A DNA stretch of 64,000 nucleotides from assembly GCF_023721795.1 (NCBI RefSeq), contig NZ_JAMQYE010000001.1:2825671-2889670 (forward strand), given 5' to 3'. The notes under the pieces were generated by a model. The model was not told the DNA's origin and searched no databases. It was given only the letters and a program-made list of their open reading frames with translations. Below are positions 1 through 64,000 of this stretch, in pieces. The translations under genes were made by a program, and so were the position numbers. This DNA is from Zeimonas sediminis. GTDB lineage: Bacteria > Pseudomonadota > Gammaproteobacteria > Burkholderiales > Burkholderiaceae_E. Each line of letters starts with the position of its first letter. The first letter of the stretch is position 1.

Positions 1-172
1 GCGACAGGTTGCGCGCGTGCGCGAGCATCCGGCCGTCGTAGTCGATCGCCGCCGAGTACATCGTCACCAGGCTAATGCCGACGAGCAGCGCGAGCCCGAC
101 CAGCAGCGGCCCGTCGAAGACCAGCACCCACGGCTTGATCCGGGCGGTCAGCGGCGTGTTCTCGTGGATCAT
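1..172 (-). CDS. rodA: Rod-shape protein RodA (SEDS glycosyltransferase), N-terminal fragment
   Basis: Partial gene, cut by the left window edge. Only about 57 N-terminal residues are present: a polar leader, then a first membrane segment beginning near VLVFDGPLLVGLA and the phrase MYSAAIDYDGRM. In RodA/FtsW proteins this region is the first helix and its periplasmic exit. RodA is the SEDS peptidoglycan polymerase that works with PBP2 in the elongasome. The ATG at 172 overlaps the stop of the PBP2 gene (ATGA), which indicates translational coupling and supports this start. Identification rests on the short N-terminus plus the mre-mrdA context. Confidence 0.85.
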   Translation of the reverse strand, partial: MIHENTPLTARIKPWVLVFDGPLLVGLALLVGISLVTMYSAAIDYDGRMLAHARNLS

Positions 173-2124
173 CGGGGTTCTGCCTCGGCGGGGTCCACGG
201 TCTCGGGCTCCAGGCTGACCGGCACGTCGCGGATCTCGGCCTCGTCGGGGAGCGGCGGCAGCGCGCCGGGCGGGAAGTCCTGCGGCAACTGGCCCAGCAG
301 GTAGTAGTCGAGCACCCTGCGCACGAGCGGTGCGGCGGCCTGCGCGCCGAAGCCGCCGTTCTCGACGATCGCCGCCACCGCGATCCGCGGCGCGTCGGCG
401 GGCGCGAACGCGACGAACAGCGAGTGGTCGCGGTGCCGCTCGTCGATCTTCTTCGCGTCGTAGCGCTCGCCCTGCTTGATGCCGATCACCTGCGACGTGC
501 CGGTCTTGCCGGCGACCGGATAGGGGGCGTTGCCGAACACGTGGCGCCCGGTGCCCGAGCGGTTCACCTCGATCATCGCCGAGCGGACCAGCTCGAGGTG
601 CGCCGGGCGGACCGGGATCCGGTGCTTCTCGACGGCGCCCGGCTGCCGGCGCTCGCGCGTGTTCGGATTCTCGATCGTTCGCACCACGTGGGGCCGCATC
701 ACGACGCCGCCGCCGGCCAGCGTGGCGGTGGCGTGCGCGAGCTGCAGGATCGTGAACGCGTTGTAGCCCTGGCCGATGCCGATCGACGGCGTCTCGCCGG
801 GATGCCAGCGCTGCTTGTAGCGGCGCATCTTCCAGTCGGTGGAAGGCAGGATGCCGGCGGTTTCGTGCTCCAGGTCGATGCCGGTCAGCTGGCCGAAGCC
901 CCAGGGCTTCATCAGGTCGTGCAGCTTGTCGACGCCGATCTCGTAGGCGAGCTTGTAGTAGTAGGTGTCGCTCGACACCACGATCGACTTGCGCAGGTCG
1001 ACGATGCCATGCCCGCCGGGCCGGGAGTCGCGGAAGCGGTGGTTGCCCAGCTGGAAGTAGCCGGGGTCGACGATCGTGTCGCCCGGCTTGCGAAGTCCTT
1101 CGCCCAGGGTCGCCAGCGCGATGAAGGGCTTGTAGGTCGATCCCGGCGGGTAGGCGCCGCGCAGCGGCCGGTTCAGCAGCGGCAGGTCGGGGTTCTCGTT
1201 CAGCGACTGCCAGGTCTGGGTGTCGATGCCGTCGATGAACAGGTTGGGATCGAACGAGGGGCTGGAGACGAGCGCGAGCACGTCGCCGGTGGCCGGCTCG
1301 ATCGCCACCATTGCGCCGCGACGGCCTGCGTAAAGGTCCTCGGCCAGCTTCTGCAGGCGGATGTCGATCGACAGGTACAGGTTCGAGCCCGGCGTCGGCG
1401 GCGTCTGCGACAGGGTCCGCACCACCCGGCCGCCGGCCGAGACCTCGACCTCCTCGGTGCCCGGCTTGCCGTGCAGCTCGCGCTCGTAGGACAGCTCGAC
1501 ACCGACCTTGCCGATGTGCGTCGAGCCGGAGTACACCGAGGCGAGTTCCTTCTCCTCCAGCTTGCGCTTGTCGTCGGGCGAGATCCGGCCGATGTAGCCG
1601 AGCACGTGGGCAGCGGTCTCGCCGAGCGGATAGTGCCGGAACAGCCGGGCGCGGATCTCGACGCCCGGGAAGCGGTAGCGCTGCACCGCCAGCCGCGCGA
1701 CCTCGTCGTCGGTGAGGCGCGTCTTCAGCGGCAGGCTGTCGGCCCTGCGGTTCTCGTCGGCCAGCCGCTTGAAGCGCTTGCGCTCGAGCGGCGTGATCTC
1801 GACGATCTCGGTCAGCGCGTCGATCGTCGCGTCGAGTTTCGCGTAGCCGATCTGCTTGGGCGAGAGCTCCAGCGTGTAGGCCGACACGTTCTCGGCCAGC
1901 AACACCCCGTTGCGGTCGTAGATCAGCCCGCGCGAGGGCGCCACCGGAAGCAGCGCGATCCGGTTCTCCTCGGCCTGCGCGTGGAAGTCCTCGTAGCGAT
2001 GCACCTGCAGCCAGGCCAGGCGGGCCGCCAGCAGGCCGAAGCAGGCGATCGCGAACAGCATCGCGAAGACGAGCCGCAGCCTGAGCCGCTGCAGCTCGCG
2101 TTCGGGATTGCGGACTTCCACCAT
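169..2124 (-). CDS. mrdA: Penicillin-binding protein 2 (elongation transpeptidase)
   Basis: A 651-residue class B penicillin-binding protein that cross-links peptidoglycan during cell elongation. One N-terminal membrane anchor (about residues 18-40) is followed by the dimerisation domain and the transpeptidase domain. The three active-site motifs are visible: the nucleophile motif STYK in PPGSTYKPF, the SSD motif in VVSSDTYYYK, and KTGT in VAGKTGTSQ. The length matches the family. The C-terminus after the domain is acidic and proline-rich (DVPVSLEPETVDP). It lies between mreD and rodA in the usual elongasome operon, 13 bases after mreD and overlapping rodA by 4. Confidence 0.97.
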   Translation of the reverse strand: MVEVRNPERELQRLRLRLVFAMLFAIACFGLLAARLAWLQVHRYEDFHAQAEENRIALLPVAPSRGLIYDRNGVLLAENVSAYTLELSPKQIGYAKLDATIDALTEIVEITPLERKRFKRLADENRRADSLPLKTRLTDDEVARLAVQRYRFPGVEIRARLFRHYPLGETAAHVLGYIGRISPDDKRKLEEKELASVYSGSTHIGKVGVELSYERELHGKPGTEEVEVSAGGRVVRTLSQTPPTPGSNLYLSIDIRLQKLAEDLYAGRRGAMVAIEPATGDVLALVSSPSFDPNLFIDGIDTQTWQSLNENPDLPLLNRPLRGAYPPGSTYKPFIALATLGEGLRKPGDTIVDPGYFQLGNHRFRDSRPGGHGIVDLRKSIVVSSDTYYYKLAYEIGVDKLHDLMKPWGFGQLTGIDLEHETAGILPSTDWKMRRYKQRWHPGETPSIGIGQGYNAFTILQLAHATATLAGGGVVMRPHVVRTIENPNTRERRQPGAVEKHRIPVRPAHLELVRSAMIEVNRSGTGRHVFGNAPYPVAGKTGTSQVIGIKQGERYDAKKIDERHRDHSLFVAFAPADAPRIAVAAIVENGGFGAQAAAPLVRRVLDYYLLGQLPQDFPPGALPPLPDEAEIRDVPVSLEPETVDPAEAEPR

Positions 2125-2137
2125 AGCCGGGCGCGCC

Positions 2138-2653
2138 TCAGATCGGCCGGTTCTCGTCGCGATCGACGGCGCGGCGCTGGGGCGCCAGCAGGAGCAGGTC
2201 GGCCAGCGGCCAGAGCAGCGTCGTGGCGATGCCCTGCAGGAACCAGGACCAGCCGGGGAAATCGCCGCCCACCGCGACGCGCACCACCAGCGTCACCGCC
2301 TGCGCGAGCAGGAACAGCGGCAGCACGTGCAGCATCTGCGCCGGCATTCCGAACCAGGGCACGCGCCGGTGAAGGCTCATCGCGCCGTAGGAGAGCAGCG
2401 TGTAGGCCAGCGCGTGCTGGCCGAACAGCGACGCGTCGTGGACGTCGAGCAGCAGCCCGAACAGGAAGGCGATGCCGATCCCGACCATGCGCGGCTGGTG
2501 GATGTTCCAGAACACCAGGGCCAGCGCCATGAAGTCGGGCACGCCGGGCAGCCTCCCCCACGGAAGCAGGTTCAGCAGGAAGGCAGCGATCAACGAGAAG
2601 GTGATGAAGGCGCGGCTGGCGGGCAGCAGCAGGTACTGGGGCGGCATCGGCAT
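2138..2653 (-). CDS. mreD: Rod shape-determining protein MreD
   Basis: A 171-residue integral membrane protein with about five hydrophobic segments. It resembles MreD, including the phrase VFWNIHQPRMVGIGIAFLFG and the downstream LLLDVHDASLFGQHAL, which are typical of the family. MreD links the cytoplasmic MreB filament and periplasmic MreC to the cell-wall enzymes. The gene starts 4 bases after the mreC stop and is followed by mrdA, as in most Gram-negative rods. A second in-frame ATG two codons downstream is also possible. Confidence 0.93.
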   Translation of the reverse strand: MPMPPQYLLLPASRAFITFSLIAAFLLNLLPWGRLPGVPDFMALALVFWNIHQPRMVGIGIAFLFGLLLDVHDASLFGQHALAYTLLSYGAMSLHRRVPWFGMPAQMLHVLPLFLLAQAVTLVVRVAVGGDFPGWSWFLQGIATTLLWPLADLLLLAPQRRAVDRDENRPI

Positions 2654-2657
2654 GGCT

Positions 2658-3554
2658 TCAGCTCCTGCGCCCGCGGCGAGCGCCCGGGTCGGCGGGCTCG
2701 GCGGTGGGCGGCGCCGGGACCGGCGGCTCGGCCAGCAGGATCAGCAGCAGCCGCGTGCGCTCCACGTGCGCGGCGGGCGCGGCGCGAACGTGCAGGAAGG
2801 CCGAGGTCGCGCCGGGAGAGACCTCGGAGACGCGCGCCACCGGCAGGCCGCCCGGGAACAGCCCGTCCAGCCCGGAAGTGACCAGCTCGTCGCCCTCGCG
2901 GATGTCGGTGACCACCGGCAGGAAGCGCAGCTCGATCGTGCCCGGGACGGTGCCGCCCCACGCGAGCGTGCGGGCGCCGGTGCGGCGCACCTCGACCGGA
3001 ACGGTGGAGTTGCGGTCGGTGACCAGCGTCACCTCGCTGGACAGGGCATGGGCCCGGGTGACCTGGCCGACCACGCCGTGCGCGTCGATCACCGGCTGCC
3101 CCGCCTGCACGCCGTGCTGCATGCCGCGGTCGACGACGAGCCGGCGCGAGAAGTTGTCGCGGGCGTCGTACAGCACCTCGGCCACGGTGGAGCGAAGCGC
3201 GGTCCGGTCGCGCATGCCGAGCAGCTGGCGCAGGCGCGCGTTCTCGGCGGCCAGTTGCTCGGTCTGGAGCAGCGCACGGGCGTTCGCAGCCTCGAGGCGG
3301 CGCATCTCGGCGTTCTCCTCGCGCAGCCGGTCGATCTCGACGAAATAGCCGGTCATCGAGCCGGCCAGGTCGCGCGGCACGAGCAGGGTGCGCTGCACCG
3401 GGTAGAGCACGGTCGCGATCCCCTGGCGCAGCCTGGACAGCGTGTCGAAGCGCGCGTCGACGATCAGCAGCGCGACCGCCAGCAGCGAGAAGAACGCGAG
3501 ACGAACGTTGGCGGACGGGCCCTGCTTGAAGAACGGCGGCGGGCTGCGATCCAC
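2658..3554 (-). CDS. mreC: Rod shape-determining protein MreC
   Basis: A 298-residue bitopic periplasmic scaffold protein of the elongasome. It has a short basic cytoplasmic start (RSPPPFFKQGPS), one membrane helix (about residues 18-35), a coiled coil rich in Glu and Ala (RLREENAEMRRLEAAN) and the MreC beta domain with the phrase VVDRGMQHGVQAGQPV. The start is GTG, one base beyond the mreB stop, so translation is probably coupled. The C-terminal tail is proline-rich and basic (PPVPAPPTAEPADPG), a common low-complexity ending in betaproteobacterial MreC. Confidence 0.95.
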   Translation of the reverse strand: MDRSPPPFFKQGPSANVRLAFFSLLAVALLIVDARFDTLSRLRQGIATVLYPVQRTLLVPRDLAGSMTGYFVEIDRLREENAEMRRLEAANARALLQTEQLAAENARLRQLLGMRDRTALRSTVAEVLYDARDNFSRRLVVDRGMQHGVQAGQPVIDAHGVVGQVTRAHALSSEVTLVTDRNSTVPVEVRRTGARTLAWGGTVPGTIELRFLPVVTDIREGDELVTSGLDGLFPGGLPVARVSEVSPGATSAFLHVRAAPAAHVERTRLLLILLAEPPVPAPPTAEPADPGARRGRRS

Positions 3555-3555
3555 A

Positions 3556-4908
<1,353 letters not shown>

Positions 4909-5196
4909 ATGTCGCTCACATCGTCCGACGTCCAGCGCATCGCGACGCTCGCCCGCATCGAACTCGATGCCGACGAGGCCGCCCGCACGCTCGAGCAGCT
5001 CAACGCCGTGTTCGGCCTGATCGAGAAGCTCCAGTCGGTCGACACGACCGGCGTCGAGCCGATGACCCATGCGCGGGAACTCGCGCTGCGGCTTCGCGAC
5101 GATGCGGTCACCGAGCCGGACCGCCGCGACGACTACCAGGCGGTGGCCCCGGCGGTCGAGCGCGGCCTCTACCTGGTCCCCCGGGTCATCGAATGA
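4909..5196 (+). CDS. gatC: Asp-tRNA(Asn)/Glu-tRNA(Gln) amidotransferase subunit C
   Basis: A 95-residue GatC, the small subunit that wraps around GatA and stabilises the GatCAB complex. This complex converts misacylated Glu-tRNA(Gln) or Asp-tRNA(Asn) to the correct amide. Family features are the opening [13 protein letters not shown], the helix [14 protein letters not shown], the proline-containing VEPMTHA and the ending PRVIE. The frame is open upstream, but ATG 4909 is chosen because the family consensus begins there. The stop overlaps an ATG at 5193 (ATGA). Confidence 0.96.
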
Positions 5197-5234
5197 TTCG
5201 ACCGGTGCCCGCGCGGGCGCCGGCTGCCGACGAC

Positions 5235-6683
5235 ATGAACCTAGAAACCGCCTCCCTCCGGCAACTTCGCGCGGCCCTCGATGCCGGCGAAACGACCGCC
5301 GAAGCGCTCGCCAGGGCCTTCCTCGATCGCATCGCGGCCAGCGACCTTAACGCCTTCATCGACGTGCGGCCCGAGCTCACGCTCGCGCAGGCCCGCGAGG
5401 CCGACGCCCGGCTCGCGCGCGGCGAGCGCGGCCCGCTGCTCGGCATCCCGGTCGCGCACAAGGACATATTCGTGACCCGCGGCTGGCGATCGACCGCCGG
5501 CTCGCGGATGCTCGCCGACTACGTGAGCCCCTTCGACGCCGCCGTCGTCGAGCGGCTGGCCGCCGCCGGCGCGGTCTGCCTGGGCAAGACCAACTGCGAC
5601 GAGTTCGCGATGGGCGGCGCGAACGAGAACTCGTGGTTCGGCCCGGTCCGCAACCCCTGGGACCGCAACGCGATCGCCGGGGGATCCTCCGGCGGCGCGG
5701 CGGCGGCGGTGGCCGCGGGGCTGGCGCCGCTGGCCACCGGCACCGACACCGGCGGCTCGGTGCGCCAGCCGGCCGCGATGTGCGGCGTCACCGGCATCAA
5801 GCCGACCTACGGCCGCGTGTCGCGCTACGGCATGATCGCTTTCGCGTCGAGCCTCGACCAGGGCGGTGCGATGGCGCGCAGCGCAGAGGACTGCGCCGCG
5901 CTGCTCACCGCGATGGCCGGCTTCGATCCGCGCGACTCGACCAGCGTCGAGGAGGCCGCCGAGGACTTCTCCCGGAACCTGGACCGGCCGCTCGACGGCC
6001 TGCGCATCGGCGTGCCGCGCGAGTTCATGGGCGAGGGCCTGGCCGACGATGTGCGGGCCGCGGTCGAGCGCGGCCTGGACACGCTGCGCGGGCTCGGCGC
6101 CGCGATCGTCGAAGTCTCGCTGCCCAAGACCGAGCTGGCGATCCCGGCCTACTACGTGATCGCGCCGGCCGAGGCGTCGAGCAACCTGAGCCGCTTCGAC
6201 GGCGTGCGCTACGGTCACCGCGCCGCGCAGTACGCCGACCTGAACGACATGTACCGGCGCACCCGGGCCGAGGGCTTCGGTGCCGAGGTCAAGCGCCGGG
6301 TCCTGATCGGCACCTACGTGCTCTCGCACGGTTACTACGACGCCTACTACCTGCAGGCCCAGAAGCTGCGCAGGCTGATCGCCGACGACTTCCGCGCCGC
6401 CTTCGGGTCGGTGGACCTGATCGCCGGCCCGGTGTCGCCCACCGTGGCGTGGAACCTCGGCGAGCGCACCGACGACCCGGTGCGCAACTACCTGGCCGAC
6501 GTCTATACGCTGCCCGCCTCGCTCGCCGGCCTTCCGGGCCTGTCGATGCCGGCCGGCTTCGGCGAGCAGGGCCGCCCCGTGGGGCTGCAGCTGGTCGGCA
6601 GCTGGTTCGACGAAGCGCGGCTGCTCAACGTGGCGCATCGCTTCCAGCAGGCCACCGACTGGCACCTGAAGGTGCCGGCGTGA
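5235..6683 (+). CDS. gatA: Asp-tRNA(Asn)/Glu-tRNA(Gln) amidotransferase subunit A
   Basis: The glutaminase/amidase subunit of GatCAB, about 482 residues from this start. The Ser-cisSer-Lys catalytic triad of amidases is visible: Lys in IPVAHKDIF (about residue 76), Ser in AGGSSGGAA (about 151) and the nucleophile Ser in [12 protein letters not shown] (about 175). The start at 5235 ([15 protein letters not shown]) fits the usual N-terminus. ATG 5193, overlapping the gatC stop, would add 14 residues and is the alternative if translation is coupled. The stop overlaps the GTG start of the next gene. Confidence 0.96.
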
Positions 6684-7216
6684 GCGAGCGCCTGCCGTCG
6701 GCGCCGGCCGCGGCTCGCGCGACCCGCCTCGCGCCGGGCGCGGCCTGCTTCGCGGCGCGCGTCGCCCGCGGCGCGGCGATCGCGCTCGCCGGCGCGCTGC
6801 TCGCGTCCTGCGGCCTGATGCCCGACTTCCGGCCCGCGCCGCCCACCCCGATCGCCGACCGGGGGATCGACCTGGACGGCTATTGCGCCCAGACCGAGGA
6901 AGACGGCTTTCGCGAGCGTGCCCGGCTGCTGGTGCGCGACAACCGCGTGCAGGCGCTGTCCTGGGAGATCACGATCGGCCGCAAGGGCAGCTGCCGCTTC
7001 GAGCTCGCCGAGTTCTCTCAGACGAAGACCCGCCCCCACATCGAGCTGCTCGCGCGCGACGGCAGCGGCTGCCGGCTGATGGTCTGGCAGGAGCCGCGCC
7101 GGATCACGCTGGCCCACTCGAACTGCGCGAACCGCTGCGTGCCGCGCGGCATCGACGACCAGGCCTGGCCTGCGATGTTCGATCCGCGCACCGGCGGCTG
7201 CGCGCGCAATCTCTGA
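6680..7216 (+). CDS. Cys-rich lipoprotein embedded in the gatCAB operon
   Basis: A predicted lipoprotein of 178 residues that I do not recognise. It begins at a GTG overlapping the gatA stop (GTGA) and ends 19 bases before gatB, so it is co-transcribed and probably translationally coupled. The N-terminus is Arg/Ala-rich, followed by a hydrophobic stretch ending in the lipobox LLASC (Cys 44). The mature part has further cysteines in GYCAQTE, GSCRFE, SGCRLM, NCANRC and GGCARN, which suggests disulfides in the periplasm. No enzymatic motif is seen. The long pre-lipobox leader means an internal start is possible. The family is unknown to me; the location is the best clue to its expression. Confidence 0.75.
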
Positions 7217-7235
7217 TTCGCACGGACACATCGCC

Positions 7236-8735
<1,500 letters not shown>

Positions 8736-9544
8736 GCAGCCGCGCCGGCCGGCCCCGCACTCGCCGGACCGGAGGCACTTCGCCGCCGAGCGCCGCACGC
8801 ACTTCGCCTGCCGCCGCCCGCAGCGCTTCGCCGATCAGCGCGATGCGCTCTTGCGGCATTCGCTCGTTCAGTGCGGCGACGCTAATCGCTGCGAACGGCC
8901 TGCCCATCGAATCGTTCACGCATACCCCGACGGCCGTGATGCCGAGCGTGACCCGGTTGCGGATGATGGCGAGCCCGGTCTCGCGCGTCGCGGAGATCGC
9001 GCGCTGCAGCGCCTCTCGCGACAGTCCGGCGGACGCGAGTTGTCGCTCGACGCGCGCGATGACCTCGGCGATCTCCGCGTCGGGCAGTGCGGCCATGACT
9101 GCCAGGCCGCCCGCGCCCAGCCCGAGGGGCCGGCGGCTGCCGACGTCGAGCGTGAGCGCGCGAATCGGAAACGCGCCTTCCCTGCGATGCATGCAGACGG
9201 CTTCGTCGCCGCTACGAACGACCAGGTACACCGTGTCCTCGGTTTCGTCGGCCAGCCTGGCCATCGCGCCGTCGAACAGGTCGCGGACGTCGAACTGCGC
9301 GGCGCCCGCCAGCCCCAGTTCGAAGGCGAGCGGGCCGAGCGCATAGCGGCGGCTCTCGGCATCGCGCACCGCGAGCCGCTCGTCGACGAGCTGCGCCAGC
9401 AGGCGATGAACCGACGGGTGCGGCAGGCCCGCACGCGAGGCCAGCTCGGTCAGGGCCAGGCCACGGCGACCGGCCGCCGCGAGCAACCTGAGCAGCGCAA
9501 CGCCGCGTCGCAGCGATCCGGATTCGGTGGACATCGGAACTTGT

Positions 9545-9559
9545 GTTCGTTTATCGGAC
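9545..9559. promoter_or_regulatory. Candidate IclR-type operator
   Basis: The 15-mer GTTCGTTTATCGGAC has two 5-base arms (GTTCG and CGGAC) around 5 bases. It agrees at 12 of 15 positions with the GTTCGATAATCGCAC element known for PcaU/PobR-type IclR regulators, as I recall it. It lies 10 bases in front of the chosen IclR start and in the divergent gap to the SDR gene, where autoregulation would be expected. Confidence 0.55.
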
Positions 9560-9620
9560 AAACAGCTGGGGTCGCGAGCCAATGAAACTTAACATCCTCT
9601 CAAGACTCTCGTGGAAAATT

Positions 9621-9635
9621 GTTCGATGAGCGGAA
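9621..9635. promoter_or_regulatory. Second weaker IclR-type half-palindrome over the SDR start
   Basis: GTTCGATGAGCGGAA shares 11 of 15 positions with the operator at 9545-9559 and has the same orientation and 5-5-5 layout. It contains the ATG chosen for the SDR gene (9626). It could be a second binding site that blocks expression of the SDR gene, or chance similarity. Confidence 0.3.
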
Positions 9636-10381
9636 ACTGTGGTTCCTTGGCGGGCAAGGTCGCGGTCGTTACCGGCGGCAGCAGCGGAATCGGCGCGGCG
9701 TCCGTGCGGCAGCTCGCCGAGGCTGGCGCGCGCGTGGTGATCGGATACAACCTTGGGGCCGAACGCGCCGAGGCGCTGCGCGCGGCGCTACCGGGCAGCG
9801 GCCATCGCTGCGCCCGAATTCCGCTCGAGGACCCGCAGGCGATCGCGGTCCTGGCGGCCGAACTGGGCCGTGACGACACGCGCGTCGACATCCTGGTCAA
9901 CTCCGCGGGCTTCACCCGGCCGATCCCGCACGCGGATCTCGAGACCCTCGACGACGCGCTCTTCGGCGAGATCCTGCTGGCCAACGCCCGCGGCCCCTAC
10001 TCGGTGATACGCGCCCTGCTGCCGCTGCTGAAGGCCTCGGGCGACGCGGTAGTGGTCAACGTGTCTTCGATCTCCGCCTTCACCGGATCGGGCAGCAACA
10101 TCGCCTACTGCGCGGCCAAGGCAGCGCTGGACACGATGACGATGTCGCTTGCCCGGGTGTTCGGGCCGGAAGTTCGCTTCCTGTGCGTGTCGCCGGGCGC
10201 GGTCGCCACCGATTTCGTTGCCGGACGCGACCGCTCTGCGCTCGAGAAGCAGGCGGTGAACACGCCGCTCAAGCGCGTCGTCGAGGCCGAGGACGTGGCG
10301 GCGGCGGTCATGGCCTGCGTGACCCATCTTCGCGCGGCCACCGGAACGCGTATTGTCGTCGACGGCGGCCGCCATCTCTGA
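9626..10381 (+). CDS. Short-chain dehydrogenase/reductase (SDR family)
   Basis: A classical SDR oxidoreductase of about 251 residues using NAD(P)H. The cofactor motif is TGGSSGIG near the N-terminus, followed by the NSAG motif in ILVNSAGFTRP. The catalytic Ser-Tyr-Lys is in VNVSSISAF and AYCAAKAAL. The C-terminus TRIVVDGGRHL is typical of 3-oxoacyl-ACP-reductase-like SDRs. A GTG at 9611 would add five residues; ATG 9626 is preferred, though neither has a strong ribosome site. First gene of a rightward unit with the VOC and Bug genes, divergent from the IclR regulator. Substrate unknown. Confidence 0.9.
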   Translation: MSGNCGSLAGKVAVVTGGSSGIGAASVRQLAEAGARVVIGYNLGAERAEALRAALPGSGHRCARIPLEDPQAIAVLAAELGRDDTRVDILVNSAGFTRPIPHADLETLDDALFGEILLANARGPYSVIRALLPLLKASGDAVVVNVSSISAFTGSGSNIAYCAAKAALDTMTMSLARVFGPEVRFLCVSPGAVATDFVAGRDRSALEKQAVNTPLKRVVEAEDVAAAVMACVTHLRAATGTRIVVDGGRHL

Positions 10382-10426
10382 CCGCGGCGGGCACGCCTGG
10401 CGCGAACGATTCAAGGAGGAAATCCG

Positions 10427-10981
10427 ATGCTCTGCAAGAAGCTGCATCACGCGGCATTCCGCTGCACGGACGCGCGCGCGACCGTCGACTTCTACACGAA
10501 GGTGCTGGGCCTCAAGTTCTCGCACGCGATGGGGGAGGACCACGTGCCGTCCACCGGCCAGTACAGCCCGCACATCCACATCTTCCTGGAGATGGAAGAT
10601 GGCAGCTCGATCGCCTTCTTCGAGTGCCCGAACGATCCCGGGGACATCAAGGACCGCGAGTCGCCCGGGTGGATCCAGCACTTCGCTTTCGAGGTCGAGA
10701 ACGTCGAGACCCTGCTGCGCGCCAAGCAGGATCTCGAGAGCAAGGGCATCGAGGTCGTCGGCCCCACCAACCACGACGACTTCATCCTGTCGATCTATTT
10801 CTTCGACCCGTCGGGGCATCGCCTCGAGTTGACCGCCCGAACCTGCCACGACTCCGCGCGGATGCAGGCCTTCGTCGACGAGGCCCCGAAGGTGCTCGAG
10901 CTCTGGGAGAAGACGCACGACTGGTCGCAGCGCGAGACGCTGTTCGGCGCCCGCAGCGGATACGCGCGCGATGCCCGCTGA
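10427..10981 (+). CDS. VOC-family metalloprotein (glyoxalase/extradiol dioxygenase fold)
   Basis: A 184-residue vicinal-oxygen-chelate protein. The two beta-alpha-beta-beta-beta modules supply likely metal ligands: His in KKLHHAAFRC, Glu in IAFFECPN, His in IQHFAFEVEN and Glu in GHRLELTAR. FYTKVLGLKF and FFDPSGHRLEL are typical VOC phrases. A tail of about 45 residues (KVLELWEKTHDW) goes beyond the core. A very good ribosome site (AAGGAGGAAA) precedes the ATG by 6-7 bases. It could be a lyase, isomerase, epimerase or dioxygenase; the sequence does not say which. Confidence 0.88.
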   Translation: MLCKKLHHAAFRCTDARATVDFYTKVLGLKFSHAMGEDHVPSTGQYSPHIHIFLEMEDGSSIAFFECPNDPGDIKDRESPGWIQHFAFEVENVETLLRAKQDLESKGIEVVGPTNHDDFILSIYFFDPSGHRLELTARTCHDSARMQAFVDEAPKVLELWEKTHDWSQRETLFGARSGYARDAR

Positions 10982-11048
10982 GCGTGGATGCGTGGCCGAC
11001 GCGCGCCTGGCGTCCTGCAATAACGAAACGCACAAGAGGAGAAGACAG

Positions 11049-12014
11049 ATGTTCCGACGCACGATCGCGGCGATCGCCGCAACCTGCCTTGCCCTGGCCT
11101 TCGGGTCCGCCGCGGCCGACGACTACCCGTCGCGCCCGATCTCGCTGGTGCATGGATTCGGAGCCGGCGGCAACGCCGATGTACTGTCCCGGCTGATCGG
11201 CGAGCGCCTGCAGGCCTCGATGGGCCAGCCTGTCGTCGTGGAGGCCAAGACGGGCGCCGGCGGGACGATCGCGTCGAACCTCGTCGCCAAGGCGAAGCCC
11301 GACGGCTACACGCTGATCATGCAGACCGGCGGCCACGCGGTGTCCGGGGCGCTGTACAAGGCCCTTCCCTATGACACCGTCGAGGATTTCGACTGGGTGT
11401 CCACCGTGACCACGTTTCCGTTCGTGATCGGGGTGCGCGCCGAGAATCCCGTGCAGACGCTCGCCGAGCTGCTCGAGCGTGCGAAGCGCGAGCCGGGCAA
11501 GGTCACCTTCACCTCGGTCGGTGTCGGCTCGACCCAGCACCTGACCGGCGAACTGCTCGCCTCGACCGCCGGTGTGCAGATGCTGCACATTCCCTATCGG
11601 GGCGGCGGCGCGACCATCGCTGCAGTGCTGGCAGGAGACGTGGAGGTGCTGGTGGACACGATCACCGTCGCCGGGCCGCACATCAAGGCCGGAAAGATCC
11701 GCCCGCTCGCGGTCACGAGCGCCCAGCCGTGGCCGGCGCTTCAGGGGGTTCCGACGGTGGCGTCCGCGCTGCCCGGATTCGAGGTGCGCTCCTGGCTCGG
11801 GATTGCTGCGCCGAAGGGCCTGCCCGCGCCAGTGCTAGCGAGGCTCAATGCGGAGATCCGGAAGGCGCTCGAGCATCCGGAAACCAAGGCACGTATCGAG
11901 GCTGCCGGCAGCGAGGCGCGCGGCAACGCGCCCGAAGAGATGAAGAAGATGGTCGCCAGCGAGGTCGCACGCTGGCAGAAGGTGGTGGCGGACGCGGGAA
12001 TCGAGCGTCGCTGA
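11049..12014 (+). CDS. Bug-family solute-binding protein (TctC-like)
   Basis: A periplasmic receptor of 321 residues for the tripartite tricarboxylate transporter type, a family greatly expanded in Burkholderiales. The signal peptide (about 1-24, cleaved near SAAA-DDYP) precedes the mature start YPSRPISLVHGFGAGGNADV. Family phrases include VVEAKTGAGGTIASN, ADGYT-like KPDGYTLIMQT, and the TFTSVGVGSTQHLTGEL ligand loop. No TctA/TctB membrane genes are nearby, as is usual for orphan Bug receptors. ATG 11049 has AGAGGAGAAG upstream. The third gene of the SDR-VOC-Bug set; the ligand is presumably the substrate of that set. Confidence 0.93.
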   Translation: MFRRTIAAIAATCLALAFGSAAADDYPSRPISLVHGFGAGGNADVLSRLIGERLQASMGQPVVVEAKTGAGGTIASNLVAKAKPDGYTLIMQTGGHAVSGALYKALPYDTVEDFDWVSTVTTFPFVIGVRAENPVQTLAELLERAKREPGKVTFTSVGVGSTQHLTGELLASTAGVQMLHIPYRGGGATIAAVLAGDVEVLVDTITVAGPHIKAGKIRPLAVTSAQPWPALQGVPTVASALPGFEVRSWLGIAAPKGLPAPVLARLNAEIRKALEHPETKARIEAAGSEARGNAPEEMKKMVASEVARWQKVVADAGIERR

Positions 12015-12015
12015 A

Positions 12016-12180
12016 TCTGCCTTCTCGCAACCGACGGTCAGCCGGCTCTGCCGCGTGACCGTGCAGCGGGTCGACGGCTCGGTGCGGACCTTCGATTACG
12101 TCGAGCAGCCGAACGGGAGTGTCGGCGATCGGGTGCGCATCGAGAGCGACCAGTTGTGCCGCCAGGCCGGGCAGTCGAGC
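12016..12180 (+). pseudogene. Possible remnant of a SlyB/glycine-zipper lipoprotein C-terminus
   Basis: Between the Bug gene and pyrE one rightward frame reads RVTVQRVDGSVRTF and, a few residues on, VGDRVRIESDQL. This resembles the C-terminal beta segment of SlyB-type 2TM glycine-zipper proteins (a VTV-DGS-R-F then GDRVRV pattern). No glycine zipper, start or proper stop is present, so if real it is a fragment. The frame runs on into the end of pyrE without a stop. Weak evidence from about 40 residues. Confidence 0.3.
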
Positions 12181-12195
12181 CGGCGCCCGGGTCGC

Positions 12196-12870
12196 TCAGA
12201 CCCCGTAGCGCTCCCGGTACGCCTGTACCTGCGGCCGGTACTCGGCCAGCGCTTGCGCCTCCGCGCCCCCCGACTCCAGGAAGGCGAGCAGGTCGGCCAG
12301 CGATGCGATCGCGATCACCGGGATGCCGTACAGCCTGGCCACGTCCTGAGTGGCCGAGTGCTCGGAAGGCTTGACCGCGTCGCCGCCGCGCTCCTGTCGG
12401 TCGAGCGCGATCAGCACGCCCGAGGGCTCGGCGCCGGCCGCGCGGATCAGCTCCACCGATTCGCGCACCGAGGTGCCGGCCGAGATCACGTCGTCGATGA
12501 TCACCACCTTGCCCTTCATCGGCGCGCCGATCAGCGACCCGCCCTCGCCGTGGTCCTTCGCTTCCTTTCGATTGAAGGCGAAGGGCAGGTTGCGGCCCAT
12601 GCCGGCCAGCGCCACCGCGGTGGCCGACGCCAGCGTGATGCCCTTGTAGGCGGGGCCGAACAGCATGTCGCAGGACAGCCTGCCCGCGGCCTCGGCCTCG
12701 AGCAGCGTGCGCGCATAGAACTCGCCGAGCCTGCCGAGCAGCGCGCCGTCGTTGAAGAGGCCCGCGTTGAAGAAGTAGGGCGACAGCCGCCCGGCCTTGG
12801 TCTTGAACTCGCCGAAGCGCAGCACGCCGGCCGCGAGGGCGAAGCGAATAAACTCTTGCCTGGTATCCAT
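12196..12870 (-). CDS. pyrE: Orotate phosphoribosyltransferase
   Basis: A 224-residue enzyme that joins orotate to PRPP to give orotidine monophosphate in pyrimidine synthesis. Seen are [19 protein letters not shown] near the N-terminus, the catalytic loop region [15 protein letters not shown], and the PRPP-binding motif [13 protein letters not shown]. The length and order match the family. It is divergent from xth with only 20 bases between the two start codons, so their promoters must overlap each other or the opposite gene. Confidence 0.97.
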
Positions 12871-12890
12871 CTCGATAGTGTAGCGGCCCG

Positions 12891-13673
12891 ATGCTCCGTG
12901 TGATCTCGCTGAACCTGAACGGCATCCGCTCGGCCGCCCGCAAGGGCTGGCTCGAGTGGGCGGCGGCCCAGCAGGCCGACGTGATGTGCGTGCAGGAACT
13001 GAAGGCCCAGGAGGCCGACCTGGACGACTCGCTGCGCGAGGTCGGCGGCATGCAAGGCCATTTCCACTTCGCCGAGAAGAAGGGCTACAGCGGTGTGGGC
13101 ATCTACTCGAAAAAGGCGCCGCGGGCGGTGCGGATCGGCTTCGGCAACGACGAGTTCGACGCCGAGGGCCGCTATGTCGAGGCCGACTTCGGCGCCTTCA
13201 CCGCGGTGTCGATCTACCTGCCCTCGGGTTCGAGCTCGGAAGAGCGCCAGCAGGCGAAGTTCCGCTTCATGGACTGCTTCCTGCCCCACTTGGTCGAGCT
13301 GGCCGCCAGCGGCCGCGAGATCGTCCTGTGCGGCGACTGGAACATTGCGCACATGGAGAAGGACCTGAAGAACTGGCGCAGCAACCAGAAGAACTCGGGC
13401 TTCCTGCCCGAAGAGCGGGCCTGGCTCACCCGCGTGTTCGACGAGGTCGGCTGGATCGACGTCTATCGCCGGTTGCATCCGGAGGCCACCGACGAGAGCT
13501 ACACTTGGTGGAGCAACCGTGGCCAGGCCTGGGCGAAGAACGTGGGCTGGCGGCTCGACTACCAGATCGCCACGCCGGGGCTGGCGGCCACTGCGAAGCG
13601 CGCCGCGGTCTACAAGGACCAGCGCTTCAGCGACCATGCGCCACTGACGATCGATTACGACTTGCGGTCCTGA
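12891..13673 (+). CDS. xth: Exodeoxyribonuclease III (AP endonuclease)
   Basis: A 260-residue exonuclease III-type enzyme that incises abasic sites and trims 3' ends in base-excision repair. Motifs of the EEP fold are visible: [14 protein letters not shown], the metal-binding Glu in [20 protein letters not shown] (Asp and Asn), RLDYQIAT and the terminal [10 protein letters not shown]. The ATG lies 20 bases from the pyrE start on the other strand, with no spacious promoter region. Neighbouring xth and pyrE are common in Burkholderiales. Confidence 0.96.
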
Positions 13674-13752
13674 GCGTTCGGGATCCGCGCAGGTCCGCCG
13701 CTCTCCCTTCCACGACGTCACGACCCGATCCCTTCAACGACAGGAGAAAAGC

Positions 13753-14136
13753 ATGGGGTTCTTCAGCAAGATTCTCGAGAAGCTCGGCTTCGGTGAGGCC
13801 AAGGCCGCCCAGGCTCAGCCCGCGCCGGGCGCCACTGCGGGTGCCGCGCCGGCCGCCGCCCCCAAACCGATGGCGATGGTCGACGTGGTCGCGCAGCTCG
13901 AGCAGAAGGCCGCGGCCAACCCGCAGAAGCTCAACTGGCGAACGTCGATCGTCGACCTGCTGAAGCTGCTCGATCTCGACAGCAGCTTCGCCGCCCGCAA
14001 GGAGCTGGCGGCCGAGCTCGGCTGCCCGGCCGACAAGATGGGCGACTCGGCGCAGATGAACATGTGGCTGCACAAGACCGTGCTGCAGAAGATCGCCGAC
14101 AACGGCGGCAACGTGCCGAAGGAACTGCTCGACTGA
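13753..14136 (+). CDS. DUF3597 domain protein
   Basis: A small protein of 127 residues. It starts with an amphipathic segment GFFSKILEKLGFG, then an Ala/Pro linker (about 18-40), then a conserved helical domain with LNWRTSIVDLLKLLDLDSS, ARKELAAELGC and NMWLHKTVLQKIADNGG. This matches DUF3597 proteins, whose function is not known. The ribosome site AGGAGAAAAGC precedes ATG 13753. No signal peptide. Stands alone between xth and a convergent protease gene. Confidence 0.85.
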   Translation: MGFFSKILEKLGFGEAKAAQAQPAPGATAGAAPAAAPKPMAMVDVVAQLEQKAAANPQKLNWRTSIVDLLKLLDLDSSFAARKELAAELGCPADKMGDSAQMNMWLHKTVLQKIADNGGNVPKELLD

Positions 14137-14176
14137 CGCGGCCGCGGCGGGCCGGCAGGCCCGCCGACGCAGGCCC

Positions 14177-15094
14177 TCAGCGCACGGCCTGTCCGGTGTT
14201 CGATCGGTAGGGTGGCAAGGCCGCGACGGCCACGCCCCGCGTGCGCGCGTAGACCGGCAGCGTGGCCTGCAGGTTCCGGCGGATCTCCTCGATCCGTGTC
14301 TCGTGCGACGGATGCGTGGACAGCCACTGCGGCGGCTGCCCCTTCGAGGCTGCCGCCATCTTCTGCCACAGCACGATGCCGGCGCGCGGGTCGAAGCCGG
14401 CGCGCGCGGCGATGTCCATGCCGACCAGGTCGGCCTCGACCTCGTCGTCGCGTCCGAACTTCAGCATCGTGAGGCGCGCGGCGCCCGAGGCGAGCTGCCC
14501 GCCGATGTCGCCGAAGCCGAAGAGCTGCGACAGGATCGACGCGCCGACGGTCAGGCCCTGGGCAAGCGCGCCCTTGCCGGCCCGTTCGCGGCCGTGCTCG
14601 CGCAGCGCGTGCGCGATCTCGTGGCCCATGACGATCGCGACCTCGTCGTCGGTGAGTTTCAGCGTGTCGAGGATGCCGGTGTAGAAGACGATCTTTCCGC
14701 CCGGCATGCACAGCGCGTTGACCTGCTTCGACGCGATCAGGTTGACTTCCCAGTTCCAGTGCACCGCGCGCTCGTTGAAGCGGACCGCGTGCGGGATCAG
14801 CCGGCCGGCGATGCGGTGCAGCCGCTGCAACTGCGGATGGTTCTCCGGCGCCAGCGCCTTAGCCGACCGGGCCTGCTTCAGCAGCTCGCGGTACTGGCTC
14901 GCGGCCTGGGCCTCGACCTGTTCGGCGGGCACCAGTTCGGCGATCCGGCTGCGCGGCGCGACGGCGATGCCGTCGGCCTGGGCGGGCGCCGCCTGGCCGG
15001 CGGCCGGCTCCGGGCGCTGCTGGGCGAGCGCAGGCGGTGTCGCCGCGGCGAGCGCCAGGGAGAGCGAGAGCGCCTGGAAGAACCGCCTGTCCAT
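14177..15094 (-). CDS. Periplasmic M48-family zinc metalloprotease
   Basis: A secreted M48 peptidase of about 305 residues, related to BepA/LoiP-type proteases that act in outer-membrane quality control. The start ATG 15094 gives a clean signal peptide ending PPALAQQ. The zinc site is HEIAHALREHGRE (HExxH), with the third ligand Glu in DDEVEADLVGMDIAARAG. LSTHPSHETRIEEIRR near the end is typical of this group. It lacks the TPR half of BepA. The open frame extends 58 codons upstream, but those codons do not look like protein start or signal sequence. No obvious operon partner. Confidence 0.92.
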   Translation of the reverse strand: MDRRFFQALSLSLALAAATPPALAQQRPEPAAGQAAPAQADGIAVAPRSRIAELVPAEQVEAQAASQYRELLKQARSAKALAPENHPQLQRLHRIAGRLIPHAVRFNERAVHWNWEVNLIASKQVNALCMPGGKIVFYTGILDTLKLTDDEVAIVMGHEIAHALREHGRERAGKGALAQGLTVGASILSQLFGFGDIGGQLASGAARLTMLKFGRDDEVEADLVGMDIAARAGFDPRAGIVLWQKMAAASKGQPPQWLSTHPSHETRIEEIRRNLQATLPVYARTRGVAVAALPPYRSNTGQAVR

Positions 15095-15543
15095 CGCACA
15101 CAAGATCGGGTCTCTGCGGTCCTGAGTCAAGCGCCGGCCTGACGACGCGGACATGGCCCTGGCCTCGGGGGCGTTGCCCGGTCGCCCCCTGGGAGCGTGG
15201 CCGGGTCGCGGAGCGTTGTTGCACGTGGACGACAGTCCTCTGCAGCCGGACATTGCCGCGCGGCGCATCGCGATGGTCCGGCGGTAGAGTGCTTCCTTCT
15301 GCCGTGTCCACGGGTCGGGTCCGCGCGTGGCCGCGCCGCCTGCCCGCTTCCGAACGGGGCCACCTTCTTCCAGCCGATGTCCGCAGGAGCCTCCAGCTCG
15401 CGCCTTTCAGCGCTGGCGCCACCTCGGTTTGCAGCGCTGTCGACAATGCCTCGTGCGCGCGGGCGACCGGCCGCGCGTTTCCAGGGGGGCCTGGCGGTGG
15501 CGGGACCCGGCGGGGCGACCGCCGAGCGCCGGGCGCGTGCCCG
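15095..15543. other. Non-coding gap between the protease and flippase genes
   Basis: About 449 bases. Open frames run through it on the plus strand, but their codon content (Arg, Pro and Cys runs) looks like GC-rich noise, and no family match is visible. It should contain the leftward protease promoter and any promoter of the exopolysaccharide locus. I see no confident element. Confidence 0.5.
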
Positions 15544-17058
15544 ATGACGAGGACGGATCCCTACAGCGGCTCGCGCATCGCGCGGGGCGTGATCCACCTC
15601 CTGGGAGGCAAGGCGCTCGTCTCGGTCGCCGGGATCGGGACTTTCCTGGTCCTCGTGCAGGCCCTGCCGGTCGAGCAGTTCGCGGCCTACACGGTGCTCT
15701 TCGCGCTCGTGGAGCTCGTCGATGCCCTCAGCGGGGTCGGCGTGCCGCACGTCCTGGCGCGCTATGTGCCGGAGCTGTACGCCGCGCACAGGAGAAGAAC
15801 GGTGCGACACCTGGTCGTCGTCGCGCTGGCGTTGCGCGGCGCACTGCTCTTCGCCTTCGCCGGCGTGGCCTACCTGCTGGTGCCGGTCGTCGCGCCCATG
15901 GTCGGGCTGACGGGTTGGGAGCCCGCCTTCCGGCTCTATCTGGTCGTCGTCGTCTTGCGCGTGTTCGCGCAGGCCGTGTTCGGAGTCCTCGAGTCGATGC
16001 TGCACCAGAGCCTTGCCCAGCTCGGGGCCGGAAGCGTCACGCTGTCGCGCTTCGTCCTTCTCTGGGGGGCCGCTGCGCAGGCGAAGCTCGACCTGCATCT
16101 CGTGATCCTGATCGAGCTTGCAACCGAAGCTGTCGGCGTTCTGCTGCTGTGCGGCGGACTTGCGCGAACCCTCTCGCTCCGGGCCGATGATGGAGGCGAA
16201 GACGGAGCCGGCTGGGTGCGGGCCAACTTGCGGCGGATGCTCGACTTCGGATTCAAGGGATACCTGCAGCACCTGCTGATCATGCCTTTCGGCGGCGCCG
16301 TCCAGCGCCTGATCGTCGGCGCATCGCTATCGACCGCCGATGTCGCGCTGTTCGGCTTCGCCCGCTCCGTGGCGGACCTCGCTAGGCGCTACCTGCCGGC
16401 AACCATGCTGGCGGGCGTGATCAGGCCCGTCCTCACCGCCCGCTACGTGAGCGATCGGCGGTTCGAGGACCTCGTGAGAGCCGCGAATCTGGTCTTCAAG
16501 GTCAACGCGATCGGGATCTGCCTAGGCATCGTGGTGCTGCACGCCGGCGGCAGGGGGCTGGTCGACGCGGTCACGTCGGCCAAGTACGGGGAGGGCGCCG
16601 TCATCCTGCTGCTGCTGATGCTGGCAGTGCTCCTCGTCTCGTCATTGCGCCTGATGCTGGACCACGTCAGCCACGCCGTCGAGCGAAACGGCCCTCTCGT
16701 CGTTTCCAACGCAGTGATCACGCTCTCGATCCTGCCCGGCATCGCGATCCTGCCCGTGGCTGGCGTCTACGCCCTGCCGCTCAGCAATCTCCTGGGATTG
16801 GGCTTCGGTTGCTTCGTGCTCGTCCGGTGGCTGCGGGCTGGGGGCTTCGACTACCGCTACGATGCAGCGGGGGCGGGAAAGATGTTGCTGGCCTCGGCGG
16901 GTGGCATGGCGGCCGGCCAGGTTTCCACCGCTCTGCAGGCGAACTGGATGCTGTCCGTCGCTTGCGCCGTCCTCGGCTTCGCGGTGGTGGCATTCGCATC
17001 TCGGCCGTTCGACACCGCGGATCGGGCGCTCATGGCGGCGATGTTCAGGCGCCGATAG
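15544..17058 (+). CDS. Wzx-like polysaccharide flippase (MOP/MVF superfamily)
   Basis: A membrane protein of 504 residues with roughly 12-14 hydrophobic segments. It resembles O-antigen and exopolysaccharide flippases that move undecaprenyl-linked units across the inner membrane. It begins TRTDPYSGSRIARGVIHLLGGKALVSVAG, then has LVQALPVEQFAAYTVL and LARYVPELYAA. In the second half are LIVGASLSTADVALFGFARSV and a cytoplasmic cluster RRYLPATM. ATG 15544 is chosen because upstream residues are low-complexity. It is followed by two leftward AlkP genes and then pgaABCD, which suggests that it serves cell-surface polysaccharide. The PNAG pathway itself needs no flippase, so its substrate is probably another glycan. 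Confidence 0.82.
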   Translation: MTRTDPYSGSRIARGVIHLLGGKALVSVAGIGTFLVLVQALPVEQFAAYTVLFALVELVDALSGVGVPHVLARYVPELYAAHRRRTVRHLVVVALALRGALLFAFAGVAYLLVPVVAPMVGLTGWEPAFRLYLVVVVLRVFAQAVFGVLESMLHQSLAQLGAGSVTLSRFVLLWGAAAQAKLDLHLVILIELATEAVGVLLLCGGLARTLSLRADDGGEDGAGWVRANLRRMLDFGFKGYLQHLLIMPFGGAVQRLIVGASLSTADVALFGFARSVADLARRYLPATMLAGVIRPVLTARYVSDRRFEDLVRAANLVFKVNAIGICLGIVVLHAGGRGLVDAVTSAKYGEGAVILLLLMLAVLLVSSLRLMLDHVSHAVERNGPLVVSNAVITLSILPGIAILPVAGVYALPLSNLLGLGFGCFVLVRWLRAGGFDYRYDAAGAGKMLLASAGGMAAGQVSTALQANWMLSVACAVLGFAVVAFASRPFDTADRALMAAMFRRR

Positions 17059-17127
17059 CCCGCCACGACCGGACTCCCGCCACCGCCGGATCGGGGGCGG
17101 CCCTTGCGGCGGCAGGGTACTCGGCCC

Positions 17128-18879
17128 TCAAGCCGCCGAGGACTCCGCTTCCGCCGGTTCCAGGTCGGCCTGGAAAAGCGGGCGGCCGTCCAGGTGCGCC
17201 GGCAGTCTGCAGCCCATCAACTGCAGGATGGTCGGAGCGAAATCAACGGCCGCGGCGGTGGGCAGGCTGGTGCCGGCCGCGATGCCTGGACCGGCTGCCG
17301 CGACGAATCCGCGGTTCCAGTGGGTGCCCGCCCGGAAGTGAGGAAAGGGGCCGATGCGCCCGAAGTCGGGGCTGTCGACGACGTCGGTGATCCGCTCGTG
17401 CCAGAGCACGTCGAGGTCGAACTCGGGCAGTTTCGGGTCGTCGGCGAGGCTGTCGCGGCGGGTCCGGTAGACCGCCTTGACCAGGGGCTCGCCCGAGCGG
17501 GCGTCGCGCAGGCGGCGGAGGTGGCCCTCGATCTCGGTGCACAGCGCATCGTAGTCGCCGGGTTCGACGATGCCGTGCGGGTCGCGCCCGCGCAGGTTGA
17601 TGCGGATGCGTCCCTTGGTGAAGCCGGGCAGCGCGAAGGCCTTCATCTTCGGCCACATCGGGCGATACCACATCGCCGGATGCCAGAGCATCTCTTCGTC
17701 CCTGGCCTGGTCGGTGAAGGGGGAGGCGAGGTCGTGGTACGAGCCCTTCAGGAGCGAGCCGGGCAGCCTGGAGCGCACGAACCGGGCGATCGGGCTGGTG
17801 CCGTTGTAGCGGGTCCAGAGTTCGCCGATCCAGGACTTGCGGCGCGGGTGGGTGATCAGGGGGCCCGGCGGGGAGTCGCTGCCGGCGGCGCCGAGGGCGG
17901 CCGAGCCCGGGAAGTTGAAGCGGTAGAGCAGCTCCGAGATCACGACGGAGCTGAGCAGGTCGCTGTAGTTGGGTCCCATGCCGTGCAGGGAGAAGCACAT
18001 CAGCACGGCGTCCGAGGGCGCCTTGGCGGCGATTTCGCCGATCGCCCGGTCGACGTCCTGGTAGGTGCGAAGCAGCAAGTCCTCGGCCGGGCGCTCCGAA
18101 GCGAGGGCCGAGTACAGGGGGTGGTCGGGCTGGCTGAAGCAGTAGACGTCATGGCCGGCGGTGTGGGGCTCGGCGAAGACCGCCAGGAACAGGTCCCAGT
18201 CGTCGCGCTCCATGAGGTCCAGGCAGATCGCGGTGCGCGCGCGCACGCTCGAGGCCAGCGCGCCGTCGAGCCACTTCAGGTAGTCCTTGTCCCACCAGAT
18301 GCCGTTGTCCTTGAAGACCACGGCGTTCTCGCCGTGGCGCCGGCTCAGCTCGTCGAACAGGCCCGCGGGATTCGAGTGGCGGCCGGTCAGCGGATGGTGG
18401 CCGCCCCATCCCAGGACCTGGACGCCGTCGACGCGATCGGACAGGCGGGTGATGGGCAGGTCGAACACCGCGACCTTCCGCTTCTCGCCCAGCGCGTAGA
18501 AGGGCTCGAAGGCGTCGAAGGCCGGCAACCCCTCGTCGATCGTCGAGATTCCGTACTCGCCGGGCGTGTACCGGAAGGCGGACCACGCGCCGGTCTTGTT
18601 CTGGCGGCACCCGGTCGCGAACTCGACCCAGAGCGGCTCGGTCTCGAAGGCCTCGACTCGCTCCCCGTGCAACTCGGCGCTTCCCCGCACCCGTCCGTAT
18701 GCGCCTTCCGTTCGGAGCCTGGCGATGTTCGGCAGATGGCCCTCGGCCATCCACTTCTCGATCAGGACGGGATCGGCAGCATCCAGGCCGATCGCAATCA
18801 CGCGCCGTGCGGGCGGCCGACTGTCGTCGTGCTGGGCAGGTCCTTCGACGCTGGGGCGCGAACGGGGATCGGATCGCAT
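17128..18879 (-). CDS. AlkP-superfamily phosphohydrolase/phosphomutase, copy 1
   Basis: About 583 residues, of the COG3379-like group of type I phosphodiesterase/nucleotide-pyrophosphatase proteins. Seen are the metal-binding opening VIAIGLDAADPVLIEKW and GHLPNIARL, the likely nucleophile Thr in ETEPLWVEFATG, and the later RINLRGRDPHGIVEPGDY. Two metal positions differ from the classic pattern: AEPHTAGHD and FSLHGMGPN stand where xxDxxxH and SDHG are usual. No signal peptide. The frame continues to 18987 upstream; ATG 18879 is preferred but upstream residues are not convincing, and a start closer to VIAIG is possible. A tandem paralogue lies immediately upstream; see the repeat entries. Confidence 0.85.
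   Translation of the reverse strand: MRSDPRSRPSVEGPAQHDDSRPPARRVIAIGLDAADPVLIEKWMAEGHLPNIARLRTEGAYGRVRGSAELHGERVEAFETEPLWVEFATGCRQNKTGAWSAFRYTPGEYGISTIDEGLPAFDAFEPFYALGEKRKVAVFDLPITRLSDRVDGVQVLGWGGHHPLTGRHSNPAGLFDELSRRHGENAVVFKDNGIWWDKDYLKWLDGALASSVRARTAICLDLMERDDWDLFLAVFAEPHTAGHDVYCFSQPDHPLYSALASERPAEDLLLRTYQDVDRAIGEIAAKAPSDAVLMCFSLHGMGPNYSDLLSSVVISELLYRFNFPGSAALGAAGSDSPPGPLITHPRRKSWIGELWTRYNGTSPIARFVRSRLPGSLLKGSYHDLASPFTDQARDEEMLWHPAMWYRPMWPKMKAFALPGFTKGRIRINLRGRDPHGIVEPGDYDALCTEIEGHLRRLRDARSGEPLVKAVYRTRRDSLADDPKLPEFDLDVLWHERITDVVDSPDFGRIGPFPHFRAGTHWNRGFVAAAGPGIAAGTSLPTAAAVDFAPTILQLMGCRLPAHLDGRPLFQADLEPAEAESSAA
17327..18282. repeat. 956-bp identical tract, copy A (inside AlkP copy 1)
   Basis: Reading line by line I found no difference between this tract and 19238-20193, at a constant offset of 1911 bases. 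Sequence divergence appears sharply on both sides: a few changes within 80 bases beyond the left edge, and many beyond the right edge. The tract covers roughly the C-terminal two thirds of both AlkP genes. Confidence 0.92.
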
Positions 18880-19008
18880 TGGCTTCCCGAGCGCGCCGCT
18901 ACAAGGCGCGCAGATGATTTCGGCGGGGCGGATATGTCCACGATCATGATCGCATACCCTTGCCGTCCCGCCCGTGACGGACGTCACTCCGGGGGGCGCC
19001 TAGCGATC

Positions 19009-20724
19009 TCAGGCCGATTGGCAGACCGGCCCGGTGGATGGTGTTTCCGCGGGCGAAAGCCCTCCAGACGGCACTTTCCTGGGGAAGAGGGGTACGCCAT
19101 CCATGTGGCCGGGGACCGGGCATCCCAGGAACTGAAGAATGGTGGCCGGCAGGTCGACCGCCGCGGCGGTGGGCAGGCTGGTGCCGGCCGCGATGCCCGG
19201 ACCGGCTGCGGCCACGAATCCGCGGTTCCAGTGTCCGCCCGCCCGGAAGTGAGGAAAGGGGCCGATGCGCCCGAAGTCGGGGCTGTCGACGACGTCGGTG
19301 ATCCGCTCGTGCCAGAGCACGTCGAGGTCGAACTCGGGCAGTTTCGGGTCGTCGGCGAGGCTGTCGCGGCGGGTCCGGTAGACCGCCTTGACCAGGGGCT
19401 CGCCCGAGCGGGCGTCGCGCAGGCGGCGGAGGTGGCCCTCGATCTCGGTGCACAGCGCATCGTAGTCGCCGGGTTCGACGATGCCGTGCGGGTCGCGCCC
19501 GCGCAGGTTGATGCGGATGCGTCCCTTGGTGAAGCCGGGCAGCGCGAAGGCCTTCATCTTCGGCCACATCGGGCGATACCACATCGCCGGATGCCAGAGC
19601 ATCTCTTCGTCCCTGGCCTGGTCGGTGAAGGGGGAGGCGAGGTCGTGGTACGAGCCCTTCAGGAGCGAGCCGGGCAGCCTGGAGCGCACGAACCGGGCGA
19701 TCGGGCTGGTGCCGTTGTAGCGGGTCCAGAGTTCGCCGATCCAGGACTTGCGGCGCGGGTGGGTGATCAGGGGGCCCGGCGGGGAGTCGCTGCCGGCGGC
19801 GCCGAGGGCGGCCGAGCCCGGGAAGTTGAAGCGGTAGAGCAGCTCCGAGATCACGACGGAGCTGAGCAGGTCGCTGTAGTTGGGTCCCATGCCGTGCAGG
19901 GAGAAGCACATCAGCACGGCGTCCGAGGGCGCCTTGGCGGCGATTTCGCCGATCGCCCGGTCGACGTCCTGGTAGGTGCGAAGCAGCAAGTCCTCGGCCG
20001 GGCGCTCCGAAGCGAGGGCCGAGTACAGGGGGTGGTCGGGCTGGCTGAAGCAGTAGACGTCATGGCCGGCGGTGTGGGGCTCGGCGAAGACCGCCAGGAA
20101 CAGGTCCCAGTCGTCGCGCTCCATGAGGTCCAGGCAGATCGCGGTGCGCGCGCGCACGCTCGAGGCCAGCGCGCCGTCGAGCCACTTCAGGTACTCCTTG
20201 TCCCACCAGATGCCCGTGTCCTTATGGAAGATCGCGTTCCGGCCGTGGCGCTCCGTCAATTCGGAAAGCAGCGCCCGCGGTACGGAGTGCCTTTCGGTGT
20301 GAGGGAAGTGCCCGCCCCATCCCAGGACCTGGATTCCGTTGACGCGATCGGACAAGCGGGTGATGGGCAGGTCGAACACCGCGACCTTCCGCTGCTCGCC
20401 CAGCGCGTAGAAGGGCTCGAAGGCGTCGAAGGCGGGCAGTTCCTCGTCGATTCGCCTGACCCGGCCGGTGGCGGGGGAGAAGCTCGTCGAGTCCCAGGCT
20501 CCCGAACTCGTCGGGTTGCAGCCCGTCACGAAATCGACCCAGAGAGGCTCCGTGGCGAACAATTCCATCTGCTCGCCACGGAACTCGACGGTGCTCTTCA
20601 GGCGTCCGTAGGCACCGGCATTCCGGATCCTGGCGAGGTTGGGCAGATGGCCCCCATCCATCCATCTCTCTACGAGGACGGGGTCGGCGGCATCCAGGCC
20701 GATCGCGATCACGGGCTGAGACAT
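19009..20724 (-). CDS. AlkP-superfamily phosphohydrolase/phosphomutase, copy 2
   Basis: About 571 residues, a tandem paralogue of the gene at 17128. It begins SQPVIAIGLDAADPVLVERW with ATG 20724 and has the same nucleophile region (FATEPLWVDFVTG) and the same unusual AEPHTAGHD and FSLHGMGPN motifs. The N-terminal third differs from copy 1 at many residues, for example CNPTSSGAWDSTSF against CRQNKTGAWSAFRY, while the rest is identical. The last 40 residues differ again (FLGCPVPGHMDGVPLFPRK). The pair is collinear on the minus strand, 129 bases apart. Substrate unknown; the context suggests a phosphate-bearing polysaccharide or precursor. Confidence 0.86.
   Translation of the reverse strand: MSQPVIAIGLDAADPVLVERWMDGGHLPNLARIRNAGAYGRLKSTVEFRGEQMELFATEPLWVDFVTGCNPTSSGAWDSTSFSPATGRVRRIDEELPAFDAFEPFYALGEQRKVAVFDLPITRLSDRVNGIQVLGWGGHFPHTERHSVPRALLSELTERHGRNAIFHKDTGIWWDKEYLKWLDGALASSVRARTAICLDLMERDDWDLFLAVFAEPHTAGHDVYCFSQPDHPLYSALASERPAEDLLLRTYQDVDRAIGEIAAKAPSDAVLMCFSLHGMGPNYSDLLSSVVISELLYRFNFPGSAALGAAGSDSPPGPLITHPRRKSWIGELWTRYNGTSPIARFVRSRLPGSLLKGSYHDLASPFTDQARDEEMLWHPAMWYRPMWPKMKAFALPGFTKGRIRINLRGRDPHGIVEPGDYDALCTEIEGHLRRLRDARSGEPLVKAVYRTRRDSLADDPKLPEFDLDVLWHERITDVVDSPDFGRIGPFPHFRAGGHWNRGFVAAAGPGIAAGTSLPTAAAVDLPATILQFLGCPVPGHMDGVPLFPRKVPSGGLSPAETPSTGPVCQSA
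19238..20193. repeat. 956-bp identical tract, copy B (inside AlkP copy 2)
   Basis: Partner of 17327-18282 with no mismatch seen by eye. A second shorter stretch of near identity, about 18397-18526 against 20310-20440, lies further toward the gene starts and includes the codons for FDLPITRLSDRV. Patches of identity separated by diverged sequence are what gene conversion leaves. Confidence 0.92.
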
Positions 20725-21103
20725 TTCGAGGCTGCGCTCTTCGATGCAGAAACGGGGGGGGGAGTTTCGCACGGTGGATGCACGTACCGCCTGTGACCAG
20801 GCGCACGATTGCTGCGCTTTCTCAACTCCCGGCGATTCGGCTACGGCCGTTGCCGCACATCGGGGCGCCATCCGTTCACGCCCGATCGGGTCGGCTCCGC
20901 TCCGCCCCGCCCGGAGGAGTTCCCGGATTCCCGTGTCGTCCGTTGCGGAGCGGCGACAGTCCGCTCGCGCCGGCAGCGCGCGTGCGGTCGCTCTGCGCTG
21001 ACCGACGGTAAAGTCCCCCTTTCGTCGGCCCCGACGGTCGGGCCGTCGCGCCGGCCTTCCGCTCCCCTGCTAGCCTCCGGCGAGAGCCATTCCCGTCCGA
21101 TCG
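20725..21103. other. Divergent intergenic region between AlkP copy 2 and pgaA
   Basis: About 379 bases that should hold promoters for the leftward AlkP pair and the rightward pga operon. It contains a run of nine G at 20754-20762, close to the AlkP start. An interrupted inverted repeat, GGCCCCGACGG and GGGCCGTCGC, lies near 21028-21055. I saw no clear sigma-70 hexamers and no gene. Confidence 0.5.
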
Positions 21104-23545
21104 ATGTTCCCCAGACCTTCGAGCTTGCGTTTCACGGCGCTGGCGGCCGCAGTCTGCGTCGCGCTGGGTGCCGATGCGGCCTTCGCGCAGGCGTCGGATC
21201 AGCACGCCGCTGCCGTCGCCCGCGCCCGCGCGGGCGACCACGCCGGCGCGCTGGCCGAACTCGATGCGCTGGCCGCGCAACGCCCCGGCGATCGCGCGGT
21301 CCTGTTCGACCGGATCGTCGTGCTGGGCTGGGCCGGCCGCGACGCCGAGGCGCTCGCCCGCGCTTCCGGCCTGGACCTGGCCGGCGCGCCCGCCTACGTC
21401 TACGAGGCGCTCGGCCGCTCCGCCCGAAACCTGAAACGCTACGAACTGGCGCAGTCGTTGTATCGCCGCTCGATGGCGCTGCATCCGGATCGCGCCGACA
21501 GCCGGATCGGGCTCGCGATGACCTTGTCCGACCTGGGCGACCACGCCGCCGCGGCCAGGCTGCTCGACGAGGCGCTCGCCGCCGCGCCGGGCTCGGCGGA
21601 CCTGCTCGAGGCTCGCGGGCTGGCCGCCGAGTATTCCGGCGACTGGCTCGGCGCGCTGGCCTTCCACCAGAGGGCGCTCAGGGCCGATCCGGCGCGCCGC
21701 GACGCGCTGCGCGGCGTCGTCCGCGCGGCCGGCCGGCTCGGCGCGCCGCAGCTGGCCGCCGACCTGGCCGGGCGCCACCCGGGCCTGATCGACGCGGCCG
21801 AAGCGCGCGCGCTCGCCGACGATGCCTCGGCCCTGCAGATCCGCTGGGGGCGCATCGAGGAGCGCGTCGAGACCGGCGATGCGCGTTTTGCGTGGATCGA
21901 CCGCGCGCTGCGGCACAGCGAGCCGGTCGCGCAGAGGCTGGCCGGCGCCGGTGAAGCCGCCGCGGCGACCGCCGCCGGCTTCGACGAGGCCGATCGCCGG
22001 CTGCTCGCCGATCGACTGGTGGCGCTCGGGCTGCGCAAGCGCCACGAGGAGGCGGTCGGGCTGCACGACGAGATGGTCGCCGCCGGCATGCAGGTGCCGG
22101 CCTACGCGCGCGGGTCGGTCGCGGATTCGCTGCTGGCGCTGCGCCGCCCGGAGCAGGCGATCGTTCTCTTCCGCGAGGCGCTCGCGGCGCAGCCCGACGA
22201 TTTCGGCCTCTCCCTCGCGCTCTTCTTCGCGCTGGTCGAAGCCGAGCGGATCGACGAGGCGACCGATCACATCGACGCGCTGGCCGCCCGCACCCCGAAG
22301 TGGCTGCGCGGCCGGGCGAACCACGATGCGGTGACCGCGCGCACCGCGCAGGCGCTCGCCAGGCTCTACGGCGACCGGCTCGATCAGGCCGAATCGCGAA
22401 GCCGGGGGCTGTCGACCGAGCTGCCCTACAACGCGCAGGTCCGCGAGGCCTTCGCTGCGACCGCGCTGGCCCGCGGCTGGCCGAGGCTGGCCGACGAGGA
22501 GTTCCGCCGCGCGATGGCGGTGGACCCGACCAGCGCCGGCCTGCGGGCGCAGCGCGTCGCGCCGCTGCTCGACGTGCACGCCTGGGACGAGGCGCGCGCC
22601 GAGCTCGAGGCGGCGAGCGCGATGCGGCCCGACGATCATCGCGTGCGCCGGGCGGCCGACCTGTGGGCGGTGCACGGCCTGCGCGAGATCGAGGCATCCG
22701 CCGCCTGGGGCACCTCGGGCGGCGCGACGCCCACCGGCACCGACGACTGGCGCGCCGAGGCGAGGCTCTACACGAGGCCGCTGGCGACGAACTGGCGGGT
22801 CTTCGGCCAGGCGCTGCGCGCGCGCGCCGAATTCGACGACGGCGTGGCCCGCTGGCATCGCGAGGGCGCCGGGCTGGAGTACCGGGCCCGCGACCTGCGC
22901 CTGGCCGGCGCGGTCACCGACGGCTCGGCCGACCGGATCGGGATCGAGGCCTCGGCGGCCTGGCAGCTCGACGATCGCTGGTCGCTGGACGCGCAGGCCG
23001 CGAGCGTCAGCAGCAACCTGCCGCTGCAGGCATGGAAGGCGGGCGTGCGCGCGAGCGAGGCCGCGCTGGGTGCGCGCTACGCGGTCAACGAATCGCGCGG
23101 CTTCGGCGTCGGACTGTCACGCATGGACTTCAGCGACGACAACCAGCGCGACCGCTGGTGGGCGTCGTGGTTCGAGCGCTGGGTGTCCGAGCCGCGCTGG
23201 CGGCTCGAGTCGACCGCCGCGATCGGCGGGTCGAGCAACTCGCTGGCCGGCGCGCCCTACTTCAATCCCGGCAGCGACCTGACCGCGAGCGTCGAGGTGG
23301 CCGGCGAATGGCTGAACTGGCGTCGCTACGAGCGGCAGTTCAGCCAGCGCTTCGCGGTCACGCTGGGCAGCTACGCGCAGGAGGGCTACGGCAGCGGCTC
23401 GATCGTCGGCGCGACGTACGAGCACGTGTGGGAGCTCGATCGGCGGCTCTACCTGAGGTACGGGATCGGGCGGGTGCTGCGCCCCTACGACGGCGAGCGC
23501 TCGGGCCGCAGCCATGCCCACGTCGTGCTGGACGGGAGGTTCTGA
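21104..23545 (+). CDS. pgaA: Poly-beta-1,6-N-acetylglucosamine export porin
   Basis: An 813-residue outer-membrane protein, close to the length of E. coli PgaA. A signal peptide (about 1-28, ending DAAFAQA) is followed by a long TPR region with repeats such as YELAQSLYRRSMALHPD and EALAAAPGSADLLEARGLA. The last 300 residues form a beta-barrel rich in alternating aromatic residues (WRVFGQALRARAEF, WWASWFERWV) and end in Phe (VVLDGRF), the outer-membrane insertion signal. It exports PNAG and binds PgaB. First gene of pgaABCD, and its stop is one base before the pgaB ATG. Confidence 0.93.
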   Translation: MFPRPSSLRFTALAAAVCVALGADAAFAQASDQHAAAVARARAGDHAGALAELDALAAQRPGDRAVLFDRIVVLGWAGRDAEALARASGLDLAGAPAYVYEALGRSARNLKRYELAQSLYRRSMALHPDRADSRIGLAMTLSDLGDHAAAARLLDEALAAAPGSADLLEARGLAAEYSGDWLGALAFHQRALRADPARRDALRGVVRAAGRLGAPQLAADLAGRHPGLIDAAEARALADDASALQIRWGRIEERVETGDARFAWIDRALRHSEPVAQRLAGAGEAAAATAAGFDEADRRLLADRLVALGLRKRHEEAVGLHDEMVAAGMQVPAYARGSVADSLLALRRPEQAIVLFREALAAQPDDFGLSLALFFALVEAERIDEATDHIDALAARTPKWLRGRANHDAVTARTAQALARLYGDRLDQAESRSRGLSTELPYNAQVREAFAATALARGWPRLADEEFRRAMAVDPTSAGLRAQRVAPLLDVHAWDEARAELEAASAMRPDDHRVRRAADLWAVHGLREIEASAAWGTSGGATPTGTDDWRAEARLYTRPLATNWRVFGQALRARAEFDDGVARWHREGAGLEYRARDLRLAGAVTDGSADRIGIEASAAWQLDDRWSLDAQAASVSSNLPLQAWKAGVRASEAALGARYAVNESRGFGVGLSRMDFSDDNQRDRWWASWFERWVSEPRWRLESTAAIGGSSNSLAGAPYFNPGSDLTASVEVAGEWLNWRRYERQFSQRFAVTLGSYAQEGYGSGSIVGATYEHVWELDRRLYLRYGIGRVLRPYDGERSGRSHAHVVLDGRF

Positions 23546-23546
23546 G

Positions 23547-25523
23547 ATGTTCGCGAGAGCCCTGTCCCGGTTCGCGGCGATGCTGGCGCTCGCGCTGCTG
23601 GCTGCGGCGCCCCTGACGTCCGCGGCGCGCGCGCCCGGCATCCCGCCCGGAGCCTTCGTCGCGCTGTCCTATCACGAGGTGCCCGAGGACGGCCCGCGCG
23701 AGGCGGCGCCCGGCGCCGGCCGCTACGGCGTCGAAGTGTCGGCGCTGGTCGCGCAGTTCTCATGGCTGCGCGAGAACGGCTACCGTCCGGTCAGCCTGTC
23801 CGAGATCGCCGAGGCCCGCGCCGGCGGCAAGCCGCTGCCGCCGAAGGCGGTGCTGCTGAGCTTCGACGACGGCTACGCCGACTTCTACCACCGCGTCTAC
23901 CCGCTGCTGCAGCTGTTCCGCTATCCGGCGGTGATCGCGCTGGTCGGCAAGTGGATGGACGCGCCGGCCGGCACGCAGGTCGACTACGACGGCAGGCCGA
24001 TGCCGCGCGAGGCCTTCCTGAGCTGGGCGCAGGTGCGCGAGATGGCCGGCTCCGGCCTGGTGGAAGTCGCCTCGCATTCGTACGACCTGCACCGCGGCGT
24101 TCGCGGCAATCCTCAGGGCAACCTGCAGCCGGCGGCCACGACGCGCATCTTCGACCCCGCCAGCGCCCGCTACGAAACCGACGAAGCCTGGCTCGGCCGC
24201 GTGCGTGCGGACCTCGAGCGCAACAGCGCGCTGATCGAGCGCGAGACCGGCAAGCGGCCGCGCGCCGTCGTCTGGCCCTACGGTCGCTACAACGGCGCGC
24301 TGCAGCAGGTCGCGCGCGAGCTCGGCATGCCGATGATGCTGACGCTGGAGGGCGGGCCGAACCTTGCCGGCGCGCCGCTGGACCGGATCCGGCGGATCAT
24401 CGTCGAGTTCAACCCGGAGCTCGGCGCCTTCGTCGACGAGATCGAGCAGGTCTGGCCCGAGGACCCGCAGCGCGTGGTCCACGTCGATCTCGACTACGTC
24501 CACGATCCGGACCCCGAGGCCCAGGAGCGCAACCTGTCCGCCCTGCTCGACCGGATCCAGGCGATCCGCCCGACGACCGTCTACCTGCAGGCCTTCGCCG
24601 ACCCCGACGGCGACGGCGAGGCCGACGCGCTGTACTTCCCGAACCGGCACCTGCCGATGCGCGCCGACCTGTTCAACCGGGTCGCCTGGCAGCTCGAGAC
24701 CCGGGTCGGCGTGCGGGTCTACGCGTGGATGCCGATGCTGGCCTTCCGGCTGCCCGACGGCCATCCGGCGCGCGACGACCTGGTGCAGGCGGTGCGCGGC
24801 GAGGCGGGCTCGAGCTACCGCAGGTTGTCGCCGTTCTCCGCCCGGGCCCGCGCCACGATCCGGGACATCTACGAGGACCTCGGCCGGCACGCCCATTTCG
24901 CCGGCCTGCTGTTCCACGACGACGGCCTGCTCGGCGACCGCGAGGACGCGAGCGACGCGGCGCTGGCCGTCTATCGCGAGCGCTGGGGCCTGCCGGCCTC
25001 GGTCGACGCGATCCGCGCGGATGCCGGCCTGGCGGGCCGCTGGGCGGACCTGAAGACGGACTGGCTGGTCGACTTCAGCCGCGAGCTCGCCGACGCCGCC
25101 GGGCGCTTCACCGCGCCGCTCAAGACAGCTCGCAACCTGTACGCGGCGCCGGTCCTCGACGCCGACGCCAAGGCCTGGTTCGCGCAGTCGCTGCCGGCCT
25201 TCCTGCGCGGATACGACCACGTGGCGCTGATGGCGATGCCGTACATGGAGGGCGCCGCCGAGCCCCGCCGCTTCCTGTCCTCGCTGGTCGAGGCCGTCGC
25301 GGCGCAGCCCGAGGGCCTGAAGCGGACCGTGTTCGAGCTGCAGGCGCGCGACTGGCGCGGCCGGCGCGAGGTGCCCGCGGCCGAGCTGGCCGCCTGGATC
25401 CGCCAGCTGGAGCTCGCCGGCGCCACGAACGTCGGCTACTACCCCGACGATCCCCATGCCGGCGTGCCCGCGCTGGGCGCGCTGGTGCCGGCCTTCTCCG
25501 TCCGCTCCCTGCCGCAGCCGTAG
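23547..25523 (+). CDS. pgaB: Poly-beta-1,6-N-acetylglucosamine N-deacetylase
   Basis: A two-domain periplasmic enzyme of 658 residues. The N-terminal NodB deacetylase domain has the metal and base motifs LLSFDDGYADFYHR and VASHSYDLHRG and WPYGRYN. The C-terminal half (from about residue 310, VVHVDLDYVHDPDPEAQ) is the glycoside-hydrolase-like PNAG-binding domain, with VYLQAFADPDGDG and AGLLFHDDGLL. PgaB partially deacetylates PNAG before export through PgaA. Unlike E. coli PgaB there is no lipobox cysteine: the leader MLALALLAAAPLTSAARA looks like an ordinary signal peptide. The ATG directly follows the pgaA stop. Confidence 0.94.
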   Translation: MFARALSRFAAMLALALLAAAPLTSAARAPGIPPGAFVALSYHEVPEDGPREAAPGAGRYGVEVSALVAQFSWLRENGYRPVSLSEIAEARAGGKPLPPKAVLLSFDDGYADFYHRVYPLLQLFRYPAVIALVGKWMDAPAGTQVDYDGRPMPREAFLSWAQVREMAGSGLVEVASHSYDLHRGVRGNPQGNLQPAATTRIFDPASARYETDEAWLGRVRADLERNSALIERETGKRPRAVVWPYGRYNGALQQVARELGMPMMLTLEGGPNLAGAPLDRIRRIIVEFNPELGAFVDEIEQVWPEDPQRVVHVDLDYVHDPDPEAQERNLSALLDRIQAIRPTTVYLQAFADPDGDGEADALYFPNRHLPMRADLFNRVAWQLETRVGVRVYAWMPMLAFRLPDGHPARDDLVQAVRGEAGSSYRRLSPFSARARATIRDIYEDLGRHAHFAGLLFHDDGLLGDREDASDAALAVYRERWGLPASVDAIRADAGLAGRWADLKTDWLVDFSRELADAAGRFTAPLKTARNLYAAPVLDADAKAWFAQSLPAFLRGYDHVALMAMPYMEGAAEPRRFLSSLVEAVAAQPEGLKRTVFELQARDWRGRREVPAAELAAWIRQLELAGATNVGYYPDDPHAGVPALGALVPAFSVRSLPQP

Positions 25524-25529
25524 GTGAAC

Positions 25530-26798
25530 ATGAGCACGACCATCGCATCGATCGGCGAAGCGCTCGCGGACTTCGCGTTCTACTACCCGCTGTTCATGGC
25601 CTGGCTGTGGATGGCGGGCGCGCTGTTCTACTGGTTCCACTACGAGCGTCGCGGCGGCAAGCCGCACGAGCCGCCCCCGCTCGACGAGTTCCCGAGCGTC
25701 GCCGTGGTCGTGCCGTGCTTCAACGAGGAGGCGCACGCCGACGAGACGATCGGGTGGCTGATGAAGTCGAGGTACCCCAACCTCGAGGTGATCGCGGTGG
25801 ACGACGGCAGCACCGACGACACCGGCGCGGTGCTCGAGCGGCTCGCGGCGCGCTACCCCTCGCTCAGGGTGGTGCGCCTGCTGCGCAACCAGGGCAAGGC
25901 GGCCGCGCTGAACACCGCGGCCACGATGACCCATGCCGAGATCCTCGTCTGCATCGACGGCGATGCGCTGCTCGATCCGTGGGCGATCCACTGGATGGTC
26001 TGGCACTTCCGCTGGCCGCGGGTCGGCGCGGTCACCGGCAACCCGCGTGTGCGCACCCGCTCGACGCTGCTCGGCCGGCTGCAGATCGGCGAGTTCTCGT
26101 CGACGATCGGCCTGATCAAGCGCGCCCAGCGCACCTACGGCCGGGTGTTCACCGTGTCGGGCGTCGTCGCGGCCTTCCGCCGCAGCGCGCTGCACGACGT
26201 CGGCTACTGGAGCACCGACATGCTGACCGAGGACGTCGACATCTCGTGGAAGCTGCAGGCGCGCCACTGGGACGTGCGCTTCGAGCCGAACGCGCTGTGC
26301 TGGATCCTGATGCCCGAGACGTTGCGCGGCCTGTGGAAGCAGCGGCTGCGCTGGGCGGCGGGCGGCATGCAGGTGCTGAAGAAGAACCTGCTGCCGATGC
26401 GGGCCTGGCGGCAGCGGCGGATGTGGCCGGTTTTCCTCGAGTACCTGCTGAGCGCCTTCTGGGCCTACACGATGCTCGGCCTGTTCCTGGCGTGGACGCT
26501 GCGGGTCGTGTTCGGCATTCCCACGCCGATCGAGGGCGCCTCGCTGATCCCGAGGTGGCCGGGAGTGGTCATCGGCACGACCTGCCTGCTGCAGATCGGA
26601 ATCGGCATGCTGCTCGACCACCGGATCGAGAAGGGCCTTTTCCGCTACTACTTCTGGATGATCTGGTATCCGCTGGCCTTCTGGCTGCTGAGCGCGCTGA
26701 CGACGGTCGTCGGCGTGCCGAAGGCCCTCTTCCGCACGACAGGGAAACGCGCAAGATGGAAAAGCCCCGACCGGGGACTGCTTCCCCAAGACCGCTGA
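25530..26798 (+). CDS. pgaC: Poly-beta-1,6-N-acetylglucosamine synthase
   Basis: A processive family-2 glycosyltransferase of about 422 residues that polymerises UDP-GlcNAc in the inner membrane. Motifs: VVVPCFNEEAHAD, VIAVDDGSTDDT, the DxD-like CIDGDALLD, the acceptor motif LTEDVDISWK and the QRLRWAAGG product-binding motif. Hydrophobic helices lie at the start (about 10-35) and at the end (about 300-400). A GTG at 25524, directly after the pgaB stop, would add two residues. The last 43 bases overlap pgaD. In E. coli PgaC and PgaD together bind cyclic di-GMP. Confidence 0.95.
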   Translation: MSTTIASIGEALADFAFYYPLFMAWLWMAGALFYWFHYERRGGKPHEPPPLDEFPSVAVVVPCFNEEAHADETIGWLMKSRYPNLEVIAVDDGSTDDTGAVLERLAARYPSLRVVRLLRNQGKAAALNTAATMTHAEILVCIDGDALLDPWAIHWMVWHFRWPRVGAVTGNPRVRTRSTLLGRLQIGEFSSTIGLIKRAQRTYGRVFTVSGVVAAFRRSALHDVGYWSTDMLTEDVDISWKLQARHWDVRFEPNALCWILMPETLRGLWKQRLRWAAGGMQVLKKNLLPMRAWRQRRMWPVFLEYLLSAFWAYTMLGLFLAWTLRVVFGIPTPIEGASLIPRWPGVVIGTTCLLQIGIGMLLDHRIEKGLFRYYFWMIWYPLAFWLLSALTTVVGVPKALFRTTGKRARWKSPDRGLLPQDR

Positions 26799-27298
26799 TC
26801 ATCGAGCGGCCCGACCTGCAGTCGCGGCCGCAGCGGGTGGCGTCGGCGACGCTGACGGCGTTCTTCTGGGCGCTGTGGGTCTACCTGTGGCTGCCGGTGC
26901 TGGCGCTGGTCGGCTGGTGGTTCGGCGCGACTCGTTTCTACGACGAGATGGTGCGCCAGGAGGGCTACCGCCCGCTGGTCGAGATGCTCGGCTGGTACGC
27001 GATCTGCATCGGCCTGCTGGCCGGCTCGCTGATCCTCTGGGCGCTGTACAACCTCGGCCGCTTCCGCGGCCGCGAGCGCCGCAAGGCGAGGCCGGTCGTG
27101 CTCGTGTCGCAGGTGGCGGCGCGGGCGGGTCTCGACGCCGACCAACTGCTCGCCTGGCACAGGGCGCGGATCCTGCACGTGACGCACGACGACGACGGGC
27201 GGATCGTGTCGGTGACGCCGGTGCCGGTCCCGGACGCCGGCGGCACGGGCGAGAACGCGGGTGCCGGTACGGTGTCCCGGAGCCGGACGCTGGCCTGA
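26756..27298 (+). CDS. pgaD: PNAG synthase auxiliary subunit PgaD
   Basis: A small membrane protein of 180 residues with two hydrophobic helices (about 36-58 and 80-100). It starts MEKPRPGTASPRPLIIERPD, then FFWALWVYLWLPVLALVGWW, which fits the PgaD family. It is about 40 residues longer than E. coli PgaD because of a polar tail (SVTPVPVPDAGG). PgaD stabilises PgaC and forms the cyclic di-GMP sensing interface in E. coli. The ATG at 26756 lies inside pgaC, a 43-base overlap in another frame. Confidence 0.88.
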   Translation: MEKPRPGTASPRPLIIERPDLQSRPQRVASATLTAFFWALWVYLWLPVLALVGWWFGATRFYDEMVRQEGYRPLVEMLGWYAICIGLLAGSLILWALYNLGRFRGRERRKARPVVLVSQVAARAGLDADQLLAWHRARILHVTHDDDGRIVSVTPVPVPDAGGTGENAGAGTVSRSRTLA

Positions 27299-27410
27299 GC
27301 CAGGGCGGGCGGCGACCCGGGGCCGACGATTCCCCGGCGGACCAGTGGGCAAGCAGGCCCGCCTCCCGGGAACCGGTAGACTTCGCGCGCCCCGTCGAGC
27401 GCTTACGCAC

Positions 27411-28271
27411 ATGACCTCCACCACGAACTCCTCCGCCAGTCCCGGCGCGGGCTGGCGACGCCGGCTCGCCGCGCGCCTCGAGGCCCCGCGCGTGCAGGGC
27501 GCGCTGATCGCGCTGATCCTGTTCAATGCCGCGGTGCTCGGTCTAGAGACCAGCGCGTCGGTGATGGCGCGCTGGGGCGAGTTGCTGCAGCGGATCGACG
27601 CGGCGATCCTCGCCGTGTTCGTCGTCGAGATCGCGCTGCGGCTCGTCGCGCACGGCGCGCGCTTCTTCCGCGACCCGTGGGCCGTCTTCGACTTCATCGT
27701 GGTCGGGATCGCGCTGCTGCCGGCATCGGGGCCGTTCGCGGTGCTGCGCGCGCTGCGGGTGCTGCGCGTGCTGCGGCTGCTGACCTTCGTGCCGAGCATG
27801 CGCCGGGTGGTCGGCGGCCTGCTGGCGGCGATTCCCGGCCTGAGTTCGGTCTTCGCGGTGATCCTGCTGATCTTCTACGTGGGCTCGGTCATGGCGACCA
27901 AGCTGTTCGGCGGGCAGTTCCCCGAGTGGTTCGGCTCGATCGGCGCCAGCGCCTACACGCTGTTCCAGGTGATGACGCTGGAGAGCTGGTCGATGGGGAT
28001 CGCGCGGCCGGTCATGGAGGCCTTTCCGTTCGCCTGGGCCTTCTTCGTGCCCTTCATCCTGATCGCCACCTTCACGATGCTGAACCTGTTCATCGCGGTG
28101 ATCGTCAACGCGATCCAGGCCGAGCACGCCGCGGAGCACGACGCGGAGGTGAAGGAGATCGAGTCGGTGGTTTCGGCGCACGCCGACGAGCGCGCCGATG
28201 CGCTGCATGCCGAGATCCGTGCGCTGCGCGGCGAGGTCGCGCGGTTGGCGGCGCTGCTGGAGAAGCGCTGA
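27411..28271 (+). CDS. Bacterial voltage-gated sodium channel (BacNav family)
   Basis: A single-domain six-helix channel of 286 residues. The S4 voltage sensor shows Arg at every third position (LRALRVLRVLRLLTF). The pore has the selectivity filter TLESWSM, the same as the crystallised NavAb channel as I recall it; NaChBac has TLESWAS. S6 is followed by a charged coiled coil (ADERADALHAEIRALRGEV), which tetramerises BacNav channels. S1-S3 carry FNAAVLGLETS and AVFDFIVVGIALL. ATG 27411 is chosen; the upstream frame is Arg/Pro noise. BacNav channels carry voltage-activated Na+ current in bacteria. It is not obviously in an operon with pga or ampG. Confidence 0.93.
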   Translation: MTSTTNSSASPGAGWRRRLAARLEAPRVQGALIALILFNAAVLGLETSASVMARWGELLQRIDAAILAVFVVEIALRLVAHGARFFRDPWAVFDFIVVGIALLPASGPFAVLRALRVLRVLRLLTFVPSMRRVVGGLLAAIPGLSSVFAVILLIFYVGSVMATKLFGGQFPEWFGSIGASAYTLFQVMTLESWSMGIARPVMEAFPFAWAFFVPFILIATFTMLNLFIAVIVNAIQAEHAAEHDAEVKEIESVVSAHADERADALHAEIRALRGEVARLAALLEKR

Positions 28272-28325
28272 GCCCCTGACCGCGCTTGCGGGGCGGCCGG
28301 CGCCCGCGGGTAAACTGCGGCGACC

Positions 28326-29762
28326 GTGACCAGCCCGCGCCCCGTCCTGCAGGTCTTCGCCAGCCGCCGCATCGCGGCGATGCTGCTGCTGGGCTTCGCC
28401 AGCGGACTGCCGCTCGCGCTGTCGTCGGGCACGCTGCAGGCCTGGCTGACGGTCGAGGGCGTCGACATCACCACGATCGGCTTCTTCGCGCTGGCCGGCC
28501 TGCCCTACACCTTCAAGTTCGTCTGGGCGCCGCTCGCCGATCGCTTCGAGCCGCCGATGCTGCCCGGCAGGCGCCGCAGCTGGCTGCTGGTCACCCAGCT
28601 CGGGCTGGCGGTGCTGTGCTTCGCGATGGCCACGCTCGACCCGAAGACCTCGGTGCTCGCGGTGGCCGCCTGCGCGGTCGCGATCGCCTTCCTGTCGGCC
28701 TCTCAGGACATCGTGTTCGACGCCTACCGCACCGACCTTCTCGACGATGCCGAGCGCGGTGCCGGCGCCGCGGTGTCGGTGCTCGGTTACCGGATCGCGA
28801 TGCTGGTGTCGGGCGGGCTGGCGCTGATCATCGCCGACCAGTGGCTGGGCTGGCCCAACATGTTCCGGGTGATGGGCGCGCTGTTCGGGCTGATGGCGCT
28901 GGTCACCCTGTGGTCCCCGAAACCCCCGGAGGTCGACGCGCTGCGCAGCGACGTCAGGCGCGAGCTGGTCGGTTTCGTGGCGATGCTGGCCGCCGGCGCC
29001 GGCAGTTTCTGGCTGTTGCGCCAGCTCCCGTGGGACTGGCTGGGCGAGGGCCGCTTCGCCCGTCTCGCCGCCGACACGCTGATGCTGTTGCTGGCCTGCC
29101 TCGCCGCGCTGCGCGCCGCGCGGGCCGCCGGTTTCCCGTCCTTCCTGGCGCCATGGGACGCGTTCTTCTCGCGCGAGCGCGCCGCCTGGCTGCTGGGGCT
29201 GATCGTGCTCTACAAGCTCGGCGACGCCTTCGCCGGCAGCCTGTCGACCAGCTTCCTGATCCGGGGCGCGGGCTTCACGCCGACCGAGGTCGGGGCGGTC
29301 AACAAGGTGCTCGGGCTTCTCGCCACGATCGTCGGCGCGCTGGCCGGCGGCGCCTGGCTGGCGAAGCGGCCGCTCTACGCGTCGCTGATGCTGTTCGGCG
29401 TGCTTCAGGCGGTGTCGAACTTCGGGTACTGGCTGATCTCGGTGCTGCCCAAGAGCTACACGCTGATGGCCGCCGCGATCGGCTTCGAGAACCTGTGCGG
29501 CGGCATGGGCACGGCCGCCTTCGTGGCCTTCCTGATGGCGCTGACCGACCGGCGCTTCTCGGCGGCCCAGTACGCGCTGCTGTCGGCGCTCGCGGCCGTG
29601 GGCCGGGTCTACGTCGGGCCGGCCTCGGGAGTGATGGTCGCCGCGTTCGGCTGGCCGACCTTCTTCGTGTTCACCGTTCTCGCGGCGCTGCCGGGCCTGG
29701 CGCTGCTCGCGTGGCTCAGGCCGCAGGTGCTCGCGCTGGATCCCGCGCGCCCAGCGCGGTAG
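28326..29762 (+). CDS. ampG: AmpG-type muropeptide permease (MFS)
   Basis: A membrane permease of 478 residues in the AmpG/MFS group, which imports anhydro-muropeptides for cell-wall recycling. It has the opening LLLGFASGLPLALSSGTLQAWL, then GLPYTFKFVWAPLADR, SASQDIVFDAYRTDLL, and ENLCGGMGTAAFVAFLMAL in the second half. Each is a typical AmpG phrase. The start is GTG at 28326. Its last 47 bases overlap the end of the convergent IclR gene. No ampD or beta-lactamase gene is in the window. Confidence 0.92.
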   Translation: MTSPRPVLQVFASRRIAAMLLLGFASGLPLALSSGTLQAWLTVEGVDITTIGFFALAGLPYTFKFVWAPLADRFEPPMLPGRRRSWLLVTQLGLAVLCFAMATLDPKTSVLAVAACAVAIAFLSASQDIVFDAYRTDLLDDAERGAGAAVSVLGYRIAMLVSGGLALIIADQWLGWPNMFRVMGALFGLMALVTLWSPKPPEVDALRSDVRRELVGFVAMLAAGAGSFWLLRQLPWDWLGEGRFARLAADTLMLLLACLAALRAARAAGFPSFLAPWDAFFSRERAAWLLGLIVLYKLGDAFAGSLSTSFLIRGAGFTPTEVGAVNKVLGLLATIVGALAGGAWLAKRPLYASLMLFGVLQAVSNFGYWLISVLPKSYTLMAAAIGFENLCGGMGTAAFVAFLMALTDRRFSAAQYALLSALAAVGRVYVGPASGVMVAAFGWPTFFVFTVLAALPGLALLAWLRPQVLALDPARPAR

Positions 29763-30549
29763 AGATCTGCGCGGCGGTCCTCAGCATTTCCGGCAGCACC
29801 TTCTGCTTCATCGCGTCGAGCGTGAAGCGCGAGGCCTGCAGGCCCGCGTTGAGGGCGGCCACGACCCGGTTGCCGGGGCCGTGCAGCGGCACTGCGATCG
29901 AGCGCAGTCCCAGCTCGAGCTCCTGGTCGAGGATGCACCAGCCGTCGCGGCGCACCTGCGCGACCCGGCGCTTCAGCTCGGCCGGGTCGGTGATCGTGCG
30001 CTCGGTGTAGGCGGGCAGCGGCGCGCTGTCCGCCAGCAGCGCGTCGAGCTCGGCCTCGGGCAGCGCGGCCAGCAGCACGCGGCCCAGCGAGGTCGCGTGC
30101 GCGGGCAGCCGCGAGCCGATGCCCAGGTTGATCGACATGATCCGCGTGCGGGTCGGCACCCGCGCCACGTAGACGATGTCGCGGCGGTCGAGCACCGCGA
30201 TCGAGCAGCTCTCGTGGATGCGCTCGACCAGTTCCACCAGGTAGGGCTGGGCAAGGTCCCAGATGCCCTGCGCGTGCAGGAAGGCGAAGCCCAGGTTCAG
30301 CACCTTGGGCCGCAGCGAGAAGAGCCGGCCGTCGGACTCGGCGTAGCCGAGCTCGCACAGGGTCAGCAGCAGCCGGCGCGCGGCCGCCCGGGTCAGGCCG
30401 GCGCGCCGCGCGACCTCGGAGAGCGTCATCGCAGCGTGCTCGCGGTCGAAGGTCTCGATCACCGCCAGGCCGCGCGCGAAGGACTGGACGAAATCGGGAT
30501 GTTCCGTGGTTGACAGGCCGGGGTCGCGGGCCTCTAATGGCGGCTTCAT
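29716..30549 (-). CDS. IclR-family regulator of the hydroxyquinol/3-oxoadipate genes (PcaR/PobR type)
   Basis: A regulator of 277 residues. It has the PcaR-like N-terminal phrase FVQSFARGLAVIETF, the wHTH (TLSEVARRAGLTRAAARRL) and the IclR effector domain (YLVELVERIHESCSIAVL, PAHATSLGRVLLAALP and RRDGWCILDQELELGLRSIA). The ATG at 30549 is only 69 bases from the pcaI start, and the gap holds a perfect inverted repeat. Such regulators usually answer to an aromatic acid or 3-oxoadipate and activate the neighbouring genes. The 3' end overlaps ampG. Confidence 0.93.
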   Translation of the reverse strand: MKPPLEARDPGLSTTEHPDFVQSFARGLAVIETFDREHAAMTLSEVARRAGLTRAAARRLLLTLCELGYAESDGRLFSLRPKVLNLGFAFLHAQGIWDLAQPYLVELVERIHESCSIAVLDRRDIVYVARVPTRTRIMSINLGIGSRLPAHATSLGRVLLAALPEAELDALLADSAPLPAYTERTITDPAELKRRVAQVRRDGWCILDQELELGLRSIAVPLHGPGNRVVAALNAGLQASRFTLDAMKQKVLPEMLRTAAQISTALGARDPARAPAA

Positions 30550-30568
30550 GTGCGCTATTGGAACATGT

Positions 30569-30583
30569 GTGCGCCAAGCGCAC
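30569..30583. promoter_or_regulatory. Candidate IclR-type operator of the oxoadipate genes
   Basis: GTGCGCCAAGCGCAC is a perfect inverted repeat of six bases around CAA. It also fits the GTnCG-N5-CGnAC layout of PcaU/PobR-type IclR sites (11 of 15 positions) and that of the site at 9545. Another TGTGCGC lies one arm-length away at 30549-30555. Position: centred in the gap between the IclR and pcaI starts. Confidence 0.6.
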
Positions 30584-30618
30584 AATGCCCGAAGCGGCCG
30601 ACAGGAGAGGATTTCCCG

Positions 30619-31314
30619 ATGATCGACAAGACCGTGGCCTCGCTGCAGGAGGCCGTCGCCGGCGTTCACGACGGCGCCACCGTGCTGATCGGCGGCTTCG
30701 GCGGGGCCGGCCAGCCGACCGAGCTGATCGAGGCCCTGATCGCGCAGGGCGCGAAGGACCTGACGGTCGTATCCAACAACGCCGGCAACGGCGAGGTCGG
30801 CCTGGCCGGTCTGCTGAAGGCGGGCCGGGTGCGCAAGCTGATGTGCTCGTTTCCGCGCGCCGTCGACTCCTACGTGTTCGACGGCCTGTATCGCGCAGGC
30901 AAGATCGAGCTGGAACTGATCCCGCAGGGCAACCTGGCCGAGCGGATCCGTGCGGCCGGCGCGGGCATCGGCGCCTTCTACACCCCGACCGGCTTCGGCA
31001 CGCTGCTGGCCGAAGGCAAGGAGACCCGCCGGATCGGCGACCGTGATTACGTGCTCGAGTACCCGATCCACGCCGACTTCGCGCTGATCAAGGCGCGCAA
31101 GGGCGACCGCTGGGGCAATCTCGTGTACCGCAAGACCGCGCGCAACTTCGGCCCGATCATGGCGAGCGCCGCGAAGTGTGCGATCGCCCAGGTCGACGAG
31201 ATCGTCGAGCTCGGCGCGCTCGACCCCGAGGCGGTCGTCACCCCCGGCATCTTCGTCAAGCGGGTCGTGCAAGTGGGCGCGGCCCCGGCTGGCGCGCAGG
31301 GCGCCACGGCCTGA
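30619..31314 (+). CDS. pcaI: 3-oxoadipate CoA-transferase, alpha subunit
   Basis: The A subunit, 231 residues, of a class I CoA-transferase. It moves CoA from succinyl-CoA to 3-oxoadipate. Seen are the family opening LQEAVAGVHDGATVLIGGFGG and AGQPTEL, LTVVSNNAGNGEVGLAGLL and the PcaI-like YPIHADFALIKARKGDRWGN. ATG 30619 has AGGAGAGGATTT upstream. It is first in the run pcaI-pcaJ-maleylacetate reductase-pcaF-dioxygenase and is divergent from the IclR gene. The alternative would be acetoacetate CoA-transferase, which the neighbours make less likely. Confidence 0.93.
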   Translation: MIDKTVASLQEAVAGVHDGATVLIGGFGGAGQPTELIEALIAQGAKDLTVVSNNAGNGEVGLAGLLKAGRVRKLMCSFPRAVDSYVFDGLYRAGKIELELIPQGNLAERIRAAGAGIGAFYTPTGFGTLLAEGKETRRIGDRDYVLEYPIHADFALIKARKGDRWGNLVYRKTARNFGPIMASAAKCAIAQVDEIVELGALDPEAVVTPGIFVKRVVQVGAAPAGAQGATA

Positions 31315-31333
31315 CCCGAACCGGAGAACCCGA

Positions 31334-31993
31334 ATGAACAAGTGGACCCGTGACCAGATCGCCGCCAACGTGGCGCGCGACATTCCCGACGGCGCCTACG
31401 TGAACCTCGGCATCGGGCTGCCCACGCTGGTGGCCAACCACCTGCCCGAGGGGCGCGAGATCGTATTGCACAGCGAGAACGGCATCCTCGGCATGGGGCC
31501 GGCGCCGGCCGCCGGCCAGGAGGACTGGGACCTGATCAACGCCGGCAAGCAGGCGGTCACCGAACTGCCCGGTGTGTCCTACTTCCACCACGCCGACTCG
31601 TTCGCGATGATGCGCGGCGGACATCTCGACTTCTGCGTGCTCGGCGCCTTCCAGGTGTCGGCCGCGGGCGACCTCGCCAACTGGCACACCGACGCGCCCG
31701 ACGCGATTCCGGCCGTCGGCGGCGCGATGGACCTCGCGATCGGCGCCAAGCAGGTGTTCGTGATGATGGAGCACCTGACCAAGTCCGGCGAGAGCAAGCT
31801 GGTCGAGCGCTGCAGCTATCCGCTGACCGGGATCGCCTGCGTGTCCCGCGTCTACACCGACCTGGCCGTCATCGACATCGGCCCCGAGGGCTTCGTCGCG
31901 ACCGCCTGGGTCGACGGCCTGTCCTTCGAGGAGCTCGCGAAGCTGACCGCTGCGCCGCTCAGGCGCGGCGACCGCGGGCAGCGGGCAGCCTGA
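31334..31993 (+). CDS. pcaJ: 3-oxoadipate CoA-transferase, beta subunit
   Basis: The B subunit, 219 residues, which bears the catalytic Glu in LHSENGILGMGP. Also seen are YVNLGIGLPTLVANHLPEG, FHHADSFAMMRGGHLDF and KQVFVMMEHLTKSGESKL, all typical of SCOT-type B subunits. It begins 20 bases after pcaI with a GGAGAACC site. Together with PcaI it forms the heteromeric enzyme of the 3-oxoadipate pathway. Confidence 0.94.
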   Translation: MNKWTRDQIAANVARDIPDGAYVNLGIGLPTLVANHLPEGREIVLHSENGILGMGPAPAAGQEDWDLINAGKQAVTELPGVSYFHHADSFAMMRGGHLDFCVLGAFQVSAAGDLANWHTDAPDAIPAVGGAMDLAIGAKQVFVMMEHLTKSGESKLVERCSYPLTGIACVSRVYTDLAVIDIGPEGFVATAWVDGLSFEELAKLTAAPLRRGDRGQRAA

Positions 31994-32009
31994 TCCGCGG
32001 GGCCCGCAG

Positions 32010-33173
32010 ATGTCGCGCTCCCCGGAGATGCAGCGTTCGCCGCAGGCTGACGGCGCAGACGCGGGCCCGGCCGCCGCGCTGGCCTTCGACGGCCGCACGA
32101 GGTTCACCTACACCGGCTTCGCGGCGCGGGTGCTGTTCGGTGACGGCTCGCTGGCTGCCCTGCCCGACGAAGTCGAGCGGCTCGGCGCGCGCCGCGCGCT
32201 GGTGCTGTGCACGCCCGAGCAGCGAGAGGCCGCCGAGCGCGCGGCGGCGCAGCTCGGCGATCGCGCCGCCGGCATCCACGACCGCGCGGCGATGCACGTG
32301 CCGCTCGAGACCGCGATCGCGGCGCGCGACGAGGCCGCGCGGCTCGGCGCCGACTGCTGCGTCGCGGTCGGCGGCGGCTCCACCGTCGGCCTGGGCAAGG
32401 CGATCGCGCTGACCTCGGGCCTGCCGATCGTCGCGGTGCCGAGCACCTTCGCCGGCTCGGAGATGACAGCGATCTGGGGGCTCACCGAAGGCGGCGTCAA
32501 GAAGACCGGCCGCGACCCGAAGGTGCTGCCCCGGACCGTGATCTACGATCCGGTCATGCTCGAGACGCTTCCGGCGAAGATCGCCGGCCCGTCCGGCATG
32601 AACGCGATCGCGCACTGCGTAGAGGCCCTGTACGCGGTCGACGCGAACCCGATCGTGTCGATGATCGCCGAGGAGGGCATTCGCGCGCTGGCCGAGAGCC
32701 TGCCGACGGTGATCGACACGGCCGTGACCGGCGAGCAGCGCCGCGCCGCGCTGGGCCTCGCGCAGTACGGCGCATGGCTGGCCGGCACCGCGCTGAACGG
32801 CGTGTCGATGGCGATCCACCACAAGTTGTGCCACACGCTCGGCGGCAGCTTCAACCTGGGGCACGCCGAGACGCACACCGTGGTGCTGCCCTACGCCACC
32901 GCCTACAACCGCGAGGCCGCGCCGCAGGCGATGCAGCGGATCCGCCGCGCGCTCGGCCGCTTCGGCGACGGCGACGCCGCCACCGGCCTGCAGGCGCTCG
33001 CGCGCGCGCTCGGCGCGCCCACCTCGCTGCGCGAGATCGGCATGCCGGCCGACGGCCTCGACCGGGCCGCCGACCTGGCGGTGCAGAATCCGTACTGGAA
33101 CCCCCGTCCGATCGAGCGCGACGCGATCCGCTCGATGCTCGACGACGCCTGGCACGGTCGCGCCCCGCGATGA
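32010..33173 (+). CDS. Maleylacetate reductase (iron-containing alcohol dehydrogenase family)
   Basis: A 387-residue enzyme reducing maleylacetate to 3-oxoadipate with NAD(P)H. Seen are the fold start FTYTGFAARVLFGDGSL, the NAD-binding VAVGGGSTVGLGKAIAL and VPSTFAGSEMTAIWG, and the metal region GPSGMNAIAHCVEALYA with the later His-containing HHKLCHTLGG and NLGHAETH. The first 20 residues (MSRSPEMQRSPQADG) look unconserved, so the true start may be downstream. This enzyme and the dioxygenase downstream are what mark the operon as a hydroxyquinol rather than a protocatechuate branch. Confidence 0.93.
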   Translation: MSRSPEMQRSPQADGADAGPAAALAFDGRTRFTYTGFAARVLFGDGSLAALPDEVERLGARRALVLCTPEQREAAERAAAQLGDRAAGIHDRAAMHVPLETAIAARDEAARLGADCCVAVGGGSTVGLGKAIALTSGLPIVAVPSTFAGSEMTAIWGLTEGGVKKTGRDPKVLPRTVIYDPVMLETLPAKIAGPSGMNAIAHCVEALYAVDANPIVSMIAEEGIRALAESLPTVIDTAVTGEQRRAALGLAQYGAWLAGTALNGVSMAIHHKLCHTLGGSFNLGHAETHTVVLPYATAYNREAAPQAMQRIRRALGRFGDGDAATGLQALARALGAPTSLREIGMPADGLDRAADLAVQNPYWNPRPIERDAIRSMLDDAWHGRAPR

Positions 33174-33240
33174 GCGGCGGCGCGCCGGCCGCCGCAGCGG
33201 GCAGGCCACCATCCACTTCCATTCCCGAGGGAACCGAACC

Positions 33241-34443
33241 ATGAGAGAAGTCTTCATCTGCGACGCGGTCCGCACGCCGATCGGCCGCTACGGCGGCGCG
33301 CTGTCCACGGTGCGCACCGACGACCTCGGCGCGATCCCGCTGCGCGCGCTGCTGGAGCGCAACCCGAAGCTCGACCCGGCCGCGATCGAGGAGGTGATCT
33401 TCGGCTGCGCGAACCAGGCCGGCGAGGACAACCGCAACGTGGCCCGGATGGCCGCGCTGCTGGCGGGTCTTCCGGTCGAGGTGCCGGGCGCCACGGTCAA
33501 CCGGCTGTGCGGCTCGGGCATGGACGCGGTCGGCACGGTCGCGCGCGCGATCCGCTGCGGCGAGATGGACCTGGCGATCGCCGGCGGCGTCGAGAGCATG
33601 TCCCGCGCGCCCTTCGTGATGCCGAAGGCCGACACCGCGTTCTCGCGCAGCAACGCGGTCTACGACACGACGATCGGCTGGCGGTTCGTGAACCCGCTGA
33701 TGAAGAAGCAGTACGGCATCGACTCGATGCCCGAGACCGCCGAGAACGTGGCCGACGACTTCAAGGTCTCGCGCGAGGACCAGGACGCGATGGCCTTCCG
33801 CAGCCAGCAGCGCGCGGCGGCCGCCCAGAAGAACGGCTTCTTCGACGGCGAGATCGTCCCGGTCTCGATCCCGCAGAGGAAGGGCGACCCGGTCGTCGTG
33901 AACCGCGACGAGCATCCGCGCGAGACGACGATCGAGGCGCTGGGCAAGCTCAAGCCGATCGTGCGCCCGGACGGCACGATCACCGCCGGCAACGCCTCGG
34001 GCGTCAACGACGGCGCGGCGGCGATGATCCTCGCCACCGAAGAGGCCGCGAAGCGCCACGGCCTGACGCCGCGCGCGCGGCTGGTGTCGATGGCCACCGC
34101 CGGCGTCGCGCCGCGGATCATGGGCATCGGCCCGGCGCCGGCCACGAAGAAGCTGCTCGAGCGCAACGGCCGCAAGATCGGCAACATCGACGTGATCGAG
34201 CTCAACGAGGCCTTCGCCGCGCAGGGCATCGCGGTGCTGCGCGAGCTCGGCGTGCCCGACGACGCGCCGCACGTGAACCCGAACGGCGGCGCGATCGCGC
34301 TCGGCCACCCGCTGGGCATGTCGGGCGCACGCCTGGTGCTGACCGCGGTCAACCAGCTGCACCGCGGCGGCGGCAGGCTCGCGGTGGCCACGATGTGCAT
34401 CGGCGTGGGCCAGGGCATCGCCACGCTGATCGAGCGCGTCTGA
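33241..34443 (+). CDS. pcaF: 3-oxoadipyl-CoA thiolase
   Basis: A thiolase of 400 residues that cleaves 3-oxoadipyl-CoA to acetyl-CoA and succinyl-CoA. The acyl Cys is in NRLCGSGMDAV, the His in GGAIALGHPLGMSGAR and the second Cys in VATMCIGVGQG. The N-terminus REVFICDAVRTPIGRYGGAL and the phrase KKQYGIDSMPETAENVA fit PcaF/PaaJ more than acetoacetyl-CoA thiolases. It follows the maleylacetate reductase and precedes the dioxygenase, so the last step of the pathway is encoded in the same unit. Confidence 0.95.
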   Translation: MREVFICDAVRTPIGRYGGALSTVRTDDLGAIPLRALLERNPKLDPAAIEEVIFGCANQAGEDNRNVARMAALLAGLPVEVPGATVNRLCGSGMDAVGTVARAIRCGEMDLAIAGGVESMSRAPFVMPKADTAFSRSNAVYDTTIGWRFVNPLMKKQYGIDSMPETAENVADDFKVSREDQDAMAFRSQQRAAAAQKNGFFDGEIVPVSIPQRKGDPVVVNRDEHPRETTIEALGKLKPIVRPDGTITAGNASGVNDGAAAMILATEEAAKRHGLTPRARLVSMATAGVAPRIMGIGPAPATKKLLERNGRKIGNIDVIELNEAFAAQGIAVLRELGVPDDAPHVNPNGGAIALGHPLGMSGARLVLTAVNQLHRGGGRLAVATMCIGVGQGIATLIERV

Positions 34444-34466
34444 GCAGGCAGGGGGAGGAGACACTC

Positions 34467-35324
34467 ATGAACTTCGACGAGTCGAACCTGACCGATGCGG
34501 TGATCGCGCGGATGGAAGGCTGCGAGAGCCCGCGCTTCAGGCAGATCATGACCAGCCTGATCCGGCACCTGCACGACTTCGCGCGCGAGGTCGAGCTGAC
34601 CGAGGAAGAGTGGTTCGAGGGCATCCGCTTCCTGACCGCCACCGGGCAGATGTGCGACGACAAGCGCCAGGAGTTCATCCTGCTGTCGGACACGCTGGGC
34701 CTGTCGATGCTGGTCGACGCGATCAACCATCGCTACCCGGCCGGCGCGACCGACACCACCGTCTTCGGGCCCTTCTTCGTCGAAGGGGCGCCGGCCTTGC
34801 CGCACTGGGCGAACGTGTCCGAGGGCATGCCGGGCAAGCCCTGCTTCGTGTCGGGCACGGTGCGCGACACCGCGGGCCGGCCCGTCGAGGGCGCGGTGAT
34901 CGACGTCTGGCAGACCGACGGCGTCGAGGGCCTGTACGACGTGCAGAAGCGCGAGGGCGGCATGTACGGCCGCGGCCGGATCACGACCGATGCCGAGGGC
35001 CGCTACGCGTTTCGCACGGTGCAGCCGGTGAGCTACCCGATCCCCGACGACGGCCCGGTCGGCAAGATGCTGCGCAAGATGGGCAGGCACCCGTGGCGGC
35101 CGGCGCACATCCACACGATGATCTCGCACCCGGGCCACAAGACGCTGACCACGCACATCTTCGTGAAGGGCGATGCCTATCTCGACTCGGATGCGGTGTT
35201 CGGCGTCAAGGACTCGCTGGTGGTGGACTTCGTCGACCATCCGCCCGGCGCCACGCCGGACGGCGGCCGCAGCGAGGTGGCGTTCTCCACGGCCCGCTAC
35301 GACTTCGCGCTGGCCCCGGCCTGA
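34467..35324 (+). CDS. Intradiol ring-cleavage dioxygenase, probably hydroxyquinol 1,2-dioxygenase
   Basis: A non-haem Fe(III) dioxygenase of 285 residues. The N-terminal helical dimerisation domain has LTATGQMCDDKRQEFILLSD, and NHRYPAGATDTTVFGPF is the linker. Iron ligands are two Tyr (GLYDVQ and VSYPIPDDG) and two His (PAHIHTM and LTTHIF). Catechol 1,2-dioxygenase has the same fold, but the neighbouring maleylacetate reductase points to hydroxyquinol, which is cleaved to maleylacetate. A strong GGGGGAGGAG site precedes ATG 34467. Last gene of the oxoadipate run. Confidence 0.9.
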   Translation: MNFDESNLTDAVIARMEGCESPRFRQIMTSLIRHLHDFAREVELTEEEWFEGIRFLTATGQMCDDKRQEFILLSDTLGLSMLVDAINHRYPAGATDTTVFGPFFVEGAPALPHWANVSEGMPGKPCFVSGTVRDTAGRPVEGAVIDVWQTDGVEGLYDVQKREGGMYGRGRITTDAEGRYAFRTVQPVSYPIPDDGPVGKMLRKMGRHPWRPAHIHTMISHPGHKTLTTHIFVKGDAYLDSDAVFGVKDSLVVDFVDHPPGATPDGGRSEVAFSTARYDFALAPA

Positions 35325-35349
35325 GCGGCGCCGCAGCGCCGGCGCTGGC

Positions 35350-36264
35350 TCACAGCAGCCAGCGCCGCTCGTACTCGTTCTTCCTGAAGTCCTCGACCAG
35401 GAAGTCGATGAACGCGCGAACCTTCGCCGGCAGGTGCCGGCGGCTCGGGTAGGCGATGTTCATCATCAGCCGCGGCAGCTCGTAGTCGCCCAGCACCGGC
35501 ACCAGCCGGCCCGCGACGACGTCGTCGTGAACGATGTAGCTGGGCTGGATCAGGATGCCGAGCCCGTCGAGCGCCGCGTTGCGCAGGATCTGCCCGTCGT
35601 TGGCCTCCAGGAAGGGCTGGATCCTCACCGACTGCGTGCGGCCCCGGCGCGTGAAGCGCAGCTCGTCGGGCCGGTTCGCGTAGGTGTAGACCAGCATGCG
35701 GTGGTCGGCCAGGTCTTCGGGCGCGGCCGGCACGCCGTTGCGGGCCAGGTATTCGGGCGAGGCCGCGAGGATCCGCCGCATCTCGGCCAGGCGCCGGATC
35801 GTGATGTTCGAGTCGGCCTCGTACTCGCGGGTGCGGATCGCGAGGTCGACGTTGTTGTCGATGATGTCGTAGTAGCGGTTGGCCGCGACGATCTGCACCG
35901 TGATGTCCGGATAGCGGCGGTGGAACTCGGGCAGCAGCGGCACCACGTGCTCCAGGCAGCAGGACAGCGACGCGGTGACCGTCAGCGTGCCCGACGGGTT
36001 GACCGAGGCGGCGTTGACCGCCGCCTCCGCCTCCGCCATGTCGCCGGCGATCGCCTTGCAGCGGCGGTAGAAGTCCTGGCCGATGTCGGTCAGGTAGAGC
36101 CGGCGCGTATTGCGCTGCACAAGCCGCGCGGCCAGCCGTTCCTCGAGCCCGGCGAGCAGCCGGCTGGCGGTCGCGTTCGACACGCCGACGGCCTCGGCGG
36201 CGCGCGACAGGCTGCCCTGTTCGGCGATCTGGATGAACAGTTCGACTTCGGTCCAGCGGTCCAT
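35350..36264 (-). CDS. LysR-family transcriptional regulator
   Basis: A regulator of 304 residues. The N-terminal wHTH (MDRWTEVELFIQIAEQGSLSR, shown in part as AAEAVGVSNATASRLL) is followed by the effector domain (SGTLTVTASLSCCLEHVVPL, NNVDLAIRTREYE, NAALDGLGILIQPSYIV). ATG 36264 is the usual family start; the open frame upstream to 36426 is not homologous. It resembles DsdC/AaeR-like CrgA-type regulators. It is divergent from the amidohydrolase gene (gap of about 88 bases) and is the likely regulator of the following catabolic genes. It is convergent with the dioxygenase gene. Confidence 0.93.
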   Translation of the reverse strand: MDRWTEVELFIQIAEQGSLSRAAEAVGVSNATASRLLAGLEERLAARLVQRNTRRLYLTDIGQDFYRRCKAIAGDMAEAEAAVNAASVNPSGTLTVTASLSCCLEHVVPLLPEFHRRYPDITVQIVAANRYYDIIDNNVDLAIRTREYEADSNITIRRLAEMRRILAASPEYLARNGVPAAPEDLADHRMLVYTYANRPDELRFTRRGRTQSVRIQPFLEANDGQILRNAALDGLGILIQPSYIVHDDVVAGRLVPVLGDYELPRLMMNIAYPSRRHLPAKVRAFIDFLVEDFRKNEYERRWLL

Positions 36265-36352
36265 CGCGAGGCGTCGAGTCTTTCCGTCGTGAAAAGGTGA
36301 TTTCGGCCCGGGCGGTTCTTCGCGGCCGGCTTTCGAGTCTACATTGCATGCG

Positions 36353-37735
36353 ATGAAAGGCCGCCGCATCCTGCTCAAGTGCGCAACGCTCGTCACGATG
36401 GACGAGCGGCTCGGCGTCATCGACAACGCCGACCTGCTGGTTCATGGCGACCGGATCGCCGCGATCGCGCACCGCATCGACGAGCCCGACGCGCAGGTCG
36501 TCGACTGCGCCGGCCGCATCGTGATCCCGGGCCTGATCAACGCCCACCTCCACACCTGGCAGACCGGGCTGCGCGGCGCGGCCGCCAACTGGACCCTGCC
36601 CGAGTACTTTCGCAGCATGCACGCCGGGCTGGCGACCTTCTTCGGGCCCGAGGACATCAACGTCGCCACGCTGGCCGGCGCGCTGAACCAGATCAACTGC
36701 GGCACGACCACGCTGGTCGACTGGTGTCACAACAACCCCACGCCCGAGCACACCGACGCGGCGATCGAGGGGCTGGCCGAGTCGGGGATAAGAGCGGTGT
36801 TCATGCACGGCTCGCCCAAGCCCGATCCGAAACCGGGCCAGCGGCCGTTCTGGGAGCTGCCGCACCCGCGCGCCGAGATCGAGCGGCTGCGCGCCGGCCG
36901 GCTGTCCGGCGACGACGCGCTCGTCACCCTCGGCATGGCGATCCTCGGTCCGCATTACTCCACCTGGGAAGTGACCCGTGCCGACTTCGAGCTGGCCCGC
37001 GAGTACGACCTGCTGAAGTCGATGCACTGCGCGGGCCTCGCGCCGCGCTGCCCCGACGGCTGGGACCGGCTCGCCGACGCCGGCCTGCTCGACGCCCGGA
37101 CCAACGTGGTCCACGGCAACGACCTTGGCGACGCGCAGCTTCGGCGCATGGTCGAGGCCGGCGTCAGCTTCTCGGTCACGCCCGAGGGCGAGGCGACGCA
37201 GGGCCACGGCTTCCCGATCATCGGCCGCCTGCGCGAGCTCGGCGCGCGGCCCTCGCTCGGCAGCGACCTGGAGTCGGTGTTCGGCGGCGACATGCTCGGC
37301 GCGGCGCGCGTGGCGCTCGCGCTGCAGCGGGCGCGCGACAACGAGGCCGCGCGCGCGCGCACCGGAGAATTGCCCGCCACCAGCACGGTGCCGGTGTCCG
37401 AGGCGCTCGCCTGGATCACGATCGAGGGGGCGCGGATGCTGGGTCAGCAGCACCGGCTGGGCTCGCTGACCGTCGGCAAGCAGGCCGACCTGGTGGTCGT
37501 CGATGCCCGCTCGATCGGCATGCAGCCGGTGCACGACCCCGTGGCCAGCGTGGTGCTGCAGGCCGGCCCCGGCGACGTCGAGGCGGTGATGATCGCCGGG
37601 CACTGGGCCAAGCGCGACCACCGGCTGGCCTATCCGGGGGTCCGGGCCCGGCTCGCCGAGCTGGCAGCCTCCGGGGAGCGCATCCTCGGCCGGCTGTCGG
37701 GCGCGGGCGCGAGACAGGCCGAGGCGGCACACTGA
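36353..37735 (+). CDS. Amidohydrolase of the TrzA/AtzA/8-oxoguanine deaminase group
   Basis: A metal-dependent hydrolase of 460 residues in the amidohydrolase superfamily. Metal ligands are visible in INAHLHTWQTGL (HxH), a His in SMHCAGLAP, a His in VVHGNDLGD and the Asp in LGSDLES. VDCAGRIVIPGLINAHLH and LGSLTVGKQADLVVVDARS are typical. The group contains aminohydrolases and chlorohydrolases acting on N-heterocycles, as well as other deaminases, and I cannot assign the substrate. ATG 36353 is preferred; a TTG at 36344 would add three residues. Its stop overlaps the ATG of the next gene (TGATG). Confidence 0.88.
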   Translation: MKGRRILLKCATLVTMDERLGVIDNADLLVHGDRIAAIAHRIDEPDAQVVDCAGRIVIPGLINAHLHTWQTGLRGAAANWTLPEYFRSMHAGLATFFGPEDINVATLAGALNQINCGTTTLVDWCHNNPTPEHTDAAIEGLAESGIRAVFMHGSPKPDPKPGQRPFWELPHPRAEIERLRAGRLSGDDALVTLGMAILGPHYSTWEVTRADFELAREYDLLKSMHCAGLAPRCPDGWDRLADAGLLDARTNVVHGNDLGDAQLRRMVEAGVSFSVTPEGEATQGHGFPIIGRLRELGARPSLGSDLESVFGGDMLGAARVALALQRARDNEAARARTGELPATSTVPVSEALAWITIEGARMLGQQHRLGSLTVGKQADLVVVDARSIGMQPVHDPVASVVLQAGPGDVEAVMIAGHWAKRDHRLAYPGVRARLAELAASGERILGRLSGAGARQAEAAH

Positions 37736-38661
37736 TGCAGCTCACGGGGAAGACGACGATGCGGGTCGGCTGGATAGGGATCGGAAAGATGGGGCTGCCG
37801 ATGGCCTCGCACCTGGTGCGCGCCGGCCACGCGGTCCGCGGCTTCGATCCGGCGCCGGCGGCCGTGGCCGCGCTGGCGGCGGCCGGCGGCGCGGGCGCGG
37901 CTTCGGTGGCCGATGCCGCCCGCGAGGCCGAGGTCGTCGTCAGCTGCCTGCCCAACGATGCGGCGCTGCGCGAGGTCGCGACCGGCGCCGGCGCCCTGCT
38001 GGCGGCGATGGCGCCCGGCGCGGTCTTCGTCGACACCAGCACCGTGTCGCCCGGCGTGTCGGCCGAGGTGGCGCAGGCGGCCGCCGCGCGCGGGATCGAA
38101 TACGTCCGATCGGCCGTGTCGGGCAACCCGGTGGTCGCGCAGGCGGCTGGCCTGACCGTGTTCATGTCGGGCGCGCCCGCGGCATGCGCGCGCGTCGAGC
38201 CTCTGCTGGGCTGCTTCGGCAGCCGCGTGTTCCGCGTCGGCGACGCCGAGCAGGCGCGCACGATGAAGCTGGTGCTCAACCTGATGATCGCGGTGTCGGC
38301 CGGCATGATGGCCGAAGCGCTGGTGCTCGGCGAGAAGGGCGGGCTCGACTGGTCGCAGATGCTCGATGTGGTCGGCCAGAGCGCGGTCGGCTCGCCGATG
38401 GTCAACTACAAGGTCCCGCCGCTGAAGAACCGCGACTACTCGTCGACCTTCTCCTGCCGGCAGATGGTCAAGGACCTCGACCTGATCCTCGGCGCCTGCG
38501 CGCAGTACGGCGTGCCGGCGCCGCTGGCCGCGCAGATGCGGCAGCTCTACGAGGCGCTGGTGGCCACCGGGGCGGGCGACGACGACTACATCGCCACGGT
38601 GAAGTTGGCGGAGCGGATGGCGGGGCTGGATGGCGGCCCCGGCGCCGCGACACTTTCCTGA
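37735..38661 (+). CDS. HIBADH-family NAD(P)-dependent dehydrogenase
   Basis: A 3-hydroxyisobutyrate-dehydrogenase-like enzyme of about 308 residues. The Rossmann motif is GWIGIGKMGLPMASHL, with VSCLPNDAALRE and the cofactor loop FVDTSTVSPG. The substrate-binding region reads RSAVSGNPVVAQAAGL, and the catalytic Lys is expected in TMKLVLNLMI. The ending has FSCRQMVKDLDLILGACAQYGVPAP. ATG 37735 overlaps the amidohydrolase stop; an ATG at 37759 is the alternative. It reduces or oxidises a 3-hydroxy acid or semialdehyde, and the substrate here is unknown. Confidence 0.9.
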   Translation: MQLTGKTTMRVGWIGIGKMGLPMASHLVRAGHAVRGFDPAPAAVAALAAAGGAGAASVADAAREAEVVVSCLPNDAALREVATGAGALLAAMAPGAVFVDTSTVSPGVSAEVAQAAAARGIEYVRSAVSGNPVVAQAAGLTVFMSGAPAACARVEPLLGCFGSRVFRVGDAEQARTMKLVLNLMIAVSAGMMAEALVLGEKGGLDWSQMLDVVGQSAVGSPMVNYKVPPLKNRDYSSTFSCRQMVKDLDLILGACAQYGVPAPLAAQMRQLYEALVATGAGDDDYIATVKLAERMAGLDGGPGAATLS

Positions 38662-38703
38662 AGCAGAAGGGCGACTGCCCGACAACGAACCCAAGGAGAC
38701 ATC

Positions 38704-39813
38704 ATGAAACGCAGGGAATTCATCGGGAATGCCACTCGTGTCGGCGGCGCGGCCGCCCTGGTCGGCGCAGGCGTCCGTCCGGCCCACGCGCAGAAGGTCA
38801 TCAAGCTCACCCTCGCGTCGAGCCACCCGGCCACGCTGCCCTGGGTGGGCTTCATGTCGAGCGTGATGAGGCCCGAGATCGACAAGCGGCTCGAGGCCGC
38901 GCTCGGCAACAAGGTCAAGATCGAGTGGAAGGAGGCCTTCGGCGGCCAGCTCTACAAGATGAACGCCACGCTCAGCTCGATCGGCGAGGGCGTGGCCGAG
39001 ATCGGCTGGGTGTTCGCGAACCTCGAGACCGCCAAGATGCCGCTCGCGCAGTTCGCCACGGTGATGCCCTTCACCACCGACGACCTGCCGCTCATGCTGA
39101 AGCTCGCCAACGAGATGAACGAGGGCATCCCCGCGCTGAAGGCCGAGTGGGAGCGCAACGGCGTGGTCTACCTCGGCGCGAGCGGCGTCGACACCTACGA
39201 CCTGTTCACCCGCTTCCCGATCGCGAAGCTTTCCGACCTCGAGGGCAAGAAGATCTCCGCGCCCGGCGCGCTGGCCAACTTCCTGCGCGGCACCGGCGCC
39301 ACGCCGGTGGGCGGCTCGCTGACCAGCTACTACACCGACATCCAGACCGGCGTGTCGGACGGCACGATCTCGATCGCCACCGGCATCCTGCCGAACAAGA
39401 TCTACGAGGTGGCGCCGTACATCACCAAGGTCAATGCCGGGGCGGTCTACAACGGCGGCATCGCGGTCAACAAGGACGTCTTCCAGGGCCTGCCGCCCGA
39501 GCTGCAGAAGATCCTGAAGGACGTCGGCAAGGAGTATTCGAAGGCGCTGGGCGCGGAGCTGATGAAGCGCCACCAGGCGGCCATCCAGAAGATGGTCGAG
39601 GTCGGCGCCTCGCAGTCCACGCCGGTCAAGCTCACCGTGCTGCCCGACGCGGAACGCCAGAAGTGGGTCGACGGCCTGCCCGACCTGGCGGCCGACTGGG
39701 CGAAGCAGATGGAGGGCCGCAAGCTCCCGGGCAAGCAGATCGTCAAGACCTGGATGGACGGGTTGAAGGCCGGCGGAGTCAAGCCCGCGCGCGACTGGTC
39801 CAAGGGCATCTGA
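38704..39813 (+). CDS. TRAP transporter solute-binding protein (DctP family)
   Basis: A periplasmic receptor of 369 residues. The leader MKRREFIGNATRVGG resembles a twin-arginine signal and ends near PAHAQKV. The mature protein has KLTLASSHPATLPW, VKIEWKEAFGGQLY, the SLTSYYTDIQTGVSDGT region and LPPELQKILKDVGKEYSKA, typical of DctP. It is first of a complete TRAP unit (dctP-dctQ-dctM) that uses an ion gradient to import organic acids. An AAGGAG site lies 7 bases before the ATG. The ligand is probably the substrate of the flanking hydrolases. Confidence 0.93.
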   Translation: MKRREFIGNATRVGGAAALVGAGVRPAHAQKVIKLTLASSHPATLPWVGFMSSVMRPEIDKRLEAALGNKVKIEWKEAFGGQLYKMNATLSSIGEGVAEIGWVFANLETAKMPLAQFATVMPFTTDDLPLMLKLANEMNEGIPALKAEWERNGVVYLGASGVDTYDLFTRFPIAKLSDLEGKKISAPGALANFLRGTGATPVGGSLTSYYTDIQTGVSDGTISIATGILPNKIYEVAPYITKVNAGAVYNGGIAVNKDVFQGLPPELQKILKDVGKEYSKALGAELMKRHQAAIQKMVEVGASQSTPVKLTVLPDAERQKWVDGLPDLAADWAKQMEGRKLPGKQIVKTWMDGLKAGGVKPARDWSKGI

Positions 39814-39820
39814 GGCGCCG

Positions 39821-40399
39821 GTGGCGGGCGATTCCCTGCGGCCGGACCCGGACGACGATTTCGCGCCCCGTCCGGCGGCGCCGGCCACGGCCTTCGGCCG
39901 CGTCGTCGACGGCTTCAACGCCGTCGGCGGCGTGCTGATCTTCCTGGTCATGCTGCTGGTCGTGGCCGACGTGGCCTCGCGCAACCTGCTCGACCATCCG
40001 ATCGACGGCGTGTCGGAGATGGTCGGCGCGTCGGTGATCATGATCGTGTTCACGCAGCTCGCGAGCACGCTGCGGCACGGCCGGATGTCGCGCGCCGACC
40101 TGTTCATCGGCCCGTTCACCGAGCGCCGACCGGCGGCCGGCCATGCGCTGCACGCGGTCTTCGGACTCGTCGGCGCCTTCGTCTGCGGCGTGCTGGTCTA
40201 CGCGGCCTGGCCCAAGCTGGTCTACGCCTGGACCACCGACGAGTTCATGGGCGTGGAGGGGATCTTCACCGCGCCGATGTGGCCGATGCGGCTGTGCATC
40301 GTGCTGGGCGCGGGCCTCACCTTGCTGCAGTACCTGGTCGTGGTGGTCGAGGACGCCCGCATCGCGCTCGGCCACGAGGCCGGGAGGGCGCGCCGATGA
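39821..40399 (+). CDS. TRAP transporter small permease (DctQ family)
   Basis: A 192-residue membrane subunit with four hydrophobic segments. It starts with GTG and a polar leader (GDSLRPDPDDDFAPRP). FNAVGGVLIFLVMLLVVADV and ASRNLLDHPIDGVSEMVG are typical of DctQ. It lies 7 bases after dctP and its stop overlaps the dctM ATG (ATGA), so the three are co-translated. Confidence 0.9.
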   Translation: MAGDSLRPDPDDDFAPRPAAPATAFGRVVDGFNAVGGVLIFLVMLLVVADVASRNLLDHPIDGVSEMVGASVIMIVFTQLASTLRHGRMSRADLFIGPFTERRPAAGHALHAVFGLVGAFVCGVLVYAAWPKLVYAWTTDEFMGVEGIFTAPMWPMRLCIVLGAGLTLLQYLVVVVEDARIALGHEAGRARR

Positions 40400-41703
40400 C
40401 CGGCATCGAGATCGGCGCGGTCGCGATCGTGCTGATGCTGCTCGCCGTCTACTTCGGCATGCACATCGGCATCGCGCTGATGGCGGTGTCCTTCGTCGGG
40501 ATCTGGCTGCTCAAGAGCCCGGAGCTTGCGGCCAGGATGATCGGCGCGGCGGCGAGCGACTCGATCCGCGAGCACCTGTTCGGCGTGGTGCCGCTGTTCG
40601 TGCTGATGGGCATCCTGGTCTCGGTCTCGCAGCTCGGCCGCGACACCTTCGACGTCGCCCAGCGGGTCTTCGCCCGCCTGCGCGGCGGGCTCGGCGTGGC
40701 CACGGTGGCCGCCAACGCGGTGTTCGCCGCGATCACCGGCATCTCGATCGCGTCGGCCTCGGTGTTCACCAAGGTGGCGGTGCCGGAGATGGTCCGGCAC
40801 GGCTACACCGGCCGCTTCGCGGTGGGCACGGTCACCGGCAGCTCGGTGCTCGGCATGCTGATCCCGCCATCGCTGCTGTTCATCGTCTACGGCGTGCTCG
40901 CCGAGGAGTCGGTGGGCCGGATGTTCATGGCCGGCGTCGTGCCGGGGCTGATCCTGGGCCTCGCGTTCTCGCTGATGATCGTGCTGATGGCGATCTTCAC
41001 CCCGGGTTTCGTCGGCCGCACCGACGCGGTCGCGATCGAGCCCGAGCCGCTGGCGCGCACGCTCGCGAAGGGCGCGCCGGTGGTCGGGCTGGTCGTGCTG
41101 GTGCTCGGCGGCCTGTACGGCGGCATCTTCACGCCGACCGAGGCGGGCGCCGTCGGCGCGCTCGGCGCGCTGCTGATCGCGGTGGCCAGGCGGCGGCTCG
41201 ACGGTCGCAAGCTCTGGCAGACGCTGATCGAGACCGGCCATGTGTCGGTGTCGGTGCTGTTCCTGATCGTGGCGGCGAGCCTGTACTCGCGGATGCTGGC
41301 GCTGAGCGGCATCCCGGCGGCGATCGGCACCTCGATCGTCGACCTGGGCCTGGGGCCCACCGGCTTCGTGATCGCCTACATCGGCGTCGTGCTGCTGCTC
41401 GGCTGCATCATCGACTCGATCTCGATCATGCTGATCGTGCTGCCGATCGTGCTTCCGATCGCGCGCGACTTCGGCATGGACATCATCTGGTTCGGCGTCA
41501 TCACCGTGGTGGCGGTCGAGATCGGCCTGCTCACGCCACCCTTCGGGCTGTCGGCCTACACGGTGCAGGCCACGCTGAGGGGCTCGAGCATCGGCATCCG
41601 CGACATCTTCATCGGGACCGCGCCCTTCGTGCTGTGCATGCTCGCGGTGCTCGGCCTGATCGTGGCGTTTCCGTCGCTGGCCACCTGGCTGGCCTACCTG
41701 TAG
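40396..41703 (+). CDS. TRAP transporter large permease (DctM family)
   Basis: A 435-residue ion-coupled permease with about 12 membrane segments. DctM phrases seen are PLFVLMGILVSVSQLGRDTF, ITGISIASASVFTKVAVPEM, LGMLIPPSLLFIVYGVLAEE and GIFTPTEAGAVGALGALL. It completes the TRAP system. The frame is open upstream to 40279, but ATG 40396, overlapping the dctQ stop, fits the family and the coupling. Confidence 0.95.
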   Translation: MTGIEIGAVAIVLMLLAVYFGMHIGIALMAVSFVGIWLLKSPELAARMIGAAASDSIREHLFGVVPLFVLMGILVSVSQLGRDTFDVAQRVFARLRGGLGVATVAANAVFAAITGISIASASVFTKVAVPEMVRHGYTGRFAVGTVTGSSVLGMLIPPSLLFIVYGVLAEESVGRMFMAGVVPGLILGLAFSLMIVLMAIFTPGFVGRTDAVAIEPEPLARTLAKGAPVVGLVVLVLGGLYGGIFTPTEAGAVGALGALLIAVARRRLDGRKLWQTLIETGHVSVSVLFLIVAASLYSRMLALSGIPAAIGTSIVDLGLGPTGFVIAYIGVVLLLGCIIDSISIMLIVLPIVLPIARDFGMDIIWFGVITVVAVEIGLLTPPFGLSAYTVQATLRGSSIGIRDIFIGTAPFVLCMLAVLGLIVAFPSLATWLAYL

Positions 41704-41734
41704 AGAATTTCCCCAACCTTTCCGAGAGAGAACC

Positions 41735-42115
41735 ATGGACGACAAGACCGTCATCGCCGAGATCGAAGCGCGGGAGGCCCGCCGGTCGGCGGCGCTGGTG
41801 TCGGGCGACTTCGACGCGATCGAGGACCTGATCGGCGACGACCTGCTCTACGTGCACTCGAGCGCGACCGAGGAAGACCGCAAGTTGTACATGGAGCGGC
41901 TGCGCAACGGTCACTACGTCTACAAGGGCCTCACCGGCATCAAGCGCGAGCACCGGGTGCTCGGCGACGTGGTGCTGGTGAACGGCGAGATCCGCATCGA
42001 CGTGGTGGTCAAGGGCAATCCGAAGCAGGTCAACGCCCGCTACCTGCAGGTCTGGGCGCGCCGCCCGAAGGGCTGGCAGATGGTGTCGTGGCAATCGACG
42101 CCGGTGCCGGCCTGA
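41735..42115 (+). CDS. NTF2/SnoaL-like protein
   Basis: A 126-residue cone-shaped alpha+beta protein of the nuclear transport factor 2-like superfamily. Seen are IAEIEAREARRSAALVSGDF, the DLLYVHSSATEEDRKLYME stretch and RYLQVWARRPKGWQMVSWQS. Members include isomerases, dehydratases and non-enzymatic binders. It probably takes part in the pathway of the flanking hydrolases. A good GAGAGAACC site precedes the ATG. Confidence 0.82.
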   Translation: MDDKTVIAEIEAREARRSAALVSGDFDAIEDLIGDDLLYVHSSATEEDRKLYMERLRNGHYVYKGLTGIKREHRVLGDVVLVNGEIRIDVVVKGNPKQVNARYLQVWARRPKGWQMVSWQSTPVPA

Positions 42116-42132
42116 GCAACGCGGAGCGCAGC

Positions 42133-43053
42133 GTGGAAACCCGGGCCGGCCGGCGCTACGACGGGCCGATCGTCGACGCCCACCATCACGTGTGGCTGCG
42201 CGAGCGGGTGCCGTGGCTCAACGGCCCGATGCAGCCGCGCATCTTCGGTCACTACGAGGCGATCCGGCGCGACTACACGATCGGCGAGTTCCGCGTCGAC
42301 TCCGCGCCGAGCGGGGTCGTGGCCTCGGTCTACGTGCAGGTCAACGTGGCGCCGGGCGAAGAGGTCGGCGAGGTCGAGTGGGTCGAGTCGCTGTCCCGGG
42401 CCGGCGGCCATCCGTCGGCGATCGTGGCCTTTGCCGACCTCGCGCGACCGGATCTCGACGACCTGCTCGACCGGCATCTCGCCGCGGGCAGGGTGCGCGG
42501 CATCCGCCAGCAACTGCACTGGCACGAGAACCCGCTCTACCGTTTCGCCGCCCGGCCGGACATCATGAACGACCCAGCGTGGCGGCGCGGCCTGGCGCGG
42601 GTGGCCGCCCGCGGCCTGTTGTTCGAGTTGCAGGTGTTCGAGTCGCAGTTCGCCGACTGCGTCGCGCTGGCCAGGGCGGTGCCCGAGGCCACGCTGGTGC
42701 TGATGCACGCCGGCATGCCAGAGGACCTGTCCGACGAGGGCTTCGCGCGCTGGCGCGACGGCATGCAGCGGCTCGCCGCCGAGCCGAACGTGCACGTGAA
42801 GCTGTCCGGGCTCGGCACCTTCGTGCACCGCCTCGACCCGGTTCTGATCGAGTCGGTGTCCGCGGCCACGATCGACGCCTTCGGCCCGGAGCGCTGCCTG
42901 TTCGGCAGCAACTTCCCGATCGAGAAGCTCTGGACCGGCTACGCGGAGCTGGTCGATGCCTGGCGCGATGCGCTGAGCGGCCTGGACGCCGCGGCGCAGC
43001 ACGCGATCTTCCACGACAACGCGGTGCGCCTGTATCGCCTGACCCAGAGCTAG
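42133..43053 (+). CDS. Amidohydrolase_2-family hydrolase
   Basis: A TIM-barrel metal hydrolase of about 306 residues in the group of 2-pyrone-4,6-dicarboxylate hydrolase and sugar-lactone or L-fuconolactone hydrolases. The metal motif is IVDAHHHVWLRE; RGIRQQLHWHENPLYRF, LVLMHAGMPEDL and CLFGSNFPIEKLW follow, the last being the expected C-terminal ligand region. GTG 42133 has GGAG six bases upstream and starts right before the conserved part. A GTG at 42088 would overlap the NTF2-like gene by 28 bases and add 15 residues. Substrate unknown; a lactone is likely. Confidence 0.87.
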   Translation: METRAGRRYDGPIVDAHHHVWLRERVPWLNGPMQPRIFGHYEAIRRDYTIGEFRVDSAPSGVVASVYVQVNVAPGEEVGEVEWVESLSRAGGHPSAIVAFADLARPDLDDLLDRHLAAGRVRGIRQQLHWHENPLYRFAARPDIMNDPAWRRGLARVAARGLLFELQVFESQFADCVALARAVPEATLVLMHAGMPEDLSDEGFARWRDGMQRLAAEPNVHVKLSGLGTFVHRLDPVLIESVSAATIDAFGPERCLFGSNFPIEKLWTGYAELVDAWRDALSGLDAAAQHAIFHDNAVRLYRLTQS

Positions 43054-43115
43054 CTGTGACCCGACCCGCCGGCGTGGTTCGCGCCGTCGCGGCGGCCAGC
43101 GCACCGGTGCGCATA

Positions 43116-43158
43116 CCCTTTCCCCTTCTCCCTTCTCCCTTCTCCCTTCCCTCCCCCC
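43116..43158. repeat. Pyrimidine heptamer tract with G-quadruplex potential
   Basis: Three tandem TTCTCCC units and imperfect neighbours form an almost pure C/T run from 43116 to 43158. The opposite strand reads as G-runs of three or four, each separated by AGAA, four times in succession, which is a canonical G-quadruplex pattern with four-base loops. It ends three bases before the ATG of the nitroreductase gene, where a ribosome site would be expected. Confidence 0.8.
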
Positions 43159-43161
43159 AAA

Positions 43162-43752
43162 ATGATCGACGACAAGTCCCTCGACACCCTGTTCCGCGAA
43201 GCCCGCACCCAGAACGGCTGGCTCGACCGGCCGGTCTCGGACGAGCAGCTGCGGGCGATCTACGACCTGCTGAAGATGGCGCCCACGTCGGCGAACAGCC
43301 AGCCCGGCCGCTTCGTGTTCCTGCGCTCGGCGCAGGCCAAGGCGCGGCTGCGCCCCGCGCTGTCGCCCGGCAACCTGGACAAGACGATGGCAGCGCCGGT
43401 GGTGGCGATCGTCGCCCATGACACGCATTTCCACGAGCACCTGCCGAAGCTCTTTCCGCACAACCCCGATGCGGTGAACTGGTTCGCCGGCGAGGCCAAC
43501 CGCGCGGCGCGCGAGACGGCGGCATTCCGCAACGGCACGCTGCAGGGCGCCTACCTGCTGATGGCCGCGCGGGCGGTCGGGCTGGACGTCGGGCCGATGT
43601 CGGGCTTCGACAACGCGAAGGTCGACGCCGAGTTCTTCCCCGACGGCCGCTTCCGCTCGAACTTCCTCTGCAGCATTGGCCATGGCGACCCGGCGAAGCT
43701 GTTCGCCCGCAGCCCGCGCTTCGACTTCGACGAAGCCTGCCGGATTCTCTGA
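43162..43752 (+). CDS. RutE-like nitroreductase-family protein (putative malonic semialdehyde reductase)
   Basis: A flavin-dependent reductase of 196 residues. Seen are [57 protein letters not shown] and [19 protein letters not shown]. These are the phrases of the RutE/HadB subgroup. RutE reduces malonic semialdehyde to 3-hydroxypropionate in the pyrimidine Rut pathway, but no other rut gene is visible here, so the substrate may be a different semialdehyde or nitro compound. No Shine-Dalgarno: the leader is C/T-rich. Confidence 0.88.
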
Positions 43753-43836
43753 GCGCGCGGCGGCGGCGCCGCTCGCCGCCGCCGGGGCCGCGCGAGCCGG
43801 TCGACCGAGCGGCCGGCTGGTGGCAGCGCCGGGCGA

Positions 43837-43850
43837 TTGAGGTGGATCAA
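43837..43850. promoter_or_regulatory. Candidate ANR/FNR-type box
   Basis: TTGAGGTGGATCAA matches the dyad TTGAT-N4-ATCAA at 9 of 10 conserved bases. It lies about 170 bases in front of hsp20. FNR/ANR/Dnr proteins use this dyad for low-oxygen or nitric-oxide control. No such regulator is encoded in the window. Confidence 0.45.
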
Positions 43851-43898
43851 GTCATGGCCGGCGCCTGCGGGCGCAAGATTGCGGCTTCCGGCAGCCGG

Positions 43899-43927
43899 CT
43901 TGAAATCCGCCGCGCGCGGACGCATCT
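43899..43927 (+). promoter_or_regulatory. Candidate sigma-32 (heat-shock) promoter of hsp20
   Basis: CTTGAAA at 43899-43905 and CGCATCT at 43921-43927 with 15 bases between. The sigma-32 consensus is CTTGAAA with a -10 of CCCCATnT, so the -35 is perfect and the -10 has one mismatch in the CCCATnT core. The leader to the ATG would be about 85 bases. Confidence 0.55.
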
Positions 43928-44019
43928 GATCGCTGCCGGACGATGCGGACCGGGGTCTTGAAAAACCCGGCGATCGCCCGAACCTCCCAGGCATCAGAGC
44001 ATTCGCAAGGAGAAAGGAC

Positions 44020-44439
44020 ATGGCTCGTCTTTCCGTTTACGACCCGTTCGCCGAAGTGTTCCCGGAACTCTTCCGCGGCATGCTGCAGCCGATCCGCACG
44101 CCGGGCGGCGAGGCGCTCGAGATCAAGGTCGAGGTCAAGGAGTCCAACGGCGACTACAGCGTCCAGGCCGAGATGCCCGGCGTGAAGAAGGAAGACATCA
44201 ACGTCCAGATCGACGGCAACCGCGTGTCGATCTCGGCCGAGGTCAAGCGCGAGTCCGAGCAGAAGGAAGGCGAGCGCGTGCTGCGCAGCGAGCGCTACTA
44301 CGGCGCGGTGGCCCGCAGTTTCACGCTGGCTTCCGAGGTCGACGAGTCGCGCGCCAGCGCCAACTTCGAGAACGGCGTGCTGAAGCTCACGCTGCCGAAG
44401 AAGGCGGCGCCCGCCGCCAAGCGGCTCGAGATCAAGTAA
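44020..44439 (+). CDS. Hsp20 small heat-shock protein
   Basis: A 139-residue alpha-crystallin-type chaperone that holds unfolding proteins without ATP. The alpha-crystallin domain (about 28-125) has IKVEVKESNGDYSVQAEMPG and VKKEDINVQIDGNRVSISAE, and the hallmark ASANFENGVLKLTLPKK near the end. It begins ARLSVYDPFAEVFPELFRG. It has its own predicted heat-shock promoter and a following hairpin, so it is probably monocistronic. Confidence 0.95.
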   Translation: MARLSVYDPFAEVFPELFRGMLQPIRTPGGEALEIKVEVKESNGDYSVQAEMPGVKKEDINVQIDGNRVSISAEVKRESEQKEGERVLRSERYYGAVARSFTLASEVDESRASANFENGVLKLTLPKKAAPAAKRLEIK

Positions 44440-44476
44440 GAAGCCCACAGGGCTTGTCAGGCGGGGGCTTTTCTGC
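44439..44476 (+). terminator. Probable terminator after hsp20 with two alternative stems
   Basis: AAGCCC-ACA-GGGCTT at 44441-44455 is a perfect 6-bp stem. AGAAGCCC (44439-44446) can instead pair with GGGCTTTTCT at 44467-44476, ending in a short T run. The two stems exclude each other. Confidence 0.5.
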
Positions 44477-44488
44477 TGACCATGGAGC

Positions 44489-45262
44489 ATGAGCAGAAAG
44501 TCCACCGCCCCGATGCTTTTCCGGGGCGTCGCGCCCGCGCGGCCTGACGCCCGCCTCGCCGAGCGCCCGCTCGGCGAGCATTCGATTTCTTCGCAGCCGC
44601 CCTCCGCCGGCCCGCTCGCCGCACGTCGGCAACTGGTCGGCGGCCTGGGCGCGGCAGTGATCGTCGGCGCGGCGGCCGGGACGCCGTTGCGCGCCCTGGC
44701 TTCCGGTGCAGACGGGCAGCGGATCGTGACGCCGCGCCAGAGCCTCGGGCCCTTCTACCCGGTCGACTGGTCCGGCGATGCCGACAACGATCTGGTGATC
44801 GTGCGCGGCGAAGCGGCCCGCGCGCTGGGGCAGGTGGCGCACGTCCGCGGCCGCGTCGTCGACCGCGACGGCACGCCCTTGCCGGACGCGATCGTCGAGA
44901 TCTGGCAGTGCGACGCCAAGGGCGTGTATCGGCATCCGCGCGACCGCGGCGGGCGCGACCCCGGCTTCCAGGGGCGCGGCAGCACCCGGACCGGCGACGA
45001 CGGCGGCTGGACCTTCCGCACGATCCGGCCGGCGCCCTATCCGGGCCGCACGCCGCACATCCATTTCTTCGTCCGCACGCCCGACGGCCGGGAGCTCGTC
45101 ACCCAGCTCTACGTGGCGGGCGACCCGGGCAACGCGGGCGACTTCCTGCTGAACTCGGTGCGCGACCCCCGGCAGCGCGAGCGCCTGATCGCGCGCTTCG
45201 ACCCGGCTGACCGGATCGAGCCCGGAGCGCTGCTGGCGAACTACGAGATCGTGCTGGCTTGA
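44489..45262 (+). CDS. Exported intradiol-dioxygenase-like protein
   Basis: A protein of 257 residues with a long leader and a twin-Arg-like signal (AARRQLVGGLGAAVIVGAAAG) that ends near LRALASG. The mature part resembles the protocatechuate 3,4-dioxygenase beta subunit and related intradiol enzymes: TPRQSLGPFYPVDW, HVRGRVVDRDGTPLPDAIVE, IWQCDAKGVYRHP, RTIRPAPYPGRTPHIHFFV and LVTQLYVAGDP. Tyr (VYRHP, PYPG) and His (PHIHFFV) fit iron ligands, but the fourth, usually a His a few residues on, is replaced by Gln in TQLY. Exported intradiol-like proteins of unknown role are known. The start could be the ATG at 44489 or a later one. Confidence 0.82.
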   Translation: MSRKSTAPMLFRGVAPARPDARLAERPLGEHSISSQPPSAGPLAARRQLVGGLGAAVIVGAAAGTPLRALASGADGQRIVTPRQSLGPFYPVDWSGDADNDLVIVRGEAARALGQVAHVRGRVVDRDGTPLPDAIVEIWQCDAKGVYRHPRDRGGRDPGFQGRGSTRTGDDGGWTFRTIRPAPYPGRTPHIHFFVRTPDGRELVTQLYVAGDPGNAGDFLLNSVRDPRQRERLIARFDPADRIEPGALLANYEIVLA

Positions 45263-45275
45263 AGCGCCGCCGGGC

Positions 45276-46511
45276 TCAGCCCGGCCGGCCGTCGAGCCGG
45301 GGTGCCATCAGCCTCGGTCCGTAAGTGACCAGGTAGATCGCGAAGCAGGCCGACCAGCACAAGGCCGCCGCCGTGACGAAGGCCATCCACGGCAGCCCGT
45401 CGAACAGGACCGGCGCGAGCCGCAGGATCACGGCCAGCTGCACCAGTACGTACATCGCGGTCTCGGGTCGACCTGCCGCCAGCATCCGGCCGGTGTGGCC
45501 CAGCGCGGTGCGGGTAATCATGCCGACGATCAGGCCGCCCATCGATCCGATCGTCAGCGCATGCAGCCCGGCGCTCTCCGGAACGCGGCCGAGCGCGGCG
45601 AAGGCCAGCAGAACCAGGCCGACCGGAATCCACGCGTAGGACGCGTGCAGGATCCACAGCAGCGGAGTGCGGCGCGTGGCCCAGGGGTTCCAGCCGGCCA
45701 GCCGCGCGGCTTGCAGCACCGCGGCGATCGCGCAGGCAGCGGCGGTCAGGCCGGCGCCCGCCTTGCCGAGCACGAGCAGCAGCGCCGCGCCGGTGGCGCC
45801 GATCGCGAGCGCGTCGAGCTGCTCGTTGCGCCACTGCCTGACGCCGGGCAGCGCGTTGGCGGTGAACATCGGCACCACGCGGCCGGCGATCACCGATTCG
45901 AGCATCACGACGACGAAGATCGCGAAGTGCAGCGGCACCAGCGGGTCGAAGGGCAGGCGGCCGGGCAGCGACAGGTGGAACAGCGTGTTGGCGACCAGGA
46001 AGGCGGTGAGCACGGCGAGCACGAACAGGTTGCGCGTGTTGCCGCTGCGCCAGAGCACCGAGGCCAGCGCCCCCATCACCGACAGCAGGAAAGCGGCGTC
46101 GAGCGCCATCGCGACCAGTGGCGGCGCGGCGTAGTTGGCCACGCGGGCGGCCACCCACAGCAGGCAGATCGCCGCGAGCTTCCAGCCCTTGGGCGTCGGC
46201 AGGCCGGTCCAGTTCTGCCCGGCGGTGAACAGGAAGCCGGCGATCACCGCGATCGCGAAGCCGAAGACCATCTCGTGGCCGTGCCAGAGCATTGCCGGCA
46301 GCCAGGCCGGCCCGGGCAGCAGGCCGGCGAACTGCGCGATCCACAGCGGAACGCCGAGCGCCGCGAACAGCGCCGCCAGCAGGTACAGTGGGCGGAATCC
46401 GAGGGCGAAGAGCGCGAAGCCCTGGGGCGCTTCGGGGCGACTCCCGGAGCGCGCGCCGGGGCGGCGTGCCTCGATTTCGGAGATCGTGACGAGGGTGGTC
46501 GGGGGCGGCAT
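45276..46511 (-). CDS. nnrS: NnrS family protein (nitric-oxide-responsive membrane protein)
   Basis: A protein of 411 residues with about 12 membrane helices, of the NnrS family, described as haem- and copper-containing and protective against nitric oxide. Phrases: FALFALGFRPLYLLAALFAA, LWHGHEMVFGFAIAVIAGFL, SVIAGRVVPMFTANALPGV and GMITRTALGHTGRML. These include the His-rich elements of the family. ATG 46511 is preferred over an upstream TTG at 46544, because that TTG falls inside the NsrR-type palindrome. It is divergent from a second NnrS-like gene. Confidence 0.93.
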   Translation of the reverse strand: MPPPTTLVTISEIEARRPGARSGSRPEAPQGFALFALGFRPLYLLAALFAALGVPLWIAQFAGLLPGPAWLPAMLWHGHEMVFGFAIAVIAGFLFTAGQNWTGLPTPKGWKLAAICLLWVAARVANYAAPPLVAMALDAAFLLSVMGALASVLWRSGNTRNLFVLAVLTAFLVANTLFHLSLPGRLPFDPLVPLHFAIFVVVMLESVIAGRVVPMFTANALPGVRQWRNEQLDALAIGATGAALLLVLGKAGAGLTAAACAIAAVLQAARLAGWNPWATRRTPLLWILHASYAWIPVGLVLLAFAALGRVPESAGLHALTIGSMGGLIVGMITRTALGHTGRMLAAGRPETAMYVLVQLAVILRLAPVLFDGLPWMAFVTAAALCWSACFAIYLVTYGPRLMAPRLDGRPG

Positions 46512-46529
46512 CGTGGGCGTCGGGGCTTT

Positions 46530-46552
46530 AAGATAAATATGCAATGAATCTT
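46530..46552. promoter_or_regulatory. NsrR-type operator between the NnrS-family genes
   Basis: A 23-base dyad with the layout AAGAT-N2-AT-N5-AT-N2-ATCTT. This is exactly the framework of the NsrR consensus (AAGATGCATTT arms) used by the NO-sensing repressor NsrR. It sits 18 bases in front of the nnrS start and about 90 in front of the divergent NnrS-like start, and is A/T-rich in a GC-rich region. Confidence 0.75.
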
Positions 46553-46643
46553 ATGACCCCGGCACGCCGGCAGCAAGCGCCAACCCTTGCGCTGGCGCAG
46601 GCTCTGTGCAGAAAGACCGCGTAAGGGCGGGAAGGAGCGATCG

Positions 46644-47681
46644 ATGTACCGTCTCGCGGCGCTCTGGGCGGCGCTGGCCGTGCCGCTGTGGGCGGGGATC
46701 GTGTGGTTCCGGCCCGATGCCGCGGGCTGGCCCGACGCTGCCCGCACGATCGAATGGCACGCCCGCGCGATGGTCTCGGGCTTCGCGGGGGCGGTGATCG
46801 TCGCCTTCCTGGTCGCTCAGCTCAGGCGCTGGCCCGCCGACCGCGGTCCGCTCGCCTGGTCGCTGCTCGCGGCCTGGCTGGCCGCCCGGGCGCTGTCGCT
46901 GTCGCCGCCCGACCTCGCACGCTACGCGCAGTTCGCGGACCTGCTCTTCTTCGGCATCGCGGCGATCGTGCTGGGCCGCCGGGCGATGCGCGCGCCCGCG
47001 CCCAGCAACCTGCTGTTCGCGGCGGCGCCGCTGGTGCTGATGCTGTCGGTGGCCGCGCCGCTGCAGGTGCTCGAGATGGTGTCGATCCTGATCGCCGTGC
47101 TGGCCGGGCGGGTCGTTCCCGGACTGGTCAATGCGCGGGTGCCGGGGCGCCCGGCGCGGATCCGGCCCGATCTCGAACGGATCGCGCTCGGTTCGCTGGT
47201 CGCGGCGATCGGCCTGCGCGCCGCGATGCCCGATTCCGCGGTCGCCGACCTGGCCGCAGCCTTCGCGGCGCTCGCCAACCTGTACCGGTGGTGGAGCTGG
47301 CGGCCGCTGGCCGGGATGCGCGCCGACCTTCGGCTCGCCGCGATGCTGTTCGCCTATGCCTGGCTGCCGGTGTGGCTGCTGGTCGACGCGGCAGGGGAGT
47401 GGGCGCCTCCCGCAGCGGGCACGCACGCGCTGGCAGCCGGCCTGGTCGGCGGGATGACCTGGGCGATGATGAACCGGATGCTCGCCGAGCCGCTCGGCCC
47501 GCCGGCATGGCCGGAACGCGTCGGCGCGGCGGCCCTGGTCGTGGCGGTCGTCGCGCGCTTCGCGCTCGCCTTCGCCCCGCCCGGCGCGTTCGCCACGCTC
47601 GCCTGGCTCGCGGTGGGCGGCTGGAGCCTGGCTTTCGCCGGCCTCGCCGCGCGCGGACTGGGCGGCGCCGCGCTTCGGTGA
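46644..47681 (+). CDS. Second NnrS-like membrane protein
   Basis: A membrane protein of 345 residues, divergent from nnrS. Shared patterns include [22 protein letters not shown] against [29 protein letters not shown] against SVIAGRVVPM, and [20 protein letters not shown] against the GMITRTALGHTGR region. One His of the WHGHEM motif and the His of LGHTGR are absent. It is shorter than nnrS. ATG 46644 has a strong GAAGGAG site. The role is presumably in the same NO stress response. Confidence 0.8.
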
Positions 47682-47716
47682 CAATGACGGTTTTCGCCAG
47701 ACAGGGAGACTGCGCA

Positions 47717-49162
47717 ATGATCGTTCGCGACACGCTGTACATCGACGGCAAATGGGTGCGGCCCCACGGACAGGGCCGTCTCGAGGTCACCGATTCGAGC
47801 ACCGGCAAGCCCTGGGCCTCCATTCCCGAGGGCGACGCCGAGGACGCCAAGGCCGCGGTCGCAGCCGCGCGTCGCGCCTTCGAGGGCTGGGCGGCCACCG
47901 CGCCGGCCGAGCGCAGCGAGATCATCGGCCGGGTCGCGGCCGAGCTGAAGGCGCGCGCCGACGAGCTGGCGCGCGCGATCGCCACCGAGGTCGGCATGCC
48001 GCTGAAAATGGCCTCGCGGGTGCAGGTCGCGGGCCCGCTGGCCGCCTGGTCGGCCTACGCGAAGATGGCCGCAAGCTTCGAGTTCGAGCAGCGGGTCGGC
48101 AATTCGCTGGTGGTTCGCGAGCCGGTCGGCGTGGTCGGTGCGATCACGCCGTGGAACTTCCCGCTGAACCAGATCACGCTGAAGGTCGCCGCGGCGATGG
48201 CTGCCGGCTGCACGGTCGTGCTGAAGCCTTCCGAGGTGGCCCCGATCAACGCCTTCATCCTGGCCGAGGCGATCGAGGCGGCCGGGGTGCCGGCCGGCGT
48301 CTTCAACCTGGTGACCGGCTTCGGGCCGGTGGTCGGCGAGGTGATCGCCGGGCATCCCGACGTCGACATGGTTTCGTTCACCGGCTCCACCCGGGCCGGC
48401 CGCCGGGTCGGCGAGCTGGCCGCGCAGGGCATCCGCAAGGTCGCGCTCGAGCTCGGCGGCAAGTCGGCCGCGGTGGTGCTCGACGACGCCGACCTCGCCC
48501 GGGCGGTCAAGGCGACCGTCGGGAACTGCTACCTGAATTCCGGCCAGACCTGCTCGGCCCACACCCGGCTGGTCGTGCCGCGCGCGAAGTTCGCCGAAGC
48601 GCTGGCGCTCGCGAAGGAGGCGGCCGAGCGCTTCACGGTCGGCCCGGCGCTGGCCGAGGGCTCGATGCTCGGGCCCCTGGTGTCGGCCGCACAGAAACAG
48701 CGAGTGCTCGCTTACATTCAGCGAGGCATCGACGAAGGCGGCACGCTGGTCACCGGCGGCACCGAGCCGCCGGAGCTTCCCGAAGGCTACGAGGGCGGCT
48801 ACTACGTGCGTCCGACCGTCTTTGGCGTCAACGACTCGCGGGCCACGATCGCCCAGGAGGAGATCTTCGGCCCGGTGCTCACGGTGATTCCGCACGACGG
48901 CGACGACGACGCGGTCCGCATCGCCAACGACACGGCCTACGGGCTGGGTGGCGGCGTGTGGGCCGGCAGCGACGAGCGGGCGACCGCGGTCGCCCGCCGG
49001 ATCCGCACCGGCCAGGTCGACGTCAACGGCGGCGTCTGGAACCCGGCCGCGCCCTTCGGCGGCTTCAAGCAGTCGGGCATCGGCCGCGAGAACGGCGTCT
49101 ACGGCCTCGAGGAGTTCCTCGAGTACAAGTCGCTGCAGTACCGGCCTGCTCCGGCCGCTTGA
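47717..49162 (+). CDS. NAD(P)-dependent aldehyde dehydrogenase
   Basis: A 481-residue ALDH-superfamily enzyme. Catalytic Cys in [14 protein letters not shown], catalytic Glu in [12 protein letters not shown], cofactor motif [15 protein letters not shown], and [19 protein letters not shown] in the N-terminal half. [10 protein letters not shown] and [13 protein letters not shown] are family-typical. It oxidises an aldehyde to an acid; no specific substrate is evident. It lies 35 bases after the NnrS-like gene. The MFS gene overlaps the end. Confidence 0.93.
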
Positions 49163-50580
49163 GCGCCGGGCCTGCGGTCCCCGAGCCGGTCCGGCTCGGG
49201 GACTTCCTGCGCCTGTTCTCGGCGGTCATGCTGCCGATGTTCCTGGCGGCAGTCGACCAGACCCTGCTGGCCACCGCGCTGCCCACGATCGCCGGCGAGC
49301 TGGGCGGCTGGCGCGACGCCTCGTGGATCGCCGTCGGCTACCTGCTGGCCGCGACGATCATGGTGCCCTTCTACGGCCGGCTGGGCGACCGGATCGGCCG
49401 GCGCAAGGTGCTGCTGGGCGCGCTCGCCGTGTTCGCCGCGGGCTCGCTTGCCGGGGCGCTGGCGCCCACGATGGGGATGCTGATCGCTGCCCGGATCGTG
49501 CAGGGGCTGGGCGGCGGCGGGCTGATGGTCAGCTCGCAGGCGTTGATCGGCGAGCTGGTGCCACCTCGGCAGCGCGCCCGCTTCCAGGGCTGGTTCGCCG
49601 CGCTGTTCTCGCTCGCCAGCATCGGCGGTCCGGTCTTCGGCAGCTACGTGACCGAGCATGCCGACTGGCGCTGGCTGTTCTGGATGAACCTGCCGCTCGC
49701 GCTGCTCGCGCTGTGGCGCATCCGCCTGCTGCCGGCGGCGCACCCGGCGCCCGCGAAGCCGCCATCGCCAGACGTCGCCGGCATGCTTCTGTTCTCCTCC
49801 GCGGTCTGCGGCACGCTGGTCTGGGTGAGCTTCGCCGGTCACCGCTTCGCCTGGCTGTCGGCCACGAGCCTCGGGCTGCTCGCGGCGAGCGCCGGCTGCT
49901 GGCTCGCGCTGGTCGTCGTCGAGCGCCGCCGGCCCGCGCCTTTCCTGCCGGTGGAGCTGATGCGACGGCCGGGCGTGCCCTGGCTGGTCACCACCGTCGT
50001 CTGCTTCGCGTCCTGCCTGTTCGCGATGGTCTTCTACCTGCCGGTCTACCTGCAGATGGGGCTGGGCTCCTCTGTCACCGGCTCGGGCCTGATGATCCTT
50101 CCGCTCACCGCAGGCATGGTGACCGGGTCCACGCTGACCGGACGCATCGTGGCCGCGACCGGCAGGCCGCAGCCGATCCCGATCGCCGGTCTGTCGGTCT
50201 CGTGCGCCGCGCTGGCCATTCTGGCCCTGCTGCCCCCGCGGGCCGACTGGATCGTTCCGCTGGGCCTGGCCTGCGGCATGGGCTTCGGCACGGTGATGCC
50301 GACCACGCAGTTGACGCTGCAGGAGATCGCCGGCCGCCAGAGCCTCGGCGCCGCCACCGCGACCGCCTCGCTGTCGCGCTCGATCGGTTCGGTCACCGGC
50401 ACCGCGGTATTCGGCGCGATGCTGTTCGCCTCGTTCGGTTCCAGCGACCTGCGCGGCGTGGTCGCCGAGCACGATCCGCAGCTCGTGCTGGCGGCCTTCC
50501 GCAGGGTGTTCCTGGCCTGCGCGCTGCTCGCCGGCTTCGGCGCCTTCTGCGCGACGCGGGTCAGGCCGGTCCGTTTCTGA
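49159..50580 (+). CDS. DHA2-type (EmrB/QacA) MFS drug exporter
   Basis: A 473-residue major facilitator permease with 12-14 hydrophobic segments. Signature motifs: [20 protein letters not shown] (motif D1), [20 protein letters not shown] and GRRKVLL (motif A), [17 protein letters not shown] (motif B) and [11 protein letters not shown] (motif C). The probable start is a TTG overlapping the ALDH stop (TTGA), since no good ATG precedes the first helix. Substrate unknown. Confidence 0.9.
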
Positions 50581-50581
50581 G

Positions 50582-51001
50582 CTACTCGCAGCGCGCCCGG
50601 ATGTCCTCGGGCACCGGGACCGCGCGCAGGCGCTGCGGATCCTGCGGGTCGCGTATCACGAATGCGCGCGTCTCGACGCTCTCGCAGATCAGGTCCTCGC
50701 CGCGCGTGATGCGGTGCTTCTGAAGGAAGACCTTGTTCCGCCACTCCTCGATCGAGGTGTGGATCGTGATCCGCTGGCCGTAGGTCACCGACTTGACGAA
50801 GCGGGTGTGGTGCTCGAGCAGCGGCGTGCCGACGATGCCGTTGATCGCGGTCATCTCGCGCCAGGGCGGCACGCCGCACTGCATGAAGAAGTGCAGCGAG
50901 GCGGCGTCCATCCAGCGATGGAAGTTCGGGAAGAAGACGATGCCAGCCGGGTCGCAGTGGCCGAAGCGGACGTCGATCTCCAGCACGGTGGTCTTGCTCA
51001 T
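50582..51001 (-). CDS. Acyl-CoA thioesterase, 4-hydroxybenzoyl-CoA thioesterase-like (hotdog fold)
   Basis: A 139-residue hotdog-fold thioesterase. Active-site motif FGHCDPAGIVFFPNFHRW with the Asp of the 4HBT/YbgC group. The rest has LEHHTRFVKSVTYGQRITI and FLQKHRITRGEDLICESVE. It hydrolyses aromatic or short-chain acyl-CoA thioesters. It is convergent with the MFS gene, one base between stops. Stands alone. Confidence 0.9.
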   Translation of the reverse strand: MSKTTVLEIDVRFGHCDPAGIVFFPNFHRWMDAASLHFFMQCGVPPWREMTAINGIVGTPLLEHHTRFVKSVTYGQRITIHTSIEEWRNKVFLQKHRITRGEDLICESVETRAFVIRDPQDPQRLRAVPVPEDIRARCE

Positions 51002-51044
51002 CGGGTGGTCCTGCGAAGGTCGAAAGCCCGGGATTATCGCGGAA

Positions 51045-52361
51045 TCAGCCGATCAGCCAGCCGCCCGCGGCGGCCAGCGCGACGACGAGCAGCGGCGAGG
51101 CCTTCGCCCACACCAGCAGCCCGAACGCGGCGAGCGCCAGCGCGAAGTCCTCGCGCGAGCGGATCGCCGAGGTCCAGACCGGGTCGTACAGGGCAGCGAG
51201 CAGGATGCCGACCACGCCCGCGTTGATGCCGGCCATCGTCGACTGGATCCCCGGGCGGCGGCGCATCGCCTCCCAGAACGGCAGGGCGCCCACCACCAGC
51301 AGGAAGGCCGGCACGAAGATCGCGACCAGCATCGCGAGGCCGCCGCGCCAGCCGCCGATCCATCCTGCGCCCCAGCCGGCCGAAGCGGCGTCCGGCGCCT
51401 GGGCCACGGTGCCGAGGAAGGCGGCGAAGGTGAACAGCGGACCGGGCACCGCCTGTGCGGCGCCGTAGCCGGCGATGAAGGTCTCCGCGTCGGCGAAACC
51501 GGCCGGTACGACGGCCGACTGCAGCAGCGGCAGCACGACGTGGCCGCCGCCGAACACCAGCGCGCCGGCCCGGTAGAACCCATCGAGCAGCGCGACGAAG
51601 GCCGAGCCCGAGGCGGCCGCCCAGACCGGCAGCGCGACGAGCAGCGCCAGGAAGATCGCGATCGCGATCGCTCCGGCGCGCGCCGACACGCCGTAGCCGC
51701 GATGCCCGGCCGGCGCGGCCGCCGGCAGCGCCAGCCAGCGCCAGCCGACGAGGCCGGCCACGACGATCGCCCCTACCTGCGCGAGCGCGGTCGGCAGCAG
51801 CAGCGTCAGCAGCGCCGCGCCGATCGCGATCGCGGCACGCGGCCTGTCCGGACACAGCGAGCGCGACATGCCCCAGACCGCCTGCGCGACGACGGCGACC
51901 GCCACCACCTTCAGACCGTGCACCGCCCCGGAGGCCGCGAGCCCGGCGTAGTGGCCGATCCCCCAGGCGAACAGGACCAACGCGAAGGCCGACGGCAAGG
52001 TGAAGCCGCACCAGGCCGCGAGCGCGCCGGCCCAGCCCGCCCGCGACAGGCCGAGCCCGATGCCGACCTGGCTGCTCGCCGGGCCGGGCAGGAACTGGCA
52101 CAGCGCGACCAGGTCCGAGTAGTCCCGGTCGTCGAGCCAGCGCCGGCGCTCGACGAACTCGGTGCGGAAATAGCCGAGGTGCGCGACCGGCCCGCCGAAT
52201 GAGCTCAGCCCGAGGCGCAGGAAGGCGAGGAAGACCTCGACGGCGCGCCGGCCGGCGCCGTGTGGGCGGGGCTGCCCGGCATCGTCGCGACGGGACTGCC
52301 CGGCATCTTCCCGGCGGGACTGTCCGGCGTCGGGTGCGGGCGGCATCGGCGGGGATTGCAT
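51045..52361 (-). CDS. chrA: Chromate transporter ChrA (CHR family)
   Basis: A 438-residue membrane protein of the two-domain CHR type. First half: AFLRLGLSSFGGPVAHLGYFR, then LVALCQFLPGPASSQVGIGLG. Second half: ALVFGGGHVVLPLLQSAVV and AAQAVPGPLFTFAAFLGTV. These repeated FGGP and PGP motifs are the CHR signature. ChrA exports chromate. Before the first domain is an unusual hydrophilic linker made of 8-residue repeats (DAGQSRRE, DAGQSRRD, DAGQPRPH), at 52260-52331. ATG 52361 is chosen. Confidence 0.93.
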   Translation of the reverse strand: MQSPPMPPAPDAGQSRREDAGQSRRDDAGQPRPHGAGRRAVEVFLAFLRLGLSSFGGPVAHLGYFRTEFVERRRWLDDRDYSDLVALCQFLPGPASSQVGIGLGLSRAGWAGALAAWCGFTLPSAFALVLFAWGIGHYAGLAASGAVHGLKVVAVAVVAQAVWGMSRSLCPDRPRAAIAIGAALLTLLLPTALAQVGAIVVAGLVGWRWLALPAAAPAGHRGYGVSARAGAIAIAIFLALLVALPVWAAASGSAFVALLDGFYRAGALVFGGGHVVLPLLQSAVVPAGFADAETFIAGYGAAQAVPGPLFTFAAFLGTVAQAPDAASAGWGAGWIGGWRGGLAMLVAIFVPAFLLVVGALPFWEAMRRRPGIQSTMAGINAGVVGILLAALYDPVWTSAIRSREDFALALAAFGLLVWAKASPLLVVALAAAGGWLIG

Positions 52362-52522
52362 CGGTGCTGGCCTCGGTAACCGGTGGGCGTGGCGGCCGAT
52401 CGCCGCCGCGGTCAGCCGCGAGTGTAAGGCGTCGCGGGCGGATCGACGCTGCGATAGAGTGCACCCGTCGACGAGCCCCAGCCCGTCGGCGACCGCCAAT
52501 CCCGACGACTACCGAGAAACGG

Positions 52523-53119
52523 ATGCAAGAGCCTGGCCTCGCCCCCGATCCCGAAGACGTGCTCGGGCACCTGCTGAGTCGCCATTCGATCGGCCCGAAG
52601 CACCTCGTCGCGCCGGGCCCCGGCGCGGCGCAGCTGCGGCTCGCCGCGCGGGCGGCGTTGCGCGCGCCCGACCACAGGCAACTCGCGCCGGCGCGATTCA
52701 TCGTGGTGCCCGACGCCCGTCGCGACGAGCTCGCGGCGCTGTTCGAGGATTTCGCGCGCCGCAGCGGCAAGTCTCCGGCGGAGCTGCGCGAAGAGTCCGG
52801 GCGGGCCTACAACGGCCCGGTGCTGGTCGCGCTGGCGGCGAGGATCGACCCCGGGCTGCCCGAGGTGCCGCCCCACGAACAGTGGATCGCGGTGGGCGGC
52901 GCGCTCGCGAACTTCATGAACGCGCTGCACCTGATGGGCTTCGGCGCCAAGATGCTGAGCGGCCGCAAGGCCTCCGATCCCGCGATCGCCGCGGCGCTGT
53001 GCGAACCCGGCGAGACGCTGGTCGGATGGATCGCGATCGGCACGCCCGCAGCGGCGGCGAAGCCGCGAGGCGACGACGAGCCCGAGCGGGTGCTGCGGGA
53101 CTGGGATCGCCGCGGCTGA
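52523..53119 (+). CDS. Nitroreductase-family oxidoreductase
   Basis: A flavin-dependent nitroreductase-fold protein of 198 residues. Seen are LLSRHSIGPKHLVAPGPG, ARAALRAPDHRQLAPARFIV, LAARIDPGLPEVPPHEQWIA, GGALANFMNALHLMGFGAKML and EPGETLVGWIAIGTP. Such enzymes reduce nitro or quinone compounds with NAD(P)H. ATG 52523 follows a CGAGAAACGG site. Convergent with the metallopeptidase gene. Confidence 0.85.
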   Translation: MQEPGLAPDPEDVLGHLLSRHSIGPKHLVAPGPGAAQLRLAARAALRAPDHRQLAPARFIVVPDARRDELAALFEDFARRSGKSPAELREESGRAYNGPVLVALAARIDPGLPEVPPHEQWIAVGGALANFMNALHLMGFGAKMLSGRKASDPAIAAALCEPGETLVGWIAIGTPAAAAKPRGDDEPERVLRDWDRRG

Positions 53120-53127
53120 TCCGGGCT

Positions 53128-54021
53128 TCAGAGCGCCCGGGCGTTGAAGGTGTCGCACTGGCGGAAGTCGCCGCTCTCCAGCCCGCGCCGGAACCACTGC
53201 ACCCGCTGCCGGCTCGTGCCGTGAGTGAAGCTGTCGGGCACGACGTAGCCTTGCGAGCGTTTCTGCAGCGCGTCGTCGCCGATCTGCGCGGCGGCGTTCA
53301 TCGCTTCCTCGACGTCGCCCTTCTCGAGGATCTGCCGCGCAGCGTGGGCACGGTTCGCCCACACGCCCGCGAAGCAGTCGGCCTGCAGTTCGGTGCGAAC
53401 GCTCAGCTCGTTGCCGTCGGCCTGGCTCATCCTCGCCCGGGCCGACTGGACCTTCTCGCTGACGCCTAGCAGGTTCTGCACGTGGTGGCCGACCTCGTGC
53501 GCGATCACGTAGGCCTGGGCGAAGTCGCCGGGCGCGCCGAGCCGCGAGCGCATCGTCTCGTAGAAGCCCAGGTCGATGTAGACCTTGCGGTCGGCCGGGC
53601 AGTAGAAGGGCCCCATCGCCGCCTGCCCGACGCCGCAGGCAGTGCGCGTTGCGCCGCGGAACAGCACCAGCGTGGGTTCCTGGTAGCGGCCGCCGTTCTC
53701 GGCGAAGATCTCCTTCCAGACGTCCTCGGTGTCGGCCAGCACCACCGACACGAAGCGCCCCAGCTCGTCGTCGATCGGCCCGCGCTGCGCGGGCGCCTGC
53801 TCCGTCGGCGCCGGCGCCATCGGGTCGCCGGCCAGGATGCCCAGCAGCGTCAGCGGGTTCACGCCCAGCAGCCAGCCGGCGACCAGCGCGATCGCGATCG
53901 TGCCCAGGCCCAGGCCGCGGCCGCCGCCGATCCGGATGCCGCGCCCGCCGTAGCTCCCGATGCCGCCACCGGAACGGCGGTCCTCGACGTTGCTGCTCTC
54001 CCGGTTGCCGCGCCACTTCAT
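53128..54021 (-). CDS. YpfJ-like neutral zinc metallopeptidase
   Basis: A 297-residue membrane-anchored metallopeptidase. The N-terminus ([17 protein letters not shown]) leads to a Gly-rich segment and one membrane helix (about 40-65). The zinc motif is [13 protein letters not shown], with [15 protein letters not shown] supplying the third ligand. [20 protein letters not shown] and [17 protein letters not shown] are typical of the family. Its ATG overlaps the stop of the upstream YoaK-like gene. Confidence 0.93.
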
Positions 54022-54779
54022 CGCTGGCCCTTCCTCCAGACCCGATAGCGGATTCTCAGGTCGTCGATGAAGGGGCGCAAGGAGATCGGGACCAGGATCG
54101 CGGCCAGGCCGATCGTCATCGAGTAGCCGACGTGCTTGAAGCCGAGCGCGCCGACCACGCCGCCGACGAAGAAGCTGCCGATCAGCAGCCCGTGCAGGCG
54201 AAGCTTGCGGCGGTCGGCGATCACGCGCGAGCTCTCGCCCGGGAAGCGGTTCACGTAGACCAGCTTGCCGAGCTCGATCCCCAGGTCGGTGACCAGCCCG
54301 GTCACGTGCGTGGTGCGGATGACCGCGCGCGAGATCTTGGTGATCACCGCGTTCTGCAGGCCCATGATGAAGCACAGCACCAGCACGGTGACCGGCAGCA
54401 GCAGCGCCACGTGCATCGCCATGCCGGCGCCGAGCAGGCCGAACACCAGCAGCAGCGCGGCCTCGAGCAGCAAGGGCAGCGCGTACTGGCTGCGCAGCCG
54501 CATCCGGCGGCCCCAGTTCACCAGCACGGCGGTGGTCATCGCGCCGGCCAGGAAGCTCGCCAGCGCGGCCAGGCCGGCCAGCGCCATCGTGACCTGGCCG
54601 AGCGCCAGGTTGTCGGCCATCGACGAGACGATGCCGGTCATGTGCGAGGTGTACTGGCCGACAGCGAGGAAGCCGCCGGCGTTGGCCGCGCCGGCCACGA
54701 AGGCGAGCGCCGCGCCGAGGCGCACGTTGGCCTGCGGCGTGCGGTCGACCGAGGCGAGCTTGCAGACGCCGGGAAGCAT
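54018..54779 (-). CDS. DUF1275 (YoaK-like) membrane protein
   Basis: A 253-residue protein with six or more membrane segments. [20 protein letters not shown] and [20 protein letters not shown], then [20 protein letters not shown], are the DUF1275 motifs. Function unknown. It is upstream of and overlaps the metallopeptidase gene by 4 bases, so the pair is an operon. Confidence 0.9.
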
Positions 54780-54843
54780 CGGAGGCGGGTCGGGCGGTGC
54801 CGGCGGCTGCGCTGTCGGGCTTGCGCTTCGCTGGGCCTGCCGC

Positions 54844-55746
54844 TCAGGTCGCCGAGTAGCGCCCGGCCTCGTCGCGGGCCACGCGGCCCGCGGCGACCAG
54901 CTCGTCGAGGTGCTGCGAGATGGTGCGGCGCTCGACGTCGTCGACCCAGAGCTCTTCGTAGTCGGCCGGATAGAGCAGCCGGATCCGCACCAGCTCGTCG
55001 AGCGTGCGGGGTGACTCGCGAAGCAGCTCGAGCAGTCGCTCGCTGCGCTCGTCGATCTTTCCGGCGAAGGCGGCCAGCGCCTCCAGGAAGGCGCCGCGGT
55101 CGGTGTAGATGCCGCGGTGGTGCGAGGTCACCCAGGTGCGGGCCGGCACCTCGGGCAGGCGGGCCAGCGTGCGCCGGAACTGCGCCAGGCTGGACGTGGC
55201 GTCGCCGTAGTACGGGCCGAAGCCGCTCAGGTCGATGTCGCCGATGAAGGCGACGCCCTCGGGTTCGACCAGCAGCACGCAGTGGCCGGAGGTGTGGCCA
55301 GGCATGTGGATCGCGCGCACCGTGGAGCCGCCGAGCTGCCAGGTGGCGCCGTCGGCATAGGCGATCGCGTCGGGGCGCGGCGCGTAGTGGAACTCCTTGC
55401 GCGCCTTCTCGAGCATCTTGCGCGCGGCGTCGGGCGACAGCCCGAAGTGCCGCGACAGGCCTTCCCAGCTGCGCGCGGCCGCCACGTCGAGCTCGTGCAC
55501 GTGCACCGCCGCCTTCGGCACCCGGTGCAGGCCTGCCATGTGGTCCTCGTGCACGTGGCCGAGGATCACCAGCTCGGCGTCGTCGACCTCGGCGCCGATC
55601 CGGTTGGCGACCAGCGGCGTGTCGAAGATCGCGTGCGTGTCGGTGCCGTGCACGACCACCTGGTTGCCGTCGGGATACTTGCCGGACTTCTCGCCGAAGA
55701 AGACCGAAACCCTGCCGAAGTCGGCGCGGCGGACTGGCTCGCTCAT
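54844..55746 (-). CDS. MBL-fold metallohydrolase
   Basis: A 300-residue metallo-beta-lactamase-fold hydrolase. Metal ligands: HVHEDHMAG (HxHxDH), PGHTSGHCVLL and the Asp in GDIDLSGFG. The last 80 residues form a predicted wHTH-like domain (LYPADYEELWVDDVERRTIS, then HLDELVAAGRVARD), which appears in several MBL proteins of the RNase Z/LACTB2 type. Substrate unknown. Neighbour on the left is the YoaK-like gene; 34 bases on the right separate it from the DUF3185 gene. Confidence 0.9.
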   Translation of the reverse strand: MSEPVRRADFGRVSVFFGEKSGKYPDGNQVVVHGTDTHAIFDTPLVANRIGAEVDDAELVILGHVHEDHMAGLHRVPKAAVHVHELDVAAARSWEGLSRHFGLSPDAARKMLEKARKEFHYAPRPDAIAYADGATWQLGGSTVRAIHMPGHTSGHCVLLVEPEGVAFIGDIDLSGFGPYYGDATSSLAQFRRTLARLPEVPARTWVTSHHRGIYTDRGAFLEALAAFAGKIDERSERLLELLRESPRTLDELVRIRLLYPADYEELWVDDVERRTISQHLDELVAAGRVARDEAGRYSAT

Positions 55747-55780
55747 CGGATGTCGCAGCCTCGGTGCTGGTTTCGCGGCC

Positions 55781-56002
55781 TCAGCGGCGGCCGCCGCCGA
55801 AGAAGAGCAGCCCGGCGCCGACCGCGATCAGGCCGACGCCGGCCCAGATCGGCACGTTGACGGTCTCCTGCTCCTCGACCTTCAGCTCGATCGGGCCGAG
55901 CTTGGCCACGTCGGTCTTCTTCGTGTAGCTGAAGCCGCCGTAGGCGAGGCCGAGCGCGCCGGCCACGATAAGGATCAGTGCGAGGAAGCGGATGCCGTTC
56001 AT
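55781..56002 (-). CDS. DUF3185-family small membrane protein
   Basis: A 73-residue protein with two membrane helices: NGIRFLALILIVAGALGLAY, then the loop FSYTKKTDVAKLGPIELKVE, then VPIWAGVGLIAVGAGLLFF. This layout fits DUF3185, a short family of unknown function. The ATG at 56002 is inside a longer frame that reads out of phase through the TRAP genes. It precedes the MBL gene. Confidence 0.82.
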   Translation of the reverse strand: MNGIRFLALILIVAGALGLAYGGFSYTKKTDVAKLGPIELKVEEQETVNVPIWAGVGLIAVGAGLLFFGGGRR

Positions 56003-56136
56003 TCGGGTGCCCCGTTGGATGCGTGCTTCGCCCAATGCTAGCCCGAACGCCGGCTCGCCGCAGCGGGCCGGTTCCGCGAACGCGCGCCGGGCCCCGGCCG
56101 CACGGCCCCGGTGGCACGCTGTCCGGCCACGCGGGA

Positions 56137-57423
56137 TCAGCGCGCGCGCATGCTGGCCGGCAGCCAGAGCGCGATCTCCGGCCAGACCATGACCAGCGCC
56201 ATCACGCCGATCATCAGCAGCACGTAGGGCGCGGCGCCACGCACGATCTCGGCCATCGGCGCCTGGGTGATCGCCTTGATCGTGAACAGGTTCATGCCGA
56301 CCGGCGGCGTGATCTGGGCGAGCTCGAGGTTGATGACCAGCAGCACGCCGTACCAGATCGGGTTGATGCCCAGGTGCATCATCGCCGGCAGGATCACCGG
56401 CGTGGTGATCAGGATGATCGCGATCGACTCGAGGAACATGCCGAGCACGAAGATCAGCGCCATCATCACGATCAGGAAGCCCGCCACGCCGATGTCGGCC
56501 GCGATGATCGCCTCGACGATCTGCTGCGGGATCCGCATCTTGGTCAGCACGTGCCCGAACACCGAGGCGCCGGCCAGGATCATGAACAGCATCGCCGACA
56601 CGCGGCAGGCGTCGACCGCCGAGTCCCAGACGTCGCGCAGGCCGATCGTGCGGTAGGCGAAGGCCGCGATCGCGAGCGCCAGCCACGCGCCAGCGGCGGC
56701 CGCCTCGGTGGCGGTGAAGATCCCTGCGTACATGCCGCCCAGCACGAAGACCGGCAGCGAGATCGCCCAGAGCGCCTTGCGGATCGCGGCGAGCGCCTCG
56801 CGCAGGCTCGCGCGCGGCTCGCGCTGCACGTGCCGGTGGGCGATCGCGGTGCGCAGCATGCTCCAGGCGACGAACACGCCGGCCATCAGCAGGCCCGGCA
56901 CGATGCCGGCCATGAACAGACCGCCGATCGAGGTGTCGGTGGTCACGCCATAGAGCACCATCGGCCCCGACGGCGGGATCAGGATGCCCAGCGTGCCGCC
57001 GGCGGCCACCAGGCCGTAGGCCACCTTCGGCTCGTAGCCGAAGCGGATCATCTGCGGAATCGCGACCGCGCCGATCGTCAGCGCGGTGGCCACGCTCGAG
57101 CCCGAGATCGCCGCGAAGATCGTGCATGCGGCGATCGTGGCGATGCCCAGCCCGCCCGGCAGGTGGCGGGTCAGCGTGTAGGCGGTGTTGTACAGGTCGT
57201 CGACGATCCTGCCTCGGATCATCACGTGCGCCATGAACGCGAACAGCGGGATCGCGACCAGCAGGTAGCGGTTGATCTCGCCGAAGATCACCTCGGTCAC
57301 CGAGCCGATCTCGCCCTGCGTGGCGAGCAGCAGCGCGCCGCCGTACAGCGCCAGCCCGGCGAAGATCGGCAGGCCGGTGAACAGCAACAGCAGCAGGCCG
57401 GCGAAGAGCAGCGCGATCGTCAT
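56137..57423 (-). CDS. TRAP transporter large permease (DctM family), second system
   Basis: A 428-residue ion-coupled permease with about 12 helices. DctM phrases: NRYLLVAIPLFAFMAHVMIR, AISGSSVATALTIGAVAIPQ, LGILIPPSGPMVLYGVTTD and GIFTATEAAAAGAWLALAI. ATG 57423 overlaps the stop of the small permease (ATGA). Third gene of a leftward dctP-dctQ-dctM set next to a CaiB-type CoA-transferase. Confidence 0.94.
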   Translation of the reverse strand: MTIALLFAGLLLLLFTGLPIFAGLALYGGALLLATQGEIGSVTEVIFGEINRYLLVAIPLFAFMAHVMIRGRIVDDLYNTAYTLTRHLPGGLGIATIAACTIFAAISGSSVATALTIGAVAIPQMIRFGYEPKVAYGLVAAGGTLGILIPPSGPMVLYGVTTDTSIGGLFMAGIVPGLLMAGVFVAWSMLRTAIAHRHVQREPRASLREALAAIRKALWAISLPVFVLGGMYAGIFTATEAAAAGAWLALAIAAFAYRTIGLRDVWDSAVDACRVSAMLFMILAGASVFGHVLTKMRIPQQIVEAIIAADIGVAGFLIVMMALIFVLGMFLESIAIILITTPVILPAMMHLGINPIWYGVLLVINLELAQITPPVGMNLFTIKAITQAPMAEIVRGAAPYVLLMIGVMALVMVWPEIALWLPASMRAR

Positions 57424-58019
57424 CGGGCGTCGGGGCGGGCGTCGGCCTTGCCGGGCGCGGCGGGTGCCGCATGTGCCGGCTGGTGCGCCGGCGGCAGGCC
57501 GGCCAGCGCGCGCCACAGCGCTTCGATCGCGGCGAGCAGCAGCAGCACGCCGCCGACCGGCATCAGCAGCATCAGCTGCCAGGTCGGCCACTCGAGCCAG
57601 CCCTCGGTGACCAGGCCGAGCATCTGCGCCAGCATCGCGGTGTCCCAGCCGTTGAAGATCAGCACCAGCGCGATCGCGGCGGTGGCCAGCCCGCCCCAGG
57701 CACGGATCCAGCGACGGCCGCTCTCGGGAAGGCGTTCGACCAGCAGGTCCACGCCGATGTGCTCGCCGCGTCGCAGCGCGTTGGCCGCCGCCAGCATCAC
57801 GACCGCCACCAGCGCGAAGCCGACGACCTCGTCGACCCAGACCGGCGCGGCGTTGAACACGTAGCGCATGATGACGGCCCAGCCGATCAGCGCGAGGGAC
57901 ACGAGCAGCGCCGCGGCGGCGACCGCCATTGCGGCGCCGGCCAGCGCGGCCACGACGCGGCCGAAGGCGCGCAGTGCCGGGCCTTCGGCAGGCGCTGCGC
58001 GTTGCTGGTCCGGGGTCAC
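57420..58019 (-). CDS. TRAP transporter small permease (DctQ family), second system
   Basis: A 199-residue protein with four membrane segments. RYVFNAAPVWVDEVVGFALV and RRGEHIGVDLLVERLP are typical of DctQ. The C-terminal tail is long and Pro/Ala-rich (PPAHQPAHAAPAAPGKAD). It lies 13 bases after the dctP stop and overlaps dctM by 4. Confidence 0.9.
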   Translation of the reverse strand: MTPDQQRAAPAEGPALRAFGRVVAALAGAAMAVAAAALLVSLALIGWAVIMRYVFNAAPVWVDEVVGFALVAVVMLAAANALRRGEHIGVDLLVERLPESGRRWIRAWGGLATAAIALVLIFNGWDTAMLAQMLGLVTEGWLEWPTWQLMLLMPVGGVLLLLAAIEALWRALAGLPPAHQPAHAAPAAPGKADARPDAR

Positions 58020-58032
58020 TCGCGCGCCCGGA

Positions 58033-59037
58033 TCAGAGCCGGTCGATCAGCTCGAGCAGCCGCACGCCGTCGGGCGCGGTGGCGCGCAGGAACTCCTTCT
58101 TGACCGCCGGCTGCATCGCGTCGGCCATCGCCTGCTCCTGGGCCTTGGTCAGCGAGATCGTCTGCATGCCCTTCTCGTTGAGCACGCGGACGTCCTCGGC
58201 CGGCACGCCGTCGGCGTTGCGGATCGAGCGCTGCACCGCCTTGTCGGCGGCCGACTGGATCGCGTTGCGCACGTCGGCGGGCAGGCCGTTCCACCAGGCC
58301 GGGTTCACGACCAGGTTGTCGAAGGCGAGGATGATGTTCGACGCGACGCCGTACTTCTGGATCTCGTAGAACTTGCGGCTGTAGGCGGCCTTCACGCCGG
58401 TGAAGCCGGCGTCGAGCACGCCGGTCTGCAGCGCCTGGTAGACCTCGGTGCCGGGCATCGCCGACGGCGACGCGCCCATCGCCTCCAGGCCGGCGTCGAA
58501 CAGCCGGTTCAGGCCGCGGATCTTCAGGCCGGAGAAGTCGGCCGGCGAGACCAGCGGCTTCTTCGCCGAGGTGAAGATGCCGTCGTTGGTGTCGACGATC
58601 CACGCGATGTTCTTCACGCCGCGCGCGGCCATCTTCGCGTCGAGCAGCTTCGAGGCCTCCGAGCCGATGAAGGCCTTCTGCTTGGCGACCGAGGTCATCA
58701 GGTAGGGGATCACCGTGACGCTCATCTCGGGGATCGTGCCGCCCCACTGGAAGCTCAGGATCGCGGCCGCCTCGACCTTGCCGCTGGCCACGGCCGGGTG
58801 GTTCTGGTTGGGCTTGAAGAGCTGCGCGGCGCCGAACAGCTGCACGTCGACCCGCCCCTTGGTGGCGGCCTCGACCTCTTTCTCGAACTGCTGCAGGTTC
58901 AGCGCGGTGTGATGCGTCGGCGGGAACTGGTGGCTGATGCGCATCGTGAAGTCGGCGGCCAGCGCGCTCGCGCACAGGCCGAAGGATGCGACGGCGCCGG
59001 CGGCGAGGCGCAGCGTCGAGCGACGGGTCGGGGTCAT
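58033..59037 (-). CDS. TRAP transporter solute-binding protein (DctP family), second system
   Basis: A 334-residue periplasmic receptor. The leader TPTRRSTLRLAAGAVASFG, ending SALAADF, is a twin-arginine-like or ordinary signal. Mature phrases: TMRISHQFPPTHHTALNLQQ, GRVDVQLFGAAQLFKPNQNH, MPGTEVYQALQTGVLDAGFT and NLVVNPAWWNGLPADVRNAI. The conserved Arg of DctP that binds a carboxylate is likely in KIRGLNR. It is first of the leftward TRAP unit, with a GAGGAGACAAC site. Confidence 0.93.
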   Translation of the reverse strand: MTPTRRSTLRLAAGAVASFGLCASALAADFTMRISHQFPPTHHTALNLQQFEKEVEAATKGRVDVQLFGAAQLFKPNQNHPAVASGKVEAAAILSFQWGGTIPEMSVTVIPYLMTSVAKQKAFIGSEASKLLDAKMAARGVKNIAWIVDTNDGIFTSAKKPLVSPADFSGLKIRGLNRLFDAGLEAMGASPSAMPGTEVYQALQTGVLDAGFTGVKAAYSRKFYEIQKYGVASNIILAFDNLVVNPAWWNGLPADVRNAIQSAADKAVQRSIRNADGVPAEDVRVLNEKGMQTISLTKAQEQAMADAMQPAVKKEFLRATAPDGVRLLELIDRL

Positions 59038-59087
59038 CGTTGTCTCCTCGGTGATTCGGGTTTGGGTCGGGAAGCGGGCCGCCGTGC

Positions 59088-60299
59088 TCAGGCCACGGCG
59101 TGACTCGTGCGAAGCGCCTCGATCTCGTCGGCAGCGTAACCGAGGCCGGTCAGCAGCTCCAGCGTGTGCTCGCCGAAGCGCGGCGGGTCCATCCGCACCG
59201 GCAGGCGGGCGCCGGCCAGCGTGATCGGGAACAGCGTGGTGCGCACCGTCTGGCCTGCCTTCTCGCCGTCGGAAAGCACGATGTCGGCGAGCCCGCCGGT
59301 GGCGTTCAGGTGCGGGTCGTCGTACAGGTCCTCGGGCCGGCGGATCGGCGCGAAGGGCAGGCCCGCCTTCTCGAAGAGCGCTGCCAGCTCGGCCGCGGAG
59401 TGCCTGGCGAGCCGCTCGCGCAGCAGCGGCATCAGCGTGGGGCGGGCGCGCACCCGGTCGTTGTTGGTGGCGAGCGCCGGGTCGGCCTTCAGGTCGTCGA
59501 AACCGAGCACGTCGCAGAAGGTCGAGAACTGCCCATCGCTGACCGCCGCCAGGAAGATCTGCTCGCCGTCCTTCACTGTGAACACGTCGTAGATCGCCCA
59601 CGGGCTCTCGCGCGCAGGCATCGGCGCCGGATGCCGGCCGGTCATCGCATACTGCAGCATGTGCTGGCCCATCAGGAACACGTTGTTCTCGAACAGCGCC
59701 GACTGGACCTCCATGCCCTTGCCGGTGATGCCGCGCTGGATCAGCGCGCCCATCGCGCCGATCGCGCCGAACAGCCCGCCCATGATGTCGTTGACGCTCG
59801 AGCCCGCGCGCAGCGGGTCGCCCGGCCGGCCGGTCATGTAGGCCAGCCCGCCCATCATCTGCACGACCTCGTCGAGCGCGGTGCGGTGCTCGTAGGGGCC
59901 GGGCAGGAAGCCCTTGTGGCTCACGTAGATCAGCCGCTCGTTGAGCCTGGACAGCGACGCGTAGTCCAGGCCGAACTTGGCGAGCGCGCCGGGCTTGAAG
60001 TTCTCGGCGACGACGTCCGCGCCGGCCGCGAGCCGGCGCGCCACCTCGGCGCCCTCGGGCTTGCGCAGGTCGATGCCGATGCTCTTCTTGTTGCGGTTGA
60101 ACATCGGGAAGAAGCCGGTGCCGGCACCGAGCAGGCGGCGGGTCGCCTCCCCGTCGATCGGCTCGACCTTGATCACCTCGGCGCCCAGGTCGGCCAGCAC
60201 CATGCCGCAGGTCGGGCCCATCACCATGTGGGTGAACTCGACGACACGCAGGCCTTGCAGCGGCTGCGGCGCGGAGCGGGCGGCGTCGGTTGCGGTCAT
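59088..60299 (-). CDS. CaiB/BaiF-family CoA-transferase
   Basis: A class III CoA-transferase of 403 residues. Seen are LRVVEFTHMVMGPTCGMVLA, DLGAEVIKVEPIDGE, RNKKSIGIDLRKPEG and the catalytic Asp in SSVNDIMGGLFGAIG. Family members move CoA between carboxylic acids, for example succinate to citramalate or itaconate. It lies between an HMG-CoA-lyase-type gene and a TRAP transporter, all leftward, which suggests activation of an imported dicarboxylate. Exact acceptor unknown. Confidence 0.92.
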   Translation of the reverse strand: MTATDAARSAPQPLQGLRVVEFTHMVMGPTCGMVLADLGAEVIKVEPIDGEATRRLLGAGTGFFPMFNRNKKSIGIDLRKPEGAEVARRLAAGADVVAENFKPGALAKFGLDYASLSRLNERLIYVSHKGFLPGPYEHRTALDEVVQMMGGLAYMTGRPGDPLRAGSSVNDIMGGLFGAIGAMGALIQRGITGKGMEVQSALFENNVFLMGQHMLQYAMTGRHPAPMPARESPWAIYDVFTVKDGEQIFLAAVSDGQFSTFCDVLGFDDLKADPALATNNDRVRARPTLMPLLRERLARHSAAELAALFEKAGLPFAPIRRPEDLYDDPHLNATGGLADIVLSDGEKAGQTVRTTLFPITLAGARLPVRMDPPRFGEHTLELLTGLGYAADEIEALRTSHAVA

Positions 60300-60363
60300 T
60301 CGGGCGTGCTCGCGGGTCGGGGTGCGGGTGGGGTGTCGGCGTCGTGGCAGGGCGCTCGCGAGC

Positions 60364-61293
60364 TCAGGCGGCTTCGCGCATCGTCTTGGGCAGGCCCGCG
60401 CGCCAGATCGAGCCGTGCAGCGGCACGTCCTCGAGCCAGCCCGCGACCTTGCCGCGCAGCGCGATCAGCGCGTCGAAGTCCAGGCCGGTCTCCTCGTCCA
60501 TGCTGGCGAACAGGTAGGCGAGGTCCTCGGTGGCCACGTTGCCGCTCGCCCCTGGCGCGTGCGGGCAGCCGCCGAGGCCGCCCAGCGAGGCATCGAAGCG
60601 GCGGATGCCGACCTGCCAGGCGGCGAACGCATTGGCCATGCCCAGCCCGCGCGTGTCGTGGAAGTGGCCGCAGCCGAGCCGGTTGCCGGCGATCTCGAGG
60701 CCGCTGGCGAACAGGCTGCTCACCGCCTTCGGATCGGCGTAGCCGACCGTGTCGGCAAGCCCGATCGCGTCGACGCCCAGGTCGCTCACCGCGCGCAGCA
60801 GGTGCAGCACTTCCTCCGGTTCGACCCTGCCCTGGAGCGTGCAGCCGAACGCGGTGCTGATGCCGATCTCGACATGGCACGAAGCTCCGGCGGCGTCGCG
60901 CAGGGCCACGATGGCCGCGATCTCGCGCAGCACTTCCTCCGGCGTCTTGCGAAGGTTGGCCAGGCTGTGCGCCTGGCTGGCCGACAGCGGCAGCAGCATC
61001 GCGTGGGCGCCGCTCTCGAGCGCTCGTTCGGCGCCCTTCAGGTTGGGCACGAGCACCGACACGGTCAGCCCGGGCAGCGTCTTCGCGAAGGCGACGAGCT
61101 CGGCCGTGTCGGCGAGCTGCGGCAACAGGCGGGCCGGCACGAAGGAACCGACCTCGATCTCCCGCAGGCCGGCGGCGTGCGCGTCGCGAAGCCATTCGAG
61201 CTTGAGCTCGGTCGGGAGCGTGCGGGCGATGCTCTGCAAGCCGTCACGCAGGCCGACTTCGCGGATGGACACGGGATCGGGCGAGAGGTTCAT
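60364..61293 (-). CDS. HMG-CoA lyase-family enzyme
   Basis: A TIM-barrel lyase of 309 residues in the DRE-metallolyase group. Motifs: VSIREVGLRDGLQSIA (DRE-like metal and catalytic Arg), EVGSFVPARLLPQLAD, IGLADTVGYADPKAV, CGHFHDTRGLGMANAFAAW (metal His-x-His) and the catalytic Cys in GLGGCPHAPGASGN. It cleaves 3-hydroxy-3-methylglutaryl-CoA or a related citramalyl- or methylcitramalyl-CoA. The CoA-transferase gene starts 64 bases downstream. It is divergent from the LysR gene. Confidence 0.92.
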   Translation of the reverse strand: MNLSPDPVSIREVGLRDGLQSIARTLPTELKLEWLRDAHAAGLREIEVGSFVPARLLPQLADTAELVAFAKTLPGLTVSVLVPNLKGAERALESGAHAMLLPLSASQAHSLANLRKTPEEVLREIAAIVALRDAAGASCHVEIGISTAFGCTLQGRVEPEEVLHLLRAVSDLGVDAIGLADTVGYADPKAVSSLFASGLEIAGNRLGCGHFHDTRGLGMANAFAAWQVGIRRFDASLGGLGGCPHAPGASGNVATEDLAYLFASMDEETGLDFDALIALRGKVAGWLEDVPLHGSIWRAGLPKTMREAA

Positions 61294-61337
61294 GGCGCGC
61301 GATTCTAGACTTTCCCGTGCGGATCGATCACGCTTTA

Positions 61338-61358
61338 TTGGAAGCTTTGGCGTTCCGG
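61338..61358. promoter_or_regulatory. Weak LysR-type dyad in the lyase/LysR gap
   Basis: In the 144-base divergent gap 61294-61437 the stretch starting TTGGAA and ending TTCC has two GGAA/TTCC arms around nine bases. This is a plausible binding site for the divergent LysR regulator, but similar short dyads occur by chance. The same gap must contain both promoters. Confidence 0.3.
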
Positions 61359-61437
61359 TTCGGCATGGCACACTGCCGGGCACGCGCCAAGAGACGGGCG
61401 GGCGACGACCCGGCCCGTCTCGCAAGGATCTCCCGTC

Positions 61438-62340
61438 ATGACCCGAGGCATCGACCCCCTGACCCTTCGCCTGTTCGTCGCCGTGTGCGAGGAGCGCAAC
61501 ATCGCCCGGGCCGCGGCGCGCGAGGCGCTGGTCGCATCCGCGGTCAGCAAGCGGATCGCGGCGGTCGAGCGGGAGATCGGCGCGTCGCTGCTGGTGCGCG
61601 GGCGGCGCGGCGTCGCGCCCACCGCTGCCGGCGAGGCCTTGCTGCGGCGGGCCCGCGAGATCCTGGGCGCGATGGACCGGCTGCAGGCCGAGCTCGACGA
61701 GTTCGCCAGCGGGGTGCAGGGCAACGTGCGCGTGATCGCCAGCGTGACGGCGCTGGCGGAACGCTTGCCCGAGGACATCGCGAGCTTCCTCGCTCGCTAC
61801 CAATCGGTGCGGGTGAGCCTCGACGAGGGCGTCAGCACCGCGATCGTGCGCGCGGTCCGAGAGGGGGCCGCTGACCTCGGCGTCCTGTGGGATGTCGCCG
61901 ATCTCGAGGGGCTCCAGGCGGTGCCTTACCGCAGCGACCGGCTGTGCGTGGTGATGCAGGCCGGGCATCCGCTGTCCGGCCTGCCGGCGGTGCGCTTCGA
62001 GCAGACGCTGGCCTACCCGTCGATCGGCGTCACGCCGGGCGGCAGGATGGAGGTGATCCTGCGCCGCCAGGCGGCCCTGCTGGGTCACGTCCTGACCCCG
62101 AGGATCGTGGTGTCGAGCCTCGACGCCGCGCGGCGGATCGCCGCGGCGGGGCTGGGGCTGGCGATCCTGCCGGAGGAGGTGACTGCGCCGCACGCGGGTG
62201 CGGGAGGGTTGGCGCTCGTGCCCTTGTCCGATTCCTGGGCTCGCCGGCAGTTCGTCGTGTGCTCGCGGCCCGACTCGCTGCTGTCGGCCGCCGCGCGGCT
62301 GTTGAACGAGCACCTGAAGCGGGAAGCGCTGCACGGCTAG
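61438..62340 (+). CDS. LysR-family transcriptional regulator
   Basis: A 300-residue regulator. wHTH: TLRLFVAVCEERNIARAAAR, EALVASAVSKRIAAVEREIG. Effector domain: GNVRVIASVTALAERLPEDI, REGAADLGVLWDVADLEGLQ and IAAAGLGLAILPEEV. ATG 61438 directly follows a CAAGGATCTCC site and fits the family. It probably regulates the divergent lyase, CoA-transferase and TRAP genes. Confidence 0.93.
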   Translation: MTRGIDPLTLRLFVAVCEERNIARAAAREALVASAVSKRIAAVEREIGASLLVRGRRGVAPTAAGEALLRRAREILGAMDRLQAELDEFASGVQGNVRVIASVTALAERLPEDIASFLARYQSVRVSLDEGVSTAIVRAVREGAADLGVLWDVADLEGLQAVPYRSDRLCVVMQAGHPLSGLPAVRFEQTLAYPSIGVTPGGRMEVILRRQAALLGHVLTPRIVVSSLDAARRIAAAGLGLAILPEEVTAPHAGAGGLALVPLSDSWARRQFVVCSRPDSLLSAAARLLNEHLKREALHG

Positions 62341-62367
62341 GCCGTCCGCGGTTCTCCTGCCGGCGCT

Positions 62368-62844
62368 TCAGGGCGCGGGCTTCACCAGCGGCCAACCGCG
62401 GCGCGCCCACTCGCTCATGCCGCCCTGCACATAGCGCACGTGCGAGTAGCCGTGCTCGCGCAGCGCTTCCAGCACCGCGCTCGAGCGGTTCTGCGTGCGG
62501 CAGATCAACAGCACCGGCTTGCCCGGGTCGACCGGGATCTCGCCGGCGCGCGTGGGAAGCTGGCTCATCGGCAGCAGGCGCGCCCCGGGCGCCACCCCGG
62601 TCGCGTGCTCGTCGGGCTCGCGGATGTCGATCAGGATCGCGCGGCCGGCCTCGAGTTCCGCCCGGGCGAAGTCCAGGCTCACCGCCCGGTCGGCCGTGTC
62701 TTCCTTGCAGCCGGCGGCCAGCAGCGCCAGCGCAATCGCCGACGCGGCCAGGCGGCGCCGGCGCGGGTCGAAGCGCGCGGGGGCTGCCGGGGTGCCGGCG
62801 AGGGACGGGAAATACGGGTTCATGACAGAGGGCAATTCTGTCAT
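62368..62844 (-). CDS. Rhodanese-domain lipoprotein
   Basis: A 158-residue protein. A basic leader (DPRRRRLAASAIALALLAAG) ends in a lipobox Cys (AAGC, about residue 46). The rhodanese domain has ILIDIREPDEH and the persulfide-forming Cys in LLICRTQNRSSAV, then VRYVQGGMSEWARRGWPL. It should carry sulfur in the periplasm. A start at 62823 (MNPYFPSLAG) is equally possible. It is divergent from the SQR-like gene, and sulfur handling links the two. Confidence 0.87.
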   Translation of the reverse strand: MTELPSVMNPYFPSLAGTPAAPARFDPRRRRLAASAIALALLAAGCKEDTADRAVSLDFARAELEAGRAILIDIREPDEHATGVAPGARLLPMSQLPTRAGEIPVDPGKPVLLICRTQNRSSAVLEALREHGYSHVRYVQGGMSEWARRGWPLVKPAP

Positions 62845-62926
62845 CTTCGCGCGCCTCGCGGCGACATCCGTCGCGCCGCCGGCGGGTTAACCTGTCGCGC
62901 AAACCTCCAAGGAGAAGGAAGCTCTC

Positions 62927-64000
62927 ATGAACGACCGCTCCACTCGCGTCGCCATCCTCGGCGCGGGTTTCGCAGGCCTGTCGACGATCCGGGAGATCCG
63001 CAAGCGGGACTCGCAGGTCGAGCTCACGCTGGTCGCGCCGCGCGCCGAGCTGCACTACCTGCCCGGCATGGTGTGGATCCCGAGCGGGCTGCGCAAGCGC
63101 GAGGACCTCGTCGTGCCGCTCGACGGTTTTCTCGAGCGGCAGCGGGTGAAGTTCCTTGCCGCCGAGGTCACCGGGCTGGCCGACGGCGGGCGCGCCGTGA
63201 AGACGAGCGCCGGCGACCTGGCCAACGACGCGCTCGTCATCGCCACCGGCGGCCGCTTCATCAGGAAGCTGCCCGGCATCGAGCACGCGATCACGCCTTG
63301 CGAGGGCATCGCGGCCGCCGAGAAGATCCGCGACCGGCTTCGCGAGCTGCAGGGCGGCACGATCGCGGTCGGCTTCGCCGGCAACCCGAACGAGCCCAGC
63401 GCGATGCGCGGCGGCCCGATGTTCGAGTTCCTGTTCGGCATCGACCAGCAGCTGCGCCGCGAAGGCCGGCGCGAGCGCTTCGAGCTGGTGTTCTTCAACC
63501 CGTCGAAAGAGCCGGGCAACCGGCTGGGCCCGAAGGCCGTCGGCTTCCTGCTGGCCGAGATGGCGCGGCGCGGCATCCGCACCCACCTCGGCCACAAGAT
63601 GCAGCGCTTCGAGAAGGACAAGGTGGTGACCGAGGGCGGCGAGTTCGCCGCCGACCTGATCCTGTTCCAGCCGGGCATGACCGGCAACGCCTGGTTCGAC
63701 GCGACCGAACTGCCGCGCTCGCCCGGCGGGCTGATCCAGGCCGACGCGCACTGCCGCGTGCCCGGCTTCGAGCGCGTCTACGTGGCCGGCGACTCGGGCA
63801 GCTTCCCGGGCCCCGACTGGATGCCCAAGCAGGCGCACATGGCCGACCTGCAGGCTGCTGCGGCCGCGGCGAACCTGCTCGGCGACCTGGCCGGGCGGCC
63901 GTCGAACGAGACCTTCAAGGTCGAGCTCGCCTGCATCGTCGATGCGGTCGACCGCGGCACGCTGATCTGGCGCACGCCGGAGAAGAACCTGCTTGTTCCG
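62927..64000 (+). CDS. FAD-dependent oxidoreductase of the sulfide:quinone oxidoreductase type, partial
   Basis: The frame is open to the right window edge, so at least 358 residues are present and the C-terminus is missing. The FAD motif is VAILGAGFAGLST near the start. Later are ALVIATGGRFIRKLPG, GFAGNPNEPSAMRGGPMFEF and RVYVAGDSGSFPGPDWMPKQ, followed by AHMADLQA. This is the SQR/FCSD flavoprotein group rather than NDH-2. Cysteines are seen at TPCEGIA and DAHCRVPG; whether the catalytic set is complete cannot be judged from a fragment. AAGGAGAAGGAAG is a very good ribosome site. Confidence 0.85.
   Translation, partial: MNDRSTRVAILGAGFAGLSTIREIRKRDSQVELTLVAPRAELHYLPGMVWIPSGLRKREDLVVPLDGFLERQRVKFLAAEVTGLADGGRAVKTSAGDLANDALVIATGGRFIRKLPGIEHAITPCEGIAAAEKIRDRLRELQGGTIAVGFAGNPNEPSAMRGGPMFEFLFGIDQQLRREGRRERFELVFFNPSKEPGNRLGPKAVGFLLAEMARRGIRTHLGHKMQRFEKDKVVTEGGEFAADLILFQPGMTGNAWFDATELPRSPGGLIQADAHCRVPGFERVYVAGDSGSFPGPDWMPKQAHMADLQAAAAAANLLGDLAGRPSNETFKVELACIVDAVDRGTLIWRTPEKNLLVP

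Follow-up and report, generated by a model that had tools for sequence, protein, structure and literature searches.

Gene conversion between paralogues and the chemistry of the alkaline phosphatase superfamily both have reference cases. For conversion of the tuf genes of Salmonella, one study gives a fitted length of about 1000 nt when mismatch repair is absent, with more than 96% of the tracts being contiguous (PMC5485169). For the superfamily, another report lists the two-zinc ligands of NPP3 as D168, T206, D326, H330, D373, H374 and H483 and describes these seven as strictly conserved across NPP and alkaline phosphatase (PMC6052110). Here we describe two tandem genes, A and B, in a 64,000-nucleotide stretch of the Zeimonas sediminis genome (the window). 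A and B are very probably ancient paralogues between which about 1 kb was copied by homologous recombination.

We compared A and B base by base at a fixed offset of 1911 (Table 1). Positions 17326-18282 equal 19237-20193, giving 957 bp without any mismatch and 978 bp with one (18283). An earlier note on this DNA had claimed 956 bp of identity, which holds, with its start at 17327 one base late. The copies differ at 173 of 1634 ungapped sites, and 172 of these differences fall among the 656 sites (26%) outside the 978-bp tract. Mismatches in the neighbouring stretches number 29/77 at 17172-17248, 41/97 at 18304-18400 and 91/283 at 18523-18805; the tail beyond the tract has diverged, as the note had said. 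It had also described patches ending sharply in diverged sequence. This is true of the N-terminal side, where the difference rises at once to 42%, but not of the tail side, where it rises in steps (8%, then 38%). The second short patch that it had placed near 18397-18526 exists as 18401-18522, not as an exact match but with 5/122 mismatches. When 173 differences were shuffled over 1634 sites, the longest identical run in 10,000 shuffles was 150 bp, as compared to the observed 957, and a 122-bp window with five or fewer differences never occurred in 10,000 shuffles of the 502 N-side sites. When the window was compared with itself by BLASTN (E 1e-10), the A/B pair aligned at 90% over 1601 bp; the other pair listed, 40674-41436 and 56407-57166, is inverted and 66% alike over 792 alignment columns.

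Table 1. Positions in the window of the two tandem copies, the stretches they share and the adjoining convergent gene.
Feature	Coordinates	Strand	Description
Copy A	17128..18879	minus	AlkP-superfamily (PF01663) protein, 583 aa, ATG at 18879; longest open frame from 18987
Copy B	19009..20724	minus	Paralogue of A, 571 aa, ATG at 20724; longest open frame from 20871
Main conversion tract in A	17326..18303	minus	Exact over 17326-18282; sole mismatch 18283 in 978 bp
Main conversion tract in B	19237..20214	minus	B residues about 171-496
Second patch in A	18401..18522	minus	5/122 differ; older or partial; B partner 20312-20433
Second patch in B	20312..20433	minus	Partner of A 18401-18522
Edge stretch in A	17249..17325	minus	6/77 differ, synonymous 0.18, intermediate identity; B partner 19160-19236
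Edge stretch in B	19160..19236	minus	Partner of A 17249-17325
Convergent flippase-like gene	15544..17058	plus	PF01943, 22.1 bits, under cut-off 28.2

A search of the genome (3 contigs, the window's being 3.25 Mb) with A returned three matches: A, B and a third copy, C (C1:3052431-3054083), about 206 kb from B. Outside the shared stretches, the synonymous difference in the N-terminal part is 0.54 for A-B (44.3/81.5), 0.57 for A-C and 0.68 for B-C. The corresponding values are 0.60 (14.0/23.3), 0.63 and 0.55 in the mid part and 0.85 (16.5/19.5), 0.53 and 0.74 in the far tail. Within the tract A and B show 0/238.3 synonymous differences (95% upper limit 1.25%), and each differs from C by 0.53 (128.4/241 for A-C). 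The A-B difference is 2.0/30.5 in the patch, where the values to C are 0.49 (A, 14.5/29.8) and 0.53 (B), and 3.8/21.3 in the edge, where they are 0.63 (A, 13.0/20.5) and 0.73 (B). Judged against C, the A/B pair looks as old as A/C, and only tract, patch and edge are young. Divergence along the length is thus non-uniform and zero only in the tract. Because both flanks of the tract are diverged, a recent whole-gene duplication is excluded as the sole event, and because tract, patch and edge have all diverged between A and C, constraint does not explain the A/B identity. Near-zero synonymous divergence with definable edges inside diverged paralogues, and identity above what constraint explains, are the marks of gene conversion. 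The conversion proposed in the earlier note is upheld, since A-B, A-C and B-C are about equal outside the tract and A-B is zero inside it.

We built trees of 51 family rows separately for the tract and the outside-tract parts. A, B and C group together in both (SH-aLRT 100). Path lengths outside the tract are 1.18 for A-B, 1.10 for A-C and 0.90 for B-C, and within the tract 0.003 for A-B and 0.71 for A-C. A and B are paired outside the tract (unstarred support 79) and within it (99), and AU tests reject neither other pairing (p about 0.77 and about 0.43-0.44, respectively). As these topology tests do not discriminate, the case for conversion rests on the divergence along the gene. In the full alignment (49 rows, two long rows omitted), A, B and C are nested among cyanobacterial rows. 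Forcing the 42 cyanobacterial rows together without A, B and C costs 53.4 log units (p-AU 0.002, a value weakened by the choice of this test after the two partial trees were known). Genomes of the class to which a Xenococcaceae cyanobacterium belongs supplied these 42 rows, together with plasmid records of Nostoc and Planktothrix.

At E <=1e-30 the family occurs in 3/73 other genomes of the taxonomic family, 2/398 of the order, 3/368 of the class and 0/397 sampled from the phylum. These sampled sets overlap; the matches come from seven distinct genomes and share 30-38% identity with A, B or C (tblastn). Within the class of cyanobacterial G1174, 33 of 242 genomes (G1174 counted) have a match at E <=1e-150, 13 of these 33 having two to four matches and two having adjacent pairs. 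A search of 72,556 plasmid records at 1e-5 gave 19 matches, with no identity above 60%; the best are cyanobacterial, and others come from haloarchaea. The family is mostly cyanobacterial in the genomes searched, and the gene in this lineage was probably acquired horizontally. With present sampling, the likeliest history is one horizontal acquisition followed by duplication; an unsampled lineage is a possible donor. On plasmid p1 of Planktothrix agardhii PCC7805 (4761-6403), a family gene is apparently split into three annotated hypothetical proteins, and in Planktothrix strain No.365 it is annotated as a single gene. Viral contigs gave 79 pattern matches and no relatives, and a PADLOC search for defence systems gave no families for A and B at E 0.01.

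We scanned 17 within-genome pairs, three in the window's genome and 14 in seven cyanobacterial genomes; the 17 are the pairs among the rows retrieved, a smaller set than all pairs in the 13 multi-copy genomes. No tract comparable to that of A/B occurs in any of the 14, the longest exact runs being 9-38 bp. Adjacent or near-adjacent pairs are also found in cyanobacteria: L065 (G1240), L066 (G1192) and L009, with a GT2 gene between the copies in the Xenococcaceae locus. The 38-bp run belongs to the G1192 tandem pair and was reached by 3/2000 shuffles, which is weak after 14 pairs; the adjacent L065 pair (longest run 14) and the L009 pair (22) have no tract. Homogenising this part of the gene is hence no rule of the family, and we rejected a general tendency of the family to convert, as all 14 lack long tracts.

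We propose that A, B and C descended from a single gene gained by the lineage, the grouping being given by the trees, the acquisition supported by them and the donor inferred. About 1 kb of one tandem copy would have been written into the other by homologous recombination without crossing over, and the exact 957-bp block would be the trace of that copying. Both the patch (Fisher 8.5e-5) and the edge (Fisher 8.3e-7) are more diverged than the main tract, pointing to more than one conversion event; to judge from this higher divergence, they are most likely leftovers of at least one earlier conversion. A single conversion with patchy mismatch repair is less likely, given that more than 96% of tracts in Salmonella were contiguous (PMC5485169). 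The hints on the direction of copying conflict, as GC points toward A (0.698 in the tract, 0.689 in the N-terminal part of A and 0.653 in that of B) and branch lengths relative to C fit slightly better for B. The A/B pair was found in none of 17 other genomes of the genus searched. The block was probably produced by neutral recombination driven by proximity, and it is a clean new instance of an already known process.

Similar middles, one of which was overwritten by the other during consensus building, would give the same picture, and a repeat of about 1 kb with copies only 1.9 kb apart is a setting in which short reads mis-map. We consider such an assembly or polishing artefact improbable: the contig's length in a 3-contig genome suggests long reads, and overwriting should have erased the scattered differences that patch and edge retain. 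Even then the two middles would have to have been much closer to each other beforehand than the ends were, and conversion would still be needed, only an older one. An identical core with diverged ends would likewise follow from a recent tandem duplication in which the N-terminal part and tail of one copy were later replaced from a diverged relative. This history is less probable still, as it requires two separate replacements, a patch left between them and a donor. The A/B amino-acid differences are even between the copies relative to C, and A, B and C group at support 100 against 48 other rows in the outside-tract tree, making a donor from outside the trio unlikely.

Protein-level constraint on AlkP cores is general, and one could suppose that purifying selection on the DNA or RNA sequence kept the core identical without recombination. 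Nothing specific speaks for this and we give it almost no weight: at synonymous sites this core is 53% different from C, a comparison on which we rejected identity by selection alone, and exact runs in the 14 pairs elsewhere are short. Conversion between the tandem copies remains our preferred reading.

The earlier note had further supposed that the catalytic C-terminal part is held the same as the N-terminal parts specialise. This is not supported, since putative active-site residues are found both inside and outside the tract. D11 and T58 of B are in the divergent N-terminal part, H217, H221 and H277 are within the tract and H498 is three bases outside, so the tract does not match the catalytic part. 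At columns without gaps in any of the three copies, A and B differ in 76 amino acids; A equals C in 24 of these, B equals C in 24 and all three differ in 28. By this symmetry neither copy looks specially altered, and the lack of asymmetry relative to C speaks against specialisation of one copy.

Both proteins match PF01663 (A 44 bits, B 50.8 bits; cut-off 23). An AlphaFold2 model of B (pLDDT 84.6, pTM 0.88) has the AlkP fold, and its Foldseek matches include ENPPs, Xac NPP and PhnA; the first 50 have E 2e-11 to 2e-9, TM 0.39-0.47 by query and 11-15% identity. When B is aligned to PhnA, the first Asp of the latter falls on D11 and its Thr, the nucleophile, on T58. At the canonical D, T, D, H, D, H, H positions B would carry D11, T58, H217, H221, L276, H277 and H498, an assignment that is partly motif reading or weak profile alignment. 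D11 and T58 come from alignments to PhnA and, by profile, to a relative; H217 in place of Asp is a motif reading that the profile alignment with the relative does not bear out; L276 lies opposite the Asp of an SDHG-bearing relative in a profile alignment that is itself weak (probability 24.5, E 8e-4). The seven "canonical" rows of that alignment were motif-picked, with two alike and some probably in wrong frames, and only the first part and the SDHG part were used. Among the 51 family rows D11 is kept in 49, H217 in 51, H221 in 50, H277 in 45, H498 in 51 and E59 in 48. Position 58 is Thr in 23 and Ala in 20, and position 276 is Asp in 1, Ala in 19, Val in 17 and Leu in 9. These alignments point to the loss of at least one canonical metal ligand in B (position 276), and the family seems to be without some Asp metal ligands of NPP and alkaline phosphatase. 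Sequence searches of the PDB with the middle part were unproductive, and NCBIfam gave PhnA alone, far under its cut-off. No description of this AlkP-fold family was found in the literature searched, which is no proof of absence.

Gene neighbourhoods point to a role for the family in surface polysaccharide. A and B are flanked by the flippase-like gene on one side and, on the other, by a pgaA/pgaB-like pair with a GT2 gene after it, and this flippase-like gene is 55% identical to one in the polysaccharide cluster next to C. That cluster holds a group 1/4 glycosyltransferase, Wzz, an AAA_31 ATPase (as in BY-kinases), more glycosyltransferases and a bacterial sugar transferase. Within the window, 21104-26798 encodes a PgaA barrel domain protein, a deacetylase + GHL13 (PgaB-like) protein and a GT2, as in the PNAG operon. 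The Xenococcaceae locus has a flippase-like gene in addition to its two family copies and the GT2 gene, and the copy on the Nostoc plasmid is surrounded by genes for a sugar transferase, GT2, a flippase, an O-antigen ligase and a tyrosine autokinase. We scanned 20 neighbour proteins from 12 of 17 listed cyanobacterial loci (E 1e-5) and found a glycan-type gene at most two genes away in all 12 scanned loci; 4 of the 20 neighbours were of other kinds or unmatched (transposase, DUF2079, hexapeptide transferase, one without match). Proteobacterial relatives give a mixed picture: L024 and L026 adjoin GT2 genes and L022 a glycosyltransferase and ATP-grasp genes; the neighbours are ATP-grasp at L021, recQ and an iron alcohol dehydrogenase at L025, and an AMP-binding protein and a methyltransferase at L023. 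The Planktothrix copy adjoins nadB and asnB, which does not fit a polysaccharide role. From these neighbourhoods, the A and B proteins most likely work in surface-polysaccharide assembly. By eye, the short N-terminus of B has no obvious signal peptide, which makes a cytoplasmic step likelier.

The A/B locus offers a clean natural partial gene conversion with a yardstick, a third paralogue, in the same genome, and older and younger conversion stretches are distinguishable in it. From the exact 957-bp direct repeat one would predict that an in-frame deletion of 1911 bp, joining the front of B to the tail of A, could form readily. The protein family is the more open matter and, to us, of more interest than the conversion event, as it recurs in polysaccharide clusters and its metal site may be altered. 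We offer only as a speculation, with the odds against it, that this is an undescribed, mostly cyanobacterial AlkP-fold family of Wzx/Wzy-type clusters whose di-zinc site was rebuilt around three or four histidines and whose Thr nucleophile was often lost. It would perform a new cytoplasmic step of polysaccharide assembly, with repeated conversion within the tandem pair shuffling mosaic forms of it.

The proteins resemble NPP and PhnA of the alkaline phosphatase superfamily in fold, in PF01663 and in the aligned Asp (D11) and Thr (T58); they differ in their low identity (11-15%), in two Asp ligands that are seemingly replaced and in a Thr kept in just 23/51 family rows. As in the long-lasting concerted evolution of prokaryotic paralogues (PMC6053082), paralogues of one genome are more alike than expected, but the A/B case is partial and recent, covers part of each gene and has no relative showing recurrence. 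A close parallel is Salmonella tufA/tufB (PMC5485169), in which paralogues on one chromosome are likewise homogenised over a contiguous tract of about 1 kb. Unlike tufA and tufB, A and B are in tandem and otherwise diverged (172/656, 26%), and their conversion is inferred from a natural genome whereas the tuf event was selected in the laboratory.
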